From Bacteroidales bacterium (GTDB taxonomy: Bacteria > Bacteroidota > Bacteroidia > Bacteroidales > PUMT01), in NCBI GenBank assembly GCA_007132715.1, contig SLOE01000014.1, positions 1 through 59,866 of the forward strand: DNA of 59,866 nt, in the 5' to 3' direction. The notes under the pieces were generated by a model. It worked only from the letters and a program-made list of their open reading frames with translations. It was not told where the DNA came from and did no database searches. Positions 1 through 59,866 of this stretch are shown here, piece after piece. Both the position numbers and the translations under genes were made by a program. Position 1 is the first letter of the stretch. Every line of letters begins with the position of its first letter.

Positions 1-1185
1 CTGAAGGATGACCGTGGAGCAGGGAGAGGCGATATGCTTATTCTGCATGATGTGACAGGACAAAAAATGGCGGAAATTGAAAAGCAGGAGAGTGAGGAGA
101 AGTTCGGGATCATATTTGATAATGCACCCCTAGGACTGATGTATTTTGATATTAACGGGCTTATTGAAGTATGCAATGAATATTTTGTCAGCCTGATGGG
201 CTCAAGCGAGGAGAGGCTTATAGGTCTGAGCATTAAAAAACTGCCGGACAAGAGAATTGTCAATGCCGTCAGGAAGTCACTCGATGGTAAACGGGCTGTT
301 TTTCAGGGCCGTTACACCTCGGTAACAGGGGGGCGGACAGTGTATGTAAGGGCTGTTTTCGAACCGGTATTTTCAATCAAGGGCAAGGTAGAGGGAGGCA
401 TGTGCATTGTTGAGGATATCACGGAACGCAAGGTTGCAGAGGACAAAATAAAAAAGGCCAACAGGGAGTTGAAAAAGATCAATGCCGAGAAGGACAGGTT
501 CTTTTCCATACTTGCACATGATCTTCGCAGCCCCTTCAGCTCGTTTCTCGGCTACACAGATATCCTGCAAGACAGTATCGGCACCATGTCGGCCGATATG
601 CTTCACACTATAGTCTCCAGCATGAAGGAGTCTGCCAACAATCTTTACGGTCTGCTTGAGAACCTTTTGCAATGGTCACGCATTCAGCAGGGGTTGACCG
701 ATTATTACCCGGAAAACCTGAATGTGAGGGAGAGAATACTGGACTGCGTGGAACCTCTCCTTTCATTTGCCAACGGCAAGGCTATTGATGTCATATATGA
801 CCTGCCTGATGATATTGCAGTTACCGGAGACCGTAAGATGTTCGATACCGTGGCGAGGAACCTTTTTACCAATGCCGTTAAATTTACTCCCCGCCGGGGC
901 TCGGTAGGGATTTATGCCATAAACACCGGTGATGGTTTCACCGAAATATGCTTCAGTGATACGGGTATTGGCATGGATAAAAAAATGGCGGACAGTCTCT
1001 TCAGGCTGGATGTAAAAACCTCAAGGGAGGGTACTGAAGGTGAGCCCAGTACCGGACTCGGACTTATACTATGCCAGGAGTTTATGAGTCGCCAGGGCGG
1101 TGCGATAAGGGTTGAGAGCAGGGAAGGCGAGGGTAGCAGGTTTTACCTGAAATACAGGAAATCAACCTCCCGGGTCGGCAATTAA
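1..1185 (+). CDS. PAS-domain sensor histidine kinase, 5'-truncated by the window
   Basis: This is a membrane-signalling or cytosolic two-component kinase whose N-terminus lies outside the window. The reading frame is open from base 1 (LKDDRGAGRGD before the first ATG at 34), so the ATG in the ORF track is internal. The visible part starts at the end of one PAS domain (HDVTGQK). A second PAS domain follows at about residues 20-130 and ends in DITERK. A short coiled linker leads to the HisKA domain with the H-box FSILAHDLRSPF, and then the HATPase domain with N-box NLFTNAVKFTP, G1 DTGIGM and G2 GLGLILCQEF. All key catalytic motifs are intact. No response regulator is adjacent within the window, so its partner and signal are unknown. 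Confidence 0.93.
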   Translation: MKDDRGAGRGDMLILHDVTGQKMAEIEKQESEEKFGIIFDNAPLGLMYFDINGLIEVCNEYFVSLMGSSEERLIGLSIKKLPDKRIVNAVRKSLDGKRAVFQGRYTSVTGGRTVYVRAVFEPVFSIKGKVEGGMCIVEDITERKVAEDKIKKANRELKKINAEKDRFFSILAHDLRSPFSSFLGYTDILQDSIGTMSADMLHTIVSSMKESANNLYGLLENLLQWSRIQQGLTDYYPENLNVRERILDCVEPLLSFANGKAIDVIYDLPDDIAVTGDRKMFDTVARNLFTNAVKFTPRRGSVGIYAINTGDGFTEICFSDTGIGMDKKMADSLFRLDVKTSREGTEGEPSTGLGLILCQEFMSRQGGAIRVESREGEGSRFYLKYRKSTSRVGN

Positions 1186-1197
1186 ATATTTGGTTAT

Positions 1198-1205
1198 TAT
1201 CTTTG
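1198..1205 (+). promoter_or_regulatory. Candidate Bacteroidota -7 element for the DAHP synthase gene
   Basis: TATCTTTG matches the Bacteroidota consensus TAnnTTTG exactly. It sits about 100 nt before the DAHP synthase start and just after the kinase stop. No good TTTG -33 element is seen at the usual 19-21 nt spacing, so the call rests on the -7 box and position. Confidence 0.5.
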
Positions 1206-1216
1206 CATAATTTTCA

Positions 1217-1280
1217 GGGCCGGTATTGCTGCCGGCTTCGGGGCAGAGGACAGTTGTCCTTGGCAAAGGCCCCGGCCGTT
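1217..1280 (+). promoter_or_regulatory. Structured leader before DAHP synthase with two competing pairings
   Basis: The leader can fold in two mutually exclusive ways. GCCGG (1219-1223) can pair with CCGGC (1232-1236). The same arm, as GGCCGG, can instead pair with CCGGCC just downstream (about 1272-1277). Between them, CGGGGC (1239-1244) pairs with GCCCCG (1269-1274) around an inner hairpin AGGAC-AGTT-GTCCT (1247-1260). There is no U-tract, so it does not look like a simple terminator of the upstream kinase. It may be an RNA control element, but this is inferred from pairing alone. Confidence 0.35.
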
Positions 1281-1304
1281 TCATAATATACATTTTACCA
1301 CCAT

Positions 1305-2387
1305 ATGCCAAAGCTGAACGGAGTAACCGACAAGCGGGTCAAGTATTACAGGATGCTGCCCAGACCGGCTGAATTTGTAAAAGCCATGCCATTGGGCGAT
1401 ACCGGCAGAAAGGTTGTTGAAAGATCAAGGCAGGAGATCACAGCCGTTATAAAGGGAGAGGACAAAAGAAAACTGCTTATAACAGGCCCCTGTTCAATTC
1501 ATGATGCCGGGCAGGCCGGAGAGCTTGCCTGCAGGATAGCGCAAATGGCAAAGGAGGTAAGCGACCAGTTTCTGGTAATAGGGCGTTTTTACTTTGAAAA
1601 GCCCAGGACCGTGGATGGCTGGAAAGGACTGGTCTATGATCCGCACATAAATAATTCCTGTGATATAGAGAAAGGTCTCGAACTTGCCAGGAAGGTGCTT
1701 ATACATGCCGTAGATGAGTGCGGGCTCCCTGCAGCGACTGAATTTTTAAACCCCTTCACCCCTCAGTACTATTCGGACCTGGTTTCCTGGACGGCTGTGG
1801 GGGCGCGTACCAGTGAAACCCAGCTTTACCGGGAGATGATGTCGGGCCTGTCGATGCCGGTTGGCTACAAGAACAGCACCCGGGGTGATATAGACACTGC
1901 TGTAAACTCCCTTATTGCACTGAGGAATGAAACCTGCTTCATCGGGATTGACCAGGACGGTAATGCCAGTATCGTGGCAACCACGGGAAATGATACGGGT
2001 CACCTTGTTTTGCGCGGAGGTGCCGGGCCTAACTACCAGAAGGATAGTGTTATGTTTGCTCTTGAGGTGATGAAAGAGAGGGGGCTGTCCAACGGGGTGG
2101 TGATAGACTGCAGTCACGGAAACACCGGCGGAGATTACCATAAGCAGCACCTGGTCTTTGATGATGTTATTGAACAGATATGCCGGGGCAACGAGAAGAT
2201 AGCCGGAATAATGACGGAGACAAACCTGGTCGGAGGCCGGCAGCCCATCGGGAAGGACCTTACCGGCTTTGACATGTCAACTCTTAAATACGGGGTTTCC
2301 ATTACCGATGCCTGCCTTGGTTTTGATGAGACCCGTGAGCTGGTGCTGAGGAGTGCAGATAAACTGCGGAAAAGAAACAGTGCCTGA
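1305..2387 (+). CDS. aroF: 3-deoxy-7-phosphoheptulonate (DAHP) synthase, class I AroF/G/H type
   Basis: It condenses phosphoenolpyruvate with erythrose-4-phosphate in the first committed step of the shikimate pathway, in the cytosol. The 360-residue length is normal for the E. coli-type class I enzyme. Recognisable motifs include TGPCSIHD (about residues 60-67), FEKPRTVDGWKG, the GARTSETQLYREM segment, KNSTRGD, and the metal-binding CSHGNTGGDYHKQ region. The N-terminus has the short extension typical of the feedback-regulated forms. The gene stands alone and is convergent with murQ. A structured leader precedes it, so control at the RNA level is possible. Which isozyme symbol fits best (aroF, aroG or aroH) cannot be decided here. 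Confidence 0.95.
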   Translation: MPKLNGVTDKRVKYYRMLPRPAEFVKAMPLGDTGRKVVERSRQEITAVIKGEDKRKLLITGPCSIHDAGQAGELACRIAQMAKEVSDQFLVIGRFYFEKPRTVDGWKGLVYDPHINNSCDIEKGLELARKVLIHAVDECGLPAATEFLNPFTPQYYSDLVSWTAVGARTSETQLYREMMSGLSMPVGYKNSTRGDIDTAVNSLIALRNETCFIGIDQDGNASIVATTGNDTGHLVLRGGAGPNYQKDSVMFALEVMKERGLSNGVVIDCSHGNTGGDYHKQHLVFDDVIEQICRGNEKIAGIMTETNLVGGRQPIGKDLTGFDMSTLKYGVSITDACLGFDETRELVLRSADKLRKRNSA

Positions 2388-2502
2388 TGGCAGGTTCTGT
2401 CCGGTCCCTGTCAAATGAACCCTGCAGACCAAAAGTTTGTAACCTTTGTCCGGGCTCTTTCAGCAATAATATCCGGTGCATTGAGGGGTCAGTGTTCGCA
2501 GA

Positions 2503-3357
2503 TCAGCTGTTTTCCCTGTTCCATGTTTCTATTGCCAGCCTTACGCTTCCGTGCTTCAGAAGCAGGTCCCTCGCCTGATCGGCATCCAGGTTGAGCTCTT
2601 CCATTATCATCCTGGTGCCTCGCCGGACCAGCTTGTTGTTTGTAAGCTGCATGTTGATCATCCTGTTCCCCTTAACCTTGCCAAGCTTGATCATAAGTGA
2701 GGTGGTTATCATGTTCAGTATCATCTTCTGGGCTGTTCCTGCTTTCATCCTGGTGCTGCCCGTCAGGAATTCCGGACCCACGACAGCCTCAACAGCTATT
2801 TCGGCCGCCTCCGTTACGGGAGAACCGGGATTGCATGTTATGCAACCGGTAAGAAGCCCTTCGCGCCTTGCCTGTTGAAGTCCCCCAACCACATAGGGAG
2901 TGGTACCCGAAGCTGCAATGCCAATTATCGTGTCGTGCCGGTTTATATCGAACCTTTTCATGTCTTCCCATGCCTGTCCGGGATCATCCTCTGCCTTCTC
3001 CACTGCTTTTCGCAGGGCAACGTCGCCACCCGAAATAAGTCCGATAACCATGTTGCCGGGTACCCCGAATGTAGGGGGCAGCTCTGAGGCATCAAGCACT
3101 CCCAGCCTGCCGCTGGTGCCCGATCCTATATAGAATACCCTGCCTCCCTGCTCCATCCTGGGCAGTATCTCATTGATAAGTCTCTCTATCTGGGGAAGGG
3201 CTTTTCTGACAGCCTTATGCACCAGTCCATCCTCCCGGTTGATAGCCCCGACAAGTTCCCGGACTGACATTTTTTCCAGGTCCTGGTATCTGGAGGGCTG
3301 TTCGGTAATGATCTTTCTGAGGTCTTCGTCCTCTCTTTTGTCCATACGTTGCGTCAT
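2503..3357 (-). CDS. murQ: N-acetylmuramic acid 6-phosphate etherase
   Basis: MurQ cleaves the D-lactyl ether of MurNAc-6-phosphate to give GlcNAc-6-phosphate, the key cytosolic step of peptidoglycan sugar recycling. At 284 residues it is close to E. coli MurQ (about 298). The SIS phosphosugar-binding fold is evident from FYIGSGTSGRLGVLDASELPP, and the family-specific STRMKAGTAQKMILNM segment follows. The C-terminus has the small helical domain seen in the family (DADQARDLLLKHGSVRLAI). The gene lies 10 bp downstream of the kinase gene at 3368-4219 on the same strand, so the two should be co-transcribed and act in sequence. Confidence 0.96.
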   Translation of the reverse strand: MTQRMDKREDEDLRKIITEQPSRYQDLEKMSVRELVGAINREDGLVHKAVRKALPQIERLINEILPRMEQGGRVFYIGSGTSGRLGVLDASELPPTFGVPGNMVIGLISGGDVALRKAVEKAEDDPGQAWEDMKRFDINRHDTIIGIAASGTTPYVVGGLQQARREGLLTGCITCNPGSPVTEAAEIAVEAVVGPEFLTGSTRMKAGTAQKMILNMITTSLMIKLGKVKGNRMINMQLTNNKLVRRGTRMIMEELNLDADQARDLLLKHGSVRLAIETWNRENS

Positions 3358-3367
3358 AATAACTGTG

Positions 3368-4219
3368 TCAGGTTTTGTTTTCGTTATGGTAATTCAGCAG
3401 ACCCTCCATTGGCGCCCTTGTGATTATACCGGTCGAAAAACCGGCTTCATCTGCCGACCGGACCAGAATATCTTTGAAGTGCCATCCTATGCTGCCCGTC
3501 ACGTTGACCGGCATGGTTTCTGCCTCGGGATACTGCCTGATGTTGCGGTTGAAAAACTCAGAAAAGCTTTCACTGATTAGCCGGTAAACTGCAGGATTCC
3601 CGGTGTGCTCTGCCAGGAAATGGGTGAACCGGGCCATGAACCTGTTCGGGAAAGGCTTCCGGTAGACATGCTCCAGTATCTCTGCCGGCTCAAGCCTGTA
3701 TTTTTTGTAGAAATCCTCGCGTACCTGTTCCGGGAGCTGGTTTTTAAGTACATCAGACAGCAGTTTCCTGCCAAGTACCGTGCCGCTGCCCTCATCGCCA
3801 AGTATATAGCCCAGCGGGGATACATGCCTTACTATTTTGCTGCCGTTATAGTAACATGAATTGGAACCGGTACCCATTATGGCCGCTATACCCGGACGGT
3901 TGCCGCAAAGTGAGCGTGCAGCCGCCATAAGGTCCGATTCGACATATATCCTTTCTGCCTGAAAGAAATGCCCGAGAGGCCTTCTGACCTCCTCGTTCTT
4001 TTGCGGATTGGCACACCCCGCACCGTAAAAGAATATTGCGCTGTAGGGACCCCTCTGCAGCGTGAATTCAGCTTCAAGGGTTTGTGATATCTCATCCGGA
4101 CTTTGCAGAAACGGATTGATGCCTGCCGTTGTGCAGCACATCTCTTCCGTGTCCGGACCGCCGGAAATACACCAGGTTGTTTTTGTAGATCCGCTGTCTG
4201 CTACAAGAATCATGTTCAT
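3368..4219 (-). CDS. murK: BadF/BadG-type amino-sugar kinase, probable MurNAc kinase (MurK-like)
   Basis: This ASKHA-fold sugar kinase of the N-acetylglucosamine kinase/BadF family has 283 residues. The phosphate-1 loop is DSGSTKTTW near the N-terminus. A second nucleotide-contacting segment is MGTGSNSCYYNG, followed by LGDEGSGTVLGRKLL. Position directly upstream of murQ suggests it makes MurNAc-6-phosphate for MurQ, as established for MurK next to MurQ in Tannerella forsythia. GlcNAc or glucosamine phosphorylation is a possible alternative that sequence alone cannot exclude. The first ATG is at 4219, and a second ATG two codons later is also possible. A TAnnTTTG promoter lies about 27 nt upstream. 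Confidence 0.85.
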   Translation of the reverse strand: MNMILVADSGSTKTTWCISGGPDTEEMCCTTAGINPFLQSPDEISQTLEAEFTLQRGPYSAIFFYGAGCANPQKNEEVRRPLGHFFQAERIYVESDLMAAARSLCGNRPGIAAIMGTGSNSCYYNGSKIVRHVSPLGYILGDEGSGTVLGRKLLSDVLKNQLPEQVREDFYKKYRLEPAEILEHVYRKPFPNRFMARFTHFLAEHTGNPAVYRLISESFSEFFNRNIRQYPEAETMPVNVTGSIGWHFKDILVRSADEAGFSTGIITRAPMEGLLNYHNENKT

Positions 4220-4245
4220 TTGTTTTTGGTAATGCCGGTTTTATG

Positions 4246-4253
4246 CAAAGATA
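4246..4253 (-). promoter_or_regulatory. Candidate -7 element for the murK-murQ operon
   Basis: On the minus strand this reads TATCTTTG, an exact TAnnTTTG match, about 27 nt before the murK start. It lies in the short divergent region shared with the secreted amidase gene. No clear -33 TTTG is present. Confidence 0.55.
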
Positions 4254-4294
4254 AAAAAAAGGAAGATGCAGGAACCAGCACCTGCCCGGCAACA

Positions 4295-4302
4295 TACTTT
4301 TG
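4295..4302 (+). promoter_or_regulatory. Candidate -7 element for the secreted amidase gene
   Basis: TACTTTTG matches TAnnTTTG. It overlaps the first ATG of the long ORF (4300), which argues that the real start lies downstream. It sits about 45 bp from the divergent murK -7 box. Confidence 0.45.
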
Positions 4303-4482
4303 ACATTTTTTACTCATCAAAAAATGGTTATTTTAGCGCACAATGAAACATGTCACCTTGAACCGGTAATTAATAAACGCCTCTATATGAGCTTGCTTTC
4401 CCCAGTCCTGGCTTTTTACCCGTTAACCGGACCGGTATCAATCCCGGAGGGACATCATGGCAGAAGCAGTTATACGGGCAGT

Positions 4483-7400
4483 GTGCCGGAACGAATAACT
4501 GCAAGGTGGCTGCTGACGTTATTCCTGTTACTTATTACTGCCATCCCGGCCGCCTCCCAGTCCCCAAGGGAACAGCGCCTTTCCGGGAGGGCCATGAACC
4601 GCCTCGAAGATGTCTCAGATCTTTTCACAGGCTGGCATCACCTGGGGCAGATGGGGGTTGACAGTGTGGCTGTTGATATAATAAATAATAAGGTATCCGT
4701 ATGGCTGAGCAGTCCGGTCACCCATATCCCCATTCGCTTTCCATGGCTTGAGTCATTGCGTGCAGATCTGCACAACCGGCTCGGATTCCGGTTCAGGAAC
4801 TATGAAATACTACTCTTTTCGGCCGGAAGGAGGCTTGAGGAATACATACCCAACTATTACAGGGCGCCATATATTGACCTGGATTCTTCGAGGATGACCG
4901 CAGCCATGGCAGACAGACCTCCTGTGGTTGCAGGTTCAGGATATACCGGAGATATTCCCGGACCCGGCACAGGAGTGGCCGGAACGAAAGCCCCGCCCCG
5001 CCAGCTCGTACGGCGGCAGGACAGGGAGTATTTTGGCGGGGGACTGTCGGGGGCGCACATTGCGCTCTGGCCAAGCCACGGTTATTATTATGAAGCTTCC
5101 CGCGACCGGTGGGAGTGGCAGAGAGCCCGGCTTTACAGTACCATAGAGGACCTGTATCCTTTTGCCTATATACGTCCTTACCTGTTGCCGATGCTTGAAA
5201 ATGCCGGTGCCACAGTGCTTCTGCCCAGGGAGAGGGATATCCGGCACCACGAGGTGGTGGTTGATAATGACGGTTCACACGGCTCTTCTGAAATTGTAAT
5301 AACCGGCGGTGAAAGAAACGGATGGGAGACGGTACCGGGGGGCTTTGCACTATCCGACACCCTGTTTGAAGGTGATAACCCTTTCAGGAAAGGGACACAT
5401 CTCAGGTTGCGGGCAGAAGGCGATGCCGATGCGTCTGTAACCTATATACCCGCTATACCGGATTGCGGAGAGTATGCTGTCTACGTCTCATGGGCTAAAG
5501 CAACGGAAAATGTGCAGGATGTAATATATACCGTTAACCATACAGGTGGAATCACACGTTTTATGGCGGACCAGACCATGGGTTACGGTACATGGATCTA
5601 CCTGGGGACATTTATGTTCAGGGAGGGAGCCGATATGGCGGCGGGCAGCGTGACCGTTTCCGTCCCGCCCGGGGCCGGCGGATATATTACAACTGATGCT
5701 GTGCGTTTCGGGGGCGGAACCGGCAATGTTGCAAGGAGGGCAGCGGACGAATATGTACAGTCCCTCTGGTCATTGCACGATGACGGCACCCTGGCAGAGA
5801 AAAGAGATTATGCTGACCCGGCCCTTCAACCGGAATGGAAGCTGAGCGGCAGGCCCCGCTATATGGAAGGGGCGCGTTACTGGCTTCAGTACGCGGGAAT
5901 GCCCGACTCATCGGTGTACAGCCTTAACCGGGGCCGCAACGACTACAACGACGACTTCATGTCACGGGGGGAGTGGGTTAACTACCTGATGGGCGCGCCG
6001 CTTACCCTGACCGGCGAACCCGATCCCGGGAGCCCCCTTATTCCCGTCGACGCGGTGCTGGCCTTTCATACCGATGCGGGCGTGACACCATCCGATTCGG
6101 TAATCGGCACACTGGCAATTTACAGCAGTGTGCGGACAGGCGGTGTGTTTCACGACGGCCGCTCCCGTATGGCCTCGCGCGACCTGTCAGATATAATACA
6201 GACCCAGATAGTAGAGGATATAAGGTTGCAGACCGACGGGCGGTGGACCAGGAGGGGGTTATGGGACAGGCAGTACTCGGAGGCATGGAGGCCGCATGCC
6301 CCGGCACTCCTTCTCGAGCTGCTATCACACCAGAACCTGGCTGACATGCGGTTCGGACTTGATCCGCGGTTCAGGTTCCTGGTAAGCCGGTCAATCTACA
6401 AGGGGATGCTCAGGTACCTGGCCTGGGAGCAGGGAAGGGAACCGGTGGTTCAGCCGCTTTCGCCCGAAGGCATGTATATACACTATTTGGGGGGCTCTGC
6501 CGTCCGGCTCGGCTGGAGGGAACAGGAGGACCCTTTTGAGCCCACCGCCGTGGCTGAAGGTTATATTGTCCATACCAGGATAGAGAATGGCGGCTTCGAT
6601 AACGGAAAGCGGACCACGCAGACATTTATGGATATTGACCTTCCGGAGAGCGGAACGATCTACGGTTTCAGAGTGACTGCAGTTAACAGCGGCGGAGAGA
6701 GCCTGCCCGGAGAGATACTTTCGGTTTTGCTGCCCGGTGAACAGGAGCAGCCGGGGGCTGCCCGGGAGGGAGCAGGTGAGGTGAGGCCCGTGCTGGTTGT
6801 GAACGGCTTTACGCGTGTTTCAGGACCGGCAGTATTTGATGAAGGAGAGCTTGGGGGACTGGCCCTGTGGGATGATGCGGGGGTAGGACACAGGTATGAT
6901 TTCAGCCATACCGGTGCACAATACGATTTCAGAAGACCCAGCGAATGGCTGGATGATGATTCCCCGGGCTGGGGCGCCAGCTATGCCGATATGGAGGGCA
7001 GGGTGATACCCGGCAACAGTTTTGATTACCCGGCGCTCTACGGCAGGGTGCTCAGGGAGGCAGGGTATACGTTCATTTCAGCCGGCAGGGAGGCTTTTGA
7101 GCAGGGTTTGTATGAACCGGCCGATTATGCGGCGCTCATACTGATTTTCGGCGAGCAGCGTGGCGTTCAAGAGTGGAATGATCCCGTATCGGTATGCTTC
7201 AAGGTGTTCACTCCCGGGATGATGGATGCGGTGAGGAGATTTGCGGACCATGGTACCGGGATAATGGTTACAGGTGCCTATATCGGAACCGACATGGTCG
7301 AAAGAAAAGATACACTGGCTGCAAATTTTGCACGGGATGTGCTCGGCTACACGTGGCGCACCAACCATGCATGCAACAGCGGTGCTGTTTACCTGACGGG

Positions 7401-7752
7401 CCGCACCCCTTACGGATTTCCTGAAGAGATAGGCTTCAATGCCGGGTACGACCCTGATATCTATACCGCAGAAGCACCGGATGCAATTGAACCTGCCGGT
7501 GAGAAGAGTATGCGCCTGTACAGGTACTCAGCTACAAAGACGAGTGCGGCAGTGCTGAAGTACGGCGACCGGAGGGTTGCGGCATTCGGTTTCCCTTTTG
7601 AGACCATCAAGTGCGATGAGCAGAAGCTTCATATGATGGATGCTGTCATGCGGTTCCTTAAAGGCGGGGTTGGTATGGGGGCTGACAATGCGAATCCCCG
7701 GACGGCCCTCCCGTTTTCCGGAACCTTTGACGCTCCCGGGCTTAAATTTTAG
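4483..7752 (+). CDS. Secreted N-acetylmuramoyl-L-alanine amidase-like protein with golvesin and FN3 domains
   Basis: This is a large exported protein of about 1089 residues, of the group often annotated as golvesin-domain or xanthan-lyase-like protein in Bacteroidota. The start is chosen at GTG 4483 because it leads straight into a signal peptide (ITARWLLTLFLLLITAIPAA). The ORF stays open back to 4300, but that ATG lies inside a promoter-like element. An Amidase_3-like catalytic fold is split. A WPSHGYYYE segment and a nearby Glu (YSTIEDL) precede a golvesin-type beta domain at about residues 263-412. VLAFHTDAG and LLLELLSHQN resemble the later zinc-ligand His and catalytic Glu segments. An FN3-like domain (about 666-750) and an unrecognised C-terminal domain follow. 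Its place beside murK/murQ suggests cell-wall cleavage. Activity is inferred. Confidence 0.8.
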   Translation: MPERITARWLLTLFLLLITAIPAASQSPREQRLSGRAMNRLEDVSDLFTGWHHLGQMGVDSVAVDIINNKVSVWLSSPVTHIPIRFPWLESLRADLHNRLGFRFRNYEILLFSAGRRLEEYIPNYYRAPYIDLDSSRMTAAMADRPPVVAGSGYTGDIPGPGTGVAGTKAPPRQLVRRQDREYFGGGLSGAHIALWPSHGYYYEASRDRWEWQRARLYSTIEDLYPFAYIRPYLLPMLENAGATVLLPRERDIRHHEVVVDNDGSHGSSEIVITGGERNGWETVPGGFALSDTLFEGDNPFRKGTHLRLRAEGDADASVTYIPAIPDCGEYAVYVSWAKATENVQDVIYTVNHTGGITRFMADQTMGYGTWIYLGTFMFREGADMAAGSVTVSVPPGAGGYITTDAVRFGGGTGNVARRAADEYVQSLWSLHDDGTLAEKRDYADPALQPEWKLSGRPRYMEGARYWLQYAGMPDSSVYSLNRGRNDYNDDFMSRGEWVNYLMGAPLTLTGEPDPGSPLIPVDAVLAFHTDAGVTPSDSVIGTLAIYSSVRTGGVFHDGRSRMASRDLSDIIQTQIVEDIRLQTDGRWTRRGLWDRQYSEAWRPHAPALLLELLSHQNLADMRFGLDPRFRFLVSRSIYKGMLRYLAWEQGREPVVQPLSPEGMYIHYLGGSAVRLGWREQEDPFEPTAVAEGYIVHTRIENGGFDNGKRTTQTFMDIDLPESGTIYGFRVTAVNSGGESLPGEILSVLLPGEQEQPGAAREGAGEVRPVLVVNGFTRVSGPAVFDEGELGGLALWDDAGVGHRYDFSHTGAQYDFRRPSEWLDDDSPGWGASYADMEGRVIPGNSFDYPALYGRVLREAGYTFISAGREAFEQGLYEPADYAALILIFGEQRGVQEWNDPVSVCFKVFTPGMMDAVRRFADHGTGIMVTGAYIGTDMVERKDTLAANFARDVLGYTWRTNHACNSGAVYLTGRTPYGFPEEIGFNAGYDPDIYTAEAPDAIEPAGEKSMRLYRYSATKTSAAVLKYGDRRVAAFGFPFETIKCDEQKLHMMDAVMRFLKGGVGMGADNANPRTALPFSGTFDAPGLKF

Positions 7753-7802
7753 ACTTTGATAATGACATATAAACTGAAACCAAACATAAAAACTTTTAAA
7801 CC

Positions 7803-9287
7803 ATGGAACAGCGGATAACATGTTTCCTCCAGGCCGGTAATACCGGCGACCTGCTTGAAACACTCAGGCAGCTTGACCTTTCAGGTGTATCAAGGCGGTC
7901 ATATATATTCGGCAAAAAAGATGATGCGGAGTCCGCCCTGCCCGAATCGGCCGAAATGCTTGATGTCCTGTCAATGCTTTCAACGGCTGCCGTTAAGAAG
8001 ATGGCCTCCCTGACCGATACCGATTATGTGCTCATATATACAAAATCCCTTCCGCTGAAGCTCGGAGAACATGCCCTGCGCCGCATGATACAGGTAGCCG
8101 ATGATACGGGTGCAGGAATGGTGTATTCAGACTATTTCGAGGTGAAAGAGGGTGAGGTGAGGCCATGCCCGGTGATCGATTATCAGCAGGGCAGCCTTCG
8201 TGATGATTTCAACTTCGGGTCGGTCATGCTCTACCGCACGGCGGCACTCAAAAGGGCTGTTGCAAAAATTCCCGAAGAATATCAGTTCGCAGGCCTTTAC
8301 TACCTGCGGCTCAGGGTTTCAGAGAAGCACCGCCTTTTCAGGATCCCCGAGTACCTCTATACCGAGATGGAGACCGACACCCGCAAGTCGGGCCAGAAGA
8401 TGTTCGACTACGTCGATCCGCGCAACAGGCAGATGCAGATAGAGATGGAGCGGGCATGCACCGGGCATCTCAAATCCATTGGAGGATGGCTGAAGCCGGA
8501 ATTCAAGGATGCAGACCTTACACAGGGCTCTTTTCCCGTTGAGGCATCGGTCATCATACCTGTCAGGAACAGGGTGAAAACCATTACCGACGCTGTCAGA
8601 TCGGTCCTTGACCAGAAAACCGGTATCCCTTTTAACCTGATAGTGGTGGACAACCATTCGTCCGACGGCACGACTGAACTGCTAAAAGAATTTGCAGCTT
8701 CTGACAACCGTTTGATACATGTGGTGCCGGTAAGGGATGACCTTGGAATTGGCGGCTGCTGGAACGAGGGGGCCTTCCATGAGCAGTGCGGAAGGTTTGC
8801 AATTCAGCTTGACAGCGATGACCTGTATATTGACGAAAATGTTGTTCAGAGGATCGTTGATGAGTTCTACGCCCAGCAGTGTGTCATGATAGTGGGCAGT
8901 TACAGGATGGTCAATTTCGGGCTTGAGGAGATACCTCCCGGACTTATTGACCACCGGGAGTGGACACCCGGCAACGGGAGGAACAATGCTTTGAGGATTA
9001 ACGGCCTGGGGGCTCCCAGGGCGTTCTTTACACCTGTTTTACGTGAGATAAGGCTGCCCAATGTGAGCTATGGAGAGGATTATGCACTGGGACTGGCAAT
9101 TTCGCGGCATTACCAGATAGGCAGGATCTATGACCCGTTGTACCTGTGCCGGAGGTGGGAAGAGAATACTGATGCATCGCTCGATATACAGAAGCTTAAT
9201 GCACATAACACCTACAAGGACAGGATAAGGACCATTGAACTGCTTGCAAGGATCGCCCTGAACAGGAATGAGGCCGGGGGCGAATGA
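7803..9287 (+). CDS. Tandem-domain family 2 glycosyltransferase
   Basis: The 494-residue protein has two GT-A-like halves. The C-terminal half begins near residue 248 with SVIIPVRNR and has the NDP-sugar/metal motif QLDSDDLY (about residue 337) and an acceptor-side YGEDYALG segment, so it looks active. The N-terminal half keeps the overall pattern ([18 protein letters not shown]) but has no DxD motif and is probably degenerate. No signal peptide or membrane segment is seen, so it should act in the cytosol. It starts a same-strand series with DUF4922, SpoIID and deacetylase genes. The donor and acceptor are unknown. Linkage suggests a cell-wall or amino-sugar product. Confidence 0.85.
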
Positions 9288-9402
9288 CATGATTATTTCT
9301 TCGGCGGGAACCTGATGGCAGCGACTACCTGCCGGCGGGTTAACAGCGAACGACATATTTATTGCTCACGGCGTAACGGGTGTAATTAACTAAAATCGAT
9401 TT

Positions 9403-10353
9403 ATGGAGAATACCGGGCATGACAGGATAACCGGCATGGATGATTTTTTCAGGTCCCAGCTGGCTCAGTGGCCCCTGGCAAAGAAGAACTATGATGACCT
9501 GAACCGGGTTCTGATCAAAGATGTTGCGATGCCCGGCAACTGTCTTGTAAGGGTGCAGTTCAACCTTGCAAGGATGCGCTCATCTGCAGCCAGGGTGGAT
9601 AAAAAAAGCATCAGCGAAAGGCCCTGTTTCCTGTGTGCAGGAAACCTGCCGCCGGAGCAGAAAAAGATAATGTTCGGCGACAGCTACCTGGTGCTTGTCA
9701 ACCCGTTCCCTATATTCAGGCGCCACCTTACCATTGCGCTGACCGGTCATACAGACCAGCTCATCATGGGCAGGTTCGGCGATATGCTCAGGATTGCCCG
9801 TGCACTTGAGAATTATACAGTTTTTTATAACGGACCACGCTGCGGTGCCAGCGCGCCTGACCATTTCCACTTCCAGGCGGGGATCAGGGGATTCATGCCG
9901 GTAGAAGAGGAGGTGCGTACGCTTCCGCGGAAGCGCATAATAGAAGACGGTACAGTGGTTATACATGCCATGGAGGGGTATCACAGGAATACCCTCGTCA
10001 TGGAGGGTGATTCAGCCGGGGATCTTGACCGCTGGGTTACAAAAATTTATGATATATTGCAGGGTATGCAACCCGGCGAAAATGAACCGATGCTGAACAT
10101 CCTGGCAGGGTATTACGGGGGGATATGGAGGGTTGTTGTGTTTCCCCGGGGGAGACACAGGCCATGGCAGTTCGAAGCGGAGGGTGAAAAGCAGATACTG
10201 CTCAGTCCGGCCTCGGTCGATTTCGGCGGGGTATGGATAACACCCAGACAGGAAGATTATGAAAGGATTGACCAGGCTCTGATCATGGATATCTTCAGCC
10301 AGGTAAGCCTCGGGGAGGTAGCTTGGGCACAACTGCTCGACCGGCTGGGGTGA
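9403..10353 (+). CDS. DUF4922 protein, GalT/HIT-like nucleotidyltransferase or phosphorylase
   Basis: This 316-residue cytosolic protein has no signal peptide. I read it as a DUF4922 family member. Two features place it in the GalT/Apa branch of the HIT superfamily. The first is CFLCAGN at about residues 74-80, like the CxLCxGN zinc-site motif of galactose-1-phosphate uridylyltransferase. The second is a HFHFQ triad at about 154-158, equivalent to the catalytic HxHxQ. Such enzymes transfer or phosphorolyse a nucleotide between a sugar phosphate and an NDP-sugar. The flanking glycosyltransferase fits an NDP-sugar role. The true substrate is unknown. An Ap4A-phosphorylase activity is an alternative. 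Confidence 0.75.
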   Translation: MENTGHDRITGMDDFFRSQLAQWPLAKKNYDDLNRVLIKDVAMPGNCLVRVQFNLARMRSSAARVDKKSISERPCFLCAGNLPPEQKKIMFGDSYLVLVNPFPIFRRHLTIALTGHTDQLIMGRFGDMLRIARALENYTVFYNGPRCGASAPDHFHFQAGIRGFMPVEEEVRTLPRKRIIEDGTVVIHAMEGYHRNTLVMEGDSAGDLDRWVTKIYDILQGMQPGENEPMLNILAGYYGGIWRVVVFPRGRHRPWQFEAEGEKQILLSPASVDFGGVWITPRQEDYERIDQALIMDIFSQVSLGEVAWAQLLDRLG

Positions 10354-10439
10354 AAATGTATTCATGTGCTGTGCAGGTTAGTCACAAGGTTGGTTACCTG
10401 AATGTATCCTAAAGAACGGGTTAACTAAAAATAAACGTT

Positions 10440-11774
10440 ATGCAACCAAAGATCAATGTAGGAATTATGTTTTCACCACGAATTGTCTTCTATCTGAACG
10501 GAAGATACCGGCACCTGGAGAGTGGTGTTGAGTTTGAGGGGCCGGGAAGCGCCGTGCTGGAGGACGGGAAACTGAGCTTTTCAATAGGCAACAGCCCCGT
10601 AACTGCCTCTTTTCCCGTTGAGCTCGAGCCGGTCGACTGCGAGGACTGCAGTTTTGACCTCAGGGAGGTTACCATCGGGATCAATTTCCACTGGGAGAGG
10701 AGGGAGGACCAGAGGTTCAGGGGAGGATTACGGGTTATCGAGGAGAACGGACTGCTTACGGCCGTCAACGTGCTGCCCCTGGAGGAATACCTGGTAAGCG
10801 TTATCTCGTCGGAGATGAGCGCCACTTCGTCGGCCGAGTTGCTGAAGGCACATGCGGTGATATCGCGCAGCTGGCTGCTGGCGCAGAAGGAGAAGGAGGC
10901 CCGGCTCAGGGAGGCTGGCAACTATGTTACCACCATAGAGAAGGAAGGTGAGAGGATAAGATGGTATGACCGGGAAGACCATTCCAACTTTGATGTTTGT
11001 GCCGATGACCACTGCCAGCGGTACCAGGGAATCACCAGGGCCGGAACACCTGCGGTTGAGGAGGCCGTTAATTCCACTTCGGGTATGGTGCTTGTATATG
11101 ACGGCAATATTTGTGATGCAAGGTATTCAAAGTGCTGCGGGGGCATAAGCGAGAAATTTGAAAATGTGTGGGAGCCGGTGGTGCATCCCTATCTTACAAG
11201 GGTGATAGACAACCCCGTAGATCCGCCCGGGTTCGACACCGGACTGTCGGCCGAGGAGGCTGCAAAAGCCTGGATACTTGGTAGTCCCGAAGCATTCTGC
11301 AATACCAGGAGCACATATGTCCTCAGCCAGGTACTGAATGATTATGACCAGGAGACTGTCAATTTTTTCAGATGGTCGGTTACACTGGAACAGAATGAGA
11401 TAAAGGATCTTCTGAAAAAGAAAGTGGATTTGGACGTTGGCCACATCATAGCTCTCGAGCCTGTTGAGAGGGGCGTGTCAGGGAGGCTGTTAAAGCTAAG
11501 GATCAGGGGAACCGGAGGCTCGATAGTTGTTGGCAAGGAGCTGGAGATAAGAAAGGCCCTTTCACCATCGCACCTTTACAGCTCGGCTTTTATAGTTGAA
11601 CCGGGTGAACCGGTTGACGGGATCCCTTCTGCATTTACACTCCGTGGTGCCGGCTGGGGACACGGCGTGGGCCTCTGCCAGATAGGTGCTGCCGTAATGG
11701 GTTCCGGGGGCTATTCATACCGGGACATATTGACACACTATTTCCCGGGCTCTGAGCTTGAAAAAAGATATTGA
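10440..11774 (+). CDS. SpoIID/LytB domain protein without signal peptide
   Basis: SpoIID-family enzymes are lytic transglycosylases that cut peptide-free (denuded) glycan strands. This 444-residue protein has the hallmark VSVISSEMSATSSAELLKAH segment with the catalytic Glu (about residue 124), then YSKCCGGISEKFENVW, and the C-terminal GWGHGVGLCQIGA with SYRDILTHYFPG. All match the family. The N-terminus (MQPKINVGIMFSPRIVFYL) has no hydrophobic signal or anchor, unlike the secreted spore enzymes, so it may act in the cytosol. It follows DUF4922 by 86 bp. Its stop overlaps a TTG codon in the next gene's frame. Bacteroidota do not sporulate, so the role must differ. Confidence 0.87.
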   Translation: MQPKINVGIMFSPRIVFYLNGRYRHLESGVEFEGPGSAVLEDGKLSFSIGNSPVTASFPVELEPVDCEDCSFDLREVTIGINFHWERREDQRFRGGLRVIEENGLLTAVNVLPLEEYLVSVISSEMSATSSAELLKAHAVISRSWLLAQKEKEARLREAGNYVTTIEKEGERIRWYDREDHSNFDVCADDHCQRYQGITRAGTPAVEEAVNSTSGMVLVYDGNICDARYSKCCGGISEKFENVWEPVVHPYLTRVIDNPVDPPGFDTGLSAEEAAKAWILGSPEAFCNTRSTYVLSQVLNDYDQETVNFFRWSVTLEQNEIKDLLKKKVDLDVGHIIALEPVERGVSGRLLKLRIRGTGGSIVVGKELEIRKALSPSHLYSSAFIVEPGEPVDGIPSAFTLRGAGWGHGVGLCQIGAAVMGSGGYSYRDILTHYFPGSELEKRY

Positions 11775-11794
11775 CACGCGTAACGACCGGCAGG

Positions 11795-12622
11795 ATGAGA
11801 GAGGTGTTAAGAAATACGACCGGCAGTACAGCTTTATTGCCGGTTAATGCTGCGGCTCTTGTTTTTTTGTTCCTTGTGACGGCGGCATTTTCGTGCAGTG
11901 GCGGCCCGGAGGCCGGACTGCCGGAGCCGGTAAGGGACAGGTTTGGTGCGATAACCGGTTTTGAGGATAACCGGGAAGTGTACCTGTTTTTTTCAGCACA
12001 CGACCATTTTGAGGGTATGGGGATAGTGATGGATGCACTCGGCCGCCATGGTGTGAAGGCATCTTTTTTCCTGACCGGTGAATGCCTCAGGGATCCGTCA
12101 AATCGCGGGGTCATTGAAGGGATTGTAAGCGCCGGGCATTACCTGGGTCCCCATTCAGACGCCCACCTGCTATATGTGCCCTGGGATGTGGGCCCCGAAA
12201 GAGATTCCCTGCTTGTAACCAGGAAGGAGTTTGAGGAGGACCTGCGGAAAAATATTGCGGCACTGGAACCTTTTGGTATCGTACCCGGTGATGTGAAGTG
12301 GTTCCTTACACCTTATGAATGGTATAACAGCGAGATTGTGGAATGGACCAATGAGATGGGGATGGAGGTTGTAAACTTCACTCCAGGCATCGGCACCAAT
12401 GCAGATTATACCACTCCCTCGATGGATAATTACCGGACATCCCGGCAGATCCTGCAACGCTTATGGGAGTACGAGGCGGAACAGGGTCTTGGCGGGAAGA
12501 TACTGCTGATACACCCGGGTATCGGACCTGAAAGGCCTGATCCTCTGTACTATCATCTTTACGATATTATAGCCATTATCAAAGCGAAGGGTTACCAGAT
12601 CGGTTCCCTGCCCGGAAATTGA
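11795..12622 (+). CDS. NodB-like polysaccharide deacetylase-family lipoprotein
   Basis: The ORF is open from TTG 11771, but ATG 11795 is preferred because it shortens an otherwise long n-region before the signal sequence. The hydrophobic stretch AALVFLFLVTAAFS ends at a Cys, suggesting a lipoprotein, though the lipobox is loose. The domain has the second NodB motif as GPHSDAH (about residue 119) and a WFLTPYEWYN segment matching motif 3. Motif 1, normally TFDDG, reads FSAHDHFEG, so one of the two Asp residues is replaced. It may be an unusual de-N-acetylase or a non-canonical relative. It sits in the salvage island between SpoIID and the AmpG-like carrier. Confidence 0.8.
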   Translation: MREVLRNTTGSTALLPVNAAALVFLFLVTAAFSCSGGPEAGLPEPVRDRFGAITGFEDNREVYLFFSAHDHFEGMGIVMDALGRHGVKASFFLTGECLRDPSNRGVIEGIVSAGHYLGPHSDAHLLYVPWDVGPERDSLLVTRKEFEEDLRKNIAALEPFGIVPGDVKWFLTPYEWYNSEIVEWTNEMGMEVVNFTPGIGTNADYTTPSMDNYRTSRQILQRLWEYEAEQGLGGKILLIHPGIGPERPDPLYYHLYDIIAIIKAKGYQIGSLPGN

Positions 12623-12642
12623 AAAATTAATACAAAATAAAA

Positions 12643-14502
12643 ATGGAAAAAACCAGTCACCGTTCAGCATGGGCATGGGTGCCCTCACTTTATTTTGCAC
12701 AAGGTATTCCCTATGTAGTGGTAATGACCGTATCGGTTATAATGTACAAACGCCTGGGGATATCCAATGCCGATATAGCCCTCTATACAAGCTGGCTGTA
12801 CCTGCCCTGGGTCATCAAGCCCTTCTGGAGCCCGGTGGTCGACCTGCTCAAAACAAAAAGGTGGTGGATTGTTGTGATGCAACTGCTGGTGGGTGCCGGA
12901 CTGGCGGGTGTGGCGTTTACCATACCGGTGCCCGGCTTTTTCCAGGCCACGCTTGCTTTCTTCTGGCTGCTGGCCTTCAGCTCGGCCACCCATGACATCG
13001 CTGCCGACGGTTTCTACATGCTGGGGCTGAAGGAGCATGAACAGGCTTACTTTGTCGGTATCAGAAGCACATTTTACAGGTTTGCCATGATCACGGGTCA
13101 GGGACTTCTGATCATACTCGCAGGCTTTATAGAGACGCGGACGGGACTTGAACCGGTCAGTATCACGGTGACTGCCGGACCTGATGTGCCTGCAGGTGTG
13201 CATAAGTACCCCGCGACAGGTGAACAGCTTGAGGGGAGGCGTAGCTTCATTGCCGGCACCGAAGAAATAGAGCTTTCCACAGCCGGCATAGACCGGGAAA
13301 CGGCCCGGGAAATGCTTGCCTTTGCAGAGGAGCAGAATATACTCAATGGATTTGTGGAACCTGAACCTGAATTTGAACCCTCGGTTTCATGGTTTGCCCG
13401 TTCTGTATCAGGGCCTCTCGGGGTCTGGCTCAGGGAGAGGTTCGGTGTTGCAGACGATATACTGTCAGTGGAGGCAATGCAGGGTAATATTGCCCTTGTG
13501 GGTGTTTCATTGTCGTCTCCTCCCGGTCCCGGTGAAGAGGTGGTGCTCAACACCGGACTCCAAAGGGGGGACGGCAGTATAGGGATTGTCAGCGGAGAGA
13601 GACTTGTGTTCACGTCCGCTAACTGGGACCACACAGCATGGGTCGCCATCCAGCTTGACCCGGCACTGGACAGGACTGCCGAGGCGCATTTTGAAGGGCT
13701 TTCCGGCAACATCCCGTTTGCCTGGACGGTGACCTTTTTCTTCCTTGCTGTTCTGTTCGTAGTGTTTATGGTATACCACCGCTTCTTCCTGCCGTTCCCT
13801 GCGGCTGACAAACCTGCGGTGAATGAAAGGGGAACAAGTGTGCTTGCAGGTTTCATCAAGACATTCAGCGCTTTTTTCAGGAAGGCGAATATCGTTCCGG
13901 CCCTTGCATTTATGCTCCTGTACCGGCTTGGGGAGGCCCAGATAGTGAAGCTTGCCTCGCCTTTCATGCTTGATCCAAGAGAGGTGGGGGGACTGGGACT
14001 CAGTACCGGTGATGTGGGCCTGATATACGGCACGATTGGAATTGTAGCACTCACGCTGGGCGGCATACTGGGCGGCATTGTGGCTTCCAGGAAAGGACTT
14101 AAGTTCTGGGTGTTTCCCATGGCCATTGCCATGAATGTTCCCAATATTGTGTATGTGCTTCTGTCGGTTTATACGCCACAGAACATGTGGGTCATTTCGG
14201 GCGGGGTTGCATTTGAGCAGTTTGGTTACGGGTTTGGATTTACCGCATACATGCTTTTTATGATACACTTTTCAGAAGGAAGTCACAAGACTGCTCATTA
14301 TGCCTTCTGTACCGGGTTCATGGCCCTGGGTATGATGCTGCCGGGTATGATATCGGGATGGATTCAGGAGATCGTAGGTTACATCAATTTCTTCATATGG
14401 GTGGTCATATGTACCATCCCGGGGTTTATAATGATCTTCTACCTGAAGATAGATCCGAAGTTCGGGGTCAAAAAGAAGGAGGAAGAAAGGCCGGGGGACT
14501 GA
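12643..14502 (+). CDS. AmpG-like MFS transporter with a large central insertion, candidate muropeptide/MurNAc importer
   Basis: This inner-membrane carrier of the major facilitator superfamily has 619 residues, about 130 more than E. coli AmpG. The N-terminal half is typical (SLYFAQGIPYVVV, LYTSWLYLPWVIKPFWSPVVD, SSATHDIAADGFYM). After about residue 165 a soluble segment of about 190 residues interrupts the transporter (to about 355), and the second set of membrane helices follows. AmpG proteins bring GlcNAc-anhydroMurNAc peptides into the cytosol. The flanking murQ, murK and namZ support import of cell-wall sugars here. Whether the cargo is a muropeptide, disaccharide or free MurNAc is unknown. 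Confidence 0.85.
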   Translation: MEKTSHRSAWAWVPSLYFAQGIPYVVVMTVSVIMYKRLGISNADIALYTSWLYLPWVIKPFWSPVVDLLKTKRWWIVVMQLLVGAGLAGVAFTIPVPGFFQATLAFFWLLAFSSATHDIAADGFYMLGLKEHEQAYFVGIRSTFYRFAMITGQGLLIILAGFIETRTGLEPVSITVTAGPDVPAGVHKYPATGEQLEGRRSFIAGTEEIELSTAGIDRETAREMLAFAEEQNILNGFVEPEPEFEPSVSWFARSVSGPLGVWLRERFGVADDILSVEAMQGNIALVGVSLSSPPGPGEEVVLNTGLQRGDGSIGIVSGERLVFTSANWDHTAWVAIQLDPALDRTAEAHFEGLSGNIPFAWTVTFFFLAVLFVVFMVYHRFFLPFPAADKPAVNERGTSVLAGFIKTFSAFFRKANIVPALAFMLLYRLGEAQIVKLASPFMLDPREVGGLGLSTGDVGLIYGTIGIVALTLGGILGGIVASRKGLKFWVFPMAIAMNVPNIVYVLLSVYTPQNMWVISGGVAFEQFGYGFGFTAYMLFMIHFSEGSHKTAHYAFCTGFMALGMMLPGMISGWIQEIVGYINFFIWVVICTIPGFIMIFYLKIDPKFGVKKKEEERPGD

Positions 14503-14548
14503 CAGGCTGATGCGGGTTTAATGTATGGCTGAAGTTCCCGGCCAAGGT

Positions 14549-15766
14549 TCAGTAAAGGAAATATTCTGCCGCTTTTTCGGCGAAAGAGGCCTCCTGCCGG
14601 GTCCATATCTCCAAAATATCCTGAACCATGAACCGTTCTGAAAATGCTGTCCTCACCTGGTCGGTGCCCACCACCTTGTCGAACATATCGTGGCGGGCCG
14701 GGTCGCAAAGCTCAAACGGATCCTTGTCCGGGTGAAGATCCTTCATCTCCTGCATTATCCAGAACTGTATGAGCGAAAGTTCAGCCTTACGCACGTCGGT
14801 AAGATGAATCTGTACCCCGCTGACCATTGTACCGCTCATCACACTGTAGTAGGGCCTGAAATGGACGGGCCTGAATATCACCCCTGGCAGTTCCAGGTTA
14901 TTGAGCCTGACTGCCAGCCTTCCGGCATCGATCCAGTCCGCCCCGACAAGCTGGAACGGCAGGGTATAACCTACTCCGATGTTGTAAACGTACAGTTCGC
15001 CGAGAATGCCCGATACGGGATAATAGTAAGCCGAATGGACATGAGGTATGTGAGGGGAGGTAGGCACCCATGGAAGTCCAGTATCCTCAAAAAGCATATC
15101 GCGATCCCATCCCTCCATCCTGATCACGGTGAGGTTCACAGGGCCGCTTTCAAGCAGCCCCTCTTCGTTCAGGAACAGGGCAAGCTCGCCGGTGGTGAAC
15201 CCGTGCACATAGGTGACAGGGAACTGGCTTACAAAAGATATGAAGCCATATTCGACAAGTGGCCCTTCGAACTTTTTTCCGCCCAGGGGGTTGGGCCTGT
15301 CCAGCACCATGAACTCAATGCCGTTCTCAGCGGCAGCTTCCATGGCAAGACCCATTGTGCTTATGTAGGTATATGACCTTGAGCCTATATCCTGAATGTC
15401 GTAAACAAGAATATCGATATCCCTGAGCATCGCGGCTGTGGGCTTGCGGGTGGCCCCATAAAGGCTGAATAGCGGAAGTCCGGTTACGGCATCGGTTGCG
15501 GTCTCCACCTTCTCTCCTGCAGCAAAATCTCCCCTTATGCCGTGTTCGGGGCCGAAAAGTGCCACCAGGTTCACTTCCGGGGCCCCGAAAAGTATATCGG
15601 CGGTTGATCTGAGCCTGCTGTCCACCCCGGTGGGGTTCGTTATGAGTCCCACTCTTTTGTTCATCAGGGGTTCAAAACCTTTTTCTCCCAGTACCTCTAT
15701 ACCGGTCTTCACCTGCGCCTGGAGCAGGTTTGATGAAAGAATAATAAAAGCGATGAATAATCTCAT
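14549..15766 (-). CDS. namZ: Exo-beta-N-acetylmuramidase NamZ (DUF1343 family)
   Basis: NamZ removes MurNAc from the non-reducing end of peptidoglycan fragments, outside the cytoplasm. The 405-residue protein starts with a signal peptide (LFIAFIILSSNLLQAQ). The DUF1343 signature LVALFGPEHGIRGDFAAGE lies at about residues 67-85 and contains the Glu-His pair thought to be catalytic. Further conserved stretches are LVYDIQDIGSRSYTYISTM and FMVLDRPNPLGG. It is convergent with the AmpG-like gene and divergent from the transglutaminase gene. Together with the importer and MurK/MurQ it forms a plausible complete route from released MurNAc to GlcNAc-6-phosphate. Confidence 0.92.
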   Translation of the reverse strand: MRLFIAFIILSSNLLQAQVKTGIEVLGEKGFEPLMNKRVGLITNPTGVDSRLRSTADILFGAPEVNLVALFGPEHGIRGDFAAGEKVETATDAVTGLPLFSLYGATRKPTAAMLRDIDILVYDIQDIGSRSYTYISTMGLAMEAAAENGIEFMVLDRPNPLGGKKFEGPLVEYGFISFVSQFPVTYVHGFTTGELALFLNEEGLLESGPVNLTVIRMEGWDRDMLFEDTGLPWVPTSPHIPHVHSAYYYPVSGILGELYVYNIGVGYTLPFQLVGADWIDAGRLAVRLNNLELPGVIFRPVHFRPYYSVMSGTMVSGVQIHLTDVRKAELSLIQFWIMQEMKDLHPDKDPFELCDPARHDMFDKVVGTDQVRTAFSERFMVQDILEIWTRQEASFAEKAAEYFLY

Positions 15767-15844
15767 GGTGGCAGTTAAGGTTAATTAGATTATAATTTGA
15801 TAATATTGTAAAAGTAAAAAAAGTGTGCATTAATACCTGCAGCT

Positions 15845-17323
15845 ATGAGAGGCTTTATCTGTATTTTTACGGTCGCATGCATCGCCGCCACGGCTGCCGG
15901 TTGCGGTAACCTGCTAAAACGGAAGAATATTATGGACGAAGCCCGCGGGTTTTTAATGTCTGGAGAGTTCAGCCGGCTTATTGAACTGGCCGGCGATGAA
16001 AATTCAGGAATAGACCCTGACGGTCCGCTCAGGCGTTCGCTTGACAGCCTGGCTGACAGGGCCAGGCGTTTCATGATAGATTTCCCGCTCACCTCTGAAG
16101 ATGTGCTTGAGAGGCTCAGGGCCGATTCTGTTGACGCCGGTGAAGATGACCTCAGGAGGTGGGAGGATGCCGGTGAGCTTGAGTATATGTTGATAGACGG
16201 AGAACGCCGTTATTTCAGGTGGGCACACCGCAACCTTTACAGGATAAACGATACATTGCGGCAGGAAATGCAGATCGACAGGGAGAGGGACAGTTCGCTT
16301 GCCGCGGTGTGCATGGAGCAGATCGGGCATATACTCGAAAAAACAGCCATAGCAGGTCCCGGTGCCTCAATTAATCCCAGGACAATGGTCATAAGGTACA
16401 CCATTACTGTCGATGCCGATGCCGTACCGCCCGGAGAGACTATAAGGTGCTGGATGCCCTGGCCCCGTGAGGACATACCCCGTCAGGACATGGTTAGGTT
16501 GCTATCTTCCTCTCCTGAGGAATATATTTTATCACCACCTGATACTCCCCAGCGCTCCATCTATTTTGAGCAGGTTGCTGTCAGCGGAAAGCCGGCAGTC
16601 TTCAGCATGGAGGCAGAGTTCAGGTCATGGAGCCAGTATTTCCCGCCGGCACTTTTCCCCGGGCCGGTCCCGGGTGGCGGACCTGCCGGTGCTGTCCAGG
16701 CAGGGAATGTGCTTCCTTCATACGTGACTGCCTATACCGGCGAAAGGCTGCCCCATATAAGGTTCAGCAGTGAGATCATGGAGCTTGCCGGTTCGCTGGT
16801 TGCAGAAGGGATGACCCCGTATGAAAAGGTAAGGGCGTTTTACCGCTGGATCAACGACAATATAATATGGACCTCGGCAATTGAGTACGGGCTTATGTCC
16901 GACATACCCGCCTATGTTCTTGAAAACCGCCGCGGCGATTGCGGGATGCAGACTCTTCTTTTCATTTCGCTGTGCCGCTATGCCGGTATACCGGCCAGGT
17001 GGCAGAGCGGCTGGATGATGCACCCGGGTCATGTTAACCTTCATGACTGGGCCGAGGTATGGCTGGAACCTGCCGGCTGGGTGCCGGTTGATGTCTCCTT
17101 CAAACTTCAGCCTTCACCTGACCCCGTTGTGTCAGGGTTCTATATCACCGGTACGGACAGTTACAGGATGACGGTCAGCAACGACTATGGCAGGCAGTTT
17201 TATCCTCCCAAGGGCCATGTGCGCAGCGAACCTATCGATTTCCAAAGGGGGGAGCTTGAATGGAGGGGGGGCAACCTCTATTTCGACCAGTGGAGATACA
17301 GGATGGAGGTGAAATACAAATAA
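15845..17323 (+). CDS. Transglutaminase-like superfamily lipoprotein
   Basis: An N-terminal signal sequence with the lipobox AAGC (ACIAATAAGCG) predicts a lipoprotein. Residues 20-300 form an unrecognised, partly beta-rich region. The transglutaminase-like core lies at about 330-430. Its catalytic triad is visible as Cys in RRGDCGMQT (about 366), His in NLHDWAEVW (about 402) and Asp in VPVDVSF (about 416). Such proteins act as cysteine proteases or amidases on peptides. It is divergent from namZ by 78 bp. A role in trimming cell-wall peptides is possible by association only. Confidence 0.85.
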   Translation: MRGFICIFTVACIAATAAGCGNLLKRKNIMDEARGFLMSGEFSRLIELAGDENSGIDPDGPLRRSLDSLADRARRFMIDFPLTSEDVLERLRADSVDAGEDDLRRWEDAGELEYMLIDGERRYFRWAHRNLYRINDTLRQEMQIDRERDSSLAAVCMEQIGHILEKTAIAGPGASINPRTMVIRYTITVDADAVPPGETIRCWMPWPREDIPRQDMVRLLSSSPEEYILSPPDTPQRSIYFEQVAVSGKPAVFSMEAEFRSWSQYFPPALFPGPVPGGGPAGAVQAGNVLPSYVTAYTGERLPHIRFSSEIMELAGSLVAEGMTPYEKVRAFYRWINDNIIWTSAIEYGLMSDIPAYVLENRRGDCGMQTLLFISLCRYAGIPARWQSGWMMHPGHVNLHDWAEVWLEPAGWVPVDVSFKLQPSPDPVVSGFYITGTDSYRMTVSNDYGRQFYPPKGHVRSEPIDFQRGELEWRGGNLYFDQWRYRMEVKYK

Positions 17324-17374
17324 TAAAACCGGCAGACTGCTACCAGGCGGTAAATGCCTGAACCAACCGGGTCT

Positions 17375-18130
17375 TTAGTCCAGCTCCCTGATCTTGATGT
17401 TCCTGAACCAGACCTGGTCGCCGTGGTCCTGCAATGCAATATGGCCCCTGCGGTATTTTCCGTAACCCGGAAAGTCAGCCCATTTGCTGGCGGCGACCAG
17501 CTCTTCCCAGGCATCTGACCACAATTGATATTCGACCACTTTTTGTCCGTTAAGCCAGTGCTCAACGTGACCGTTGTCAACCACTATTTGCGCAGTATTC
17601 CATTCACCGGCCGGCTTAACGGGCGGTTGTTCCGGTGCATGCAGGTCATAATTTGCAGCAGTGTACCAGGTGGCGTCGAGCTCTACCGGGTATCCAAGGT
17701 CATCCAGTATCTGGTATTCCGGCCCTGTTGCATAAACAGACGGATAGCCATTCTCACCCACAAGGTAAAGTATACCCGAATTCCCACCCTCGCTTATCCT
17801 CCACTCTGCCTTTAAAATGAAGTTCTCAAATTGTCTTTCGGTCACTATGTCACCGGTCAGGTCGCATCCGATACCCTGGGATACAAGCATTCCCTGGTGG
17901 GCATACCATCCTTCATCTATGGTGAGGTCATCCTTCTGGAAACCTCTCCAGCCATTGGTTGTCCTGCCGTCAAACAGCAATTCCCACCCTTCGGCAATCT
18001 CCTCTTCAGTCAGTACGTTGTGAACGACTTCGGGCTCATCGACAGCCCTTTCAGTTCTTGGTCCGCATCCTGCCAGGTTTGACAGGGCGAAGATAATAGC
18101 AATCAGGATCAGAAAACTCTCTTTTTGCAT
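17375..18130 (-). CDS. DUF1080 (3-keto-disaccharide hydrolase-like) lipoprotein
   Basis: The protein has 251 residues and an N-terminal lipoprotein signal (FALSNLAGCG). The rest is a single DUF1080 jelly-roll domain. Typical family stretches are EGWELLFDGRTTNGWRGF near the start, LKAEWRISEGGNSGILYLV in the middle and GHIALQDHGDQVWFRNIKIREL at the end. DUF1080 proteins are linked to carbohydrate breakdown, including 3-keto-glycoside hydrolysis, outside the cytoplasm. It is convergent with the transglutaminase gene. An exact TAnnTTTG element lies about 110 nt upstream, in the region shared with guaA. The substrate is unknown. Confidence 0.88.
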   Translation of the reverse strand: MQKESFLILIAIIFALSNLAGCGPRTERAVDEPEVVHNVLTEEEIAEGWELLFDGRTTNGWRGFQKDDLTIDEGWYAHQGMLVSQGIGCDLTGDIVTERQFENFILKAEWRISEGGNSGILYLVGENGYPSVYATGPEYQILDDLGYPVELDATWYTAANYDLHAPEQPPVKPAGEWNTAQIVVDNGHVEHWLNGQKVVEYQLWSDAWEELVAASKWADFPGYGKYRRGHIALQDHGDQVWFRNIKIRELD

Positions 18131-18240
18131 TTTGATAGGATTTAGGGTTGATTTACTGGTTATAAATGTATCTTTTAATCATTACGGTTATTAGGCGGAC
18201 TGCAGGAAGGCGGTTTTTATGCCATGGCAGCCGGTCCCTG

Positions 18241-18248
18241 CAAAGATA
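18241..18248 (-). promoter_or_regulatory. Candidate -7 element for the DUF1080 lipoprotein gene
   Basis: The minus strand reads TATCTTTG, an exact TAnnTTTG match, about 110 nt before the DUF1080 gene start. It lies back to back with the guaA promoter region. Confidence 0.45.
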
Positions 18249-18266
18249 GTCTAATTTCCTGTATCA

Positions 18267-18289
18267 GTTACGAAAAATCCGTAACTTAG
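18267..18289 (+). promoter_or_regulatory. Palindrome overlapping the likely guaA promoter
   Basis: GTTACG (18267-18272) and CGTAAC (18280-18285) form a perfect 6-bp inverted repeat around AAAAATC. The right arm runs into TAACTTAG (18282-18289), which matches the -7 box at 5 of 6 fixed positions. This is about 20 nt before the guaA start. A regulator bound here would cover the promoter. This is inferred from position. Confidence 0.35.
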
Positions 18290-18307
18290 CGGTCAAATCA
18301 AAAACAT

Positions 18308-19837
18308 ATGCAGGACAAAATACTCATTCTTGATTTCGGGTCACAGTATACTCAGCTTATCGCAAGGAAGGTCCGTGAACTCCACGTTTATTGTGAGATA
18401 TATCCGTATAATAAATTTCCGGTTCCCGACGGATCGGTTAAGGGTGTCATCCTTTCAGGAAGCCCGTTTTCTGTAAGGAACAGCGATGCCCCGGTACCTG
18501 ATCTGACGATGATCAGGAGGAAGCTGCCGGTGCTTGGTATCTGCTATGGTGCCCAGTTCATGGCTTTCAATGACGGCGGGGATGTGGCACCGGCTACCAC
18601 CAGGGAATACGGAAGAGCGAGACTGGATACAATTGATGTGAATTCTGGCCTGTTTTCAGGTGTTAGCGAGGGTACCCAGGTGTGGATGTCACATGGCGAC
18701 AGCATACTTAAGCTGCCGGGGAACTACAGGATAATTGGCGGTACTGCCGACGTGCCGGTTGCGGCATACCAGGTTGAGGGTGAAAAAACCTACGGTATTC
18801 AGTTTCACCCGGAAGTATACCATACAACGGAAGGCAAGCTGATCCTTAAAAATTTTGTCGATGATATCTGCGGCTGCGGGGCGGACTGGACACCGGCTTC
18901 ATTCGTCGATGAGGCAATTGCTATGCTCAGATCAGAGCTTGGCGATGATAAGGTGATCCTGGGACTATCCGGAGGAGTAGATTCTTCAGTGACGGCCGTA
19001 CTGCTGAACCGGGCGGTGGGTGACAACCTGACCTGCATATTTGTGGATAACGGATTGCTCAGGAAGGATGAGTTCAGAAAGGTTCTTGCTTCTTACCGGG
19101 ATATGGGGCTGAATGTAAACGGAGTGGATGCCGGAAAAAGATTCCTTGATGCACTTGCCGGTGTAAATGATCCGGAGCAGAAAAGGAAGGTTATTGGCCG
19201 GTGCTTTATTGAGGTATTCGAAGAGGAGGCTAATAAGCTCAGTGATGTCAGGTGGCTGGCTCAGGGTACCATTTATCCCGATATAATCGAATCGGTGTCG
19301 GTTAAGGGCCCCAGTGCAACTATCAAGTCGCACCATAATGTTGGAGGACTTCCCGAGATAATGAACCTTAAAGTCATTGAACCCCTGAAGCTGCTGTTCA
19401 AAGATGAGGTAAGGAGGGTAGGAAGCACCCTTGGTATTGACAGGAAGCTACTGGGCCGTCATCCTTTTCCTGGCCCGGGACTTGGTATAAGAGTAGTTGG
19501 AGAGGTAACACCTGAAAGGATTGCCATCCTCCAGGAAGTTGATGATGTCTATGTGAACGGGCTTGCTGAATACGGGCTGTACGACAAGGTGTGGCAGGCT
19601 GCTGCGATTCTCCTGCCTGTCAGGTCGGTCGGCGTAATGGGTGATGAGAGGACCTATGAGAATGTGGTTGCCCTGAGGGCGGTCACTTCCACGGACGGGA
19701 TGACGGCAGACTGGGTGCATTTGCCCTATGAGTTTCTGAGCAGAATATCGAGTGATATCATTAACCGTGTCAAGGGTGTAAACAGGGTTGTTTACGACAT
19801 AAGCTCAAAACCCCCCGCCACCATAGAATGGGAATAG
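18308..19837 (+). CDS. guaA: GMP synthase (glutamine-hydrolysing)
   Basis: GuaA converts XMP to GMP using glutamine and ATP, the last step of guanine nucleotide synthesis. The 509-residue protein has both domains. The class I glutamine amidotransferase has the nucleophile in LGICYGAQF (Cys about 79) and FHPEV (His about 166). The ATP-pyrophosphatase domain has the P-loop [13 protein letters not shown] at about 218-230. The C-terminal dimerisation domain ends in PPATIEWE, typical of the enzyme. The gene stands alone. Its immediate upstream region holds a palindrome over the likely promoter. Confidence 0.97.
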
Positions 19838-19899
19838 AAATGGTTGCTGCCGGACGTTCTGCCTGATCTGCAATATCTTGATATTTAAGCAAAAATCAT

Positions 19900-19907
19900 T
19901 ACCTTTG
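19900..19907 (+). promoter_or_regulatory. Candidate -7 element for the S41 protease gene
   Basis: TACCTTTG matches TAnnTTTG exactly and lies about 168 nt upstream of the S41 peptidase start. The long leader also contains a perfect 12-bp palindrome TAACAATTGTTA (19975-19986). Confidence 0.45.
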
Positions 19908-20074
19908 GGTTGTTAACGGTGTTCCTGCTTTTTAGTTCCGGAGGGTTGTTGCGGATATGACCCCGTTCTTATACTAACAATTGTTAAAAGACAAACCCGG
20001 TTCAACAAAAACAGCATAAGTGCCGTTTATTTGGTATGGCATTTGCCCCATTTCCGGTATATGAGCTTTAAAAC

Positions 20075-21697
20075 ATGATGATAATGAGACGTTCGCTTTT
20101 ATTTATTCTGTTGATTTTGCTGGCGGTGTTGCCGCAAAAAGCTGATTCGCAGTTATTCAATGACCAGATATATAAATTCAGTAAGGCGCTGGGTTCGATA
20201 GCCAGCTTTTATGTTGATTCTGTCAATCAGGACCAGCTTGTTGAGCATGCGATAATAGAGATGCTGAAGGAGCTTGACCCTCATTCCGTATACGTGAACA
20301 AAGATGAGGTGAGAGCTATGAATGAACCTCTGCAGGGTAATTTTGAAGGTATTGGGGTGCAGTTTAACCTGCTGAATGATACCATTTTCATAATATCACC
20401 AATATCCGGGGGACCTTCGGAGCGAGTAGGTATCCTTGCCGGCGACAGGATTGTGAAAATCAACTCCGAGGTTGTTGCCGGTACAGGGATAACCAACACA
20501 AAGGTACGTGAGAAACTTATGGGAGAAAAAGACACGAAGGTTACGGTTACGATCAAACGGCGGAACGAACCCGAGCTGCTGGATTTTACAATTACACGTG
20601 ACAGGATACCAATTTACAGCCTTGATGCAGCTTACCTGATTGACGATGAAACCGGCTACATCAGGCTGAACCGTTTTTCATTCACTACCGTGAAGGAATT
20701 TGAGGAGGCTCTCGAAAAACTGGAGGAAAAGGGTATGAAGAACCTGATCCTTGACCTGCGTGAGAACGGGGGTGGATATCTGCAGGAATCCATAACCTTG
20801 TCTGATCATTTTCTTGATCGCGACAGAATGATAGTTTATACTGAGGGGCTCAACATCTCCAAGATGGATTACCTTTCAACAAGGGCCGGCAATTTCCGTG
20901 ACGGACGGCTTGTGTTACTCCTTAATGAGGGTTCGGCATCGGCCAGCGAGATTGTCGCGGGTGCGGTGCAGGACTGGGACCGGGGCGTTATCGTAGGCCG
21001 GAGATCATTTGGCAAGGGGTTGGTGCAGAGGCCGATAAACCTTCCCGACGGATCAATGATCAGGCTTACGGTTGCACGGTATTACACACCTACCGGCAGG
21101 CTTATACAAAAGCCATATGACCAGGGGGTTGACGAGTATTCACTGGATGCTTACAGACGTTATGTGAACGGTGAGTTTTTTTCCAGGGACAGCATAATGC
21201 TGCCGGATTCACTCAGGTTCTATACAAAGTTAAACAATAGACCGGTCTATGGCGGTGGGGGAATAATGCCAGATGTCTTCGTGCCCTTTGACACTACATC
21301 AAATACAAGCTATTATCGTGACATGGTTCGCAGTGGCATCTTCAGCAGGTTCATACTGGAATTTGTCGACCGCAACAGGGATCAGTTTAGGGCAGATTAT
21401 CCCGATTTCAGAAGTTACAAAGAGAATTTTGATGCGAGAGGCCCGCTGATGGTAAAGTTTGTAGAATATGGTGAAAAGGAGGGTGTGGAACTGAATGAGC
21501 AGGATCTCGAGAAGTCGTATGAGCTTATTGCCAACCAGATCAAGGCTCTTATTGCCAGGGATCTCTGGACCATGAGTGAATATTTTGAGATATCCAATTC
21601 GAGGGACAATGTTTTTCTTAAGGCGGTTGATATAATTACCAATCGCCGCTCTTACCAGACGATCATCCGTAACGGACTCCAATCGGCTGATAACTGA
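20075..21697 (+). CDS. S41 family carboxyl-terminal processing protease
   Basis: This secreted or periplasmic serine protease of the Ctp/Prc family has 540 residues. A signal peptide is present (SLLFILLILLAVLPQKADS). Several ATGs at 20075-20086 make the exact start uncertain. A PDZ domain (about 85-165; GIGVQFNLLNDTIFI, SERVGILAGDRIVKI) precedes the catalytic domain. The nucleophile lies in NEGSASASE (about residue 288) and the general-base Lys in RRSFGKGLVQ (about 313). A C-terminal extension of about 150 residues is typical of the Bacteroidota forms. These proteases trim exported proteins. The neighbouring GTG-start gene begins 6 bp downstream, so the three genes to 23420 are probably one transcript. 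Confidence 0.93.
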   Translation: MMIMRRSLLFILLILLAVLPQKADSQLFNDQIYKFSKALGSIASFYVDSVNQDQLVEHAIIEMLKELDPHSVYVNKDEVRAMNEPLQGNFEGIGVQFNLLNDTIFIISPISGGPSERVGILAGDRIVKINSEVVAGTGITNTKVREKLMGEKDTKVTVTIKRRNEPELLDFTITRDRIPIYSLDAAYLIDDETGYIRLNRFSFTTVKEFEEALEKLEEKGMKNLILDLRENGGGYLQESITLSDHFLDRDRMIVYTEGLNISKMDYLSTRAGNFRDGRLVLLLNEGSASASEIVAGAVQDWDRGVIVGRRSFGKGLVQRPINLPDGSMIRLTVARYYTPTGRLIQKPYDQGVDEYSLDAYRRYVNGEFFSRDSIMLPDSLRFYTKLNNRPVYGGGGIMPDVFVPFDTTSNTSYYRDMVRSGIFSRFILEFVDRNRDQFRADYPDFRSYKENFDARGPLMVKFVEYGEKEGVELNEQDLEKSYELIANQIKALIARDLWTMSEYFEISNSRDNVFLKAVDIITNRRSYQTIIRNGLQSADN

Positions 21698-21702
21698 CAT
21701 AT

Positions 21703-22233
21703 GTGAAACCGGTTTTTAAAATAGTTATTACCGGGCCCGAATCCACCGGAAAGACAATGCTTGCTGAAGGCCTCGCCTCATATTTCAATACCAGCTGGAT
21801 TCCGGAATATGCACGTGAATATGTTCTGAGCCTGCGCCGGCAATACACATACGAAGATGTTGTACATATAGCCAGAGAGCAGATCAGGCGTGAAAAGGAA
21901 TATGCAGGCCTGGCTGATCAAATTCTTTTCTATGACACCCACCTTGAGGTTACAAAAGTATGGTTTATGGTGGTTTATAACAGTTACCCTGACTGGCTTG
22001 ATGATGCGATAAAAAATTCGGGCACGGACCTGTTCCTGGTATGCAACACTGATATTCCCTGGGTTCCTGATGGAGTCAGAGAAAACGGGGGAGAGATGAG
22101 AAAACACCTGCTTGAGAAGTATATCTCAGAAATTGAGGCCATGAGAGTTCCCTGGCGGCTTGTATCAGGGAAGAATGAGCAGAGGCTTCAAACGGCTGTT
22201 CAGATTATCAGCGATTATAAAAATAAAAAATAG
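21703..22233 (+). CDS. NadR-type nicotinamide riboside kinase-like ATPase
   Basis: The 176-residue protein is a stand-alone version of the C-terminal kinase domain of NadR. The P-loop is TGPESTGKTMLAE near the N-terminus. It is followed by the family motif PEYAREYV and YDTHLEVTKVWF. It lacks the nucleotidyltransferase and DNA-binding domains of full NadR, so it most likely phosphorylates nicotinamide riboside to NMN for NAD salvage. The start is GTG at 21703. Its TAG stop overlaps the next gene's GTG start by one base, which suggests translational coupling with the methyltransferase. No pnuC transporter gene is nearby. Confidence 0.82.
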   Translation: MKPVFKIVITGPESTGKTMLAEGLASYFNTSWIPEYAREYVLSLRRQYTYEDVVHIAREQIRREKEYAGLADQILFYDTHLEVTKVWFMVVYNSYPDWLDDAIKNSGTDLFLVCNTDIPWVPDGVRENGGEMRKHLLEKYISEIEAMRVPWRLVSGKNEQRLQTAVQIISDYKNKK

Positions 22234-23420
22234 TGGTAAATAAGAATAGCACGGAGGGGTTCTTCCCTTCTGCCGGAAATGGTAATTTCGAAATTATTGC
22301 AAAGACTTTCAGGGGGCTGGAAGATGTGCTGGCAGATGAAATAAAGGGTATTGGCGGCAGATCTGTAAGAAAAGGCACCCGGGTGGTGATGTTCCGGGGT
22401 AACCTGGAAACCCTGTACCGGGTAAACTTCCAGGCGCGAACAGCTCTGAGGGTACTGAAACCTTTCGCCTCATTCACGGCAAGGAACGAAGATGAACTCT
22501 ACCGGGAGGCGGGACGGACAGACTGGCCGGCCGTTATTCCCTCGGGTAATACCTTCGCAATTGATGGCACTCTTGCTTCCAGGTGGTTCAACCATTCAAA
22601 ATATATTGCGCTCAGGGTAAAGGACGCCATTGTTGATCAGTTCCGTGACCGGACGGGTAAAAGACCTGATGTTGATACTGATGATCCTGATATAAGGATA
22701 AATCTGCATATCTCTGACGACAGGTGCAATCTTTCGCTCGACTCTTCGGGAGAGTCGTTGCATAAAAGGGGTTATCGCACCGGTACCGGTCCCGCCCCGA
22801 TCAATGAGGTCCTGGCAGCCGGACTTGTGCTTCTCTCCGGATGGGACCGTAAATCAAACTTTATTGACCCGATGTGCGGGTCTGGCACCATACCTATCGA
22901 GGCGGCAATGATAGCCTGGAATATTCCGCCTGGAGTCTACCGGAAGAAATTTGCATTTGAAAAATGGCCCGGGTTTGACAGAGAGTTATTCGAAAACATC
23001 TATAATGAAGACCGGGCCGAACCTGAAGTACCTCCTGTGATCATTGGCTCAGATTATTCTGCCGCGTCATTGGGTATAGCCAGGGATAATGCCAGGAATG
23101 CGTTTCTCGGAAGAAAGACCATTTTCAGGATATCGGCATTCGAAGATATCGAACCTCCGGCCGGAGGCGGTGTTATCATTACCAATCCCCCTTATGGAGA
23201 AAGAATAAGACAGGAAAATGCAAAGGCCTTTCACATGGTCATTGGAGATACACTGAAGAAGAGGTTTGCCGGCTATGAAGCATGGATATTGAGCAGTAAC
23301 CTGGAAGCACTCAGGCATGTGGGTCTTAGGCCCGAACGCAGGATAGTCCTCTTCAATGGTCCCCTGGAATGCAGATTCGTTAAATATTCACTTTATGAAG
23401 GCAGTAAAAAGCAAAAATGA
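22233..23420 (+). CDS. THUMP-domain class I SAM-dependent rRNA methyltransferase (RlmL/YcbY-like)
   Basis: The 395-residue protein has an N-terminal ferredoxin-like/THUMP RNA-binding region (about 15-165; AKTFRGLEDVLADEIKGIGG) and a Rossmann methyltransferase domain. SAM-binding is visible in FIDPMCGSGTIPIEAAMIA (about 210-230). The amino-methylating NPPYGER motif lies at about 318. This matches the N-terminal half of E. coli RlmL, which makes m2G2445 in 23S rRNA. The second RlmK domain is absent, as usual outside Gammaproteobacteria. The GTG start overlaps the upstream stop codon by one base. Confidence 0.9.
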   Translation: MVNKNSTEGFFPSAGNGNFEIIAKTFRGLEDVLADEIKGIGGRSVRKGTRVVMFRGNLETLYRVNFQARTALRVLKPFASFTARNEDELYREAGRTDWPAVIPSGNTFAIDGTLASRWFNHSKYIALRVKDAIVDQFRDRTGKRPDVDTDDPDIRINLHISDDRCNLSLDSSGESLHKRGYRTGTGPAPINEVLAAGLVLLSGWDRKSNFIDPMCGSGTIPIEAAMIAWNIPPGVYRKKFAFEKWPGFDRELFENIYNEDRAEPEVPPVIIGSDYSAASLGIARDNARNAFLGRKTIFRISAFEDIEPPAGGGVIITNPPYGERIRQENAKAFHMVIGDTLKKRFAGYEAWILSSNLEALRHVGLRPERRIVLFNGPLECRFVKYSLYEGSKKQK

Positions 23421-23489
23421 TTTTTTTGCAATCGGGGGGAATATAACTTGGTTATTGAGAATAAATATATATTTTTAATGTTTATATTT

Positions 23490-23522
23490 TTTGAAATTAA
23501 AGTTGTAGTTTTGTTATATTTG
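23490..23522 (+). promoter_or_regulatory. Bacteroidota promoter for the siaB-siaC pair
   Basis: A complete promoter is present: TTTG at 23490-23493, a 21-nt spacer, and TATATTTG at 23515-23522. This fits TTTG-N19-21-TAnnTTTG. It lies in an AT-rich stretch about 50 nt before the SiaB-like start and is the best promoter match I found in the window. Confidence 0.7.
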
Positions 23523-23570
23523 TTCGGCCAAAGGATTTTCAGTTATTGACTTTCAAAGCATAAGCCTTTT

Positions 23571-24131
23571 ATGAGTTTCAATTTACAGGAAAGTTATAAA
23601 AAAATGAATGAAGGCGATGTGCTTCTCGCATACAAGGGAAGCATTACCACTGAGCTGATTACCAATGTGCTTGAAGTTATAGAGTCAAAGCTGGATGATA
23701 TCAACACCGCATCTGCAGTAAAGAAGAAGATTTACAACGTCCTTGTCGAAAGCCTTCAGAACCTGTTTCACCATATTGATGATATACCAGACAAGATCAA
23801 GGATGAATTTGATGCAAGGTTTGGCGTTCTGGTTGTTGCCAAGGAAAAAGAAATGTACAGGATTTCAACCGGCAATTTTGTCCGTACCGCTAAGGTCAAG
23901 CAACTGAAAGAGAAAATAGATAAGATAAATTCTCTTTCGAAGGAGGAGTTGAAGGATATGTACAAGTTTGTTCTGAACCACCAGAAATTGTCAGCCAAGG
24001 GAGGAGGCGGACTCGGACTGATAGATATTGCCAAGAAGACGGGAAATAAACTGGAATATATTTTCCATAATTATAATGATGAGTTTGATTTTTTTAACCT
24101 CAACGTCTTTATTTCCGAAAGTAAAAATTAA
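23571..24131 (+). CDS. siaB: SiaB family protein kinase (DUF6272-like)
   Basis: This 186-residue cytosolic protein is a GHKL-type kinase related to anti-sigma factor kinases. The N-box-like helix is LVESLQNLFHHID (about 62-74). The glycine-rich ATP-lid region is KGGGGLGLIDIAKKTG (about 143-158). In Pseudomonas, SiaB phosphorylates the small protein SiaC and opposes the phosphatase SiaA to control biofilm formation. Here the next gene, 20 bp downstream, encodes a SiaC homologue, so kinase and substrate are paired. No siaA or siaD homologue is in the window. It has its own promoter. Confidence 0.85.
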   Translation: MSFNLQESYKKMNEGDVLLAYKGSITTELITNVLEVIESKLDDINTASAVKKKIYNVLVESLQNLFHHIDDIPDKIKDEFDARFGVLVVAKEKEMYRISTGNFVRTAKVKQLKEKIDKINSLSKEELKDMYKFVLNHQKLSAKGGGGLGLIDIAKKTGNKLEYIFHNYNDEFDFFNLNVFISESKN

Positions 24132-24151
24132 TATTTAAATTAGAATAGAGA

Positions 24152-24532
24152 ATGGAACCCATTATTATTGAAGGTACACCGAAAACTCCATCGGTAAGAT
24201 TTGATGCAAAACAGGGATTGGTTGAAATTAAAGGAAGGTCAATTCCGGAAAACTCGGTTGAGTTTTACAAACCTCTTGTGGATTGGCTTGAGCAGTATGC
24301 CGGAGTCCCGGCTGAAAGGACCGTAGTTAATATACACCTGGAATATTTCAACACCAGTTCATCCAAATGCATACTCGATGTATTTAAGAAACTTGAGGCA
24401 ATACACAAGGCCAAAAATGAGGTTTTAGTTAACTGGTATTACGAGGAGGATGATGAGGATATGCTGGAAGCAGGTGAGGATTATGAATCAATAATAAGAA
24501 TACCTTTCAAGATGATCGAGGTAGAGGACTGA
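24152..24532 (+). CDS. siaC: SiaC family regulatory phosphoprotein (DUF1987)
   Basis: The 126-residue protein resembles STAS-like SiaC. The family opening (IIIEGTPKTPSVRFD) is followed by LVEIKGRSIPENSVEFYKPL. The likely phosphorylation site lies in YFNTSSSKCILDVFKKL (about residues 65-81), where Ser/Thr residues replace the site phosphorylated by SiaB in Pseudomonas. The acidic stretch EEDDEDMLEAGEDYE is also usual for the family. In Pseudomonas unphosphorylated SiaC activates the diguanylate cyclase SiaD. No such cyclase is nearby, so the output here is unknown. A strong terminator follows. Confidence 0.88.
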   Translation: MEPIIIEGTPKTPSVRFDAKQGLVEIKGRSIPENSVEFYKPLVDWLEQYAGVPAERTVVNIHLEYFNTSSSKCILDVFKKLEAIHKAKNEVLVNWYYEEDDEDMLEAGEDYESIIRIPFKMIEVED

Positions 24533-24571
24533 TTTCAGAAAGAACCATCCGTAACTGAATTGAGAATATTG

Positions 24572-24600
24572 ACCGGTTCCCGGGGGAACCGGTTTTTTTA
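24572..24600 (+). terminator. Rho-independent terminator after siaC
   Basis: ACCGGTTCC and GGAACCGGT form a 9-bp stem around CGGG, followed directly by TTTTTTT. It lies 40 bp after the siaC stop and ends the siaB-siaC unit. It lies just beyond the 3' end of the convergent ABC transporter gene. Confidence 0.85.
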
Positions 24601-24609
24601 TATTATCAG

Positions 24610-27600
24610 TCAGGCTGTTGCCTTCTTCAGTTTTTTCAGCACCCCGGGTTTATCCTCAAACCATTCCAGCATTTTTTTCAGCAATCTGAAATAGAGCGCC
24701 AGGAAAAGAATTACAGTCATGACCCAGATAACAGCGGTGTTTACCCAGAGTGTGCCATATGTTCTGCCTAGAACACGTTTTTCCGGTGAATAGAAGTGGG
24801 ATTTGACAAAACGCCCTTCCGGGTCCCTGTACACGGGATCGATCCGCTGGTGAAGCCTGTAATTGTATTCGATGATACGGGTTACCTCCCGTGAATTTCT
24901 TACCAGGTCACTCAATGCCTCGTTATAATACCTGTTCCTTCTTTCAAGGAACTGTTCCCTTCCTTCGTCAGTCTGGTGATACTCTGTGATTATCCTGTCC
25001 TTTTCGTTATTGGCGCTGTTATAAAGGTGTATGTAAAACCGGTTGAGAAGCGCAAGGTAATTATCTGCTGCTTCTATGAACTCTTTGTCCGGGACCGTGC
25101 CGGTAAAACTTCTGAAATCTTTTCCTGCTTCAATCTGCCGGTTTCTTTCCTGCTCCCGGCTTAGTTCGTTCACCAGCAACCTGAAGTTCGATTCCAACCT
25201 TTCGCCTGCTGCCGGGTTACCAAGGTTCCTTCTGCAGAAATCAAGCTTGTTCTGCAGGTTCCTTAGCCAGAAATTATTCATGTATTCGGCCCTGCTCATC
25301 GCCTTGTTGTATGGATAGAACTCATATTCAAAAGGGTTGTTCGTGAACTGGTGAACAGCAAGTGCCTCATATGCCCATCTTGCTGTTATTATCTCACCGT
25401 ACAGGGGGATGTGGCTGGGTGAAGAGATGGATGGGTTCAGCTCCTCAAATTTCACTATGATACCGCTTAAAATGAGCTGGGGGATTACCAGGAACGGGAT
25501 CAGTATATATATGGTCACTACCGTTTTAAAACTGTCTGATATGATCAGCCCCATTACGTTGGAGAAGCACCAGGCACTGAAAAGGACCAGCCAGTATTCA
25601 AAATACATTCCCCGTATCTCGATTATCGAGTTGCCAACAAGTACAAACAGCAGGGCCTGAATTGCCGATATGCCAAAAAGCACGACTATTTTGGAGAACA
25701 GGTAGCTTGACCAGCTCAGGTTAAGGAAGGCCTCTCTTTTCAAAATCTTTCTGTCTTTGATTATCTCCTCGGCGCTTACTGTAAGTCCTATGAAAATGGC
25801 AACGATGACCGACATGAAAATGTACACCGGCACATTGAGGTTCCCCGCAAATGTGTAGCCGGATGTCGTGGCCACATTAACATCACGGTACTTTATTATG
25901 AAAGAGAGCAGGAAAGCAAGAACGGGTGCTTCCAGGAAATTGATGAACATGTATTGCCTGTTCGCAATCTTGGAGAGCATGTCCCTTTTTACAAATACAA
26001 GGAACTGCCTGAACTTGTCCGGTATCCTGAATGATACCTCTGGCAGCCCGATATGGACCGGCAGTCTTTTTTCATTTTTCAGACTGTGCTGGAGCTGGTA
26101 ATAGGCCCATTCCCATGGAGAAATCTTCCTTGAATGCGTCTGTTTTCCGAATTCATCCAATACATTGGTTTCAATGATATTGAAGAGTTGCTCAGGGTTG
26201 ACATTTCCGCAGGCGTGACACTCACTTTCATTCCAGTTTGCATGCTGTACATGCGATTTGAAATAGATTATAGCATCAACAGGGTCGCCGCTATATATCA
26301 GAAATCCGCCGGTATCAAGTATCAGGAGATTGTCGAACATCTTGAAAATATCCGACGAGGGCTGATGAAGTACCACGAATATAAGCTTGCCTTTAAGTGC
26401 CAGCTCCTTGAGAAGGTCAAGGATATTCTCTGAATCTCTTGAAGATAGGCCCGAGGTGGGTTCGTCAAGGAACAGGATTGCCGGTTCCCTGATAAGCTCA
26501 AGGGCTATGTTCAGTCGCTTTCTTTGTCCCCCGCTTATTTTCTTGTTAAGCGGACTGCCTACCTGTATGTTCCGTATATCGTAAAGTCCCAGTTGCTGGA
26601 GCAGGTTATTTACCGTTTTTACTGTTTTTTCTTCGGTATAATGGTCAAAACAAAGCTTTGCATTATAATAAAGATTCTGGTATACGGTAAGTTCTTCGAT
26701 AAGGAGGTCATCCTGGGATACATGTCCGATAAGCCCCTCTATCTCCTCCTGTTCCCGGTGAATGTCGATATTGTTCACCAGGACTTCACCCCTGTAGGGC
26801 ATCAGGCTGCCGTTAAGGACATTTAACAGCGTCGATTTTCCTGAGCCGCTTGATCCCATTATGCCTATCATTCTTCCCGACTCTTCAGTGAATGAGAGTC
26901 TTTGCAGACCAATATTCCCGCCCCTGAAACGGTACTCGATGTTCCTGGCCTCAAAAATTATCTTGCTTTCGGTGAGATGGGGGCTGAAGGTGCTGACTAC
27001 GTCGCTGAAGTAAACCGGTTTTATCCTCGGGTTGCGGATAGAGGTACCGCTGTCAAATACATAAACTTTGTCCTGCTGGATCAGTTGCGAATTGAGGTAC
27101 ATTTCGCTTTCACCGATATACCTGACCAGATACATGTTGACATCAGTAACCGAAAGCACCCTTATCTGCCCTTCAATTGCCTCCCGGTATATGTGGCGGG
27201 TCTCCCCGCAGGAAAATTCCCTGTTGCCGTCAACTACCAGAATGCTGCCAGATCTTGGTATATTTTCGAAAGGCTGGAGTACGAAATTCTTCATATTTTC
27301 GTACTCATCACCTGAGATGTTGAATGAGAGAGCTACCGTGTCAAGAAACTCATACTCCTGGTCACTGATTACTTCGCTGTCGCTTTTGACAAACTCCAGG
27401 AGATTTACAAACACGATTATCTTCTGGCGCTGATTGAGCTCTTCGTTGATTTTGGTGCATATAACAAGGACCCTTACCGAGCTTGATGAGGTGCGCTTTT
27501 TCTTTTTTATCTCTCCTCCTGCCTTTTCCTGATGGATTTCATAGTAGTTGTCAAACACTGTAAGGTATTCATCAACAAGTTCTTTGCTGAGTTGTCTTTT

Positions 27601-27702
27601 CAAAAAAGACTCTACCACAGATATCCTGTCCTTCTTGTTGCTTTCAGGACGGGCAATGATGGCGAAAAGCTGCATTAAAGCTCTCAGGATTTGTTGACTC
27701 AT
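24610..27702 (-). CDS. ABCG-like transporter with TerB-like and FHA-like N-terminal domains
   Basis: The 1030-residue protein is an ATPase-permease fusion. Residues 1-140 form a helical TerB-like domain. Residues about 150-235 are beta-rich and FHA-like. The ABC domain has Walker A GSSGSGKST (about 280), signature ISGGQRKRLNIAL (about 390), Walker B ILFLDEPTSGLS and the H-loop VLHQPSS. A linker carries a CHAC pair. Membrane helices begin near 590. A charged helical insert of about 170 residues (about 790-965) lies before the last membrane segment. The order ATPase then permease matches the ABCG/White type. It is convergent with siaB-siaC. The cargo is unknown. Confidence 0.85.
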   Translation of the reverse strand: MSQQILRALMQLFAIIARPESNKKDRISVVESFLKRQLSKELVDEYLTVFDNYYEIHQEKAGGEIKKKKRTSSSSVRVLVICTKINEELNQRQKIIVFVNLLEFVKSDSEVISDQEYEFLDTVALSFNISGDEYENMKNFVLQPFENIPRSGSILVVDGNREFSCGETRHIYREAIEGQIRVLSVTDVNMYLVRYIGESEMYLNSQLIQQDKVYVFDSGTSIRNPRIKPVYFSDVVSTFSPHLTESKIIFEARNIEYRFRGGNIGLQRLSFTEESGRMIGIMGSSGSGKSTLLNVLNGSLMPYRGEVLVNNIDIHREQEEIEGLIGHVSQDDLLIEELTVYQNLYYNAKLCFDHYTEEKTVKTVNNLLQQLGLYDIRNIQVGSPLNKKISGGQRKRLNIALELIREPAILFLDEPTSGLSSRDSENILDLLKELALKGKLIFVVLHQPSSDIFKMFDNLLILDTGGFLIYSGDPVDAIIYFKSHVQHANWNESECHACGNVNPEQLFNIIETNVLDEFGKQTHSRKISPWEWAYYQLQHSLKNEKRLPVHIGLPEVSFRIPDKFRQFLVFVKRDMLSKIANRQYMFINFLEAPVLAFLLSFIIKYRDVNVATTSGYTFAGNLNVPVYIFMSVIVAIFIGLTVSAEEIIKDRKILKREAFLNLSWSSYLFSKIVVLFGISAIQALLFVLVGNSIIEIRGMYFEYWLVLFSAWCFSNVMGLIISDSFKTVVTIYILIPFLVIPQLILSGIIVKFEELNPSISSPSHIPLYGEIITARWAYEALAVHQFTNNPFEYEFYPYNKAMSRAEYMNNFWLRNLQNKLDFCRRNLGNPAAGERLESNFRLLVNELSREQERNRQIEAGKDFRSFTGTVPDKEFIEAADNYLALLNRFYIHLYNSANNEKDRIITEYHQTDEGREQFLERRNRYYNEALSDLVRNSREVTRIIEYNYRLHQRIDPVYRDPEGRFVKSHFYSPEKRVLGRTYGTLWVNTAVIWVMTVILFLALYFRLLKKMLEWFEDKPGVLKKLKKATA

Positions 27703-27711
27703 GATTCAGGA

Positions 27712-27749
27712 TGGCGATAGATTATTTGACAAATCATCTTTTGGCGATA
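27712..27749 (-). promoter_or_regulatory. Operator-like palindrome upstream of the ABC transporter gene
   Basis: ATTTG-A-CAAAT (27724-27734) is a perfect inverted repeat that extends to 19 bp with one mismatch. Two direct copies of TGGCGATA flank it at 27712-27719 and 27742-27749. It lies within 50 bp of the transporter start. A binding site for a regulator is plausible but not shown. Confidence 0.3.
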
Positions 27750-27914
27750 ATGCAATAAAAATAGAAAATTAATTCATTAAATCCAACGCGCCTGTTAATG
27801 CTGCAGTTATTCTCAGGGAAGTGTAATTGATGAGGCAGACTTCTTGGATGATCCCTGTCCAATTATTATATTGCAGGCTCCAGCTAAACATAATACTAAC
27901 CTAATCCTTTTATC

Positions 27915-28778
27915 ATGAGATTATCTGCGTTTTTACTGCTTCTGGCTGTATTTTCAGCCGGAGCACAGAACCTGCCCGTAAAATGGGAGGAGCTTGTTAC
28001 CAGTGACTGGGATGAAGCTCTTAAAAGGTCAGGATATACATGTATCCTGCCGATGGGAGTACTCGAGAAGCACGGCCCGCATGCACCAATGGGCTCTGAT
28101 TTAATCCATGCGCGTGAATGGGCCGAGCGTGCTGCAAAAATTGAATATGCCGTCGTATTTCCCGAGTTTATTTACGGCCAGGTTTATGAGGCCATGCATC
28201 AGCCCGGAACATTCACCATCCCCAGCGATCTTATGTGGTCGCTTCTGCAGGCAACGGTTGATGAGATAGCACGAAACGGGTTTAAGAGAATTCTGATCCT
28301 TAACGGTCACGGAGGCAATAATCATTTTATCAGGTACTTTATACAGGCCCAGCTTGAAAAGAGACGCGATTTTGCTGTTTACCTGCATACACCCTCTTCT
28401 GATCCTGAACTCAATGAAAAGATCAGGCAGATGCGTAAATCAGACCCCTCATATGACGGACATGCAGGGGAACGTGAGACATCAACCCTTCTCTACCTTC
28501 GTCCCGATCTTGTTCTGCAGGAACGAGCTGATGATGAATCGGGTAAGAACCAGGCAAGGCTGAATCTGCCTGACCTGTATACCGGGATATGGTGGTATGC
28601 CAGCTATCCAAATCATTATGCCGGGGAAGGGTCTGCCGGATCCTATAAACTGGGTAAGCTGATAACAGATTACCAGGTTGAAACTATTGTAAGAAATCTG
28701 AGGGTGATCAAAAATGATGAAAAAACCCTTGAGCTGCAGAATGAGTTTTATGACAGGATTGAGAAGGGATTCAGATAA
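27915..28778 (+). CDS. Creatininase-family amidohydrolase, exported
   Basis: Creatininase-family enzymes are metal-dependent amidohydrolases acting on cyclic or open amides. The 287-residue protein has a signal peptide (AFLLLLAVFSAGAQ), so it should work outside the cytoplasm. The metal-binding motifs are intact: GVLEKHGPHAPMGSD (about 43-57), LNGHGGNNHF (about 133-142), and the Glu in HAGERETS (about 185). It precedes a MATE exporter gene by 13 bp, and the two may be one transcript. Its substrate cannot be named. Creatinine itself is unlikely given the family's breadth. Confidence 0.88.
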   Translation: MRLSAFLLLLAVFSAGAQNLPVKWEELVTSDWDEALKRSGYTCILPMGVLEKHGPHAPMGSDLIHAREWAERAAKIEYAVVFPEFIYGQVYEAMHQPGTFTIPSDLMWSLLQATVDEIARNGFKRILILNGHGGNNHFIRYFIQAQLEKRRDFAVYLHTPSSDPELNEKIRQMRKSDPSYDGHAGERETSTLLYLRPDLVLQERADDESGKNQARLNLPDLYTGIWWYASYPNHYAGEGSAGSYKLGKLITDYQVETIVRNLRVIKNDEKTLELQNEFYDRIEKGFR

Positions 28779-28791
28779 CACGTGACAGGCG

Positions 28792-30129
28792 TTGGCTGAA
28801 TTGATCTCAAACAGGAAAATCTGGAATATAGCCTATCCGATTATCCTCGGAAGTGTCGCGCAGAATTTCATTAATGTCATTGATACTGCATTCCTTGGAC
28901 GGCTGGGTGAAGCAGAGCTGGGGGCTGCTGCCATCGGGGGCGTATTTTATCTTGTGGTCATTATGTTCGGATACGGTTTGGGTCTTGGTACCCAGATCAT
29001 GGTAGCCAGGAGGGCAGGCGAGCAAAGAGAAAACCGTACAGGAATTGTTGTTGAGCACTCCGTGGTCACACTGTTCGTTCTGTCTGTTCTTGTTTTCGGT
29101 CTGATAAAGTTTCTCTCACCCTCCTTTTTCTCGGCTATCATCACTTCACCCCGGATACAGGGGTTGACTGATGATTATGTTCAGATCCGTTCATGGGGGA
29201 TCTTTTTTGCTTTCATAAACATGGGGTTCAATGCGTTTTTTATAGGTACGGCGCGAACCCGTGTGATCACCTTGTCAACTACCTTCATGGCAGTTGTAAA
29301 TATCATTCTGGACTGGCTGCTGATCTTCGGGAACATGGGGTTCCCGGCAATGGGCATAAAAGGGGCGGCACTGGCATCTGTCCTTTCTGAGGTATCGGCT
29401 TCTGTTTTCATGGTCATATATACTGTTTCTTTCTCAAATACCCGAAGGTACGGACTGTTCAGCTTCAATAGGTTTAACAGGCATCTGTGGATGCGGCTTA
29501 TCGGTATATCACTTCCGGTAATGGTCCAGAATGTCATATCTCTTGCTGTTTGGTTTGCGTTTTTTGTGTTTGTGGAGAAGATGGGGGAAACCGAACTGGC
29601 CGTTTCAAACATTATCAGAAGCGTCTATGTTATACTTATGATACCAATATGGGGGTTCTCTGCTGCATCAAATACCATGGTGAGTTTTCTGATCGGCAGG
29701 GGGCGGGAGAATGAAGTAGTGCGTTTGGTCTTTCGTATATCCTGGCTTTGTCTCGCAATGGTCTTGCTCTTTGTTGTGGCATGTGTATTGATGCCTGAAA
29801 GTATCATCGGTATTTATACCGATGATCAGGTGCTTGTTGCCAGCTCTCTGCCAGCTCTTTATGTTGTATGCGGAACCGTAATCTGTTTTGCATTTGCCAT
29901 GGTATTTGTCAGTGCTGTTTCCGGTACGGGCCGGACAAAGGTGGCCCTCGTTATTGAAATGGCCGTTATAGGGGTATACCTGGTTGCAGCTTATGCCTTT
30001 TCAAGTGTATTCATGTTCCCTGTTGCAGTGGTCTGGACAGTTGAGTTTATCTATGCCGGACTGATCTTTATCCTGTCGTATATCTACCTGCGCTATGGCA
30101 AATGGCGCGAAAACCCGCTCCAGCTTTAG
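28792..30129 (+). CDS. MATE family efflux transporter
   Basis: This inner-membrane exporter has 445 residues and about 12 hydrophobic segments, the normal MATE topology. The family signature at the N-terminus (IAYPIILGSVAQNFINVIDTAF) and the repeated half later in the protein (ISLPVMVQNVISLAVWFAFF) are clear. MATE proteins expel drugs or metabolites using a sodium or proton gradient. The start is TTG at 28792, 13 bp after the creatininase stop. A second TTG three codons later is also possible. The substrate is unknown. Confidence 0.9.
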   Translation: MAELISNRKIWNIAYPIILGSVAQNFINVIDTAFLGRLGEAELGAAAIGGVFYLVVIMFGYGLGLGTQIMVARRAGEQRENRTGIVVEHSVVTLFVLSVLVFGLIKFLSPSFFSAIITSPRIQGLTDDYVQIRSWGIFFAFINMGFNAFFIGTARTRVITLSTTFMAVVNIILDWLLIFGNMGFPAMGIKGAALASVLSEVSASVFMVIYTVSFSNTRRYGLFSFNRFNRHLWMRLIGISLPVMVQNVISLAVWFAFFVFVEKMGETELAVSNIIRSVYVILMIPIWGFSAASNTMVSFLIGRGRENEVVRLVFRISWLCLAMVLLFVVACVLMPESIIGIYTDDQVLVASSLPALYVVCGTVICFAFAMVFVSAVSGTGRTKVALVIEMAVIGVYLVAAYAFSSVFMFPVAVVWTVEFIYAGLIFILSYIYLRYGKWRENPLQL

Positions 30130-30357
30130 GCCTGAACTGAACAACTGACCGTTTTACAGGAATATATTGTCCGTGTACAGGTGCCGGGCTTCCTCTTGCC
30201 GCAATTATGCATTATCAGGTGTCATATTGACATGATTTAAAGAGTCTTGGGCGCCACAATGGCATGTTGCTGATCTGTTTTAAAGACCGGCAGTGATTTT
30301 GATGGACCATAGAAACAGTTGTAACATTTCTAATATTACCAAATTACCGGAAAAGGT

Positions 30358-32955
30358 ATGGACTTAAACAAATTCACGATAAAATCGCAGGAAGCCCTTC
30401 AGCAGGCTTTCTCTATTGCAGCCGGATATGGTCATCAGGCGGTTGATACGGGCCATATAATGAAGGCTCTTCTGAATGCTGATGAGCATGTGACAGATTT
30501 CATACTCAAGAAGCTGAACGTAAATGCGGCAAATTTTTCCAAAGTGGTCGATAAGATCATTGAATCTTACCCCAAGGTTTCGGGTGGTGACCAGTACCTC
30601 TCTTCCGGGGCATCTTCAGCTTTGCAGAAGGCAATGACAGGATCCCGCGAAGCCGGCGACGAGTATGTTTCGATAGAGCATCTGCTGACGGGATTATTTA
30701 TGGCGGGTGACCAGGTTTCGCAAGTTATGAAGGACAGTGGGATAACAGCCGGTGATCTGAACAAGGCTATAGCCGAACTCAGGAAAGGGGGCAAAGCCAC
30801 AAGCCAGTCCGCCGAAAACAGCTTCAACGCTCTTAACCGTTTTGCCATTAATCTTAATGAAATGGCACGTGCCGGCAGACTCGACCCTGTTATCGGAAGG
30901 GATGATGAGATCAGGCGTATACTGCAGATATTGTCCAGGCGGACCAAAAACAATCCCATCCTTATAGGTGAACCCGGTGTAGGTAAAACTGCAATAGCTG
31001 AAGGACTTGCCCACAGGATAGTTGATGGGGATGTGCCCGACAACCTGAAAACAAAGCAGGTCTATTCACTTGACATGGGAGCCCTGGTAGCTGGGGCAAA
31101 ATACAAGGGAGAGTTTGAGGAGCGGCTGAAGGCTGTGATTAAGGAAGTTGTTGCAGCGGCGGGTGAAATTGTCATGTTCATTGATGAGATACACACCCTT
31201 GTTGGCGCCGGGAAGAGCGAGGGTGCAATGGATGCGGCGAATATCCTCAAGCCTGCACTTGCGCGCGGAGAACTACGGGCGATAGGTGCCACCACGCTTA
31301 ATGAGTACCAGAAGTATTTTGAAAAGGATAAGGCGCTTGAAAGAAGGTTCCAGTTAGTTATTGTTGATGAACCGGATGTTATGAGTGCAATTTCCATTCT
31401 GAGGGGGCTTAAGGAGAGATACGAGGCGCACCACAAGGTCAGGATCAAGGATGATGCCATTATTTCGGCCGTTGAGCTCTCGCACAGGTATATAACAGAA
31501 AGATTCCTGCCCGATAAGGCAATAGACCTGATAGATGAAGCTGCATCAAAACTGCGGCTGGAAATGAATTCGGTGCCTGAAAATATAGATGAGATCGAGA
31601 GAAGGATAAAACAGGTTGAGATCGAAAAGGAAGCAATCAAGCGTGAGGGGAACAAGGCCAAAGCATCGGAGTTGTCTGCTACTCTCGCCAATCTGAGTGA
31701 AGAGAGAAATCGTCTCAGGGCGGCATGGGAGAATGAACGAAAACTGATAAGCGGGATTCAGAAACACAAGGAAGCCATAGAGAATATGAAGCTGGAAGCA
31801 GTTAAGGCTGAAAGGCAGGGCGATTACGGAAAAGTAGCCGAGCTGAGGTATGGCCGGATAAAGGAGGCTGAGGAGGAAATTGCTGAACTGAACAGCGAGC
31901 TTAGAGAATTGCAGGGCGAGGATGCCCTGATCAGGGAAGAGGTCGATTCGGAGGATATAGCCGAGATAGTGGCAAGATGGACCGGCATACCGGTCAGCCG
32001 TATGCTGCAGAGTGAGAGAGAAAAGCTGATGTCGCTGGAGGCAGAGCTGCACAATCGTGTCGTGGGACAGGACGAAGCGCTTCAGGCTGTTTCAGATGCA
32101 GTAAGGCGAAGCAGGGCCGGATTACAGGATTCAAGGCGACCTGTTGGATCATTTATTTTCCTGGGATCGACCGGCGTGGGTAAAACCGAGCTGGCAAGAG
32201 CGCTGGCCGAATTTCTTTTTGATGATGAGAACCTGATGACCCGGATAGATATGTCTGAGTACCAGGAGCGACACTCGGTGTCAAGGCTTATCGGTGCACC
32301 ACCTGGATATGTAGGTTATGATGAGGGAGGACAGCTGACAGAAGCAGTAAGGAGAAAGCCATATTCGGTAGTGCTGCTCGATGAGATCGAAAAGGCACAC
32401 CCTGATGTGTTCAATATTCTTCTCCAGGTGCTTGATGACGGGCGGCTCACTGATAACAAGGGCAGGGTGGTAAATTTCAGGAACACCATAATCATAATGA
32501 CATCAAATGCCGGATCGGAGATCATTCAGGCCAATTACGAAAAGCTGAACGGCATGGACAGGGACGAGGTGTTCGAGAAATCAAGTAAAGAGGTTTTTGC
32601 GCTGCTTCGGCGGACTATAAGGCCTGAGTTCCTGAACCGCGTTGACGACATAATAATGTTTAAGCCACTTGAGCAGGATGAGGTGCGCCAGATAGTGCTG
32701 CTTCAGTTCGAAAACGTGAAAAAGATGCTGCGGGCAAACAATGTAGAGGCTGAAATTACAGAAAAGGCAGTAGACCTTCTTACCCGGCTCGGTTATGATC
32801 CCCAGTATGGGGCAAGGCCTGTGAGGAGAGTGATGCAGAAACAGATACTCAATGAATTGTCACGGCAGATAGTTGCAGGGAAAGTTGACAGGGACCAAAA
32901 ACTTATAATCGATGCTGAGGCGGGTAAACTGCTTTTCATGAACAGCGGGGACTGA
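30358..32955 (+). CDS. clpB: ATP-dependent chaperone ClpB
   Basis: ClpB pulls proteins out of aggregates with DnaK. At 865 residues it is full-length. The order is the Clp N-terminal repeat domain (1-150), AAA1 with Walker A GEPGVGKT (about 204) and MFIDEIHTL, a coiled-coil middle domain (about 400-530) and AAA2 with GSTGVGKT (about 602) and [12 protein letters not shown]. The presence of the long middle domain separates it from ClpA and ClpC. The 228-bp upstream region shows no CIRCE-type repeat and no convincing TAnnTTTG box, so heat control cannot be read from sequence. Confidence 0.97.
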
Positions 32956-33065
32956 TAACCCTGTTATTTCCGGTTTTAGCATCATATCGGATTAAAGTGT
33001 TTTGACGGCCTTTTATCCTGAATACCCTGCTGAATTATATCTTGATTAAGGTGGCTTTTTCGGGT

Positions 33066-33416
33066 TTATAGTGTTCCGGTGATTTTCTTAAGCTCCTCTA
33101 TGGATAGTGTGAACTGCCTGGTGATGTTTTCAACAAAATCGCCGTAAAGATGCTTGTTTCGTCCCTCTCTGGCAATATTTTCCAGCTCCCTGAGGTCTTC
33201 TGCGATCTTGTTTGCTCCCATTATCTGGGCCGAAGCTTTTGCTTTGTGGGCAAGCTTCCCAAGTGCTTCCCCGTCGCCTGTCTCAAGATACCGGTGCATG
33301 CGTTCCAGATAGCCTGGTATCTCACTGGTGTAGATATCAATCATCTCCTTCATCATTTTCCTGTCACCACCTGACATTTCTTTCAGATAATCAAGGTTTA
33401 TATACTCAAATTCCAT
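33066..33416 (-). CDS. Hpt domain-containing phosphotransfer protein
   Basis: The 116-residue protein is a single four-helix histidine phosphotransfer domain. The phospho-accepting His lies in KLAHKAKASAQIMGA (about residue 57), a standard HxxK-type Hpt motif. The upstream helix has the usual IDIYTSEIPGYLERM pattern. It carries no kinase or receiver, so it must relay phosphate between separate hybrid kinases and regulators. No receiver-domain gene is adjacent. The kinase at the left edge of the window is too far away to assign as partner. Confidence 0.9.
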   Translation of the reverse strand: MEFEYINLDYLKEMSGGDRKMMKEMIDIYTSEIPGYLERMHRYLETGDGEALGKLAHKAKASAQIMGANKIAEDLRELENIAREGRNKHLYGDFVENITRQFTLSIEELKKITGTL

Positions 33417-33505
33417 ATAATATCCGGGTTTTAAAACAATTTAACCTTTTATAAAAGTAATGGATTTTTGTGAATTTCATGTACCTTATTCACAGCTATC
33501 TTATT

Positions 33506-33513
33506 TATATTTG
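33506..33513 (+). promoter_or_regulatory. Candidate -7 element for gcvT
   Basis: TATATTTG matches TAnnTTTG about 27 nt before the gcvT ATG. A second match, TACCTTTG at 33521-33528, lies so close to the start that a transcript from it would be almost leaderless. The first is therefore preferred. Confidence 0.5.
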
Positions 33514-33539
33514 CCTTTTTTACCTTTGAAAAGAATTTA

Positions 33540-34661
33540 ATGTATATGAAGAAGACCGTTTTCACCGATGTGCACGTAAAACTTGGTGCGAAGATGCAAC
33601 CGTTCGCCGGGTACATCATGCCGGTTGAATACAGTGGTATAAATGATGAACACCGGACAGTCCGCGAAAAGGCCGGTATATTCGATGTTTCCCATATGGG
33701 TGAATTCTGGGTTAAGGGCCCCGGTGCGTCAGCATTCCTCCAGTATGTAACCAGTAATGATATCAACAGGCTTGACGACAGTATGGTTCAGTATACCTGC
33801 CTGCCAAACGGCAAGGGGGGGATAGTCGACGACCTCCTGGTATACAGGATCGATCCTGAAACGTATATGCTTGTTGTAAATGCATCCAACATCCAAAAAG
33901 ACTGGGACTGGCTCTCATTGCATGCCCGGGAACACGGACTGGAGATTGGGAAGGACCTTTACAATGCCTCTGACGAAATTGCACTTCTTGCAGTCCAGGG
34001 ACCTTTGGCCATGAAGATAATGGAAGAACTAACGGGAGAACCGGTTGGAGGAATGAAATTCTATTCTTTCAGAAAGCTTGATGTTGCGGGGATCAGGAAT
34101 GCCATATTCTCAGTTACTGGATATACAGGTTCAGGCGGATGTGAGATCTATGTCGCAAATGAGGACGGTCCGGCGCTGTGGGATGCAATACTGGATGCAG
34201 GAAGCGGTTATGGTCTCAAGCCTGCGGGACTTGGAGCGAGAGATACCCTGCGCCAGGAGATGGGCTATTGCCTTTACGGGAACGATATTGATGAGACTAC
34301 TTCGCCTATTGAAGCCGGACTTGGCTGGATAACAAAATTTGTTGACGGAAACGGATTTATTGACAGGGATAGGCTGTATCGTCAGAAGACAGGGGGTGTG
34401 ACCCGTAAGCTGGCAGCTTTTGTAATGAAGGAGAGGGGCATTCCCAGGAAGGGTTATGATATTGCCGGTGAAAACGGAACTATTATCGGAAATGTAACAT
34501 CCGGGACCATGTCGCCCATGATGCAAACCGGGATAGGAATGGGTTATGTAACACCTGAATATGCAGGAGAGGGTAAATCAGTCGATATCATTATCCGTAA
34601 TAAACCCGTACGGGCTGAAACAGTAAAACCTCCCATATACAAAGGAGCCTCCGGCAAATGA
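33540..34661 (+). CDS. gcvT: Glycine cleavage system T protein (aminomethyltransferase)
   Basis: GcvT passes the methylene group from aminomethylated H protein to tetrahydrofolate, releasing ammonia. The 373-residue length is normal. Clear family segments are FDVSHMGEFWVKGPGA (about 44-59), GKGGIVDDLLVYRI (about 95-108), FSVTGYTGSGGCEIY and LGARDTLRQEMGYCLYGNDI. It is not next to gcvH or gcvP, so the complex is assembled from scattered genes. Two ATGs at 33540 and 33546 compete as start. ComB follows 39 bp downstream. Confidence 0.95.
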   Translation: MYMKKTVFTDVHVKLGAKMQPFAGYIMPVEYSGINDEHRTVREKAGIFDVSHMGEFWVKGPGASAFLQYVTSNDINRLDDSMVQYTCLPNGKGGIVDDLLVYRIDPETYMLVVNASNIQKDWDWLSLHAREHGLEIGKDLYNASDEIALLAVQGPLAMKIMEELTGEPVGGMKFYSFRKLDVAGIRNAIFSVTGYTGSGGCEIYVANEDGPALWDAILDAGSGYGLKPAGLGARDTLRQEMGYCLYGNDIDETTSPIEAGLGWITKFVDGNGFIDRDRLYRQKTGGVTRKLAAFVMKERGIPRKGYDIAGENGTIIGNVTSGTMSPMMQTGIGMGYVTPEYAGEGKSVDIIIRNKPVRAETVKPPIYKGASGK

Positions 34662-34700
34662 TCTATATAAATGGCGGGCCGTAAACCGGTACTATAAAGA

Positions 34701-35435
34701 ATGCAGAAGCAGGCAATAAAAAACATTGAGGTATGCTTTTCTCCGGCGTTGTACGATTATTACCGTAATGATAACGCCATAGTCGTGGTATCTGATATTC
34801 TCAGAGCAACCACAGCCATCTGTGCGGCATTTGATAATGGGGTCAGGAACCTAATACCTGTGGGCGGAATTGATGAGGCCCGGGAATGGAAAGGAAAGGG
34901 CTATCTTGTTGCTGCCGAGAGGGACGGAATTGTGCTTGATTTTGCCGATTTCGGCAATTCACCGTTTAATTTCCGGCCTGACAGGGTCAGGGGAAAGACC
35001 ATAGTATACAGTACCACCAACGGTACACAGGCCATAATGATGGCCTCAGGCGCAAAGCATGTGGCTGCAGGGGCATTTGTAAATCTCTCCGCACTTGCCG
35101 GTTGGCTCAGGGAGACCGGGTGTGATGTAGTTGTTCTCTGTGCAGGGTGGAAGAACCGGTTCAGCCTGGAGGACAGTGTATTCGCGGGGGCACTTGCAGA
35201 TAAGCTGATCGGATCGGGCAACTTTGCCACAATGTGCGATGCCGCAGTTGCTGCACGTGAATTGTGGCTGACGGCACGGTCAGACCTGGTTGGATATATA
35301 GAGAAGGCGGCGCACCGTCACAGGTTAAAAAAACTGGGACTTGATGATGTACTGGGGTACTGTTTTACTCCCGACAGTACAAATGTCATTCCCGTTCTCA
35401 AAGGGAACATGCTGGTCAGCCTTACAGATTACTGA
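34701..35435 (+). CDS. comB: 2-phosphosulfolactate phosphatase family protein (ComB)
   Basis: ComB removes phosphate from 2-phosphosulfolactate to give sulfolactate, a step first defined in coenzyme M synthesis. The protein has 244 residues. Diagnostic stretches are VVVSDILRATTAICAAF (about 28-44), FGNSPFNF, TIVYSTTNGTQAI and VVLCAGWKNRFSLEDSVFAG. Bacteroidota do not make coenzyme M, so the role here may be in sulfolactate or other sulfonate metabolism. It sits between gcvT and serC on the same strand. The direct substrate is not proven. Confidence 0.9.
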   Translation: MQKQAIKNIEVCFSPALYDYYRNDNAIVVVSDILRATTAICAAFDNGVRNLIPVGGIDEAREWKGKGYLVAAERDGIVLDFADFGNSPFNFRPDRVRGKTIVYSTTNGTQAIMMASGAKHVAAGAFVNLSALAGWLRETGCDVVVLCAGWKNRFSLEDSVFAGALADKLIGSGNFATMCDAAVAARELWLTARSDLVGYIEKAAHRHRLKKLGLDDVLGYCFTPDSTNVIPVLKGNMLVSLTDY

Positions 35436-35554
35436 ATCCTGTTGCCGGTTGTTGAAAATTACTTATAAAAACTTGCAGTTGTCTTACCTATTCTGAGAAA
35501 TAATTTGCAATTTGCGAATCCGTAAAAGAATTAACCATTTAAAACACTCTGCCG

Positions 35555-36628
35555 ATGAAGAAACATAATTTTAGCGCCGGGCCATCGATCCTGGCCCGCG
35601 AGGTAATTGAAAGCACAGCGGAAGCGGTGCTCGATCTGAATGGAATTGGTCTGTCGGTCATGGAAATATCACACAGGGGCAAAGATTTCCAGGCTGTTAT
35701 GGATGAGGCTGTTGCTCTGTTCAAAGAAGTTCTTGGAGTTCCTGACGGCTATGAAGTACTGTTTCTCGGGGGAGGGGCGAGCATGCAGTTCTGCATGGTT
35801 CCCTACAACCTTTTACAGAAAAAAGCAGCTTACCTGGAAACCGGATCATGGGCAAAAAAGGCAATAAAAGAAGCCCGCTATATCGGACCGGTTGAGGTGG
35901 TAGCGAGTTCGGCTGACAAAAACTTCAGTTATATCCCCGAATCATATGATATTCCAGGAGATGCCGACTATTTCCATATTACCACCAATAATACCATTTT
36001 CGGCACTGAGATCCATGAAGATATTGACAGTCCGGTTCCGCTTGTGGCCGATATGTCATCCGACATATTCAGCCGGCCGGTGGATGTATCCAGGTACGGT
36101 ATCATATATGGCGGGGCACAGAAGAATCTTGGTCCTGCCGGTGTTTCTTTCGTTGTTATCAGGAAGGATATCCTTGGCAAGGTTGAACGCAATATTCCCT
36201 CTATGCTGGATTACAGGATACACATAGAGAACGGATCAATGTTCAATACCCCTCCCTGTCTTCCAATATTCACCGTGAGGGAAACACTCAAGTGGTTGAA
36301 GAAGATAGGAGGAGTTTCAAGGATGCAGGAAATCAATACGGGGAAGGCCGGACTGCTTTACGATGCCATTGATAACAGCAGGATATTCGTGGGGACGGCT
36401 GATAAGAGATCCCGGTCGATTATGAATGTCTGCTTTGTGATGAAGGAAGAATACAAGGATCTTGAGGCCGATTTTCTTGCCTTCGCACAGGAAAAAGGCA
36501 TGGTAGGCGTCAAGGGACACAGGTCGGTCGGGGGATTCAGGGCCTCGATATACAATGCATTACCGGTCGAAAGCGTGCAGGCGCTTATCGATTTAATGAA
36601 GGAGTTTGAGAAAACAAAAGTGAAATAA
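35555..36628 (+). CDS. serC: Phosphoserine aminotransferase
   Basis: SerC transaminates 3-phosphohydroxypyruvate to phosphoserine with PLP. The 357-residue length is usual. The N-terminal [14 protein letters not shown] and [13 protein letters not shown] are family hallmarks. The PLP-binding Lys lies in [14 protein letters not shown] (about residue 190). The C-terminal [19 protein letters not shown] binds the substrate phosphate. It is followed 14 bp later by the serA-like gene and then DUF1015, a common Bacteroidota arrangement, so the three are one operon for serine synthesis. Confidence 0.97.
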
Positions 36629-36642
36629 AAAAATGAATTGTT

Positions 36643-37566
36643 ATGAGGAAAGTACTGGTAGCAACGGAGAAACCCTTTGCAAAACAGGCTGTTAACGGCA
36701 TATCGGAAGTTCTCAGCGAAGCAGGGTATGAAATGGCCCTTCTTGAAAACTACAGTGACAAGTCTGATCTCCTCAGGGCTGTTGAAGGTGTTGATGCGCT
36801 TATAGTCAGGAGTGATCTTGTCACCAATGAAGTTCTTGAGGCTGCCCAAAAACTTGCTGTTGTGGTGAGGGCGGGTGCCGGATATGACAATATTGACCTG
36901 GATGCATCTACAAGTAAGGGCGTTGTCGTGATGAATACACCCGGCCAGAATTCAAATGCCGTTGCCGAGCTTGCAGTCGGCATGATGATATATATGGCCC
37001 GCAACCAGTTTAACGGCACTTCAGGGACAGAGCTCAGGGGTAAGACGATTGGCATACACGGATGCGGTAACGTCGGAATGAACGTTGCCAGGATCGGCCG
37101 GGGTCTGCAGATGAAGGTGATTGGATTTTGCAGTTGGGTCGGTATGGACCGGATCAGCTTTGCCGGCGTTAAATTTGTCGATACAGTAGAAGATCTTTAC
37201 AGCAAATGCCACTACATATCATTGAGCATTCCCGCCAACAAGGAAACTGTGCGCCTTGTCAACTATGATCTTCTTTCAAGGATGCCGGCTCCGGCAGTAC
37301 TCGTTAATGCAGCCCGGAAAGAGGTGGTGGACGAGGCCTCGCTGCTCAGGATGTTTGCCGAAAGGCCCGATTTCCAGTATTTAACTGATGTGGCGCCTGA
37401 TTGTGCAGGTGAAATTGCCGAAAAGTATCCCGGCAGGTACTTTTTTACACCCAAAAAGATGGGTGCCCAGACGGCTGAGGCCAACATCAATGCGGGCATT
37501 GCTGCAGCCAGGCAGATAGTGGCTTATTTTGAAGGAGGCGAAACAAAATACCAGGTAAATAAGTAA
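36643..37566 (+). CDS. serA: Short-form D-3-phosphoglycerate dehydrogenase-like protein
   Basis: It should oxidise 3-phosphoglycerate in the first step of serine synthesis. The 307-residue protein has the D-2-hydroxyacid dehydrogenase fold with NAD-binding GIHGCGNVGMNVARIG (about 138-153) and substrate-side NTPGQNSNAVAELAVG. It has no C-terminal ACT domain, so serine feedback is not expected. The active-site Arg is kept in NAARKEVVDE. The usual Glu segment (DVFExEP) reads DVAPDC, and the usual His (TPHIG) reads TPKKMG. The genomic context with serC still makes SerA the best call. Confidence 0.85.
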   Translation: MRKVLVATEKPFAKQAVNGISEVLSEAGYEMALLENYSDKSDLLRAVEGVDALIVRSDLVTNEVLEAAQKLAVVVRAGAGYDNIDLDASTSKGVVVMNTPGQNSNAVAELAVGMMIYMARNQFNGTSGTELRGKTIGIHGCGNVGMNVARIGRGLQMKVIGFCSWVGMDRISFAGVKFVDTVEDLYSKCHYISLSIPANKETVRLVNYDLLSRMPAPAVLVNAARKEVVDEASLLRMFAERPDFQYLTDVAPDCAGEIAEKYPGRYFFTPKKMGAQTAEANINAGIAAARQIVAYFEGGETKYQVNK

Positions 37567-37581
37567 AAATAAATTTGAAAG

Positions 37582-38829
37582 ATGGCCATACTTAAACCTT
37601 TCAGGGGGCTGCGGCCTCCTGCCGGCATTGCCAGGCAGGTAGCCTCAAGACCCTATGATGTTCTCAATTCTGAGGAGGCACGTGAGGAAGCGGACGGAAA
37701 CTACTATTCCCTTCTGCATATAATCAAGCCCGAAATTGACTGTCCCCCGGGAACAGGCGAATATGACCAGGTGGTATATGATACTGCACGGAGCAATTTT
37801 GAAAAATTCCGCGATAAAGGCTGGCTGGTGCAGGACAATCCGGAGTGTCTGTATATATATGCCCAGACCATGGATGGAAAGAGGCAGTACGGACTTGTAG
37901 GCTGTGCCGGGGTTGATGATTATATGAACGACAGGATCAAAAAGCATGAGCTTACCAGGCCGGATAAGGAGGCCGACCGTATGAGGCACGTAAGGGTAAC
38001 GAATGCCAATATGGAACCGGTATTTTTTACCTACAGGTCCGAACCGGAGATAGATGAGATAGTGGAAAGTTATACCAAAGGTAATGAGCCGGTTTATGAT
38101 TTTACCGCTGATGACGGCGTGGGTCACCATTTCTGGGTGATCGATGACAGGCATCTGGTTGCCAGACTGGTTGATCTGTTCGGCAGGGTTCCGTGCACTT
38201 ATGTGGCTGACGGTCATCACAGGACGGCTGCAGCTGCACTGGTGGGGAACGAGAAAAAAGCTGCCAACCCACATCATACCGGTGACGAGGAGTATAATTT
38301 CTTCCTGGCCGTTCACTTTCCTGACAACCAGCTGAACATAATAGATTACAACAGGGTCGTGAAGGATCTTAACGGACTGGACAGGGAGAGTTTCCTCAGG
38401 GAACTGGAAAAAGTGTTTGTTGTGACCGACATGGGAGAAGAGATATACAAACCCGGCAGGTTACATGATTTCTCGATGTACCTTGAGGGCAGGTGGTATG
38501 CTTTGAGTGCAAGGGAAGGGACATACAATGATACCGACCCGATAGGCTGCCTTGATGTTACAGTGCTTTCGAAACTGGTGCTCGATAATATACTGGGCAT
38601 AAAAGATCTGAGAACAGACAAGAGGATTGATTTCGTGGGAGGTATCAGGGGACTTGGCGAGCTGAAGAGGCGCGTCGACAGCGGGGAGATGAAGGTAGCT
38701 TTCGCCCTTTACCCGGTCACTATGAGGCAGCTTATGGATATTGCCGATACCGGCAATATTATGCCGCCCAAGACAACCTGGTTCGAGCCCAAACTCAGAA
38801 GTGGTCTGGTTGTACATTTGCTCGACTGA
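37582..38829 (+). CDS. DUF1015 family protein
   Basis: The protein has 415 residues and is a single DUF1015 domain. Recognisable family stretches are FRGLRPPAGIARQVASRPYDV at the N-terminus, ADGHHRTAAA (about 211-220), and the C-terminal FALYPVTMRQLMDIAD with MPPKTTWFEPKLRSGL. No enzyme activity is firmly established for the family. It is regularly found after serC and serA, here with 15 bp spacing, which points to a role in serine or related metabolism. It has no signal peptide. Confidence 0.9.
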   Translation: MAILKPFRGLRPPAGIARQVASRPYDVLNSEEAREEADGNYYSLLHIIKPEIDCPPGTGEYDQVVYDTARSNFEKFRDKGWLVQDNPECLYIYAQTMDGKRQYGLVGCAGVDDYMNDRIKKHELTRPDKEADRMRHVRVTNANMEPVFFTYRSEPEIDEIVESYTKGNEPVYDFTADDGVGHHFWVIDDRHLVARLVDLFGRVPCTYVADGHHRTAAAALVGNEKKAANPHHTGDEEYNFFLAVHFPDNQLNIIDYNRVVKDLNGLDRESFLRELEKVFVVTDMGEEIYKPGRLHDFSMYLEGRWYALSAREGTYNDTDPIGCLDVTVLSKLVLDNILGIKDLRTDKRIDFVGGIRGLGELKRRVDSGEMKVAFALYPVTMRQLMDIADTGNIMPPKTTWFEPKLRSGLVVHLLD

Positions 38830-38834
38830 ATTAT

Positions 38835-39500
38835 ATGGAAATTGCTGCCAACATACAGAGGCTGTATGATGAGCTGCCTGCCGGCATACGGATCGTTGCA
38901 GTTACAAAGACCCGTACCACCGGAGAAGTTATGGAACTGTACAATGCAGGGCACCGCGTAATGGGGGAGAACAGGGTGCAGGAACTGCTGGCCAAAAGGG
39001 AGGAACTTCCGGGTGATATTGAATGGCATATGGTCGGGCACCTGCAGACTAACAAAGTGAAGTACATTGCACCGTTTGTGTCACTTATACATTCGGTCGA
39101 TTCACAAAAGCTTATGAGGACAGTGAGCAAGGAAGCACTTAAGAATAAACGGGTAATTGACGTGCTTCTCCAGGTACACATCGCAGATGAGGAGACCAAG
39201 TTCGGTTTTTCGGAGGAGGAGGTCACCGGTTTTGCAGAAGGTTTCTCCGCTGCCGTTTATCCCGGTGCAAGGTTGCGGGGATTGATGGGAATGGCCACAT
39301 TTACGCCAGATACCGGTAAGGTCAGGTCTGAGTTCATAAAACTTGCGTCAATATTCAGAAATCTGCAGAATATACTTGGCAGTGAGGCAGAAGCTTTCGA
39401 TGAACTCTCAATGGGGATGTCGGACGATTACCGGGTTGCAGTAGGAGAGGGGAGTACCCTGGTAAGGATAGGAAGTCTCATTTTCGGCGAAAGAGAATAA
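38835..39500 (+). CDS. YggS/PROSC family pyridoxal phosphate homeostasis protein
   Basis: This small 221-residue protein folds as a TIM barrel carrying PLP but has no known catalytic reaction. It helps keep PLP balanced in the cell. The PLP Lys lies in RIVAVTKTRT (about residue 26). MGENRVQELLAKRE, WHMVGHLQTNKVKYI and LSMGMSDDYRVAVGEGSTLVRIG are all family signatures. It begins 5 bp after DUF1015 and so belongs to the same operon as serC, itself a PLP enzyme. Confidence 0.94.
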   Translation: MEIAANIQRLYDELPAGIRIVAVTKTRTTGEVMELYNAGHRVMGENRVQELLAKREELPGDIEWHMVGHLQTNKVKYIAPFVSLIHSVDSQKLMRTVSKEALKNKRVIDVLLQVHIADEETKFGFSEEEVTGFAEGFSAAVYPGARLRGLMGMATFTPDTGKVRSEFIKLASIFRNLQNILGSEAEAFDELSMGMSDDYRVAVGEGSTLVRIGSLIFGERE

Positions 39501-39531
39501 TAGACCATAATAACAAATAATATTTACAATT

Positions 39532-40509
39532 ATGCCAAATCTGGAAGTTAACTATATGGGCCTCAAACTGAAGAATCCTGTTGTTGCCGGCAGCTCGGGT
39601 CTTACTGCCAGCATTGACAAGATAAGGACACTTGAGGAGGCAGGCACAGGTGCTGTTGTTTTGAAATCACTTTTTGAGGAACAGATCAATTATGAAGCGG
39701 GAAGGCTGATTATGAACCATGACTATCCCGAGGCGGAGGATTATATCAGGAACTATACCAGGAGTAATTCGGTTGAAAATTACCTGAGCCTTATAGAGGA
39801 GGCTAAAAAGAGCGTCTCCATTCCTGTGATTGCCAGTATAAACTGCATTACAGCAAGCGACTGGGTGAGTTTTTCCAGGCGAATTGAAGAGGCCGGGGCC
39901 GACGCCCTGGAGCTGAATGTATATTATTTGCCGACGGACAAGTTCATGTCGCCGGCCGATTTTGAAAATATATATTACGACCTGGTATCAAAAGTGACCG
40001 GTATACTGAAAATACCCGTGGCTATCAAGCTGGGCAACCATTTCACCAACCTGCTTGGCGTGGTTGACAGGCTTTATGCCCTCGGTGCCCGGGGTGTGGT
40101 TCTCTTCAACCGCTTTTATGAACCTGATATCGATATTGACAGGATGAAGCTTACCTCTGCCGACGTCTTCAGCAATCCTTCAGATCTGCGGCATGTGCTG
40201 AGGTGGACCGCCCTGGTGTCTGACAAGGTGAGCCTGGTTGATATCTCTGCCTCAACGGGTGTTCATTCATGGGAGGCGGTAGTCAAGCAGCTGCTTGCAG
40301 GTGCAAAAACGGTACAGGTATGCTCGCTTTTGTACAAGAGCGGCCTAAAGGAGGCCGGAAACCTGGTACGGGGACTGTCGGAATGGATGGAAAAGAAAGG
40401 ATTTGACTCAGTCGATGCCTTCAGGGGCAGGATGAGCTACAGAAATATACCCGACCCGTCCGTCTATGAGCGGTCGCAGTTCATGAAATATTTTTCAGGC
40501 ATTCACTGA
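39532..40509 (+). CDS. Dihydroorotate dehydrogenase-like FMN protein lacking the usual catalytic Cys/Ser
   Basis: The 325-residue protein has a class 1 dihydroorotate dehydrogenase-type barrel. N-terminal MGLKLKNPVVAGSSGLTAS and C-terminal DISASTGVHSWEAVVKQLLAGAKTVQVC fit an FMN phosphate-binding barrel. The segment that normally reads LNLSCPN, with the catalytic base, is LNVYYLPTD here, so the base is missing. It is unlikely to be the true pyrimidine enzyme. It lies 31 bp after the YggS gene and ends the co-directional block. Function is unknown. Confidence 0.82.
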   Translation: MPNLEVNYMGLKLKNPVVAGSSGLTASIDKIRTLEEAGTGAVVLKSLFEEQINYEAGRLIMNHDYPEAEDYIRNYTRSNSVENYLSLIEEAKKSVSIPVIASINCITASDWVSFSRRIEEAGADALELNVYYLPTDKFMSPADFENIYYDLVSKVTGILKIPVAIKLGNHFTNLLGVVDRLYALGARGVVLFNRFYEPDIDIDRMKLTSADVFSNPSDLRHVLRWTALVSDKVSLVDISASTGVHSWEAVVKQLLAGAKTVQVCSLLYKSGLKEAGNLVRGLSEWMEKKGFDSVDAFRGRMSYRNIPDPSVYERSQFMKYFSGIH

Positions 40510-40510
40510 T

Positions 40511-40559
40511 AGCTGTCTTTTTTCCCTTTCGGGGAACAGCAATTTGCCTTTTGAGGCAA
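40511..40559. terminator. Candidate bidirectional terminator region between convergent genes
   Basis: Two small hairpins lie between the stops of the DHODH-like gene and hflC. TTCCC pairs with GGGAA within a weaker GCTGT/ACAGC frame. TTGCCT (40544-40549) pairs with AGGCAA (40554-40559). T-rich stretches flank them but are not clean U-tracts. Confidence 0.4.
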
Positions 40560-41498
40560 TCAGTCACTCGTTTTAAGGTACCTGAGCAGTTCGCTGTCGG
40601 TCGACAAAATGATACTGGTCTTGTCATCGAATGACTTTTCCAGGGTCTCCATGGATCTGAGGAATGAGTAAAGGTCCCTGCTGGCCCTGTTCCGGTTGTA
40701 TGCCTCAGCATATATGTTGGTAGCCTCCGCATCGGCCCTTCCCCTTATACCTTCTGCTTCCCTGAAGGCCTCGGACTGGATCTGGGCAAGATCACGCTCC
40801 TTGCTTCCCTCAATCCTACTTGCTTCTCCTTCACCCTCTGACCTGAACTGTTCGGCTATCCTTTGCCGCTCACTTATCATCCTGTCAAACACGGTCATGC
40901 GAACCTCATCCACATAATTCATCCTTTTAAACCTGAAATCGAGCACCCTGATGCCCAGATCGGCAGTCCGTGCATTGGCCCTCTCAAGTATGAGCGCTTC
41001 TATCTTCTCTCTTCCCACACTTATATCTTCCAGCGTTTCCAGCTCTTCAAGGTAATCTTCGTACACTTCAGGCTCCCTGTTGGAGGAACGGACCAGGTCG
41101 AGCAGCTCGTGGCTTGCCACGGCATTCCTGGTTTCGCCGTCCAGTATATCATCGAGACGTGACTGGCCCGACCTCTCGTCCCTGAGTCTTATGAAAAACT
41201 GAAGCGGATCTGTTATCTGCCACCTTGCATATGTATCGACATATATGAATTTCTTGTCAAGTGTCGGCACCTGATTTGGATCACCGTCCCACTTGAGGTA
41301 CCTTTTGTCAAAATACTGGACCTTGTGGATGATGGGTGTTTTGAAATTGATGCCGGGCTGGGTACGGGGACCACCTACCGGCCTTCCGAACTGCGTTACA
41401 ATGGCCTGTTGGGTCTCATCAAGTATGAAAATGCTCTGGTATCCCAGTATCAGGATCACTGCAGCCAGTATAAAAAGTATGATATGTTTTGTTTTCAT
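40560..41498 (-). CDS. hflC: SPFH-family protease modulator HflC
   Basis: HflC is a membrane-anchored SPFH protein that, with HflK, caps and restrains the FtsH protease. The 312-residue protein has one N-terminal membrane segment (IILFILAAVILILGYQSIFIL). An SPFH domain follows (DETQQAIVTQFGRPVGG) and then a long charged coiled coil (ERQRIAEQFRSEGEGEASRIEG). It lies 101 bp downstream of hflK on the same strand. A 13-bp tandem repeat sits immediately before its start. No ftsH gene is in the window. Confidence 0.92.
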   Translation of the reverse strand: MKTKHIILFILAAVILILGYQSIFILDETQQAIVTQFGRPVGGPRTQPGINFKTPIIHKVQYFDKRYLKWDGDPNQVPTLDKKFIYVDTYARWQITDPLQFFIRLRDERSGQSRLDDILDGETRNAVASHELLDLVRSSNREPEVYEDYLEELETLEDISVGREKIEALILERANARTADLGIRVLDFRFKRMNYVDEVRMTVFDRMISERQRIAEQFRSEGEGEASRIEGSKERDLAQIQSEAFREAEGIRGRADAEATNIYAEAYNRNRASRDLYSFLRSMETLEKSFDDKTSIILSTDSELLRYLKTSD

Positions 41499-41501
41499 GT
41501 A

Positions 41502-41525
41502 TAGATGTTTTGTGTAGATGTTTTG
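41502..41525. repeat. Short tandem repeat in the hflK-hflC gap
   Basis: TAGATGTTTTG occurs twice (41502-41512 and 41515-41525) with a 13-bp period. It lies directly upstream of the hflC start on the minus strand and probably arose by slippage. It could affect hflC translation. Confidence 0.6.
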
Positions 41526-41599
41526 TTAATTTAGGTCACATGTAACTCGCCATGCTTTAATCATGCTCGTGTGTGCTATAATTATTGACATGGCTCGTT

Positions 41600-42577
41600 T
41601 CATGGTAACTGTTCTTTTTGCTGTTGAAGGTTAAGAAGGGGCAGCACGCTTGCACCGGTCTCATCCATTATGATCTTGGTGCCGGTCGCTGCCATTATCT
41701 TCTCGAGGGTTTCCAGATATATACGCTTTCTTGTGACCTCCGGTGCCAGGACATACTCTTCGTACAGTGCCTTGAACCGGTCTGCTTCACCAATACTCCT
41801 GTTGACCCTGTTCAGGGCATAGGCTTCAGCGCGCTGGATGGTCTCCTGGGCTTCACCTCTTGCCCTGGGAATTACCCTGTTGTATTCCGACTCGGCGCGG
41901 TTGATCATTGTTTCTCTTTCCTGCTGCGCCTCATTCACCTCGTTGAATGACGGCTTAACGGGTTCGGGGGGATTTACATCCTGGAGTACCACCTGGTCAA
42001 TCCGTATCCCGTTCTCATACTCGTCGCACATTCTTTGCAGCAGCACCTCAACAGTAGTTGCCACCTCCTGGCGCCCAACGGTAAGCACCTCGTTCACCGT
42101 GCGATCGCCTACGATCTTTCGCATTGCAGCCTCTGACATGTCATGGAGGGCATCTTCCGCATCCCTCACCCGGAACAGGTAGTTGAAGGAATTGACTATC
42201 CGGTACTGGACAACCCACTCAACATCGGCCAGGTTCAGGTCGCCGGTAAGCATCATTGATTCGTCTTCATACCCGCTCTTGATGTACTGGCTGCGGGTAC
42301 CGGCAGCGGTCGTGCGGAAACCAAACTCCTGTTTCAGCTGCCTCTGCACAGGTATCTTGTACATTTTCTCCAGGCCCAGGGGCAGGATGAAGTTGAGTCC
42401 GGGATCTACAGTCCGGTTGTACCTGCCAAACATTAGTACTACGCCCTCCTCCTCGGGCCCCACGGTCCTCACAGAGGTGAAGGCCACGATCAGGAGTATG
42501 ACCAGGATAAGTATCTTCCTGATATTCTTCCTGGCCTTGTTGATCATGTATTGCATCTGCTGTTCGCTGTTTCTCAT
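41600..42577 (-). CDS. hflK: SPFH-family protease modulator HflK
   Basis: HflK pairs with HflC in a membrane cage around FtsH. The 325-residue protein begins with a short cytosolic segment, then one membrane helix (ILILVILLIVAFTSV). The SPFH domain follows (GPEEEGVVLMFGRYNRTVDPGL, FGFRTTAAG). The C-terminal coiled coil includes ERETMINRAESEYNRVIPRARG. HflK differs from HflC by this longer cytosolic start and the internal VVLQDVNPPEPVKPSFNEV segment. It is the first gene of the pair and diverges from the unknown lipoprotein gene at 42834. Confidence 0.92.
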   Translation of the reverse strand: MRNSEQQMQYMINKARKNIRKILILVILLIVAFTSVRTVGPEEEGVVLMFGRYNRTVDPGLNFILPLGLEKMYKIPVQRQLKQEFGFRTTAAGTRSQYIKSGYEDESMMLTGDLNLADVEWVVQYRIVNSFNYLFRVRDAEDALHDMSEAAMRKIVGDRTVNEVLTVGRQEVATTVEVLLQRMCDEYENGIRIDQVVLQDVNPPEPVKPSFNEVNEAQQERETMINRAESEYNRVIPRARGEAQETIQRAEAYALNRVNRSIGEADRFKALYEEYVLAPEVTRKRIYLETLEKIMAATGTKIIMDETGASVLPLLNLQQQKEQLP

Positions 42578-42833
42578 AGTCTCTTTGTATATGATTCTGG
42601 TTTTTATTACTCTTTGACCTGTAAAATAAACACTTATTTATCATTCTGCCTAATAGAGCACCTCATATTTGCGATTATGCAGGATATTCATTTGCCTTTC
42701 CTCATGCAGGCACTCCCGGTTGCCCGTGAATGCCCGCATATAGCCGTAGAAACATTTACATAAAGGCATGAACCACGGTTTTTTTTAAATCAAAAAAGTA
42801 TTACTTTTACTATAACATAAAATTCATAATTCT

Positions 42834-43751
42834 ATGGGGTCGAAAAATACAATGCCGTTCCTGATATCGCTTTTCGCCATCTCAGCGGCTATTTTACTGC
42901 CGGGGGGTTGTGCAGGCAACTGTTCAAGGCAGGACAGTGACAGGGACTTCACAATAGACCTTCCTGAAGATCAGAGCGAAGATATGGAGCGGGTAAAGCA
43001 GATATTTTATTCTCTCCCTTCACCACTGGAAACAGCGCTCATACTAAAATCTTCCGGTGCAGTATTCAATGAGGACCTGCTTAACCCGGTGGAAAACGTA
43101 TCACGCTATATGACCAACAAAAGTATGGCGGTCAATCTGGGCGTTTATACAACAGACCTGAGTTATGCCAGCCTTTTTGACCAGCCCCAGATCTCCATTG
43201 ATTATATGAATGCCGCAAAGCGCCTGGCTGACAACCTCGGAATAATTGATGCGGTCGACAGCGAGACCCTGGAAAGGCTTGAAGCGAATATTAACGACCG
43301 GGAGGTGATAATGGACATCGTTTCTGAAACTTTTATGAATTCAAGTTCGTTTCTTCAGGAAAGCAACCGGGAACCTGTTGCGGCAATGATGCTTACCGGC
43401 GGATGGATTGAAGGGCTTTACCTGGCCCTTCACCAGGTTGATGAGGATGATATTGAACAGAGCAGGATGGTGCGCATTATTCTTGACAAGAAGCTTTCGC
43501 TTGAAATAGTAATGCTCCTGCTCAGGCAGAACAGTCACAACGATGATGTAGCCTCACTTATGGATGAGGTCAGGAGGATTGAAGATATTTATAGCAAGAT
43601 TGAGATTACCCGGTCGCCGATCGAAGTGGACCGGGACAGGGATGACGGGGTTACAGTTTTAAGGTCCACCACCGATGCGAGATTGGACAGGGAAGTTTTC
43701 AGGGAGCTGAAATCGACGGTGACGGAGATACGTACCAGTTTTGTTTCATAA
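42834..43751 (+). CDS. Lipoprotein of unknown function
   Basis: I do not recognise this 305-residue protein. It begins with a lipoprotein signal (FLISLFAISAAILLPGGC), with the lipobox Cys at about residue 26. The mature part is acidic and mostly helical, with no obvious catalytic motif or repeat. It is a plausible outer-membrane or periplasmic lipoprotein. The -7-like sequence TACTTTTA at 42802-42809 is close to TAnnTTTG. A second small exported protein is encoded 13 bp downstream on the same strand, so the two may act together. Confidence 0.7.
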   Translation: MGSKNTMPFLISLFAISAAILLPGGCAGNCSRQDSDRDFTIDLPEDQSEDMERVKQIFYSLPSPLETALILKSSGAVFNEDLLNPVENVSRYMTNKSMAVNLGVYTTDLSYASLFDQPQISIDYMNAAKRLADNLGIIDAVDSETLERLEANINDREVIMDIVSETFMNSSSFLQESNREPVAAMMLTGGWIEGLYLALHQVDEDDIEQSRMVRIILDKKLSLEIVMLLLRQNSHNDDVASLMDEVRRIEDIYSKIEITRSPIEVDRDRDDGVTVLRSTTDARLDREVFRELKSTVTEIRTSFVS

Positions 43752-43764
43752 TACATGCTATCAG

Positions 43765-44208
43765 ATGATACGACGTTTTCCGGTTTTTCTTTTTTTTGCC
43801 GCCATACTATTGACCAATTTGTCCCCCGAGGCACAGGGGCAATGCAAGGCTTTTGCCAGAAGGATTTGCAAGGGTGACCTTGAAAGGTACATGCACGACG
43901 GCAATTACCACGCGGCAATACTTACAGAGGGCGAAGAGGCTGAGCTATATAAAACATTCTATGCCGATCAGGAATACAGGATCGCTATATGCGGGGATGA
44001 TGGATTGCCTGATATTGAGTTCAGGGTCATGGATATTCAGAGGAATATCCTGTACGACAACAGCGAAAATGAATTCGGGGGAACATGGGATTTCAGGCTT
44101 GAATCTTCCCAGCAGCTGATGATATGGGTCAGGGCACCCTCCGTAAACCCGGGGCGGGAACCGGCAAGCGGGTGTGTGGCAATTCTGTTCGGACTTTCAA
44201 CGCGGTGA
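43765..44208 (+). CDS. Small exported protein of unknown function
   Basis: The ORF track starts at TTG 43741, but ATG 43765 gives a clean signal peptide (RRFPVFLFFAAILLTNLSPEAQG), so I use it. The mature protein is about 120 residues, likely periplasmic, with several Cys residues (CKAFARRIC, ICGDDG, SGCVAI). The pattern EYRIAICGDDGLPDIEFRV suggests a compact beta-sandwich. I cannot name a family. It follows the unknown lipoprotein closely and is convergent with uvrA, 27 bp away. Confidence 0.65.
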   Translation: MIRRFPVFLFFAAILLTNLSPEAQGQCKAFARRICKGDLERYMHDGNYHAAILTEGEEAELYKTFYADQEYRIAICGDDGLPDIEFRVMDIQRNILYDNSENEFGGTWDFRLESSQQLMIWVRAPSVNPGREPASGCVAILFGLSTR

Positions 44209-44235
44209 CCGTATTTATTCATGATCAGCACTTTA

Positions 44236-47076
44236 TCACTGGCAGCGACTAATGCTCTGACCACCGTTTTCAATTTTCTTCCTTAGGTATAATCCCGTAT
44301 ATGATGCGGGGCATTTTACGAGCTCTTCAGGTGTACCTTCAAAGACTATATAACCACCCTCTTCACCACCTTCCGGCCCGAGGTCAATGATCCAGTCCGC
44401 CATCTTTATTATCTCCGGGTTGTGTTCCACCACCACCAGGCTGTTTCCCCTGTCAGTCAATGCCCTGAAAGCACTCAGCAATTTTTTTATGTCATGGAAA
44501 TGAAGACCGGTGGTCGGTTCGTCGAAGATGAACAGCACTGGCTTATGTTCCTTCTCCCTGCCCAGAAAGGATGCCAGTTTCACCCTCTGGCTTTCACCGC
44601 CGCTGAGAGTGCTTGAAGACTGGCCAAGTTTTATGTAGTCCAGCCCGACTTCTTGAAGGGGGCTGAGCTTTTCAACTATTTTCTTTTCGTTACTGCCGGT
44701 TCCCTCAGAGAAGAAAGCAATCGCCTCAGAGACCGTAAGTTCAAGAATGTCATGAATATTCATATCCCTGTACCTGACTTCCAGTACCTCCTCCCTGAAT
44801 CTTTTACCGTGGCAGCTTTCACAGATCAGGGTCACATCTGCCATAAACTGCATCTCAACCTTTATTATTCCCTCACCCTGACACTCCTCGCACCTGCCTC
44901 CGTCAATGTTGAATGAAAAATATCCGGGACCGAACTTGTTGATCCTGGCTGCTGTTTGAGATGCGTACAGTTTGCGTATTTCATCCCATGCCTTTACATA
45001 CGTTACAGGGTTTGACCGGGATGATCTCCCAATGGGGTTCTGATCGATCATCTCAACACCGGTAAGCCGGTTGATGTTACCCGCTATTTTTCCGAACCTT
45101 CCCGGTTTCAGACCCGTATTGCCCAGTATTCTTCCCAGTGCGGGATAAAGAATGTCTCTGACAAGCGAGGACTTTCCCGATCCGCTTACTCCCGTAACGA
45201 CAGTGAGCACATTGAGCGGGAATTTGACATCAATAAGCTTAAGGTTATTTTCGGAGGCTCCTGTAATTTCAAGATAATCATTCCATTTCAGCCGGTTGGC
45301 GGGAAGCGGTATGGTTATCCTGCCGCTCAGATAGCCTGCAGTGATGCTTTCCTCGTTTCCGGCCAGCATTTCATGTTTCCCGTTGAATATGATCTCTCCG
45401 CCAAGATGGCCTGAGCCCGGCCCGATATCAATAATCCTGTCTGACGACCTGATTATATCCTCATCATGCTCAACTACTACAACAGTATTGCCTGAATCGG
45501 TAAGTTGTCTCAGCACACCCGTCAGGAGACGGGTATCCCTCGGATGAAGACCGATACTGGGCTCATCAAGGATATAGAGGGATCCTACCAGGTTACTGCC
45601 AAGGCTTGATGCCAGCCTTATTCGCTGTGACTCTCCGCCCGACAGGGTGGATGAGAGCCTGTTAAGGGTAAGGTAGCCCAGGCCGACCTCCTTCAGGAAC
45701 CCGGTGCGGCTTCTTATTTCGGTCAGTATTCTGCCGGCGATCTCCTCATCATGTTTGTCAAGGTTAACTGCTTCAAAAAACTTTGCCAGCCTGGTCACGG
45801 GCATCTGTACAAGTTCCTGGATGCTCATGCCCCCGACTTTAACCCATGAAGATTCCTTTTTCAGCCTGGTGCCGTTACATTCATGACATACGGTACGTCC
45901 CCTGTACCTGGAAAGCATCACCCTGTACTGTATCTTATAGCTTTTCTTCTCAATATGCCTGAAAAAACGGTGAAGTCCGTAAAAATACCTGTTGCCGGTC
46001 CATACCAATTGACGCAGTTCGTCAGTAAGTTCATACCAGGGTTTATGGATTGGAAAGTCGAATTTGGAAGCATTCAGTACAAGCCTCTCTTTCCATTTCT
46101 TCATTTTATCACCGCGCCAGCATGCTATAGCGTCGTTGTACACCGACAGGCTCTTGTCAGGTATGACAAGGTCTTCATCTATTCCTATTATCTTTCCGTA
46201 TCCCTCGCAAACCGGACAGGCTCCCAGGGGATTGTTGAAGCTGAACATATGCTGAGTCGGCTCTTCAAAGGACATGCCATCCAATTCAAAGCGGGTTGAG
46301 AAATAATCCAGCATTGTCTTATCCCCGTGTTCCGTTTTCAGCAGGCATTCACCGCTCCCTTCGTAAAATGCTGTCTCAGCAGAATCGGCTATCCTCGATC
46401 TTGTATCACCGTCATATGCTACCCTGATCCTGTCAATAACCATGAACAGTTTATCGGGTATTTTGAAGCTATCAAAATTATCTGCAATATCCTGCAATCT
46501 TTCAGTACGGTCGTCATAGTGAATCCTTGTTATTCCCTGCTGGATCCTTATCCTGAAGTTCTTTTCCAGTAACGTTCGCTCCGTCACCTTTATCGGCGCA
46601 AGGATAAGTACAGTGGTATCCTCTTTCAGTGAGAGTATGTGACTTACCACATCATTCACACTATGCCTTGTTACCTCTTTGCCTGAAACGGGCGATATTG
46701 TACGCCCGATCCTTGCAAACAGGAGCCTGAGATAATCATATATCTCCGTTGAGGTACCCACCGTTGAGCGGGGATTTGATGTGTTGACCTTTTGTTCTAT
46801 TGCTATAGCCGGGGGAATTCCCCTTATGAAATCAACTTCCGGCTTGTTTATTCTTCCCAGGAACTGTCGTGCGTAGGATGAAAGGCTTTCAACATAACGC
46901 CTTTGACCTTCGGCATAAAGAGTGTCAAATGCCAGTGAGGATTTGCCCGAACCCGATAACCCGGTTATCACGACAAACTGATCCCTCGGAATGCTGAGGC
47001 TGATATTTTTAAGGTTATGTACTCTTGCTCCTCTGATAAGTATCGACCCACTGTCATCAGCCAAATTTTCTGGCAT
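44236..47076 (-). CDS. uvrA: Excinuclease ABC subunit A
   Basis: UvrA is the damage-sensing ATPase of nucleotide excision repair. The 946-residue protein is full-length. The first ABC module begins with VVITGLSGSGKSSLAFDTLY and ends with STLSGGESQRIRLASSLG. The second begins with TVVTGVSGSGKSSLVRDILY and ends with STLSGGESQRVKLASFLG. Zinc-binding pairs are visible in CPVCEGYG and CHECNG, and in CEECQGEG and CESCHG. It is a single gene with uvrB elsewhere. It is convergent with the small exported protein. Confidence 0.97.
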   Translation of the reverse strand: MPENLADDSGSILIRGARVHNLKNISLSIPRDQFVVITGLSGSGKSSLAFDTLYAEGQRRYVESLSSYARQFLGRINKPEVDFIRGIPPAIAIEQKVNTSNPRSTVGTSTEIYDYLRLLFARIGRTISPVSGKEVTRHSVNDVVSHILSLKEDTTVLILAPIKVTERTLLEKNFRIRIQQGITRIHYDDRTERLQDIADNFDSFKIPDKLFMVIDRIRVAYDGDTRSRIADSAETAFYEGSGECLLKTEHGDKTMLDYFSTRFELDGMSFEEPTQHMFSFNNPLGACPVCEGYGKIIGIDEDLVIPDKSLSVYNDAIACWRGDKMKKWKERLVLNASKFDFPIHKPWYELTDELRQLVWTGNRYFYGLHRFFRHIEKKSYKIQYRVMLSRYRGRTVCHECNGTRLKKESSWVKVGGMSIQELVQMPVTRLAKFFEAVNLDKHDEEIAGRILTEIRSRTGFLKEVGLGYLTLNRLSSTLSGGESQRIRLASSLGSNLVGSLYILDEPSIGLHPRDTRLLTGVLRQLTDSGNTVVVVEHDEDIIRSSDRIIDIGPGSGHLGGEIIFNGKHEMLAGNEESITAGYLSGRITIPLPANRLKWNDYLEITGASENNLKLIDVKFPLNVLTVVTGVSGSGKSSLVRDILYPALGRILGNTGLKPGRFGKIAGNINRLTGVEMIDQNPIGRSSRSNPVTYVKAWDEIRKLYASQTAARINKFGPGYFSFNIDGGRCEECQGEGIIKVEMQFMADVTLICESCHGKRFREEVLEVRYRDMNIHDILELTVSEAIAFFSEGTGSNEKKIVEKLSPLQEVGLDYIKLGQSSSTLSGGESQRVKLASFLGREKEHKPVLFIFDEPTTGLHFHDIKKLLSAFRALTDRGNSLVVVEHNPEIIKMADWIIDLGPEGGEEGGYIVFEGTPEELVKCPASYTGLYLRKKIENGGQSISRCQ

Positions 47077-47312
47077 AATTCTTGCTTCAGTTAATAGTGA
47101 ATTGTGATGTCAAATTAAAAATGGTAAGTGGCACCATGTCAGGTAATTCAGTTTTGACGGTGCCGGTGCAAGGTAGCAGTTTTCTTTTGTATTTTAAAAT
47201 TATTTATGAAACAGGATTTTTTTTATTGCTTTGTATATTATAATATTGTATTATGTTAAACCTATAAAAAGAAGCTGCTATCGAAGAACTTTTACGCCAG
47301 GAAATTTAAAAT

Positions 47313-47319
47313 AGGAGGT
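47313..47319 (+). promoter_or_regulatory. Strong Shine-Dalgarno sequence before the ECF sigma factor
   Basis: AGGAGGT is a near-perfect anti-SD match 4 nt before GTG 47324. Such sites are rare in Bacteroidota, where most genes here have none. It supports GTG 47324 over ATG 47339 as the start. Confidence 0.65.
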
Positions 47320-47323
47320 AGAC

Positions 47324-47914
47324 GTGGAAGCAAAGAGAATGAGTGATCAGGAACTCATACAGCAGTTTCTTTCGGGCGACAGGGAAGGTATTGAAAAGCT
47401 TATAAACAGGCATAAAACCAAGGTTTATACCTATATCCTGCTGGTTGTGAAGAACCAGCAGCTTGCCGAGGACATATTTCAGGATACTTTCATTAAGGTT
47501 ATCAGATCCCTCGTTGATGGTAAGTACAAGGATAACGGCCGTTTTGCATCCTGGGTGATAAGGATCGCACATAACCTGATAATTGACCATTTCAGGAAGG
47601 AAAAGCAGATAAACACCCTGTCGAATGATGATTATGAGGCTGATATTTTCAACTCAAAGAAGCTTTCAGATCAGAATATTGAAGATGTTCTTATAAGGGA
47701 GCAGATCACCAATGATGTGAGGATGCTCATTGATGAGCTTCCTGAAGAGCAGAAACAGGTTATTCTTCTGAGGCACTATGGTGGCATGAGTTTCAAAGAG
47801 ATCGCCGATCAGACGGATGTAAGCATAAACACGGCACTGGGACGTATGAGGTATGCCCTCATAAATCTCAGGAAGCTGATAAGCAGAAAAAATATCAATC
47901 TCACAATGAGTTGA
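47324..47914 (+). CDS. ECF-type RNA polymerase sigma factor
   Basis: The 196-residue protein has sigma-70 regions 2 and 4 only. Region 2 includes YTYILLVVKNQQLAEDIFQDTF and the -10-recognising GRFASWVIRIAHNLIIDHFR. Region 4 includes LIDELPEEQKQVILLRHYGGMSFKEIA with an HTH and INTALGRMRYALINLRKLI. No anti-sigma gene follows, so it is not a classical FecIR-type pair. It starts at GTG after a strong SD site. A terminator follows directly, making this a single-gene unit. Confidence 0.94.
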   Translation: MEAKRMSDQELIQQFLSGDREGIEKLINRHKTKVYTYILLVVKNQQLAEDIFQDTFIKVIRSLVDGKYKDNGRFASWVIRIAHNLIIDHFRKEKQINTLSNDDYEADIFNSKKLSDQNIEDVLIREQITNDVRMLIDELPEEQKQVILLRHYGGMSFKEIADQTDVSINTALGRMRYALINLRKLISRKNINLTMS

Positions 47915-47953
47915 TTATTAGACTATAACGGCATAATTTAACAATTCCGGGCA

Positions 47954-48000
47954 AAAGTTGGAGAAAGTATAATACTAAATACTCTCCAACTTTCGTTTTT
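47954..48000 (+). terminator. Rho-independent terminator after the sigma factor gene
   Basis: AAAGTTGGAGA (47954-47964) pairs perfectly with TCTCCAACTTT (47983-47993), an 11-bp stem. The loop itself can form AGTAT-A-ATACT. TTTTT follows after CG. It is 40 bp beyond the sigma factor stop. Confidence 0.8.
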
Positions 48001-48034
48001 GGTTGAAATAGTGTTAAAAGTTGTTAAACCGCCT

Positions 48035-48256
48035 ATGGGAAAAAACTACCATTACATTTACATGCTTAATGATGTGGAAGGCGGGCTTTCTGAGCTCGTT
48101 GACCCGGATGACTGTCTGACTGGAGATCCCGGTTCTTACAATGATGTTTCGTCATTCCTGGACCGGCATGCTTTTGAGATCAGAAACTCGGTTGTACAGG
48201 GACTGGTTGAATATGCCGGCAGGCAGCTGAGGGGGCCATACGGCAATAGCTATTGA
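48035..48256 (+). CDS. Small protein of unknown function
   Basis: This 73-residue ORF starts at ATG 48035 (MGKNYHYIYML). The longer ORF in the track begins with TTG 47999, inside the terminator, and is rejected. The composition is ordinary, with no signal peptide or known motif. The C-terminal part (VVQGLVEYAGRQLRGPYG) could form a helix. It overlaps the 3' end of rsmE by 7 bp on the opposite strand. Coding potential looks reasonable but its family and function are unknown. Confidence 0.5.
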   Translation: MGKNYHYIYMLNDVEGGLSELVDPDDCLTGDPGSYNDVSSFLDRHAFEIRNSVVQGLVEYAGRQLRGPYGNSY

Positions 48257-48960
48257 CAGGATTGATTCAGAAAATTGACTGCATGGCATGCAACCACACC
48301 TGCCGTTTCCGTCCGCAACCTTCTTTTTGACAGGCTTGCCGGAATGAAACCGGCTTTTATTGCCGATTGCAGTTCATAGTCCGTAAAGTCTCCTTCCGGT
48401 CCTATAAGTATCTGTACAGGATTGCCCGGCGCACAGTACCTGCCAGGATGATTTTGCGGCGGGGCGCTGCCTGTTGCGATAATTCTTGTTCCGCCGGAAG
48501 GCTCCATCAAAAATTCCATGAAACTGACAGTCTCTTCGATAACCGGAAGCCAGGCACTCAGCGACTGCTTCATTGCAGCAACCATCACCTTCCTGCACCG
48601 TTCAGATTTCACAGTTTTTCGTTCTGAATTACTGCAGATAACAGGTGTAATTCTGTCTATTCCAATTTCTGTTGCCTTTTCAAGAAACCATTCAAACCTG
48701 TCAATGCTTTTTGTCGGTGCAATGGCTATTTGCAGATGAAAACTCCTTTCGGGCGGTACCTGCTGCTCATCAGTTATCCTGACAACACATCTGTTTTTGT
48801 CGGGAATAACTATCTCGGCAGACTGTATTCTGCCTGCACCGTCGGTAATATGGATTATGTCGCCCTGCCTGAGGCGCAGAACCCTGGTGCAGTGAAATGA
48901 CTCAGCGCTGTCAAGGGTGAATGTCCCTTCTCTGATCCCGGGAGAATAGAATAAATGCAT
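48250..48960 (-). CDS. rsmE: 16S rRNA (uracil1498-N3)-methyltransferase
   Basis: RsmE methylates U1498 of 16S rRNA in the 30S subunit. The 236-residue protein has an N-terminal PUA-like domain (SAESFHCTRVLRLRQGDIIHITDG). The SPOUT-fold methyltransferase domain follows. Knot and SAM-binding motifs are ILIGPEGDFTDYE (about 185-197) and LSKRRLRTETAGVVA near the C-terminus. The family segment ATEIGIDRITPVICSNSER is also present. It is divergent from the phosphoesterase gene by 75 bp. Confidence 0.95.
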   Translation of the reverse strand: MHLFYSPGIREGTFTLDSAESFHCTRVLRLRQGDIIHITDGAGRIQSAEIVIPDKNRCVVRITDEQQVPPERSFHLQIAIAPTKSIDRFEWFLEKATEIGIDRITPVICSNSERKTVKSERCRKVMVAAMKQSLSAWLPVIEETVSFMEFLMEPSGGTRIIATGSAPPQNHPGRYCAPGNPVQILIGPEGDFTDYELQSAIKAGFIPASLSKRRLRTETAGVVACHAVNFLNQSCQ

Positions 48961-49035
48961 TATTATTGTATTTTGGTTGTCGGAAATCCTTTTCCCGGCC
49001 CTAAAAATAAGTTTTTATTAAAAGAATCCATTCTT

Positions 49036-49536
49036 ATGGGCTTGAAAATAGCATGTTTATCTGATACACATGGTTATTTGGACAACAGGCTGAAAGATTT
49101 TATCCGGGGTTGTGATGAGATCTGGCATGCCGGTGATATAGGCAGTACCGGGGTTGCAGAAGAACTCTCCTCCATAAAACCTCTGAAAGCTGTACACGGC
49201 AACATTGATGGTCCTGATATTCGTGCTTTATACCCTGAACATCAAAGGTTCAATGCCGGCGGTCTTGATGTGTGGATCACCCACATCGGTGGCTACCCGG
49301 GAAGGTATGACAGGTCGGTAGTTCCGGCTATATTTGAATCTCCTCCCGGACTGTTTATTTGCGGACACTCACACATTCTGAAGGTTATTAATGACAGTAA
49401 GCTTGGATTGCTTCATATCAATCCGGGTGCTGCCGGAAGAGCAGGTGTCCATACAGTGCAGACAGCTGTCCGTTTTGTGATAGAGGGGGGAGCTGTAAAG
49501 GACCTGGAGGTTGCTGAGCTTGAACGGAAGCGGTGA
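49036..49536 (+). CDS. YfcE/MJ0936-type metallophosphoesterase
   Basis: The track ORF starts at 48955, but ATG 49036 (MGLKIACLSDTHGYLD) places the metal-binding motif at the N-terminus as in the family, so I use it (166 residues). The metal ligands are in SDTHG, WHAGDIGS, VHGNID, THIGG and GHSH, all intact. Such enzymes hydrolyse phosphodiesters in vitro, but the natural substrate is not known. The stop lies 7 bp from that of the convergent giant exported protein. Confidence 0.9.
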   Translation: MGLKIACLSDTHGYLDNRLKDFIRGCDEIWHAGDIGSTGVAEELSSIKPLKAVHGNIDGPDIRALYPEHQRFNAGGLDVWITHIGGYPGRYDRSVVPAIFESPPGLFICGHSHILKVINDSKLGLLHINPGAAGRAGVHTVQTAVRFVIEGGAVKDLEVAELERKR

Positions 49537-49543
49537 ATCCGGG

Positions 49544-52500
49544 TCAGAGAGGCTCTTCTTCAGTTTTCTCTTCCGGGATTTCGATCTCTTCATCGGGGTC
49601 AATCTCTTCATCGGGTATTTCGATCTCGTCATCAGGTATAAACATCGTCTCTCCTTCGAGATGCTGCCTGTAAACCCTGAAAAACTGTTCCATCCTGGTG
49701 TCTGTCGCAAGCATATAGATAAACCTTGTCTCCCTTGCAGATACACTCATCCTTCTGTGCCTGAGCGGAGTCTCTCTGATAATTGTAACATAATCACTGT
49801 TTGAAGAGAAGGTCTGCATGGTCCCCCTTGTGTATCCAAAATAGTACCAGTTTCTATCATCAAATTCTATGTAGAAGTCCGCCATATCACCTGATCTTCT
49901 CTTGGTTATCTCCAGGTACCCATTAAAAAATTTATTGACCGGCATACCCCCTATGCTTGCTATGCCTATGGGACCATGTGAACGGTAGGAACGGCTTTCC
50001 TTGTTCCATACCAGGTTTATGTGTGAAAGCACGAATGTATTATTCAGATCAGCGGGTTTTCTGTCAGTTCTTCCCGTCCTTTTATTATTACCGTTATTTG
50101 TCAGTGAGCCGGCTTTTTCATCGCCCAGTATCCACCTCAGGCCACGCTCATAATAGTAGGATTTGGGGTCAACCGGTTCTCCCGCAATACTGTCGGCTGC
50201 CTTCGAGATAAGCGCCAGGGCCTCTCCGGAAAGGAAGAAATCCATTGTCAGTACTCCCTCAAGCGTGGTCTCGTTCGGCTCAACCTCGTTTCGCGCATGA
50301 CCCGTCATATTGATCTTCAGTTGGCCCAGGTCCACTCCCAATTCGAGGGGACCTTCCCCATGTATTATACATCCTTCGGGGTCAAGTCTCAGGATTTTTG
50401 CCATTGCAGCCGGATCTTTGTGCCTTTCCAGTGACGTGATAACATATTCTCCCTGGTTAATGTCATATTTCATATAACCGTTTGCCGTTATTATGAGCTG
50501 GTCAGACCAGCTTCTCCTGGATGTGAAGAACGCAGGATAGATATGAACGGAGTCGGTAGCAACAAATATCCCTGAGTATATCCTCTCTCTTTCCGGCGAT
50601 AAGGTTTGTTCAGTTACAGGTATGAGAACCTCAACAGGGTCAATAATATTGCTGAATGAGATCCGTTGATCTCCCAACCGGCTGCAGTCGTGCAGTATCC
50701 TGGTGCTGCCGCTGAAGTTAAGGAAACGCCTTGAAGCATTCAGCCCGGCTGTCCCCGTATACTCAAAACGGGGACTCAGCATAAAGTCATCACCATACCG
50801 GATATGGCCTGTAGCAACTGTAACAGTATCACTGTCAACGAATATAGTATCAAAAAGTATCGTATGAATATTGTCCCGTTCGTCTCTGTAGTCATAGTAT
50901 CCCGAACCGGAATAGCTGTACTTGCCTTCAATCTGAACAGTGGCATTGTAGATGTCGTGATACAGGTTTTCCCTGCTGGCGCTGATACTTCCGTTTCTTA
51001 AGGGGAATATGCGACCTCCCTCACCGATAACAAGTGATTCCTCAGCCGGGTATATGGTAGCGTCGGCGACTTCAAGATATTCGACACCGCCGGCATGAAG
51101 AAGTTCGTTCCGGTAATCCATAACCGCATGGGGCGAGTAGAAATCGAGAGAATCCTGTCCCCGAACCGTCGATATGTACCTTGCACCCCGGCGTCCGGAT
51201 TCGGGGCAGGTCTGCCCGGACAAAAGGTCAAACCTCTGTCCGGCCATATTCCATTCCATGGAAACCGGGTTTGATACATATCCGCTCAGAGGCAGCGAGA
51301 CCATTTCTGTTTCAGGTGATATCCTGAACTGACCGCTTCCTGAGCGCAGGTCAACCCGGCTGCTGATCTTTTCGGCAGCAATAGAAACAGGCCTGCCGGT
51401 CATTTGCAATTCCAGGTTACTGGTGTCGGCGCTGAATGATTCTGAACTGAAGTCAAATTCATCTGAAGAGATCCTGGCATTTTGAATGTCTATCATACCC
51501 GCACCTTCGAGCCCCCCGCTTCCAAGCAACAGTTGTCCGTCAAACTGTGCACGGTCGTCGAAAAAGCTGAAGCCGGAATCAACAGGTCCTATTGCCATTA
51601 CATCTTCGTATGGCTGCCAGGTTATTGAATTGCCAGAAGATCTGACGTCCGGGAATTCTATCCCCGCTGTCTGCCTGGTTATCCGGAACTCATCAGCCTG
51701 CACACTCATTGAATCGGGAAAGAAAATGAATCCGGGTGAACGTATCTCGGCAGTCAGGTACTCCAGCCTGCCCATACCTTCCAGTCCTCTTTTGCTCAGA
51801 TGGATGTCGTTATAGAATGTACCTTTATTGCCGTATGCTGAGATCCCCTCACGCCGGGTTGAGTAATTCATGCCGAGGGAGTAGTCCTCCTGGAGGGAAA
51901 GCTGGCCCTCCAGATCGGGGAAGATGCCTGCAGAAACCAGTTTTCCGCTGAACCTCATATTCTCATTCCTGTAGGTGTTGAGACTGTCCATCTGGAACGG
52001 TTCCAGTTCAAAGTAGAAGTGGTCGGATTTATATACACCCGCGTGTATCTCAGGATCTTCGAAGAATACGTAGGAATTTCCTGCTGAGGTGAACCTGGGG
52101 TATTCAGGCATGTCTACCCGTCCGGATTTGTTGAATGGCCTGTCTATGACCAGTTCACCCGTGACGTTCCTGATGATGTTATATACCTCAGTAAGCAGAA
52201 ACCTCCCATATTCATCCCTTTCATCAAGCCATGCACGGAGCCTTATGGAATCAACATTCTGCAGGTTTATGCTGTAGCCGGCATAGTCAAATGCATAATT
52301 GGTGCCAAAGAAGGATAGATTTCCGGCATTTATGGTTCCATCAAAGTTGAAGTTCCTGTGCCTCTTAAGCGTAAGTGTGCTGTTTAATGGAAGGATGTCT
52401 ACATTTTTGGTGTTGCTTATAGAAACACGTGGGATGCCATTGATTTTAAGGTCGTTGTTGGTCAAATCAAGTATTGCATTATCTACCGGTGCCCGTGTTC

Positions 52501-54091
52501 GCGATTCAAAACTGATAATATCGTAGTCTATCCTCCTTGCATTGGCCTGGAGGTAGTGGTTCAGACGCTCTCTTACCCTTACGATATCAGTTTCTGTATC
52601 ATAATAGATAAAACCCTGGCGTGAAAGATCAAGCAGGTGGCGCCTTACCTGGGGCAGAGGCCGGCGGAGGAACCTGGCATATTCTTCGGCCGGTATATCT
52701 TCATAACCGTAGCTTGTGCCGAAACTTCTGAGGTTTGCAAGTGGGTGTCTCTGCTCCATTCCCTGGAGCTGCAGAAATTCATTCCTGTCGAAGTAGCTTG
52801 CCGATCTGAAGCTGGCATTCCCCAGTGAACCGGCCCTGGGCATGGTAAATACCACCTCGGGGCTGTCAATGTTCCATATAAGCTGGGAGAAGCTCATGTC
52901 AACCTGGTGAAAATGGTTGTACCACGGGCTCTGCGATATTATTTTCTGATTCTGGCTGACGGACAGTTCCCTGCTGTTATCAATATAATTGATCTGCATA
53001 TCGGGATGGAAAACAGAATCGTTCTCGATAAAGAACAGTATGCTTGCACTGACCGATGTCATGCCCTGGGGCCTGAAAACAAAACTCAGAGACTCTGCTG
53101 TAAGCCATCGTTCACCGTTATAGTGGAAATGTACCCTGGCATTTTCCGTTTCACTGCCTGACCCGATCAGCCTGGCGCCTCTCATGCTCAGGCCTCCTTC
53201 GTAATCGACCCCTGAATAAATACCGTTTATAACCAGCTCCTGCCTGTGCGATACAAACCTTGGATAGCCCGCATCATCCCTGTTGCTTGTAGTCATGAGC
53301 CTGTCTGTTAACCTTCCGCTCATGGGGGTGCTCAGGTAGCGGTTATACCTGAAACTTGCTGAATCGGCAGTATATTCACTTCTGCTGAGGTCTATAGTGT
53401 AAGGCCCAAGCATAGCCATGGCTTCTTCTGCATCCAGTCCGGCCCGCTCCCAGGTAACACGTCCACCGGTCCCTTTCCATACTTTTTCCCGGGGATAATA
53501 CACTCCGCCTGTACCGGAAATTCTCATTGTATCAATATGGTTGAATGCCATCAGGTCAGTGTTGCCGAAAAGGATTCTCAGTGTATCGTCATAGACCAGC
53601 CTGTAATCTTTACTGGTGGCCTTCCATGACAGGGCGCCTGACCTGAACAGCCGGCTTTCGGAAATGAACCAGCCTGAGGAGACCAGAAACTCATTTATAG
53701 CTGACAGTGCAACATTATCACTTCCGGCCATACCGGAAAAAGCCTGCTGCCAGATCCTGAAATTGGCCAGGTCATAGTCACTGAAAAGAATAATTGTTTC
53801 GATAAAAGTGTACATATGGGGCACGGGTCTTGCATTTCGTGACCTGAGCATGCCCGAGGTGGTGATGATGAATTCCTTTTCCGGCCGGGCAAATGCTGCA
53901 GAATCCCACAACCTGATAAAATGTTCCAGCCTGGTATTTTGTTCCCCGCTCAGGTTCCTGCCCATGAAATCCCTCAGCTCAGAGGTGTATATGTCAGGAT
54001 CTTCCGAGAATGAACGGTTGTTCTGTGGCCATGCCGAGCCGGTCATGATAACGAAAATCAGAAGTGATGCAAAAAGCGTTTTTGTCCCCAT
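49544..54091 (-). CDS. Very large exported protein of unknown function (1515 aa)
   Basis: I do not recognise this protein. A signal peptide (LFASLLIFVIMTGSAWPQ) predicts export. The first 250 residues include helical segments. Residues from about 270 to 1400 are rich in beta-strand patterns and repeated short motifs with Asp, Ser, Gly and aromatic residues. Near 475-540 is a winged-helix-like segment (EYARFLRRPLPQVRRHLLDL, QGFIYYD). The last 35 residues form an acidic tail with repeated DEEI/PEE units. It has no membrane anchor or sorting domain that I can see. The length and beta-rich pattern fit an envelope or transport scaffold, but this is a guess. Confidence 0.75.
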   Translation of the reverse strand: MGTKTLFASLLIFVIMTGSAWPQNNRSFSEDPDIYTSELRDFMGRNLSGEQNTRLEHFIRLWDSAAFARPEKEFIITTSGMLRSRNARPVPHMYTFIETIILFSDYDLANFRIWQQAFSGMAGSDNVALSAINEFLVSSGWFISESRLFRSGALSWKATSKDYRLVYDDTLRILFGNTDLMAFNHIDTMRISGTGGVYYPREKVWKGTGGRVTWERAGLDAEEAMAMLGPYTIDLSRSEYTADSASFRYNRYLSTPMSGRLTDRLMTTSNRDDAGYPRFVSHRQELVINGIYSGVDYEGGLSMRGARLIGSGSETENARVHFHYNGERWLTAESLSFVFRPQGMTSVSASILFFIENDSVFHPDMQINYIDNSRELSVSQNQKIISQSPWYNHFHQVDMSFSQLIWNIDSPEVVFTMPRAGSLGNASFRSASYFDRNEFLQLQGMEQRHPLANLRSFGTSYGYEDIPAEEYARFLRRPLPQVRRHLLDLSRQGFIYYDTETDIVRVRERLNHYLQANARRIDYDIISFESRTRAPVDNAILDLTNNDLKINGIPRVSISNTKNVDILPLNSTLTLKRHRNFNFDGTINAGNLSFFGTNYAFDYAGYSINLQNVDSIRLRAWLDERDEYGRFLLTEVYNIIRNVTGELVIDRPFNKSGRVDMPEYPRFTSAGNSYVFFEDPEIHAGVYKSDHFYFELEPFQMDSLNTYRNENMRFSGKLVSAGIFPDLEGQLSLQEDYSLGMNYSTRREGISAYGNKGTFYNDIHLSKRGLEGMGRLEYLTAEIRSPGFIFFPDSMSVQADEFRITRQTAGIEFPDVRSSGNSITWQPYEDVMAIGPVDSGFSFFDDRAQFDGQLLLGSGGLEGAGMIDIQNARISSDEFDFSSESFSADTSNLELQMTGRPVSIAAEKISSRVDLRSGSGQFRISPETEMVSLPLSGYVSNPVSMEWNMAGQRFDLLSGQTCPESGRRGARYISTVRGQDSLDFYSPHAVMDYRNELLHAGGVEYLEVADATIYPAEESLVIGEGGRIFPLRNGSISASRENLYHDIYNATVQIEGKYSYSGSGYYDYRDERDNIHTILFDTIFVDSDTVTVATGHIRYGDDFMLSPRFEYTGTAGLNASRRFLNFSGSTRILHDCSRLGDQRISFSNIIDPVEVLIPVTEQTLSPERERIYSGIFVATDSVHIYPAFFTSRRSWSDQLIITANGYMKYDINQGEYVITSLERHKDPAAMAKILRLDPEGCIIHGEGPLELGVDLGQLKINMTGHARNEVEPNETTLEGVLTMDFFLSGEALALISKAADSIAGEPVDPKSYYYERGLRWILGDEKAGSLTNNGNNKRTGRTDRKPADLNNTFVLSHINLVWNKESRSYRSHGPIGIASIGGMPVNKFFNGYLEITKRRSGDMADFYIEFDDRNWYYFGYTRGTMQTFSSNSDYVTIIRETPLRHRRMSVSARETRFIYMLATDTRMEQFFRVYRQHLEGETMFIPDDEIEIPDEEIDPDEEIEIPEEKTEEEPL

Positions 54092-54250
54092 GATCCGCGT
54101 CAGTCATGTTTAACAAACAGAATGGCAACAAGCAATTCCCGAAGACCATTCCTTTCCGTGGAAGGGTGAAAAAGCAGCTCAATATGTCCGGATCTGTTCA
54201 TGCACACAGTCAAGATAAAAAAAACAATGCTGCAGCGAAGCGGTTCCAAA

Positions 54251-54296
54251 TTTAATAAAAAAACGTCTCCCGGCATGCAGGAGACGTTTGTATTTT
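54251..54296 (-). terminator. Rho-independent terminator downstream of tpiA
   Basis: AAACGTCTCC (54261-54270) and GGAGACGTTT (54280-54289) form a perfect 10-bp stem. On the minus strand a T-run follows, and it lies about 60 bp after the tpiA stop. The plus strand also carries a T-rich tail, so it could work in both directions. Confidence 0.8.
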
Positions 54297-54351
54297 TTGC
54301 ATAACTCCCGCAATATACTCTGGGGTTATACAATATACGGGTGAAAATGTT

Positions 54352-55107
54352 TCAAAATGAACGGGCTATTGCAAGGAAGTCTTCTGCCTTGAGCGAGGCT
54401 CCGCCAATAAGTCCCCCGTCAACATCCTCCTTGGAGAATATCTCTTTGGCATTTGACGGTTTGCAACTGCCTCCGTACAAAATGACCGCCTGATCTGCTG
54501 CACTGTCATCGTATAGCTCTCTTAAAAGATCTCTTATAAAGAGGTGCATCTCCTGTGCCTGTTCAGGGGTTGCCGTTTTCCCTGTGCCAATGGCCCATAC
54601 TGGTTCATAGGCTATTATAATGTCACTGAAATCATCCCTGGTAATACCGTTCAGACCCGACACGATATGTTTTTTAACGACATCTTTGTGGATGTTCTTC
54701 TCGCGTTCTTCAAGATTCTCACCGCAGCAGAAAATAGGTTTAAGCTTGTTTTCCAGCGCTATACTGACCTTTCTGTTTAGTTCTTCATCTGTTTCATTGA
54801 AAAGAGATCTTCTTTCGGAATGTCCTATAATAACATATTCTGCACCAGCCGATGCAATCATCGCAGCAGATACTTCGCCGGTGAATGCACCCGAATTTTC
54901 AGGAGCACAGTTCTGGGCTGCAAGTCCGATTCCCGCCGGCAGTATCTCCCTTATCGTCATAAGGTGGGTGAAAGGAGGTGCAATTATAAGCGAGACCCCT
55001 TCAGGAAGTCCCTTCCCGGCATCACTGGCAACATCTTTTGCCAGTCCAGTCCCCTCATTCAGGGATGTGTTCATTTTCCAGTTTCCTGCAACAATTTTCT
55101 TTCTCAT
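54352..55107 (-). CDS. tpiA: Triose-phosphate isomerase
   Basis: TpiA interconverts dihydroxyacetone phosphate and glyceraldehyde-3-phosphate in glycolysis. The 251-residue protein has all catalytic elements: GNWKMN (Lys about 12), VIIGHSERR (His about 99) and AYEPVWAIGTGKTATPEQAQ (Glu about 171). The phosphate-binding LYGGSCKPSNAKE and GLIGGASLK follow near the C-terminus. It lies downstream of the DoxX/thioredoxin-like gene on the same strand, with 142 bp between them. Confidence 0.97.
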   Translation of the reverse strand: MRKKIVAGNWKMNTSLNEGTGLAKDVASDAGKGLPEGVSLIIAPPFTHLMTIREILPAGIGLAAQNCAPENSGAFTGEVSAAMIASAGAEYVIIGHSERRSLFNETDEELNRKVSIALENKLKPIFCCGENLEEREKNIHKDVVKKHIVSGLNGITRDDFSDIIIAYEPVWAIGTGKTATPEQAQEMHLFIRDLLRELYDDSAADQAVILYGGSCKPSNAKEIFSKEDVDGGLIGGASLKAEDFLAIARSF

Positions 55108-55249
55108 AGTAATGGTTTTTCTGTTTATAATTGGATTAACTCACTGATCTGATAATTTGCTTCCATTGTGGGCAAAGGTTAACCAGCTTCCCGGCCAGCC
55201 GGTTTTTTTTGATTCTCATGATTATCCCGGCCGCCAGCTCACAGCTGAT

Positions 55250-56539
55250 TCAGCCCTGGTTTTCTGGTTCAATACCCATTTTGTTAAGGGAACACCTGAT
55301 CATTCTGATTATTGCAATCAACAGCAGTAATGCCATCAGGTATCCGAGGGAAACCGTGTTGTTTTGTGCCTGTTGCCGGTCGTTCATCGCGAATGACAGC
55401 AAATTCTCCTTCAGATCTGCCGTACCGGGGATATTCCTGTGGTGCCATTTTCCTATGATTGTTCCCTCTTTCAGGAGAATAAGTCCGGGATTGCTTCTTA
55501 CAATTGTTTTAAGTGTGATCTCATCACCATGGTAAAAATCCCATCCCGCACCCGTTTTATCCCGGTAATCATCAATCTGGGAAAGCGGGCTTGCTGTCAG
55601 TCCGATAAAGCTGGCACCATGGCCGGCCGACCATTCAGCAAGCCTCTTTATGGCCGGGACGTTTTTCAGGGAACTCCCTGCAAGGTTATAGGAAACCAGT
55701 ATAAAGGTGTATCCCTGATCGTGAAGGATATCCCATGTATGATCAGCTCCGTCGGCGACCGCTTCAATAAAGAAATTGGTAATGGGCGGTTCGTAACCTT
55801 TGCTAATAAGAGTGCTTTCAGTTCTTACCCATTCCCACTCGGGACCGGGCAGGTCGTCTACAGGGAAAGCCCTGGTCTCGCCGTCTTTGCGGTAATACAG
55901 CGTAATTTCGTATTCGTCGGCAGGTGCATCGGGAGGGATGCTCATATATTCCTCTATATCAGCTCCAACGTGGTAAGGCCTGTAATCTATCACCGGAAGG
56001 TTCAGGTATGACCATGCAAAGATGGCAAGAATACCGGCAAGGAATGCCGCGACAGTTATCCATTCTGCCAGAGGTTTGGTGAAAAACGGCCTGAACTCTC
56101 TGCGCCTGATGAATATGTAAATGACAAAAACCATCAATACCGCGTTTTTCCAAAATGTCTCCCAGTTGGTGAGTAGGATCGCGTCGCCGAAACATCCGCA
56201 GTCCGCTACCGGGTCGGTAATGGCAATGAACAGTGTAAGAATGGTGAAGAAGCCCATGAATAAAAGCAGGGCCCAGGAAGCCAGGACAAGATGCACACCC
56301 GCAACGAGAGCCACCCCGATAAGCATTTCTGCGGCCGACAGGGCAACAGACATGGGCAGTGCCAACGGCTCCAGGAACTCAATATTGAATGCAACGAAAT
56401 AATCTGTGAACTTATATGCTGAGCCCAGGGGGTCGATCCCTTTGACAAAACCGGAGTAAATGAAAACAATACCGGCAAGAAGCCTCGAGAAATTCAGCAG
56501 CACCGGATTAAATCTTTTAACGGGTATGGCGGAAGACAT
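55250..56539 (-). CDS. DoxX/MauE-like membrane protein fused to a thioredoxin-like domain (BT_3928 type)
   Basis: The 429-residue protein has four N-terminal membrane helices of the DoxX/MauE type (FSRLLAGIVFIYSGFVKGIDPLG). The redox-type CGCFG motif lies at about residues 112-116. A further helix and a C-terminal periplasmic domain follow. That domain has a thioredoxin-like pattern (YTFILVSYNLAGSSLKNVP), but the CxxC position has no Cys. A last hydrophobic helix lies near the C-terminus (LGYLMALLLLIAIIRMI). MauE-type proteins handle disulfides in the envelope. It precedes tpiA. Confidence 0.82.
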   Translation of the reverse strand: MSSAIPVKRFNPVLLNFSRLLAGIVFIYSGFVKGIDPLGSAYKFTDYFVAFNIEFLEPLALPMSVALSAAEMLIGVALVAGVHLVLASWALLLFMGFFTILTLFIAITDPVADCGCFGDAILLTNWETFWKNAVLMVFVIYIFIRRREFRPFFTKPLAEWITVAAFLAGILAIFAWSYLNLPVIDYRPYHVGADIEEYMSIPPDAPADEYEITLYYRKDGETRAFPVDDLPGPEWEWVRTESTLISKGYEPPITNFFIEAVADGADHTWDILHDQGYTFILVSYNLAGSSLKNVPAIKRLAEWSAGHGASFIGLTASPLSQIDDYRDKTGAGWDFYHGDEITLKTIVRSNPGLILLKEGTIIGKWHHRNIPGTADLKENLLSFAMNDRQQAQNNTVSLGYLMALLLLIAIIRMIRCSLNKMGIEPENQG

Positions 56540-56596
56540 ATCAACAGGGTTATTTAATCAGGACGTAAAAATATAATTTATGTGCATCATAATCAA

Positions 56597-57286
56597 TCAC
56601 ACAATGATGTTTTCATTTCTCAGCAGTTCGAGTATCCTTTCAAAGATCATTTCCTGCCGGAGCATTACCATATTTTCGTCATGGCAGGGTATCAGCATGA
56701 CTGAAGGATCTGTTTCTGACTGGATGGTGTAGACCTGTCTTACCTTCTCCTGGAAGTCCAGATCGGCTTCGTGGATATCGGTTTTGCCGCCGAGGTAGGC
56801 TCGTTCATCGCCGCTCCTGCTTTTGCCCAGGTTATGCATGGTAAACTCGAAGGGCACATCGAGAAAAATGTTCAGGTCAGGACGCGGAATCCCGTATTTG
56901 CCGAATTCAAGGCAGGTGATCCATTCGGCCAGTTGTTTTTTATCTACGCTGGTTTTCAGCTTGGCGCACTGATATGCAATGTTTGAAACCACATACCTGT
57001 CGGCTACCAGCAGCTTGCCATCTGAGAGCCACTCAAGCATCTCCTCTTTTGCATCGTGCCTGTCGGCTGCATACAGCAGGGCTACCAGGTAAGGATTGAC
57101 ATCTCCTATTTTTCCAAGGTCACCACGAAGGAACATGGATATCAGCTGGCCGAAGATCCCTGTCTCAGTACGCGGAAAGTGAATAAACCTGTATTCCGTT
57201 CCCTTATTGTCAAGATATTCACGCAAAAGCCTTACCTGGGTCGATTTTCCCGATCCGTCGAGCCCCTCAATAACCAGAAACGCCAT
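56597..57286 (-). CDS. tmk: Thymidylate kinase
   Basis: Tmk phosphorylates dTMP to dTDP for DNA synthesis. The 229-residue protein has the P-loop VIEGLDGSGKSTQ near the N-terminus. The substrate-side motif is VADRYVVSNIAYQ (about 93-105). The IPRPDLNIFLDVPFE stretch is also typical. The LID region (KSRSGDERAYLGGKTDIHE) is somewhat longer than in E. coli, as seen in other Bacteroidota. It is divergent from folP across a 279-bp region with a strong palindrome. Confidence 0.94.
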   Translation of the reverse strand: MAFLVIEGLDGSGKSTQVRLLREYLDNKGTEYRFIHFPRTETGIFGQLISMFLRGDLGKIGDVNPYLVALLYAADRHDAKEEMLEWLSDGKLLVADRYVVSNIAYQCAKLKTSVDKKQLAEWITCLEFGKYGIPRPDLNIFLDVPFEFTMHNLGKSRSGDERAYLGGKTDIHEADLDFQEKVRQVYTIQSETDPSVMLIPCHDENMVMLRQEMIFERILELLRNENIIV

Positions 57287-57381
57287 TATATTTCATCTTT
57301 TAATTACATTTTTTGCACAGGTCGGCTGATTGCCGGCCCCCCTGCAAAAATGAAAAAAAAAACCGAGAAGTTTGCTGATAG

Positions 57382-57407
57382 TTCCGCTCTCCTTAAGGTG
57401 AGCGGAA
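57382..57407. promoter_or_regulatory. 26-bp near-perfect palindrome between tmk and folP
   Basis: TTCCGCTC and GAGCGGAA form the outer arms around an inner CCTTAAGG. The two 13-bp halves match except for one T-T pair. It lies about 96 nt from tmk and 158 nt from folP. With no T-tract it is not a terminator. It looks like a protein-binding site. Confidence 0.5.
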
Positions 57408-57536
57408 GTCAGTAACCGGTTGCACCGGGTAACCTGCCGGGTTAATTCCCTGAACACCTATGCAATATCAATGTTGCTCAACAACAAACGATGAATAAGG
57501 ATTTTGCAGTAATGTTTAAGATTGGAAAATGTCATT

Positions 57537-57544
57537 TATATTTG
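57537..57544 (+). promoter_or_regulatory. Candidate -7 element for folP
   Basis: TATATTTG matches TAnnTTTG about 21 nt before the folP start. TTTA at 57515-57518 is a possible weak -33 element with an 18-nt spacer. Confidence 0.5.
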
Positions 57545-57565
57545 TTTTAAAGTTAAAGGGTGACT

Positions 57566-58432
57566 ATGGAACCGAAAAATACGATCAGAAGTATATGTGT
57601 GAGGGGCAGGCTCCTTGACTTTTCTGTGCCGGCAGTTATGGGGATTATCAATTATACGCCCGATTCATTTTATGATGGGGGAAAGTACAGTGACCCAAAC
57701 GCCGTTGCCGGTCATGCAGTCCGTTTGGCAGAAGAGGGCGCCGATATCATAGATGTGGGAGCTGTTTCAACCAGGCCAGGGTCATCGGGGATCTCCGAAA
57801 AGGAAGAGACCGGAAGACTCTCAGAGGCCATAGGGGCAATCAGAAAAGTGTTGCCTGAAGTTATACTTTCGGTCGACACATGGAGGTCTGGTACAGCTGC
57901 ATCAATGATTCGTGATTACGGTGCCGACATTATCAATGATATATCAGCAGGCAGGATGGATGACAGGATGCTGGAGACTGCCGGCAAACTGAAGGTTCCG
58001 TATATTGCAATGCATATGCAGGGAACCCCGGTTACCATGCAGGATAATCCTGTTTACGATGATGTTATTAACGATATAATACTCTTTTTTTCAGAAAGGA
58101 TCAGGATAATGCGGGATGCCGGCATAGACGACATCATCATAGATCCTGGATTTGGTTTCGGCAAGACTGTTGATCACAACTATGAAATTGCTGCAAGGCT
58201 GAGGGAGTTACATATGCTGGAGCTTCCCGTATTGGCCGGTTTTTCAAGAAAGTCGATGATCTATAAGGTTCTCGGGAGCGGTCCCGGTCAGGCTCTCGGA
58301 GGAACCATTGCCCTGAATACCGTTGCAGTTATGAACGGAGCTCATATTCTGAGGGTGCATGATGTCAGCGAAGCAAGGGATACGATAGAGGTGGCAATGC
58401 GACTAAAAAGGGTACTTGAAAAGAATAAGTGA
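57566..58432 (+). CDS. folP: Dihydropteroate synthase
   Basis: FolP joins p-aminobenzoate to the pterin pyrophosphate in folate synthesis and is the sulfonamide target. ATG 57566 is preferred over GTG 57560 because AAAGGG precedes it at a suitable distance. The 288-residue protein has the pterin-site motifs GIINYTPDSFYDGGK, IIDVGAVSTRPGS, INDISAG, IDPGFGFGKTVDHNY and AGFSRKSMI, all intact. cdaA follows 76 bp downstream on the same strand. Folate and c-di-AMP genes are commonly neighbours in Bacteroidota. Confidence 0.96.
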   Translation: MEPKNTIRSICVRGRLLDFSVPAVMGIINYTPDSFYDGGKYSDPNAVAGHAVRLAEEGADIIDVGAVSTRPGSSGISEKEETGRLSEAIGAIRKVLPEVILSVDTWRSGTAASMIRDYGADIINDISAGRMDDRMLETAGKLKVPYIAMHMQGTPVTMQDNPVYDDVINDIILFFSERIRIMRDAGIDDIIIDPGFGFGKTVDHNYEIAARLRELHMLELPVLAGFSRKSMIYKVLGSGPGQALGGTIALNTVAVMNGAHILRVHDVSEARDTIEVAMRLKRVLEKNK

Positions 58433-58508
58433 ATAATTACCATGTTTCCGGGTTTGATTTGTCAGTAAAAATGGAGATTTTTGTAAATTCAGTGAAATCT
58501 GTTACCGG

Positions 58509-59315
58509 ATGACCAGCCTTTTCATAAGTATAAGAATACTTGATGTTTTTGACATTATTATTACTGCTTTTCTGTTCTACCAGGTGTACCGACTTATCAA
58601 GGGTACGATAGCCATAAATATATTCATAGGTATATTTTCCGTGTATCTCCTCTGGTTACTGGTAAGGGCGCTCAATATGCAGTTGCTTGGATCGATTCTG
58701 GGCCAGTTCATCGGGGTAGGGGTCATTGCCCTTATTATAGTATTTCAGCAGGAGATCCGGAGATTCCTGATACTTATAGGTACCAGGTATATATCCAACC
58801 GTGTATTTTCCATTGAAAAACTTTTTACCTCGGTTAGCGGAAGCAGGCCGAGGATCAGGATCAAATCGCTTATTAAGGCATTCAAAAATCTTTCTGTATC
58901 CAAAACCGGCGCACTGGTTGTAATTGCAAGGAGTTCAGAGCTGGAGACCTATTCGCAGACAGGTGACACTCTCAATGCTGTAACCTCAAGCCGTCTTCTC
59001 GAGAGTATTTTCTGCAGGGAGAGCCCTCTTCATGACGGCGCAGTGATAATTGTGGGGGACAAGATCCGGTCTGCCCGGTGTGTTCTTCCGGTGTCAGAGA
59101 ATATTAACCTCCCGCCGGAATTTGGAATGAGACACAGGGCGGCCCTGGGGATGTCGGAGCAGACCGATGCTGCCGTTGTGGTTGTTTCAGAGGAGACGGG
59201 AAGGATATCAGTTGCAGACGGGGGACAGCTTATCCCCGGTATGACACTGAGAGATGTTTCCGAATACCTGGAAAAGGAATTCATTCATGATCCGTATGTG
59301 GGTGAATTTACCTGA
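58509..59315 (+). CDS. cdaA: Diadenylate cyclase CdaA
   Basis: CdaA makes c-di-AMP from two ATP at the membrane. The 268-residue protein has three N-terminal membrane helices, then the DAC domain. Catalytic motifs are ESPLHDGAVII (DGA, about 175-185) and GMRHRAALGMSE (RHR, about 205-216). Both are intact, so it should be active. c-di-AMP often controls osmolyte balance and cell-wall stress. The cell-wall salvage island is far from it and no direct link can be drawn. It is convergent with plsY, 2 bp apart. Confidence 0.95.
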   Translation: MTSLFISIRILDVFDIIITAFLFYQVYRLIKGTIAINIFIGIFSVYLLWLLVRALNMQLLGSILGQFIGVGVIALIIVFQQEIRRFLILIGTRYISNRVFSIEKLFTSVSGSRPRIRIKSLIKAFKNLSVSKTGALVVIARSSELETYSQTGDTLNAVTSSRLLESIFCRESPLHDGAVIIVGDKIRSARCVLPVSENINLPPEFGMRHRAALGMSEQTDAAVVVVSEETGRISVADGGQLIPGMTLRDVSEYLEKEFIHDPYVGEFT

Positions 59316-59317
59316 TA

Positions 59318-59866
59318 TTATCTTCTCCTGAACAGGAAATGTGCCTTGGATTCTTCGTTGCGCACCAGCCTTTCAATATTTTTCTGGTGTGTAAAGAGAA
59401 GCAGCACGAATACTATCATGGAAAATATAACGAGGGATGAGGTGGTAGTATTGAATACAACAATTACCAGAACAGGGAACGACAGTCCGGCAATCATTGA
59501 ACTTAGGGATACATACTTCGTGATAATCAGGGTAACCAGGAAGACTCCGAGGCAAATAAGCATCGAGACCGGATCTATGGCGAGAATAACACCAATCAGG
59601 GTGGCAACACCCTTTCCTCCCCTGAAGCTGGCAAATACAGGAAATATATGGCCGATGATCACTGCAAGGCCCAGCAGAAGCTGGAAGTTAATGTATTGGC
59701 CGGTTTCAGGTATATAATAGAATGTAAGGTGGATCATTTTTACGGCCAGGAAACCTTTAAGTATATCAAGCAGAAGCACAGGGATGCCGGCCTTGTATCC
59801 CAAAACCCTTAGTGTGTTCGTGCTTCCCGCATTTCCGCTTCCGTGGTTCCTTACATCGGTTTTGAA
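59318..59866 (-). CDS. plsY: Glycerol-3-phosphate acyltransferase PlsY, truncated at the window end
   Basis: PlsY transfers an acyl group from acyl-phosphate to glycerol-3-phosphate, the first step of phospholipid synthesis. The track ORF starts at TTG 59803, but the frame continues to the window edge with DVRNHGSGNAGSTNTLRVLG, the PlsY motif 1 region. The gene is thus cut at its 5' end. Motif 2 is seen as FPVFASFRGGKGVAT, and hydrophobic helices alternate through the rest. The C-terminus is charged (LVRNEESKAHFLFRRR). Confidence 0.92.
   Translation of the reverse strand, partial: FKTDVRNHGSGNAGSTNTLRVLGYKAGIPVLLLDILKGFLAVKMIHLTFYYIPETGQYINFQLLLGLAVIIGHIFPVFASFRGGKGVATLIGVILAIDPVSMLICLGVFLVTLIITKYVSLSSMIAGLSFPVLVIVVFNTTTSSLVIFSMIVFVLLLFTHQKNIERLVRNEESKAHFLFRRR

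Follow-up and report, generated by a model that had tools for sequence, protein, structure and literature searches.

A three-gene module of Bacteroidota that suggests an undescribed intracellular breakdown of recycled cell-wall sugar

The gene cluster and its counterpart in Tannerella forsythia

The window (the whole stretch of 59,866 nucleotides that was analysed) carries a cluster of genes (Table 1) in which a gene coding for a DUF4922 protein stands between those of a tandem-domain GT2 glycosyltransferase and of a protein of the SpoIID/LytB type. An earlier note on this DNA had claimed a glycosyltransferase directly upstream of the DUF4922 gene, which is borne out by the GT2 gene, and had suggested a link to cell-wall salvage, which is now strongly supported by the co-occurrence of the gene with those of GT2 and SpoIID, by its linkage to AmpG and by synteny with the muropeptide operon of T. 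forsythia; SpoIID as a third partner was absent from that first reading.

Table 1. Genes of the salvage cluster in the window (positions are those of the window)
Feature	Position	Strand	Remarks
MurQ, N-acetylmuramic acid 6-phosphate etherase	2503..3357	-	TIGR00274, 311.9 bits (cut-off 302)
MurNAc/GlcNAc kinase, MurK-like	3368..4219	-	weak NagK_SO3507 match, far under the cut-off; adjoins murQ; synteny with T. forsythia murK
Golvesin-domain protein	4300..7752	+	matches Amidase_3 weakly; corresponds to the 'xanthan lyase' at the start of the ampG operon in T. forsythia
GT2 glycosyltransferase, tandem-domain	7803..9287	+	494 aa; directly upstream of DUF4922
DUF4922 protein	9403..10353	+	316 aa, ATG start; by sequence, an HIT enzyme of the GalT/Apa/GGP branch
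SpoIID/LytB-type protein	10440..11774	+	444 aa, without signal peptide; TIGR02669 (SpoIID_LytB), 177.7 bits (cut-off 83.3)
Polysaccharide deacetylase	11771..12622	+	between SpoIID and ampG; context only
AmpG-type muropeptide permease	12643..14502	+	619 aa, including an insert of ~190 aa
NamZ exo-beta-N-acetylmuramidase, YbbC type	14549..15766	-	counterpart of T. forsythia ybbC (PMC5388701)

The cluster shares its gene set and order with the ampG-murTKQ operon of T. forsythia, which is transcribed as a single transcript (Tanf_08345-08385) containing genes for xanthan lyase, gtf, gtf, lytB, ampG, ybbC, murT, murK and murQ, lytB corresponding to the SpoIID gene (PMC5388701). The two differ in that murQ, murK and namZ of the window lie on the opposite strand and a deacetylase gene precedes ampG, and murT was not identified in the window cluster. 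Judged by gene order alone, Tanf_08355 (annotated as 'gtf') should be the DUF4922 gene. The AmpG of T. forsythia imports peptide-free GlcNAc-MurNAc and GlcNAc-anhMurNAc, AnmK is not predicted in this organism, and its metabolic strategy for anhMurNAc was stated as still to be explored (PMC7670621). The insert of the window AmpG (approximately residues 165-355) falls in the middle of the transporter; this long form (~600-640 aa) is found in many other genomes, and others have the usual form of 430 aa.

The GT2 protein contains one conserved catalytic GT-A domain (approximately residues 248-490) after a diverged N-terminal half, and in its family the motifs LDSDD (336-340, D337-D340) and GED (424-426, E425-D426) are invariant. 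Its best matches in the PDB are chondroitin synthases, and its structure model, built from a three-row alignment, is weak (pLDDT 41). Invariant in the SpoIID family are E125 of an SSEM motif, which aligns to the SpoIID of solved structure 4rwr, and the residues H181, C187, H191 and C192. No hydrophobic N-terminal leader that would direct export to the wall compartment was found in the family, whose aligned N-termini read xxEPxIxVGIL. Because of these leaderless N-termini, and because the protein is in some genomes fused to enzymes dependent on nucleotides of the cytosol, the natural reading is that the SpoIID protein of the module would be located in the cytosol.

DUF4922 as a HIT protein of the GalT branch

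The translated gene matches the Pfam family PF16269 (DUF4922) with 199.6 bits (E=3e-59), well over the gathering cut-off of 23.6 bits, and it also matches PF19327 (Ap4A_phos_N) with 22.1 bits (E=1.2e-4), under the cut-off of 23.1 bits for that family. A literature search on the function of bacterial DUF4922 gave no paper, those found on DUF4922 dealing with plant GGP genes. Genome contigs yielded only two named relatives, and no relatives were found among viral contigs. The earlier note had called attention to a CFLCAGN pair and an HFHFQ triad, and both are present, in ERPCFLCAGN (C75 and C78) and DHFHFQ (H154, H156 and Q158), and kept across 74 homologues; they are not a product of chance. 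In all 74 of them H108, H116, N143, H154, H156, N232, R249 and G276 are unchanged, and C75 (73/74), C78 (72/74) and Q158 (72/74) are nearly fixed; poor conservation of the triad, named in that note as what would speak against its reading, was thus not seen. The predicted zinc ligands are C75, C78, H116 and H154, and H156 is the predicted nucleophile.

A search of the PDB with the single DUF4922 sequence (phmmer) gave no match, so that an alignment profile was needed. With a profile of 37 aligned DUF4922 proteins, the sole significant relative in the PDB was yeast Apa2 (4i5t, E=3.5e-5), and DUF4922 H156 is aligned with a residue that is His in 4i5t and Ala in the chain of 4i5v. The profile match to Apa2, which is also the top match by fold, takes in NPFPIF..H and YNG..G..DHxHxQ; the alignment covers the protein only in part, and the genomic context is not that of dinucleotide metabolism. 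Comparison of the profile with Arabidopsis VTC2/GGP (GDP-L-galactose phosphorylase, EC 2.7.7.69) by hhalign gave 93.8% (E=1.8e-7) over 201 columns and both HIT domains, a result that is a lead and not a test. These ~200 HIT columns take in HxHFQA and a C-terminal region (NPAxxxxxG...KRKEDY...EVSL), whereas the aligned part of VTC2 is devoid of the CxxC and the bacterial DUF4922 proteins have GT2, SpoIID and AmpG as partners. In the reaction described for GGP, a covalent nucleotidyl-His intermediate forms and phosphate then resolves it (PMC10069634). The match to E. coli GalT (EC 2.7.7.12) runs via CFLCAGN and HPHGQ, with the CFLCAGN and HxHxQ motifs in equal order (60%, E=8.7e-5) and with the pairing of H116 and H115 off by three residues; it is weaker than that to GGP (60% against 94%), the sequences are strongly diverged and there is no galactose operon. 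An unrelated control gave a probability of 1.3%.

An AlphaFold model of DUF4922 from a three-sequence alignment was poor (pLDDT 54, pTM 0.60), and a Foldseek search with this weak model gave, at E<0.001, Apa2 at the top (E=4.6e-6), the DUF4931 protein 4qvu and no others, so that the significant matches were of the GalT/Apa type only and no fold unlike HIT came up. The assignment of DUF4922 to the GalT branch of the HIT proteins is therefore supported by sequence and profile and weakly by fold, and the GalT-type enzyme of the earlier note was right at the level of the branch. That it may make or break an NDP-amino sugar, as the same note suggested, is still an inference. Within it, sequence comparison places the phosphorylases Apa2 and plant GGP as the probable nearest characterised relatives, with GalT after them.

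Side observations concern other copies. One genome (G224) carries a second DUF4922 copy (L064:9592-10599) with a degenerate catalytic motif (HLHFYG) that has lost the Gln; it lacks a neighbouring GT2 gene and may be a diverged paralogue. Three further genomes (G027, G136 and G160) have weak and short PF16269 matches (frames of 166-184 aa) and do not contain the GT2 and SpoIID partners; perhaps these belong to another branch of small HIT-like proteins.

Distribution of the module and of salvage genes across Bacteroidota

DUF4922 is part of a module of three genes, coding for the tandem GT2, DUF4922 and the leaderless SpoIID protein, which is apparently undescribed. Two samples were surveyed, 297 genomes of the phylum and 148 of the window's order, with three genomes in both, making 442 distinct Bacteroidota genomes. 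Strong matches in the first were found for DUF4922 in 41 genomes (leaving out three further weak matches), for GT2 in 40 and for SpoIID in 40, with all three in 39. In the order sample, DUF4922 and GT2 occur in an identical set of 38 genomes and SpoIID in the same 38 and one more (G381). Taken together, 77 of the 442 genomes have any of the module genes at full strength and 74 have all three, counts that are inflated by shared ancestry. The distribution is patchy over many Bacteroidota families, with fusions in several of these, and co-occurrence is kept when the genes sit on separate contigs (for example in G074, G216 and G176). At 73 DUF4922 loci, GT2 lies directly upstream or is fused in 54 and SpoIID lies directly downstream or is fused in 27. 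Fusions join GT2 to DUF4922 (L060, L075 and L077), DUF4922 to SpoIID (L072, L073, L076 and L078) and, at a locus cut by the contig end (L074), all three.

Other recurrent neighbours (c1, c4 and c7, that is, a response regulator with a SpoIIE domain, a histidine kinase and a U32 peptidase) were rejected as clues to function, being generic and present in part of the sample only, and the neighbourhood survey found no export or polymer genes consistently linked to DUF4922 loci. Among individual genomes, G381 (93% complete) is the only one of the order sample with a leaderless SpoIID in which neither DUF4922 nor GT2 was found, and G230 has a GT2 copy that is fused to DUF4922 (L060, on G230:C9) as well as a second, separate copy (L101, on G230:C1) beside SpoIID in a cluster with ampG, namZ, murK and murQ. 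In one family (f35; L033, L039, L049, L051, L053 and L054), a GT4-type glycosyltransferase gene directly follows SpoIID, usually with GT2-DUF4922 after it, and is a possible fourth component of the module in that lineage.

The presence of salvage genes was compared between 44 module-positive and 36 module-negative genomes. AmpG (TIGR00901, E<=1e-20) is found in 44/44 of the former and 6/36 of the latter (Fisher p=2e-16), all these matches scoring under the family cut-off, and in some module-positive genomes it is encoded far from the module. Two of the six module-negative hits (G301 and G080) match the window AmpG only weakly and are probably other MFS proteins. In two of the other four genomes (G021, which has AnmK too, and G076), a leaderless NagZ-like GH3 enzyme adjoins ampG, and in another (G026) such an NagZ-like GH3 enzyme lies ~7 kb from it. 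AnmK is rarer with the module, being present in 19/44 module-positive and 33/36 module-negative genomes (Fisher p=5e-6), and the 19 genomes that keep it imply that the module is no simple replacement of AnmK. The window's own genome has an AnmK match in two pieces (G000:C68:6165-7271) within one frame of 476 aa, longer than usual, and the same is seen in G330.

A NagZ-like match at E<=1e-10 was found in every module-negative genome tested, whereas four of the module-positive ones (G055, G078, G120 and G188) gave none. GH3/NagZ was rejected as a clean marker of absence, since exported GH3-beta-lactamase proteins occur in genomes of both kinds; because most module-positive genomes have them, the absence of NagZ is proven in a few genomes only. 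MurQ was likewise discarded as a partner of the module, with 35/44 module-positive against 22/36 module-negative genomes (p=0.09) and nine of the 44 without it.

A possible route for the cytosolic opening of imported disaccharides

For peptidoglycan salvage in Bacteroidota, the steps as far as import (NamZ, AmpG and MurT) and those from free MurNAc on (MurK and MurQ) are understood, and the gap is the cytosolic opening of the imported disaccharide. The analysis singles out three unassigned genes of the T. forsythia operon that are nearly inseparable over 442 genomes and sometimes fused, and gives each a proposed reaction. It is also the first proposal of a function for DUF4922 proteins of bacteria. 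As a whole, the module suggests an undescribed intracellular breakdown of recycled cell-wall sugar.

The favoured reading, held with somewhat less than even confidence, is that DUF4922 is an NDP-sugar phosphorylase that would act together with a GT2 running in reverse to split the GlcNAc-MurNAc imported by AmpG, the SpoIID protein opening or cleaving the anhydro-sugar. The module would work in the cytosol, on GlcNAc-MurNAc and GlcNAc-anhydroMurNAc brought in by AmpG. GT2 would transfer GlcNAc from the disaccharide to UDP (GlcNAc-MurNAc + UDP -> UDP-GlcNAc + MurNAc), H156 of DUF4922 would take the NMP from an NDP-sugar, most likely this UDP-GlcNAc, and phosphate would resolve the bound NMP (UDP-GlcNAc + Pi -> UDP + GlcNAc-1-P), the net result being a phosphorolysis of the disaccharide in which UDP is catalytic. 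On the MurNAc side, SpoIID might open the 1,6-anhydro ring or cleave longer fragments, and MurNAc would pass to MurK and MurQ. The uphill GT2 step would be pulled by the DUF4922 step, and the especially tight pairing of these two would be explained by this. The stereochemistry is compatible with the proposed reverse reaction, in that an inverting GT2 pairs an alpha UDP-sugar with a beta linkage; GT2 enzymes usually run forward, which counts against it. The best matches of DUF4922 are phosphorylases that use Pi, and this was counted in favour of a phosphorylase.

The module would thereby do the cytosolic work of NagZ and AnmK with the energy conserved as a sugar phosphate. Its proposed substrates are equal to those of the E. 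coli NagZ/AnmK route for anhydromuropeptides imported by AmpG, whereas the sequences are unrelated and, as proposed, an NDP-dependent phosphorolysis and a SpoIID-type enzyme replace the hydrolase and the kinase. A bolder form of this reading is doubtful: GT2, DUF4922 and leaderless SpoIID would make up a cytosolic complex for the UDP-dependent phosphorolysis of GlcNAc-(anhydro)MurNAc, with no need for NagZ or AnmK and with a metabolic rather than wall-remodelling role for SpoIID. If true, there would be a peptidoglycan recycling route without NagZ or AnmK.

The same enzymes could also work in the anabolic direction, DUF4922 making an NDP-sugar from NDP and a sugar-1-phosphate, GT2 building a cytosolic glycan or glycosylating a muropeptide, and SpoIID trimming or releasing the product. 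GT2 is laid out like the chondroitin synthases that are its best PDB matches, the GGP reaction was reported to be reversible (PMC10069634) and a GT2-DUF4922 fusion would recycle the NDP freed by GT2; this alone, however, accounts neither for the full coincidence with AmpG nor for an operon that includes NamZ, MurK and MurQ, and export and polymer genes are without consistent linkage, which makes it unlikely. About equally unlikely is a GalT-like exchange for wall synthesis, in which DUF4922 would move UMP between UDP-GlcNAc and MurNAc-1-P, or the reverse, to give UDP-MurNAc directly from salvaged sugar, with GT2 and SpoIID preparing the sugars. It would agree with the GalT-like layout of the zinc site (CxxC...HxH) and with the needs of T. 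forsythia, which is unable to make MurNAc, is devoid of murA, murB, glmS and glmU and must get its UDP-MurNAc by salvage (PMC5790795), but over the full length a phosphorylase, GGP, is the closest relative, Apa2 is the sole significant PDB relative by sequence, the module is present in many Bacteroidota families beyond MurNAc auxotrophs, and an AmgK/MurU route to UDP-MurNAc has already been proposed for T. forsythia (PMC7670621).

That DUF4922 might serve in housekeeping or stress as an Ap4A phosphorylase, with only incidental neighbours, is suggested by Apa2 as its best PDB match, in sequence and in fold, and by the PF19327 score just under the cut-off; the obligate co-occurrence and fusion with GT2 and SpoIID and the full association with AmpG would be out of place for Ap4A housekeeping and render this very improbable.

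In module-positive genomes that have ampG elsewhere (L119-L127), ampG regularly adjoins a gene for a BadF-type kinase and often one for an exported GH3 protein, forming a second conserved salvage cluster.
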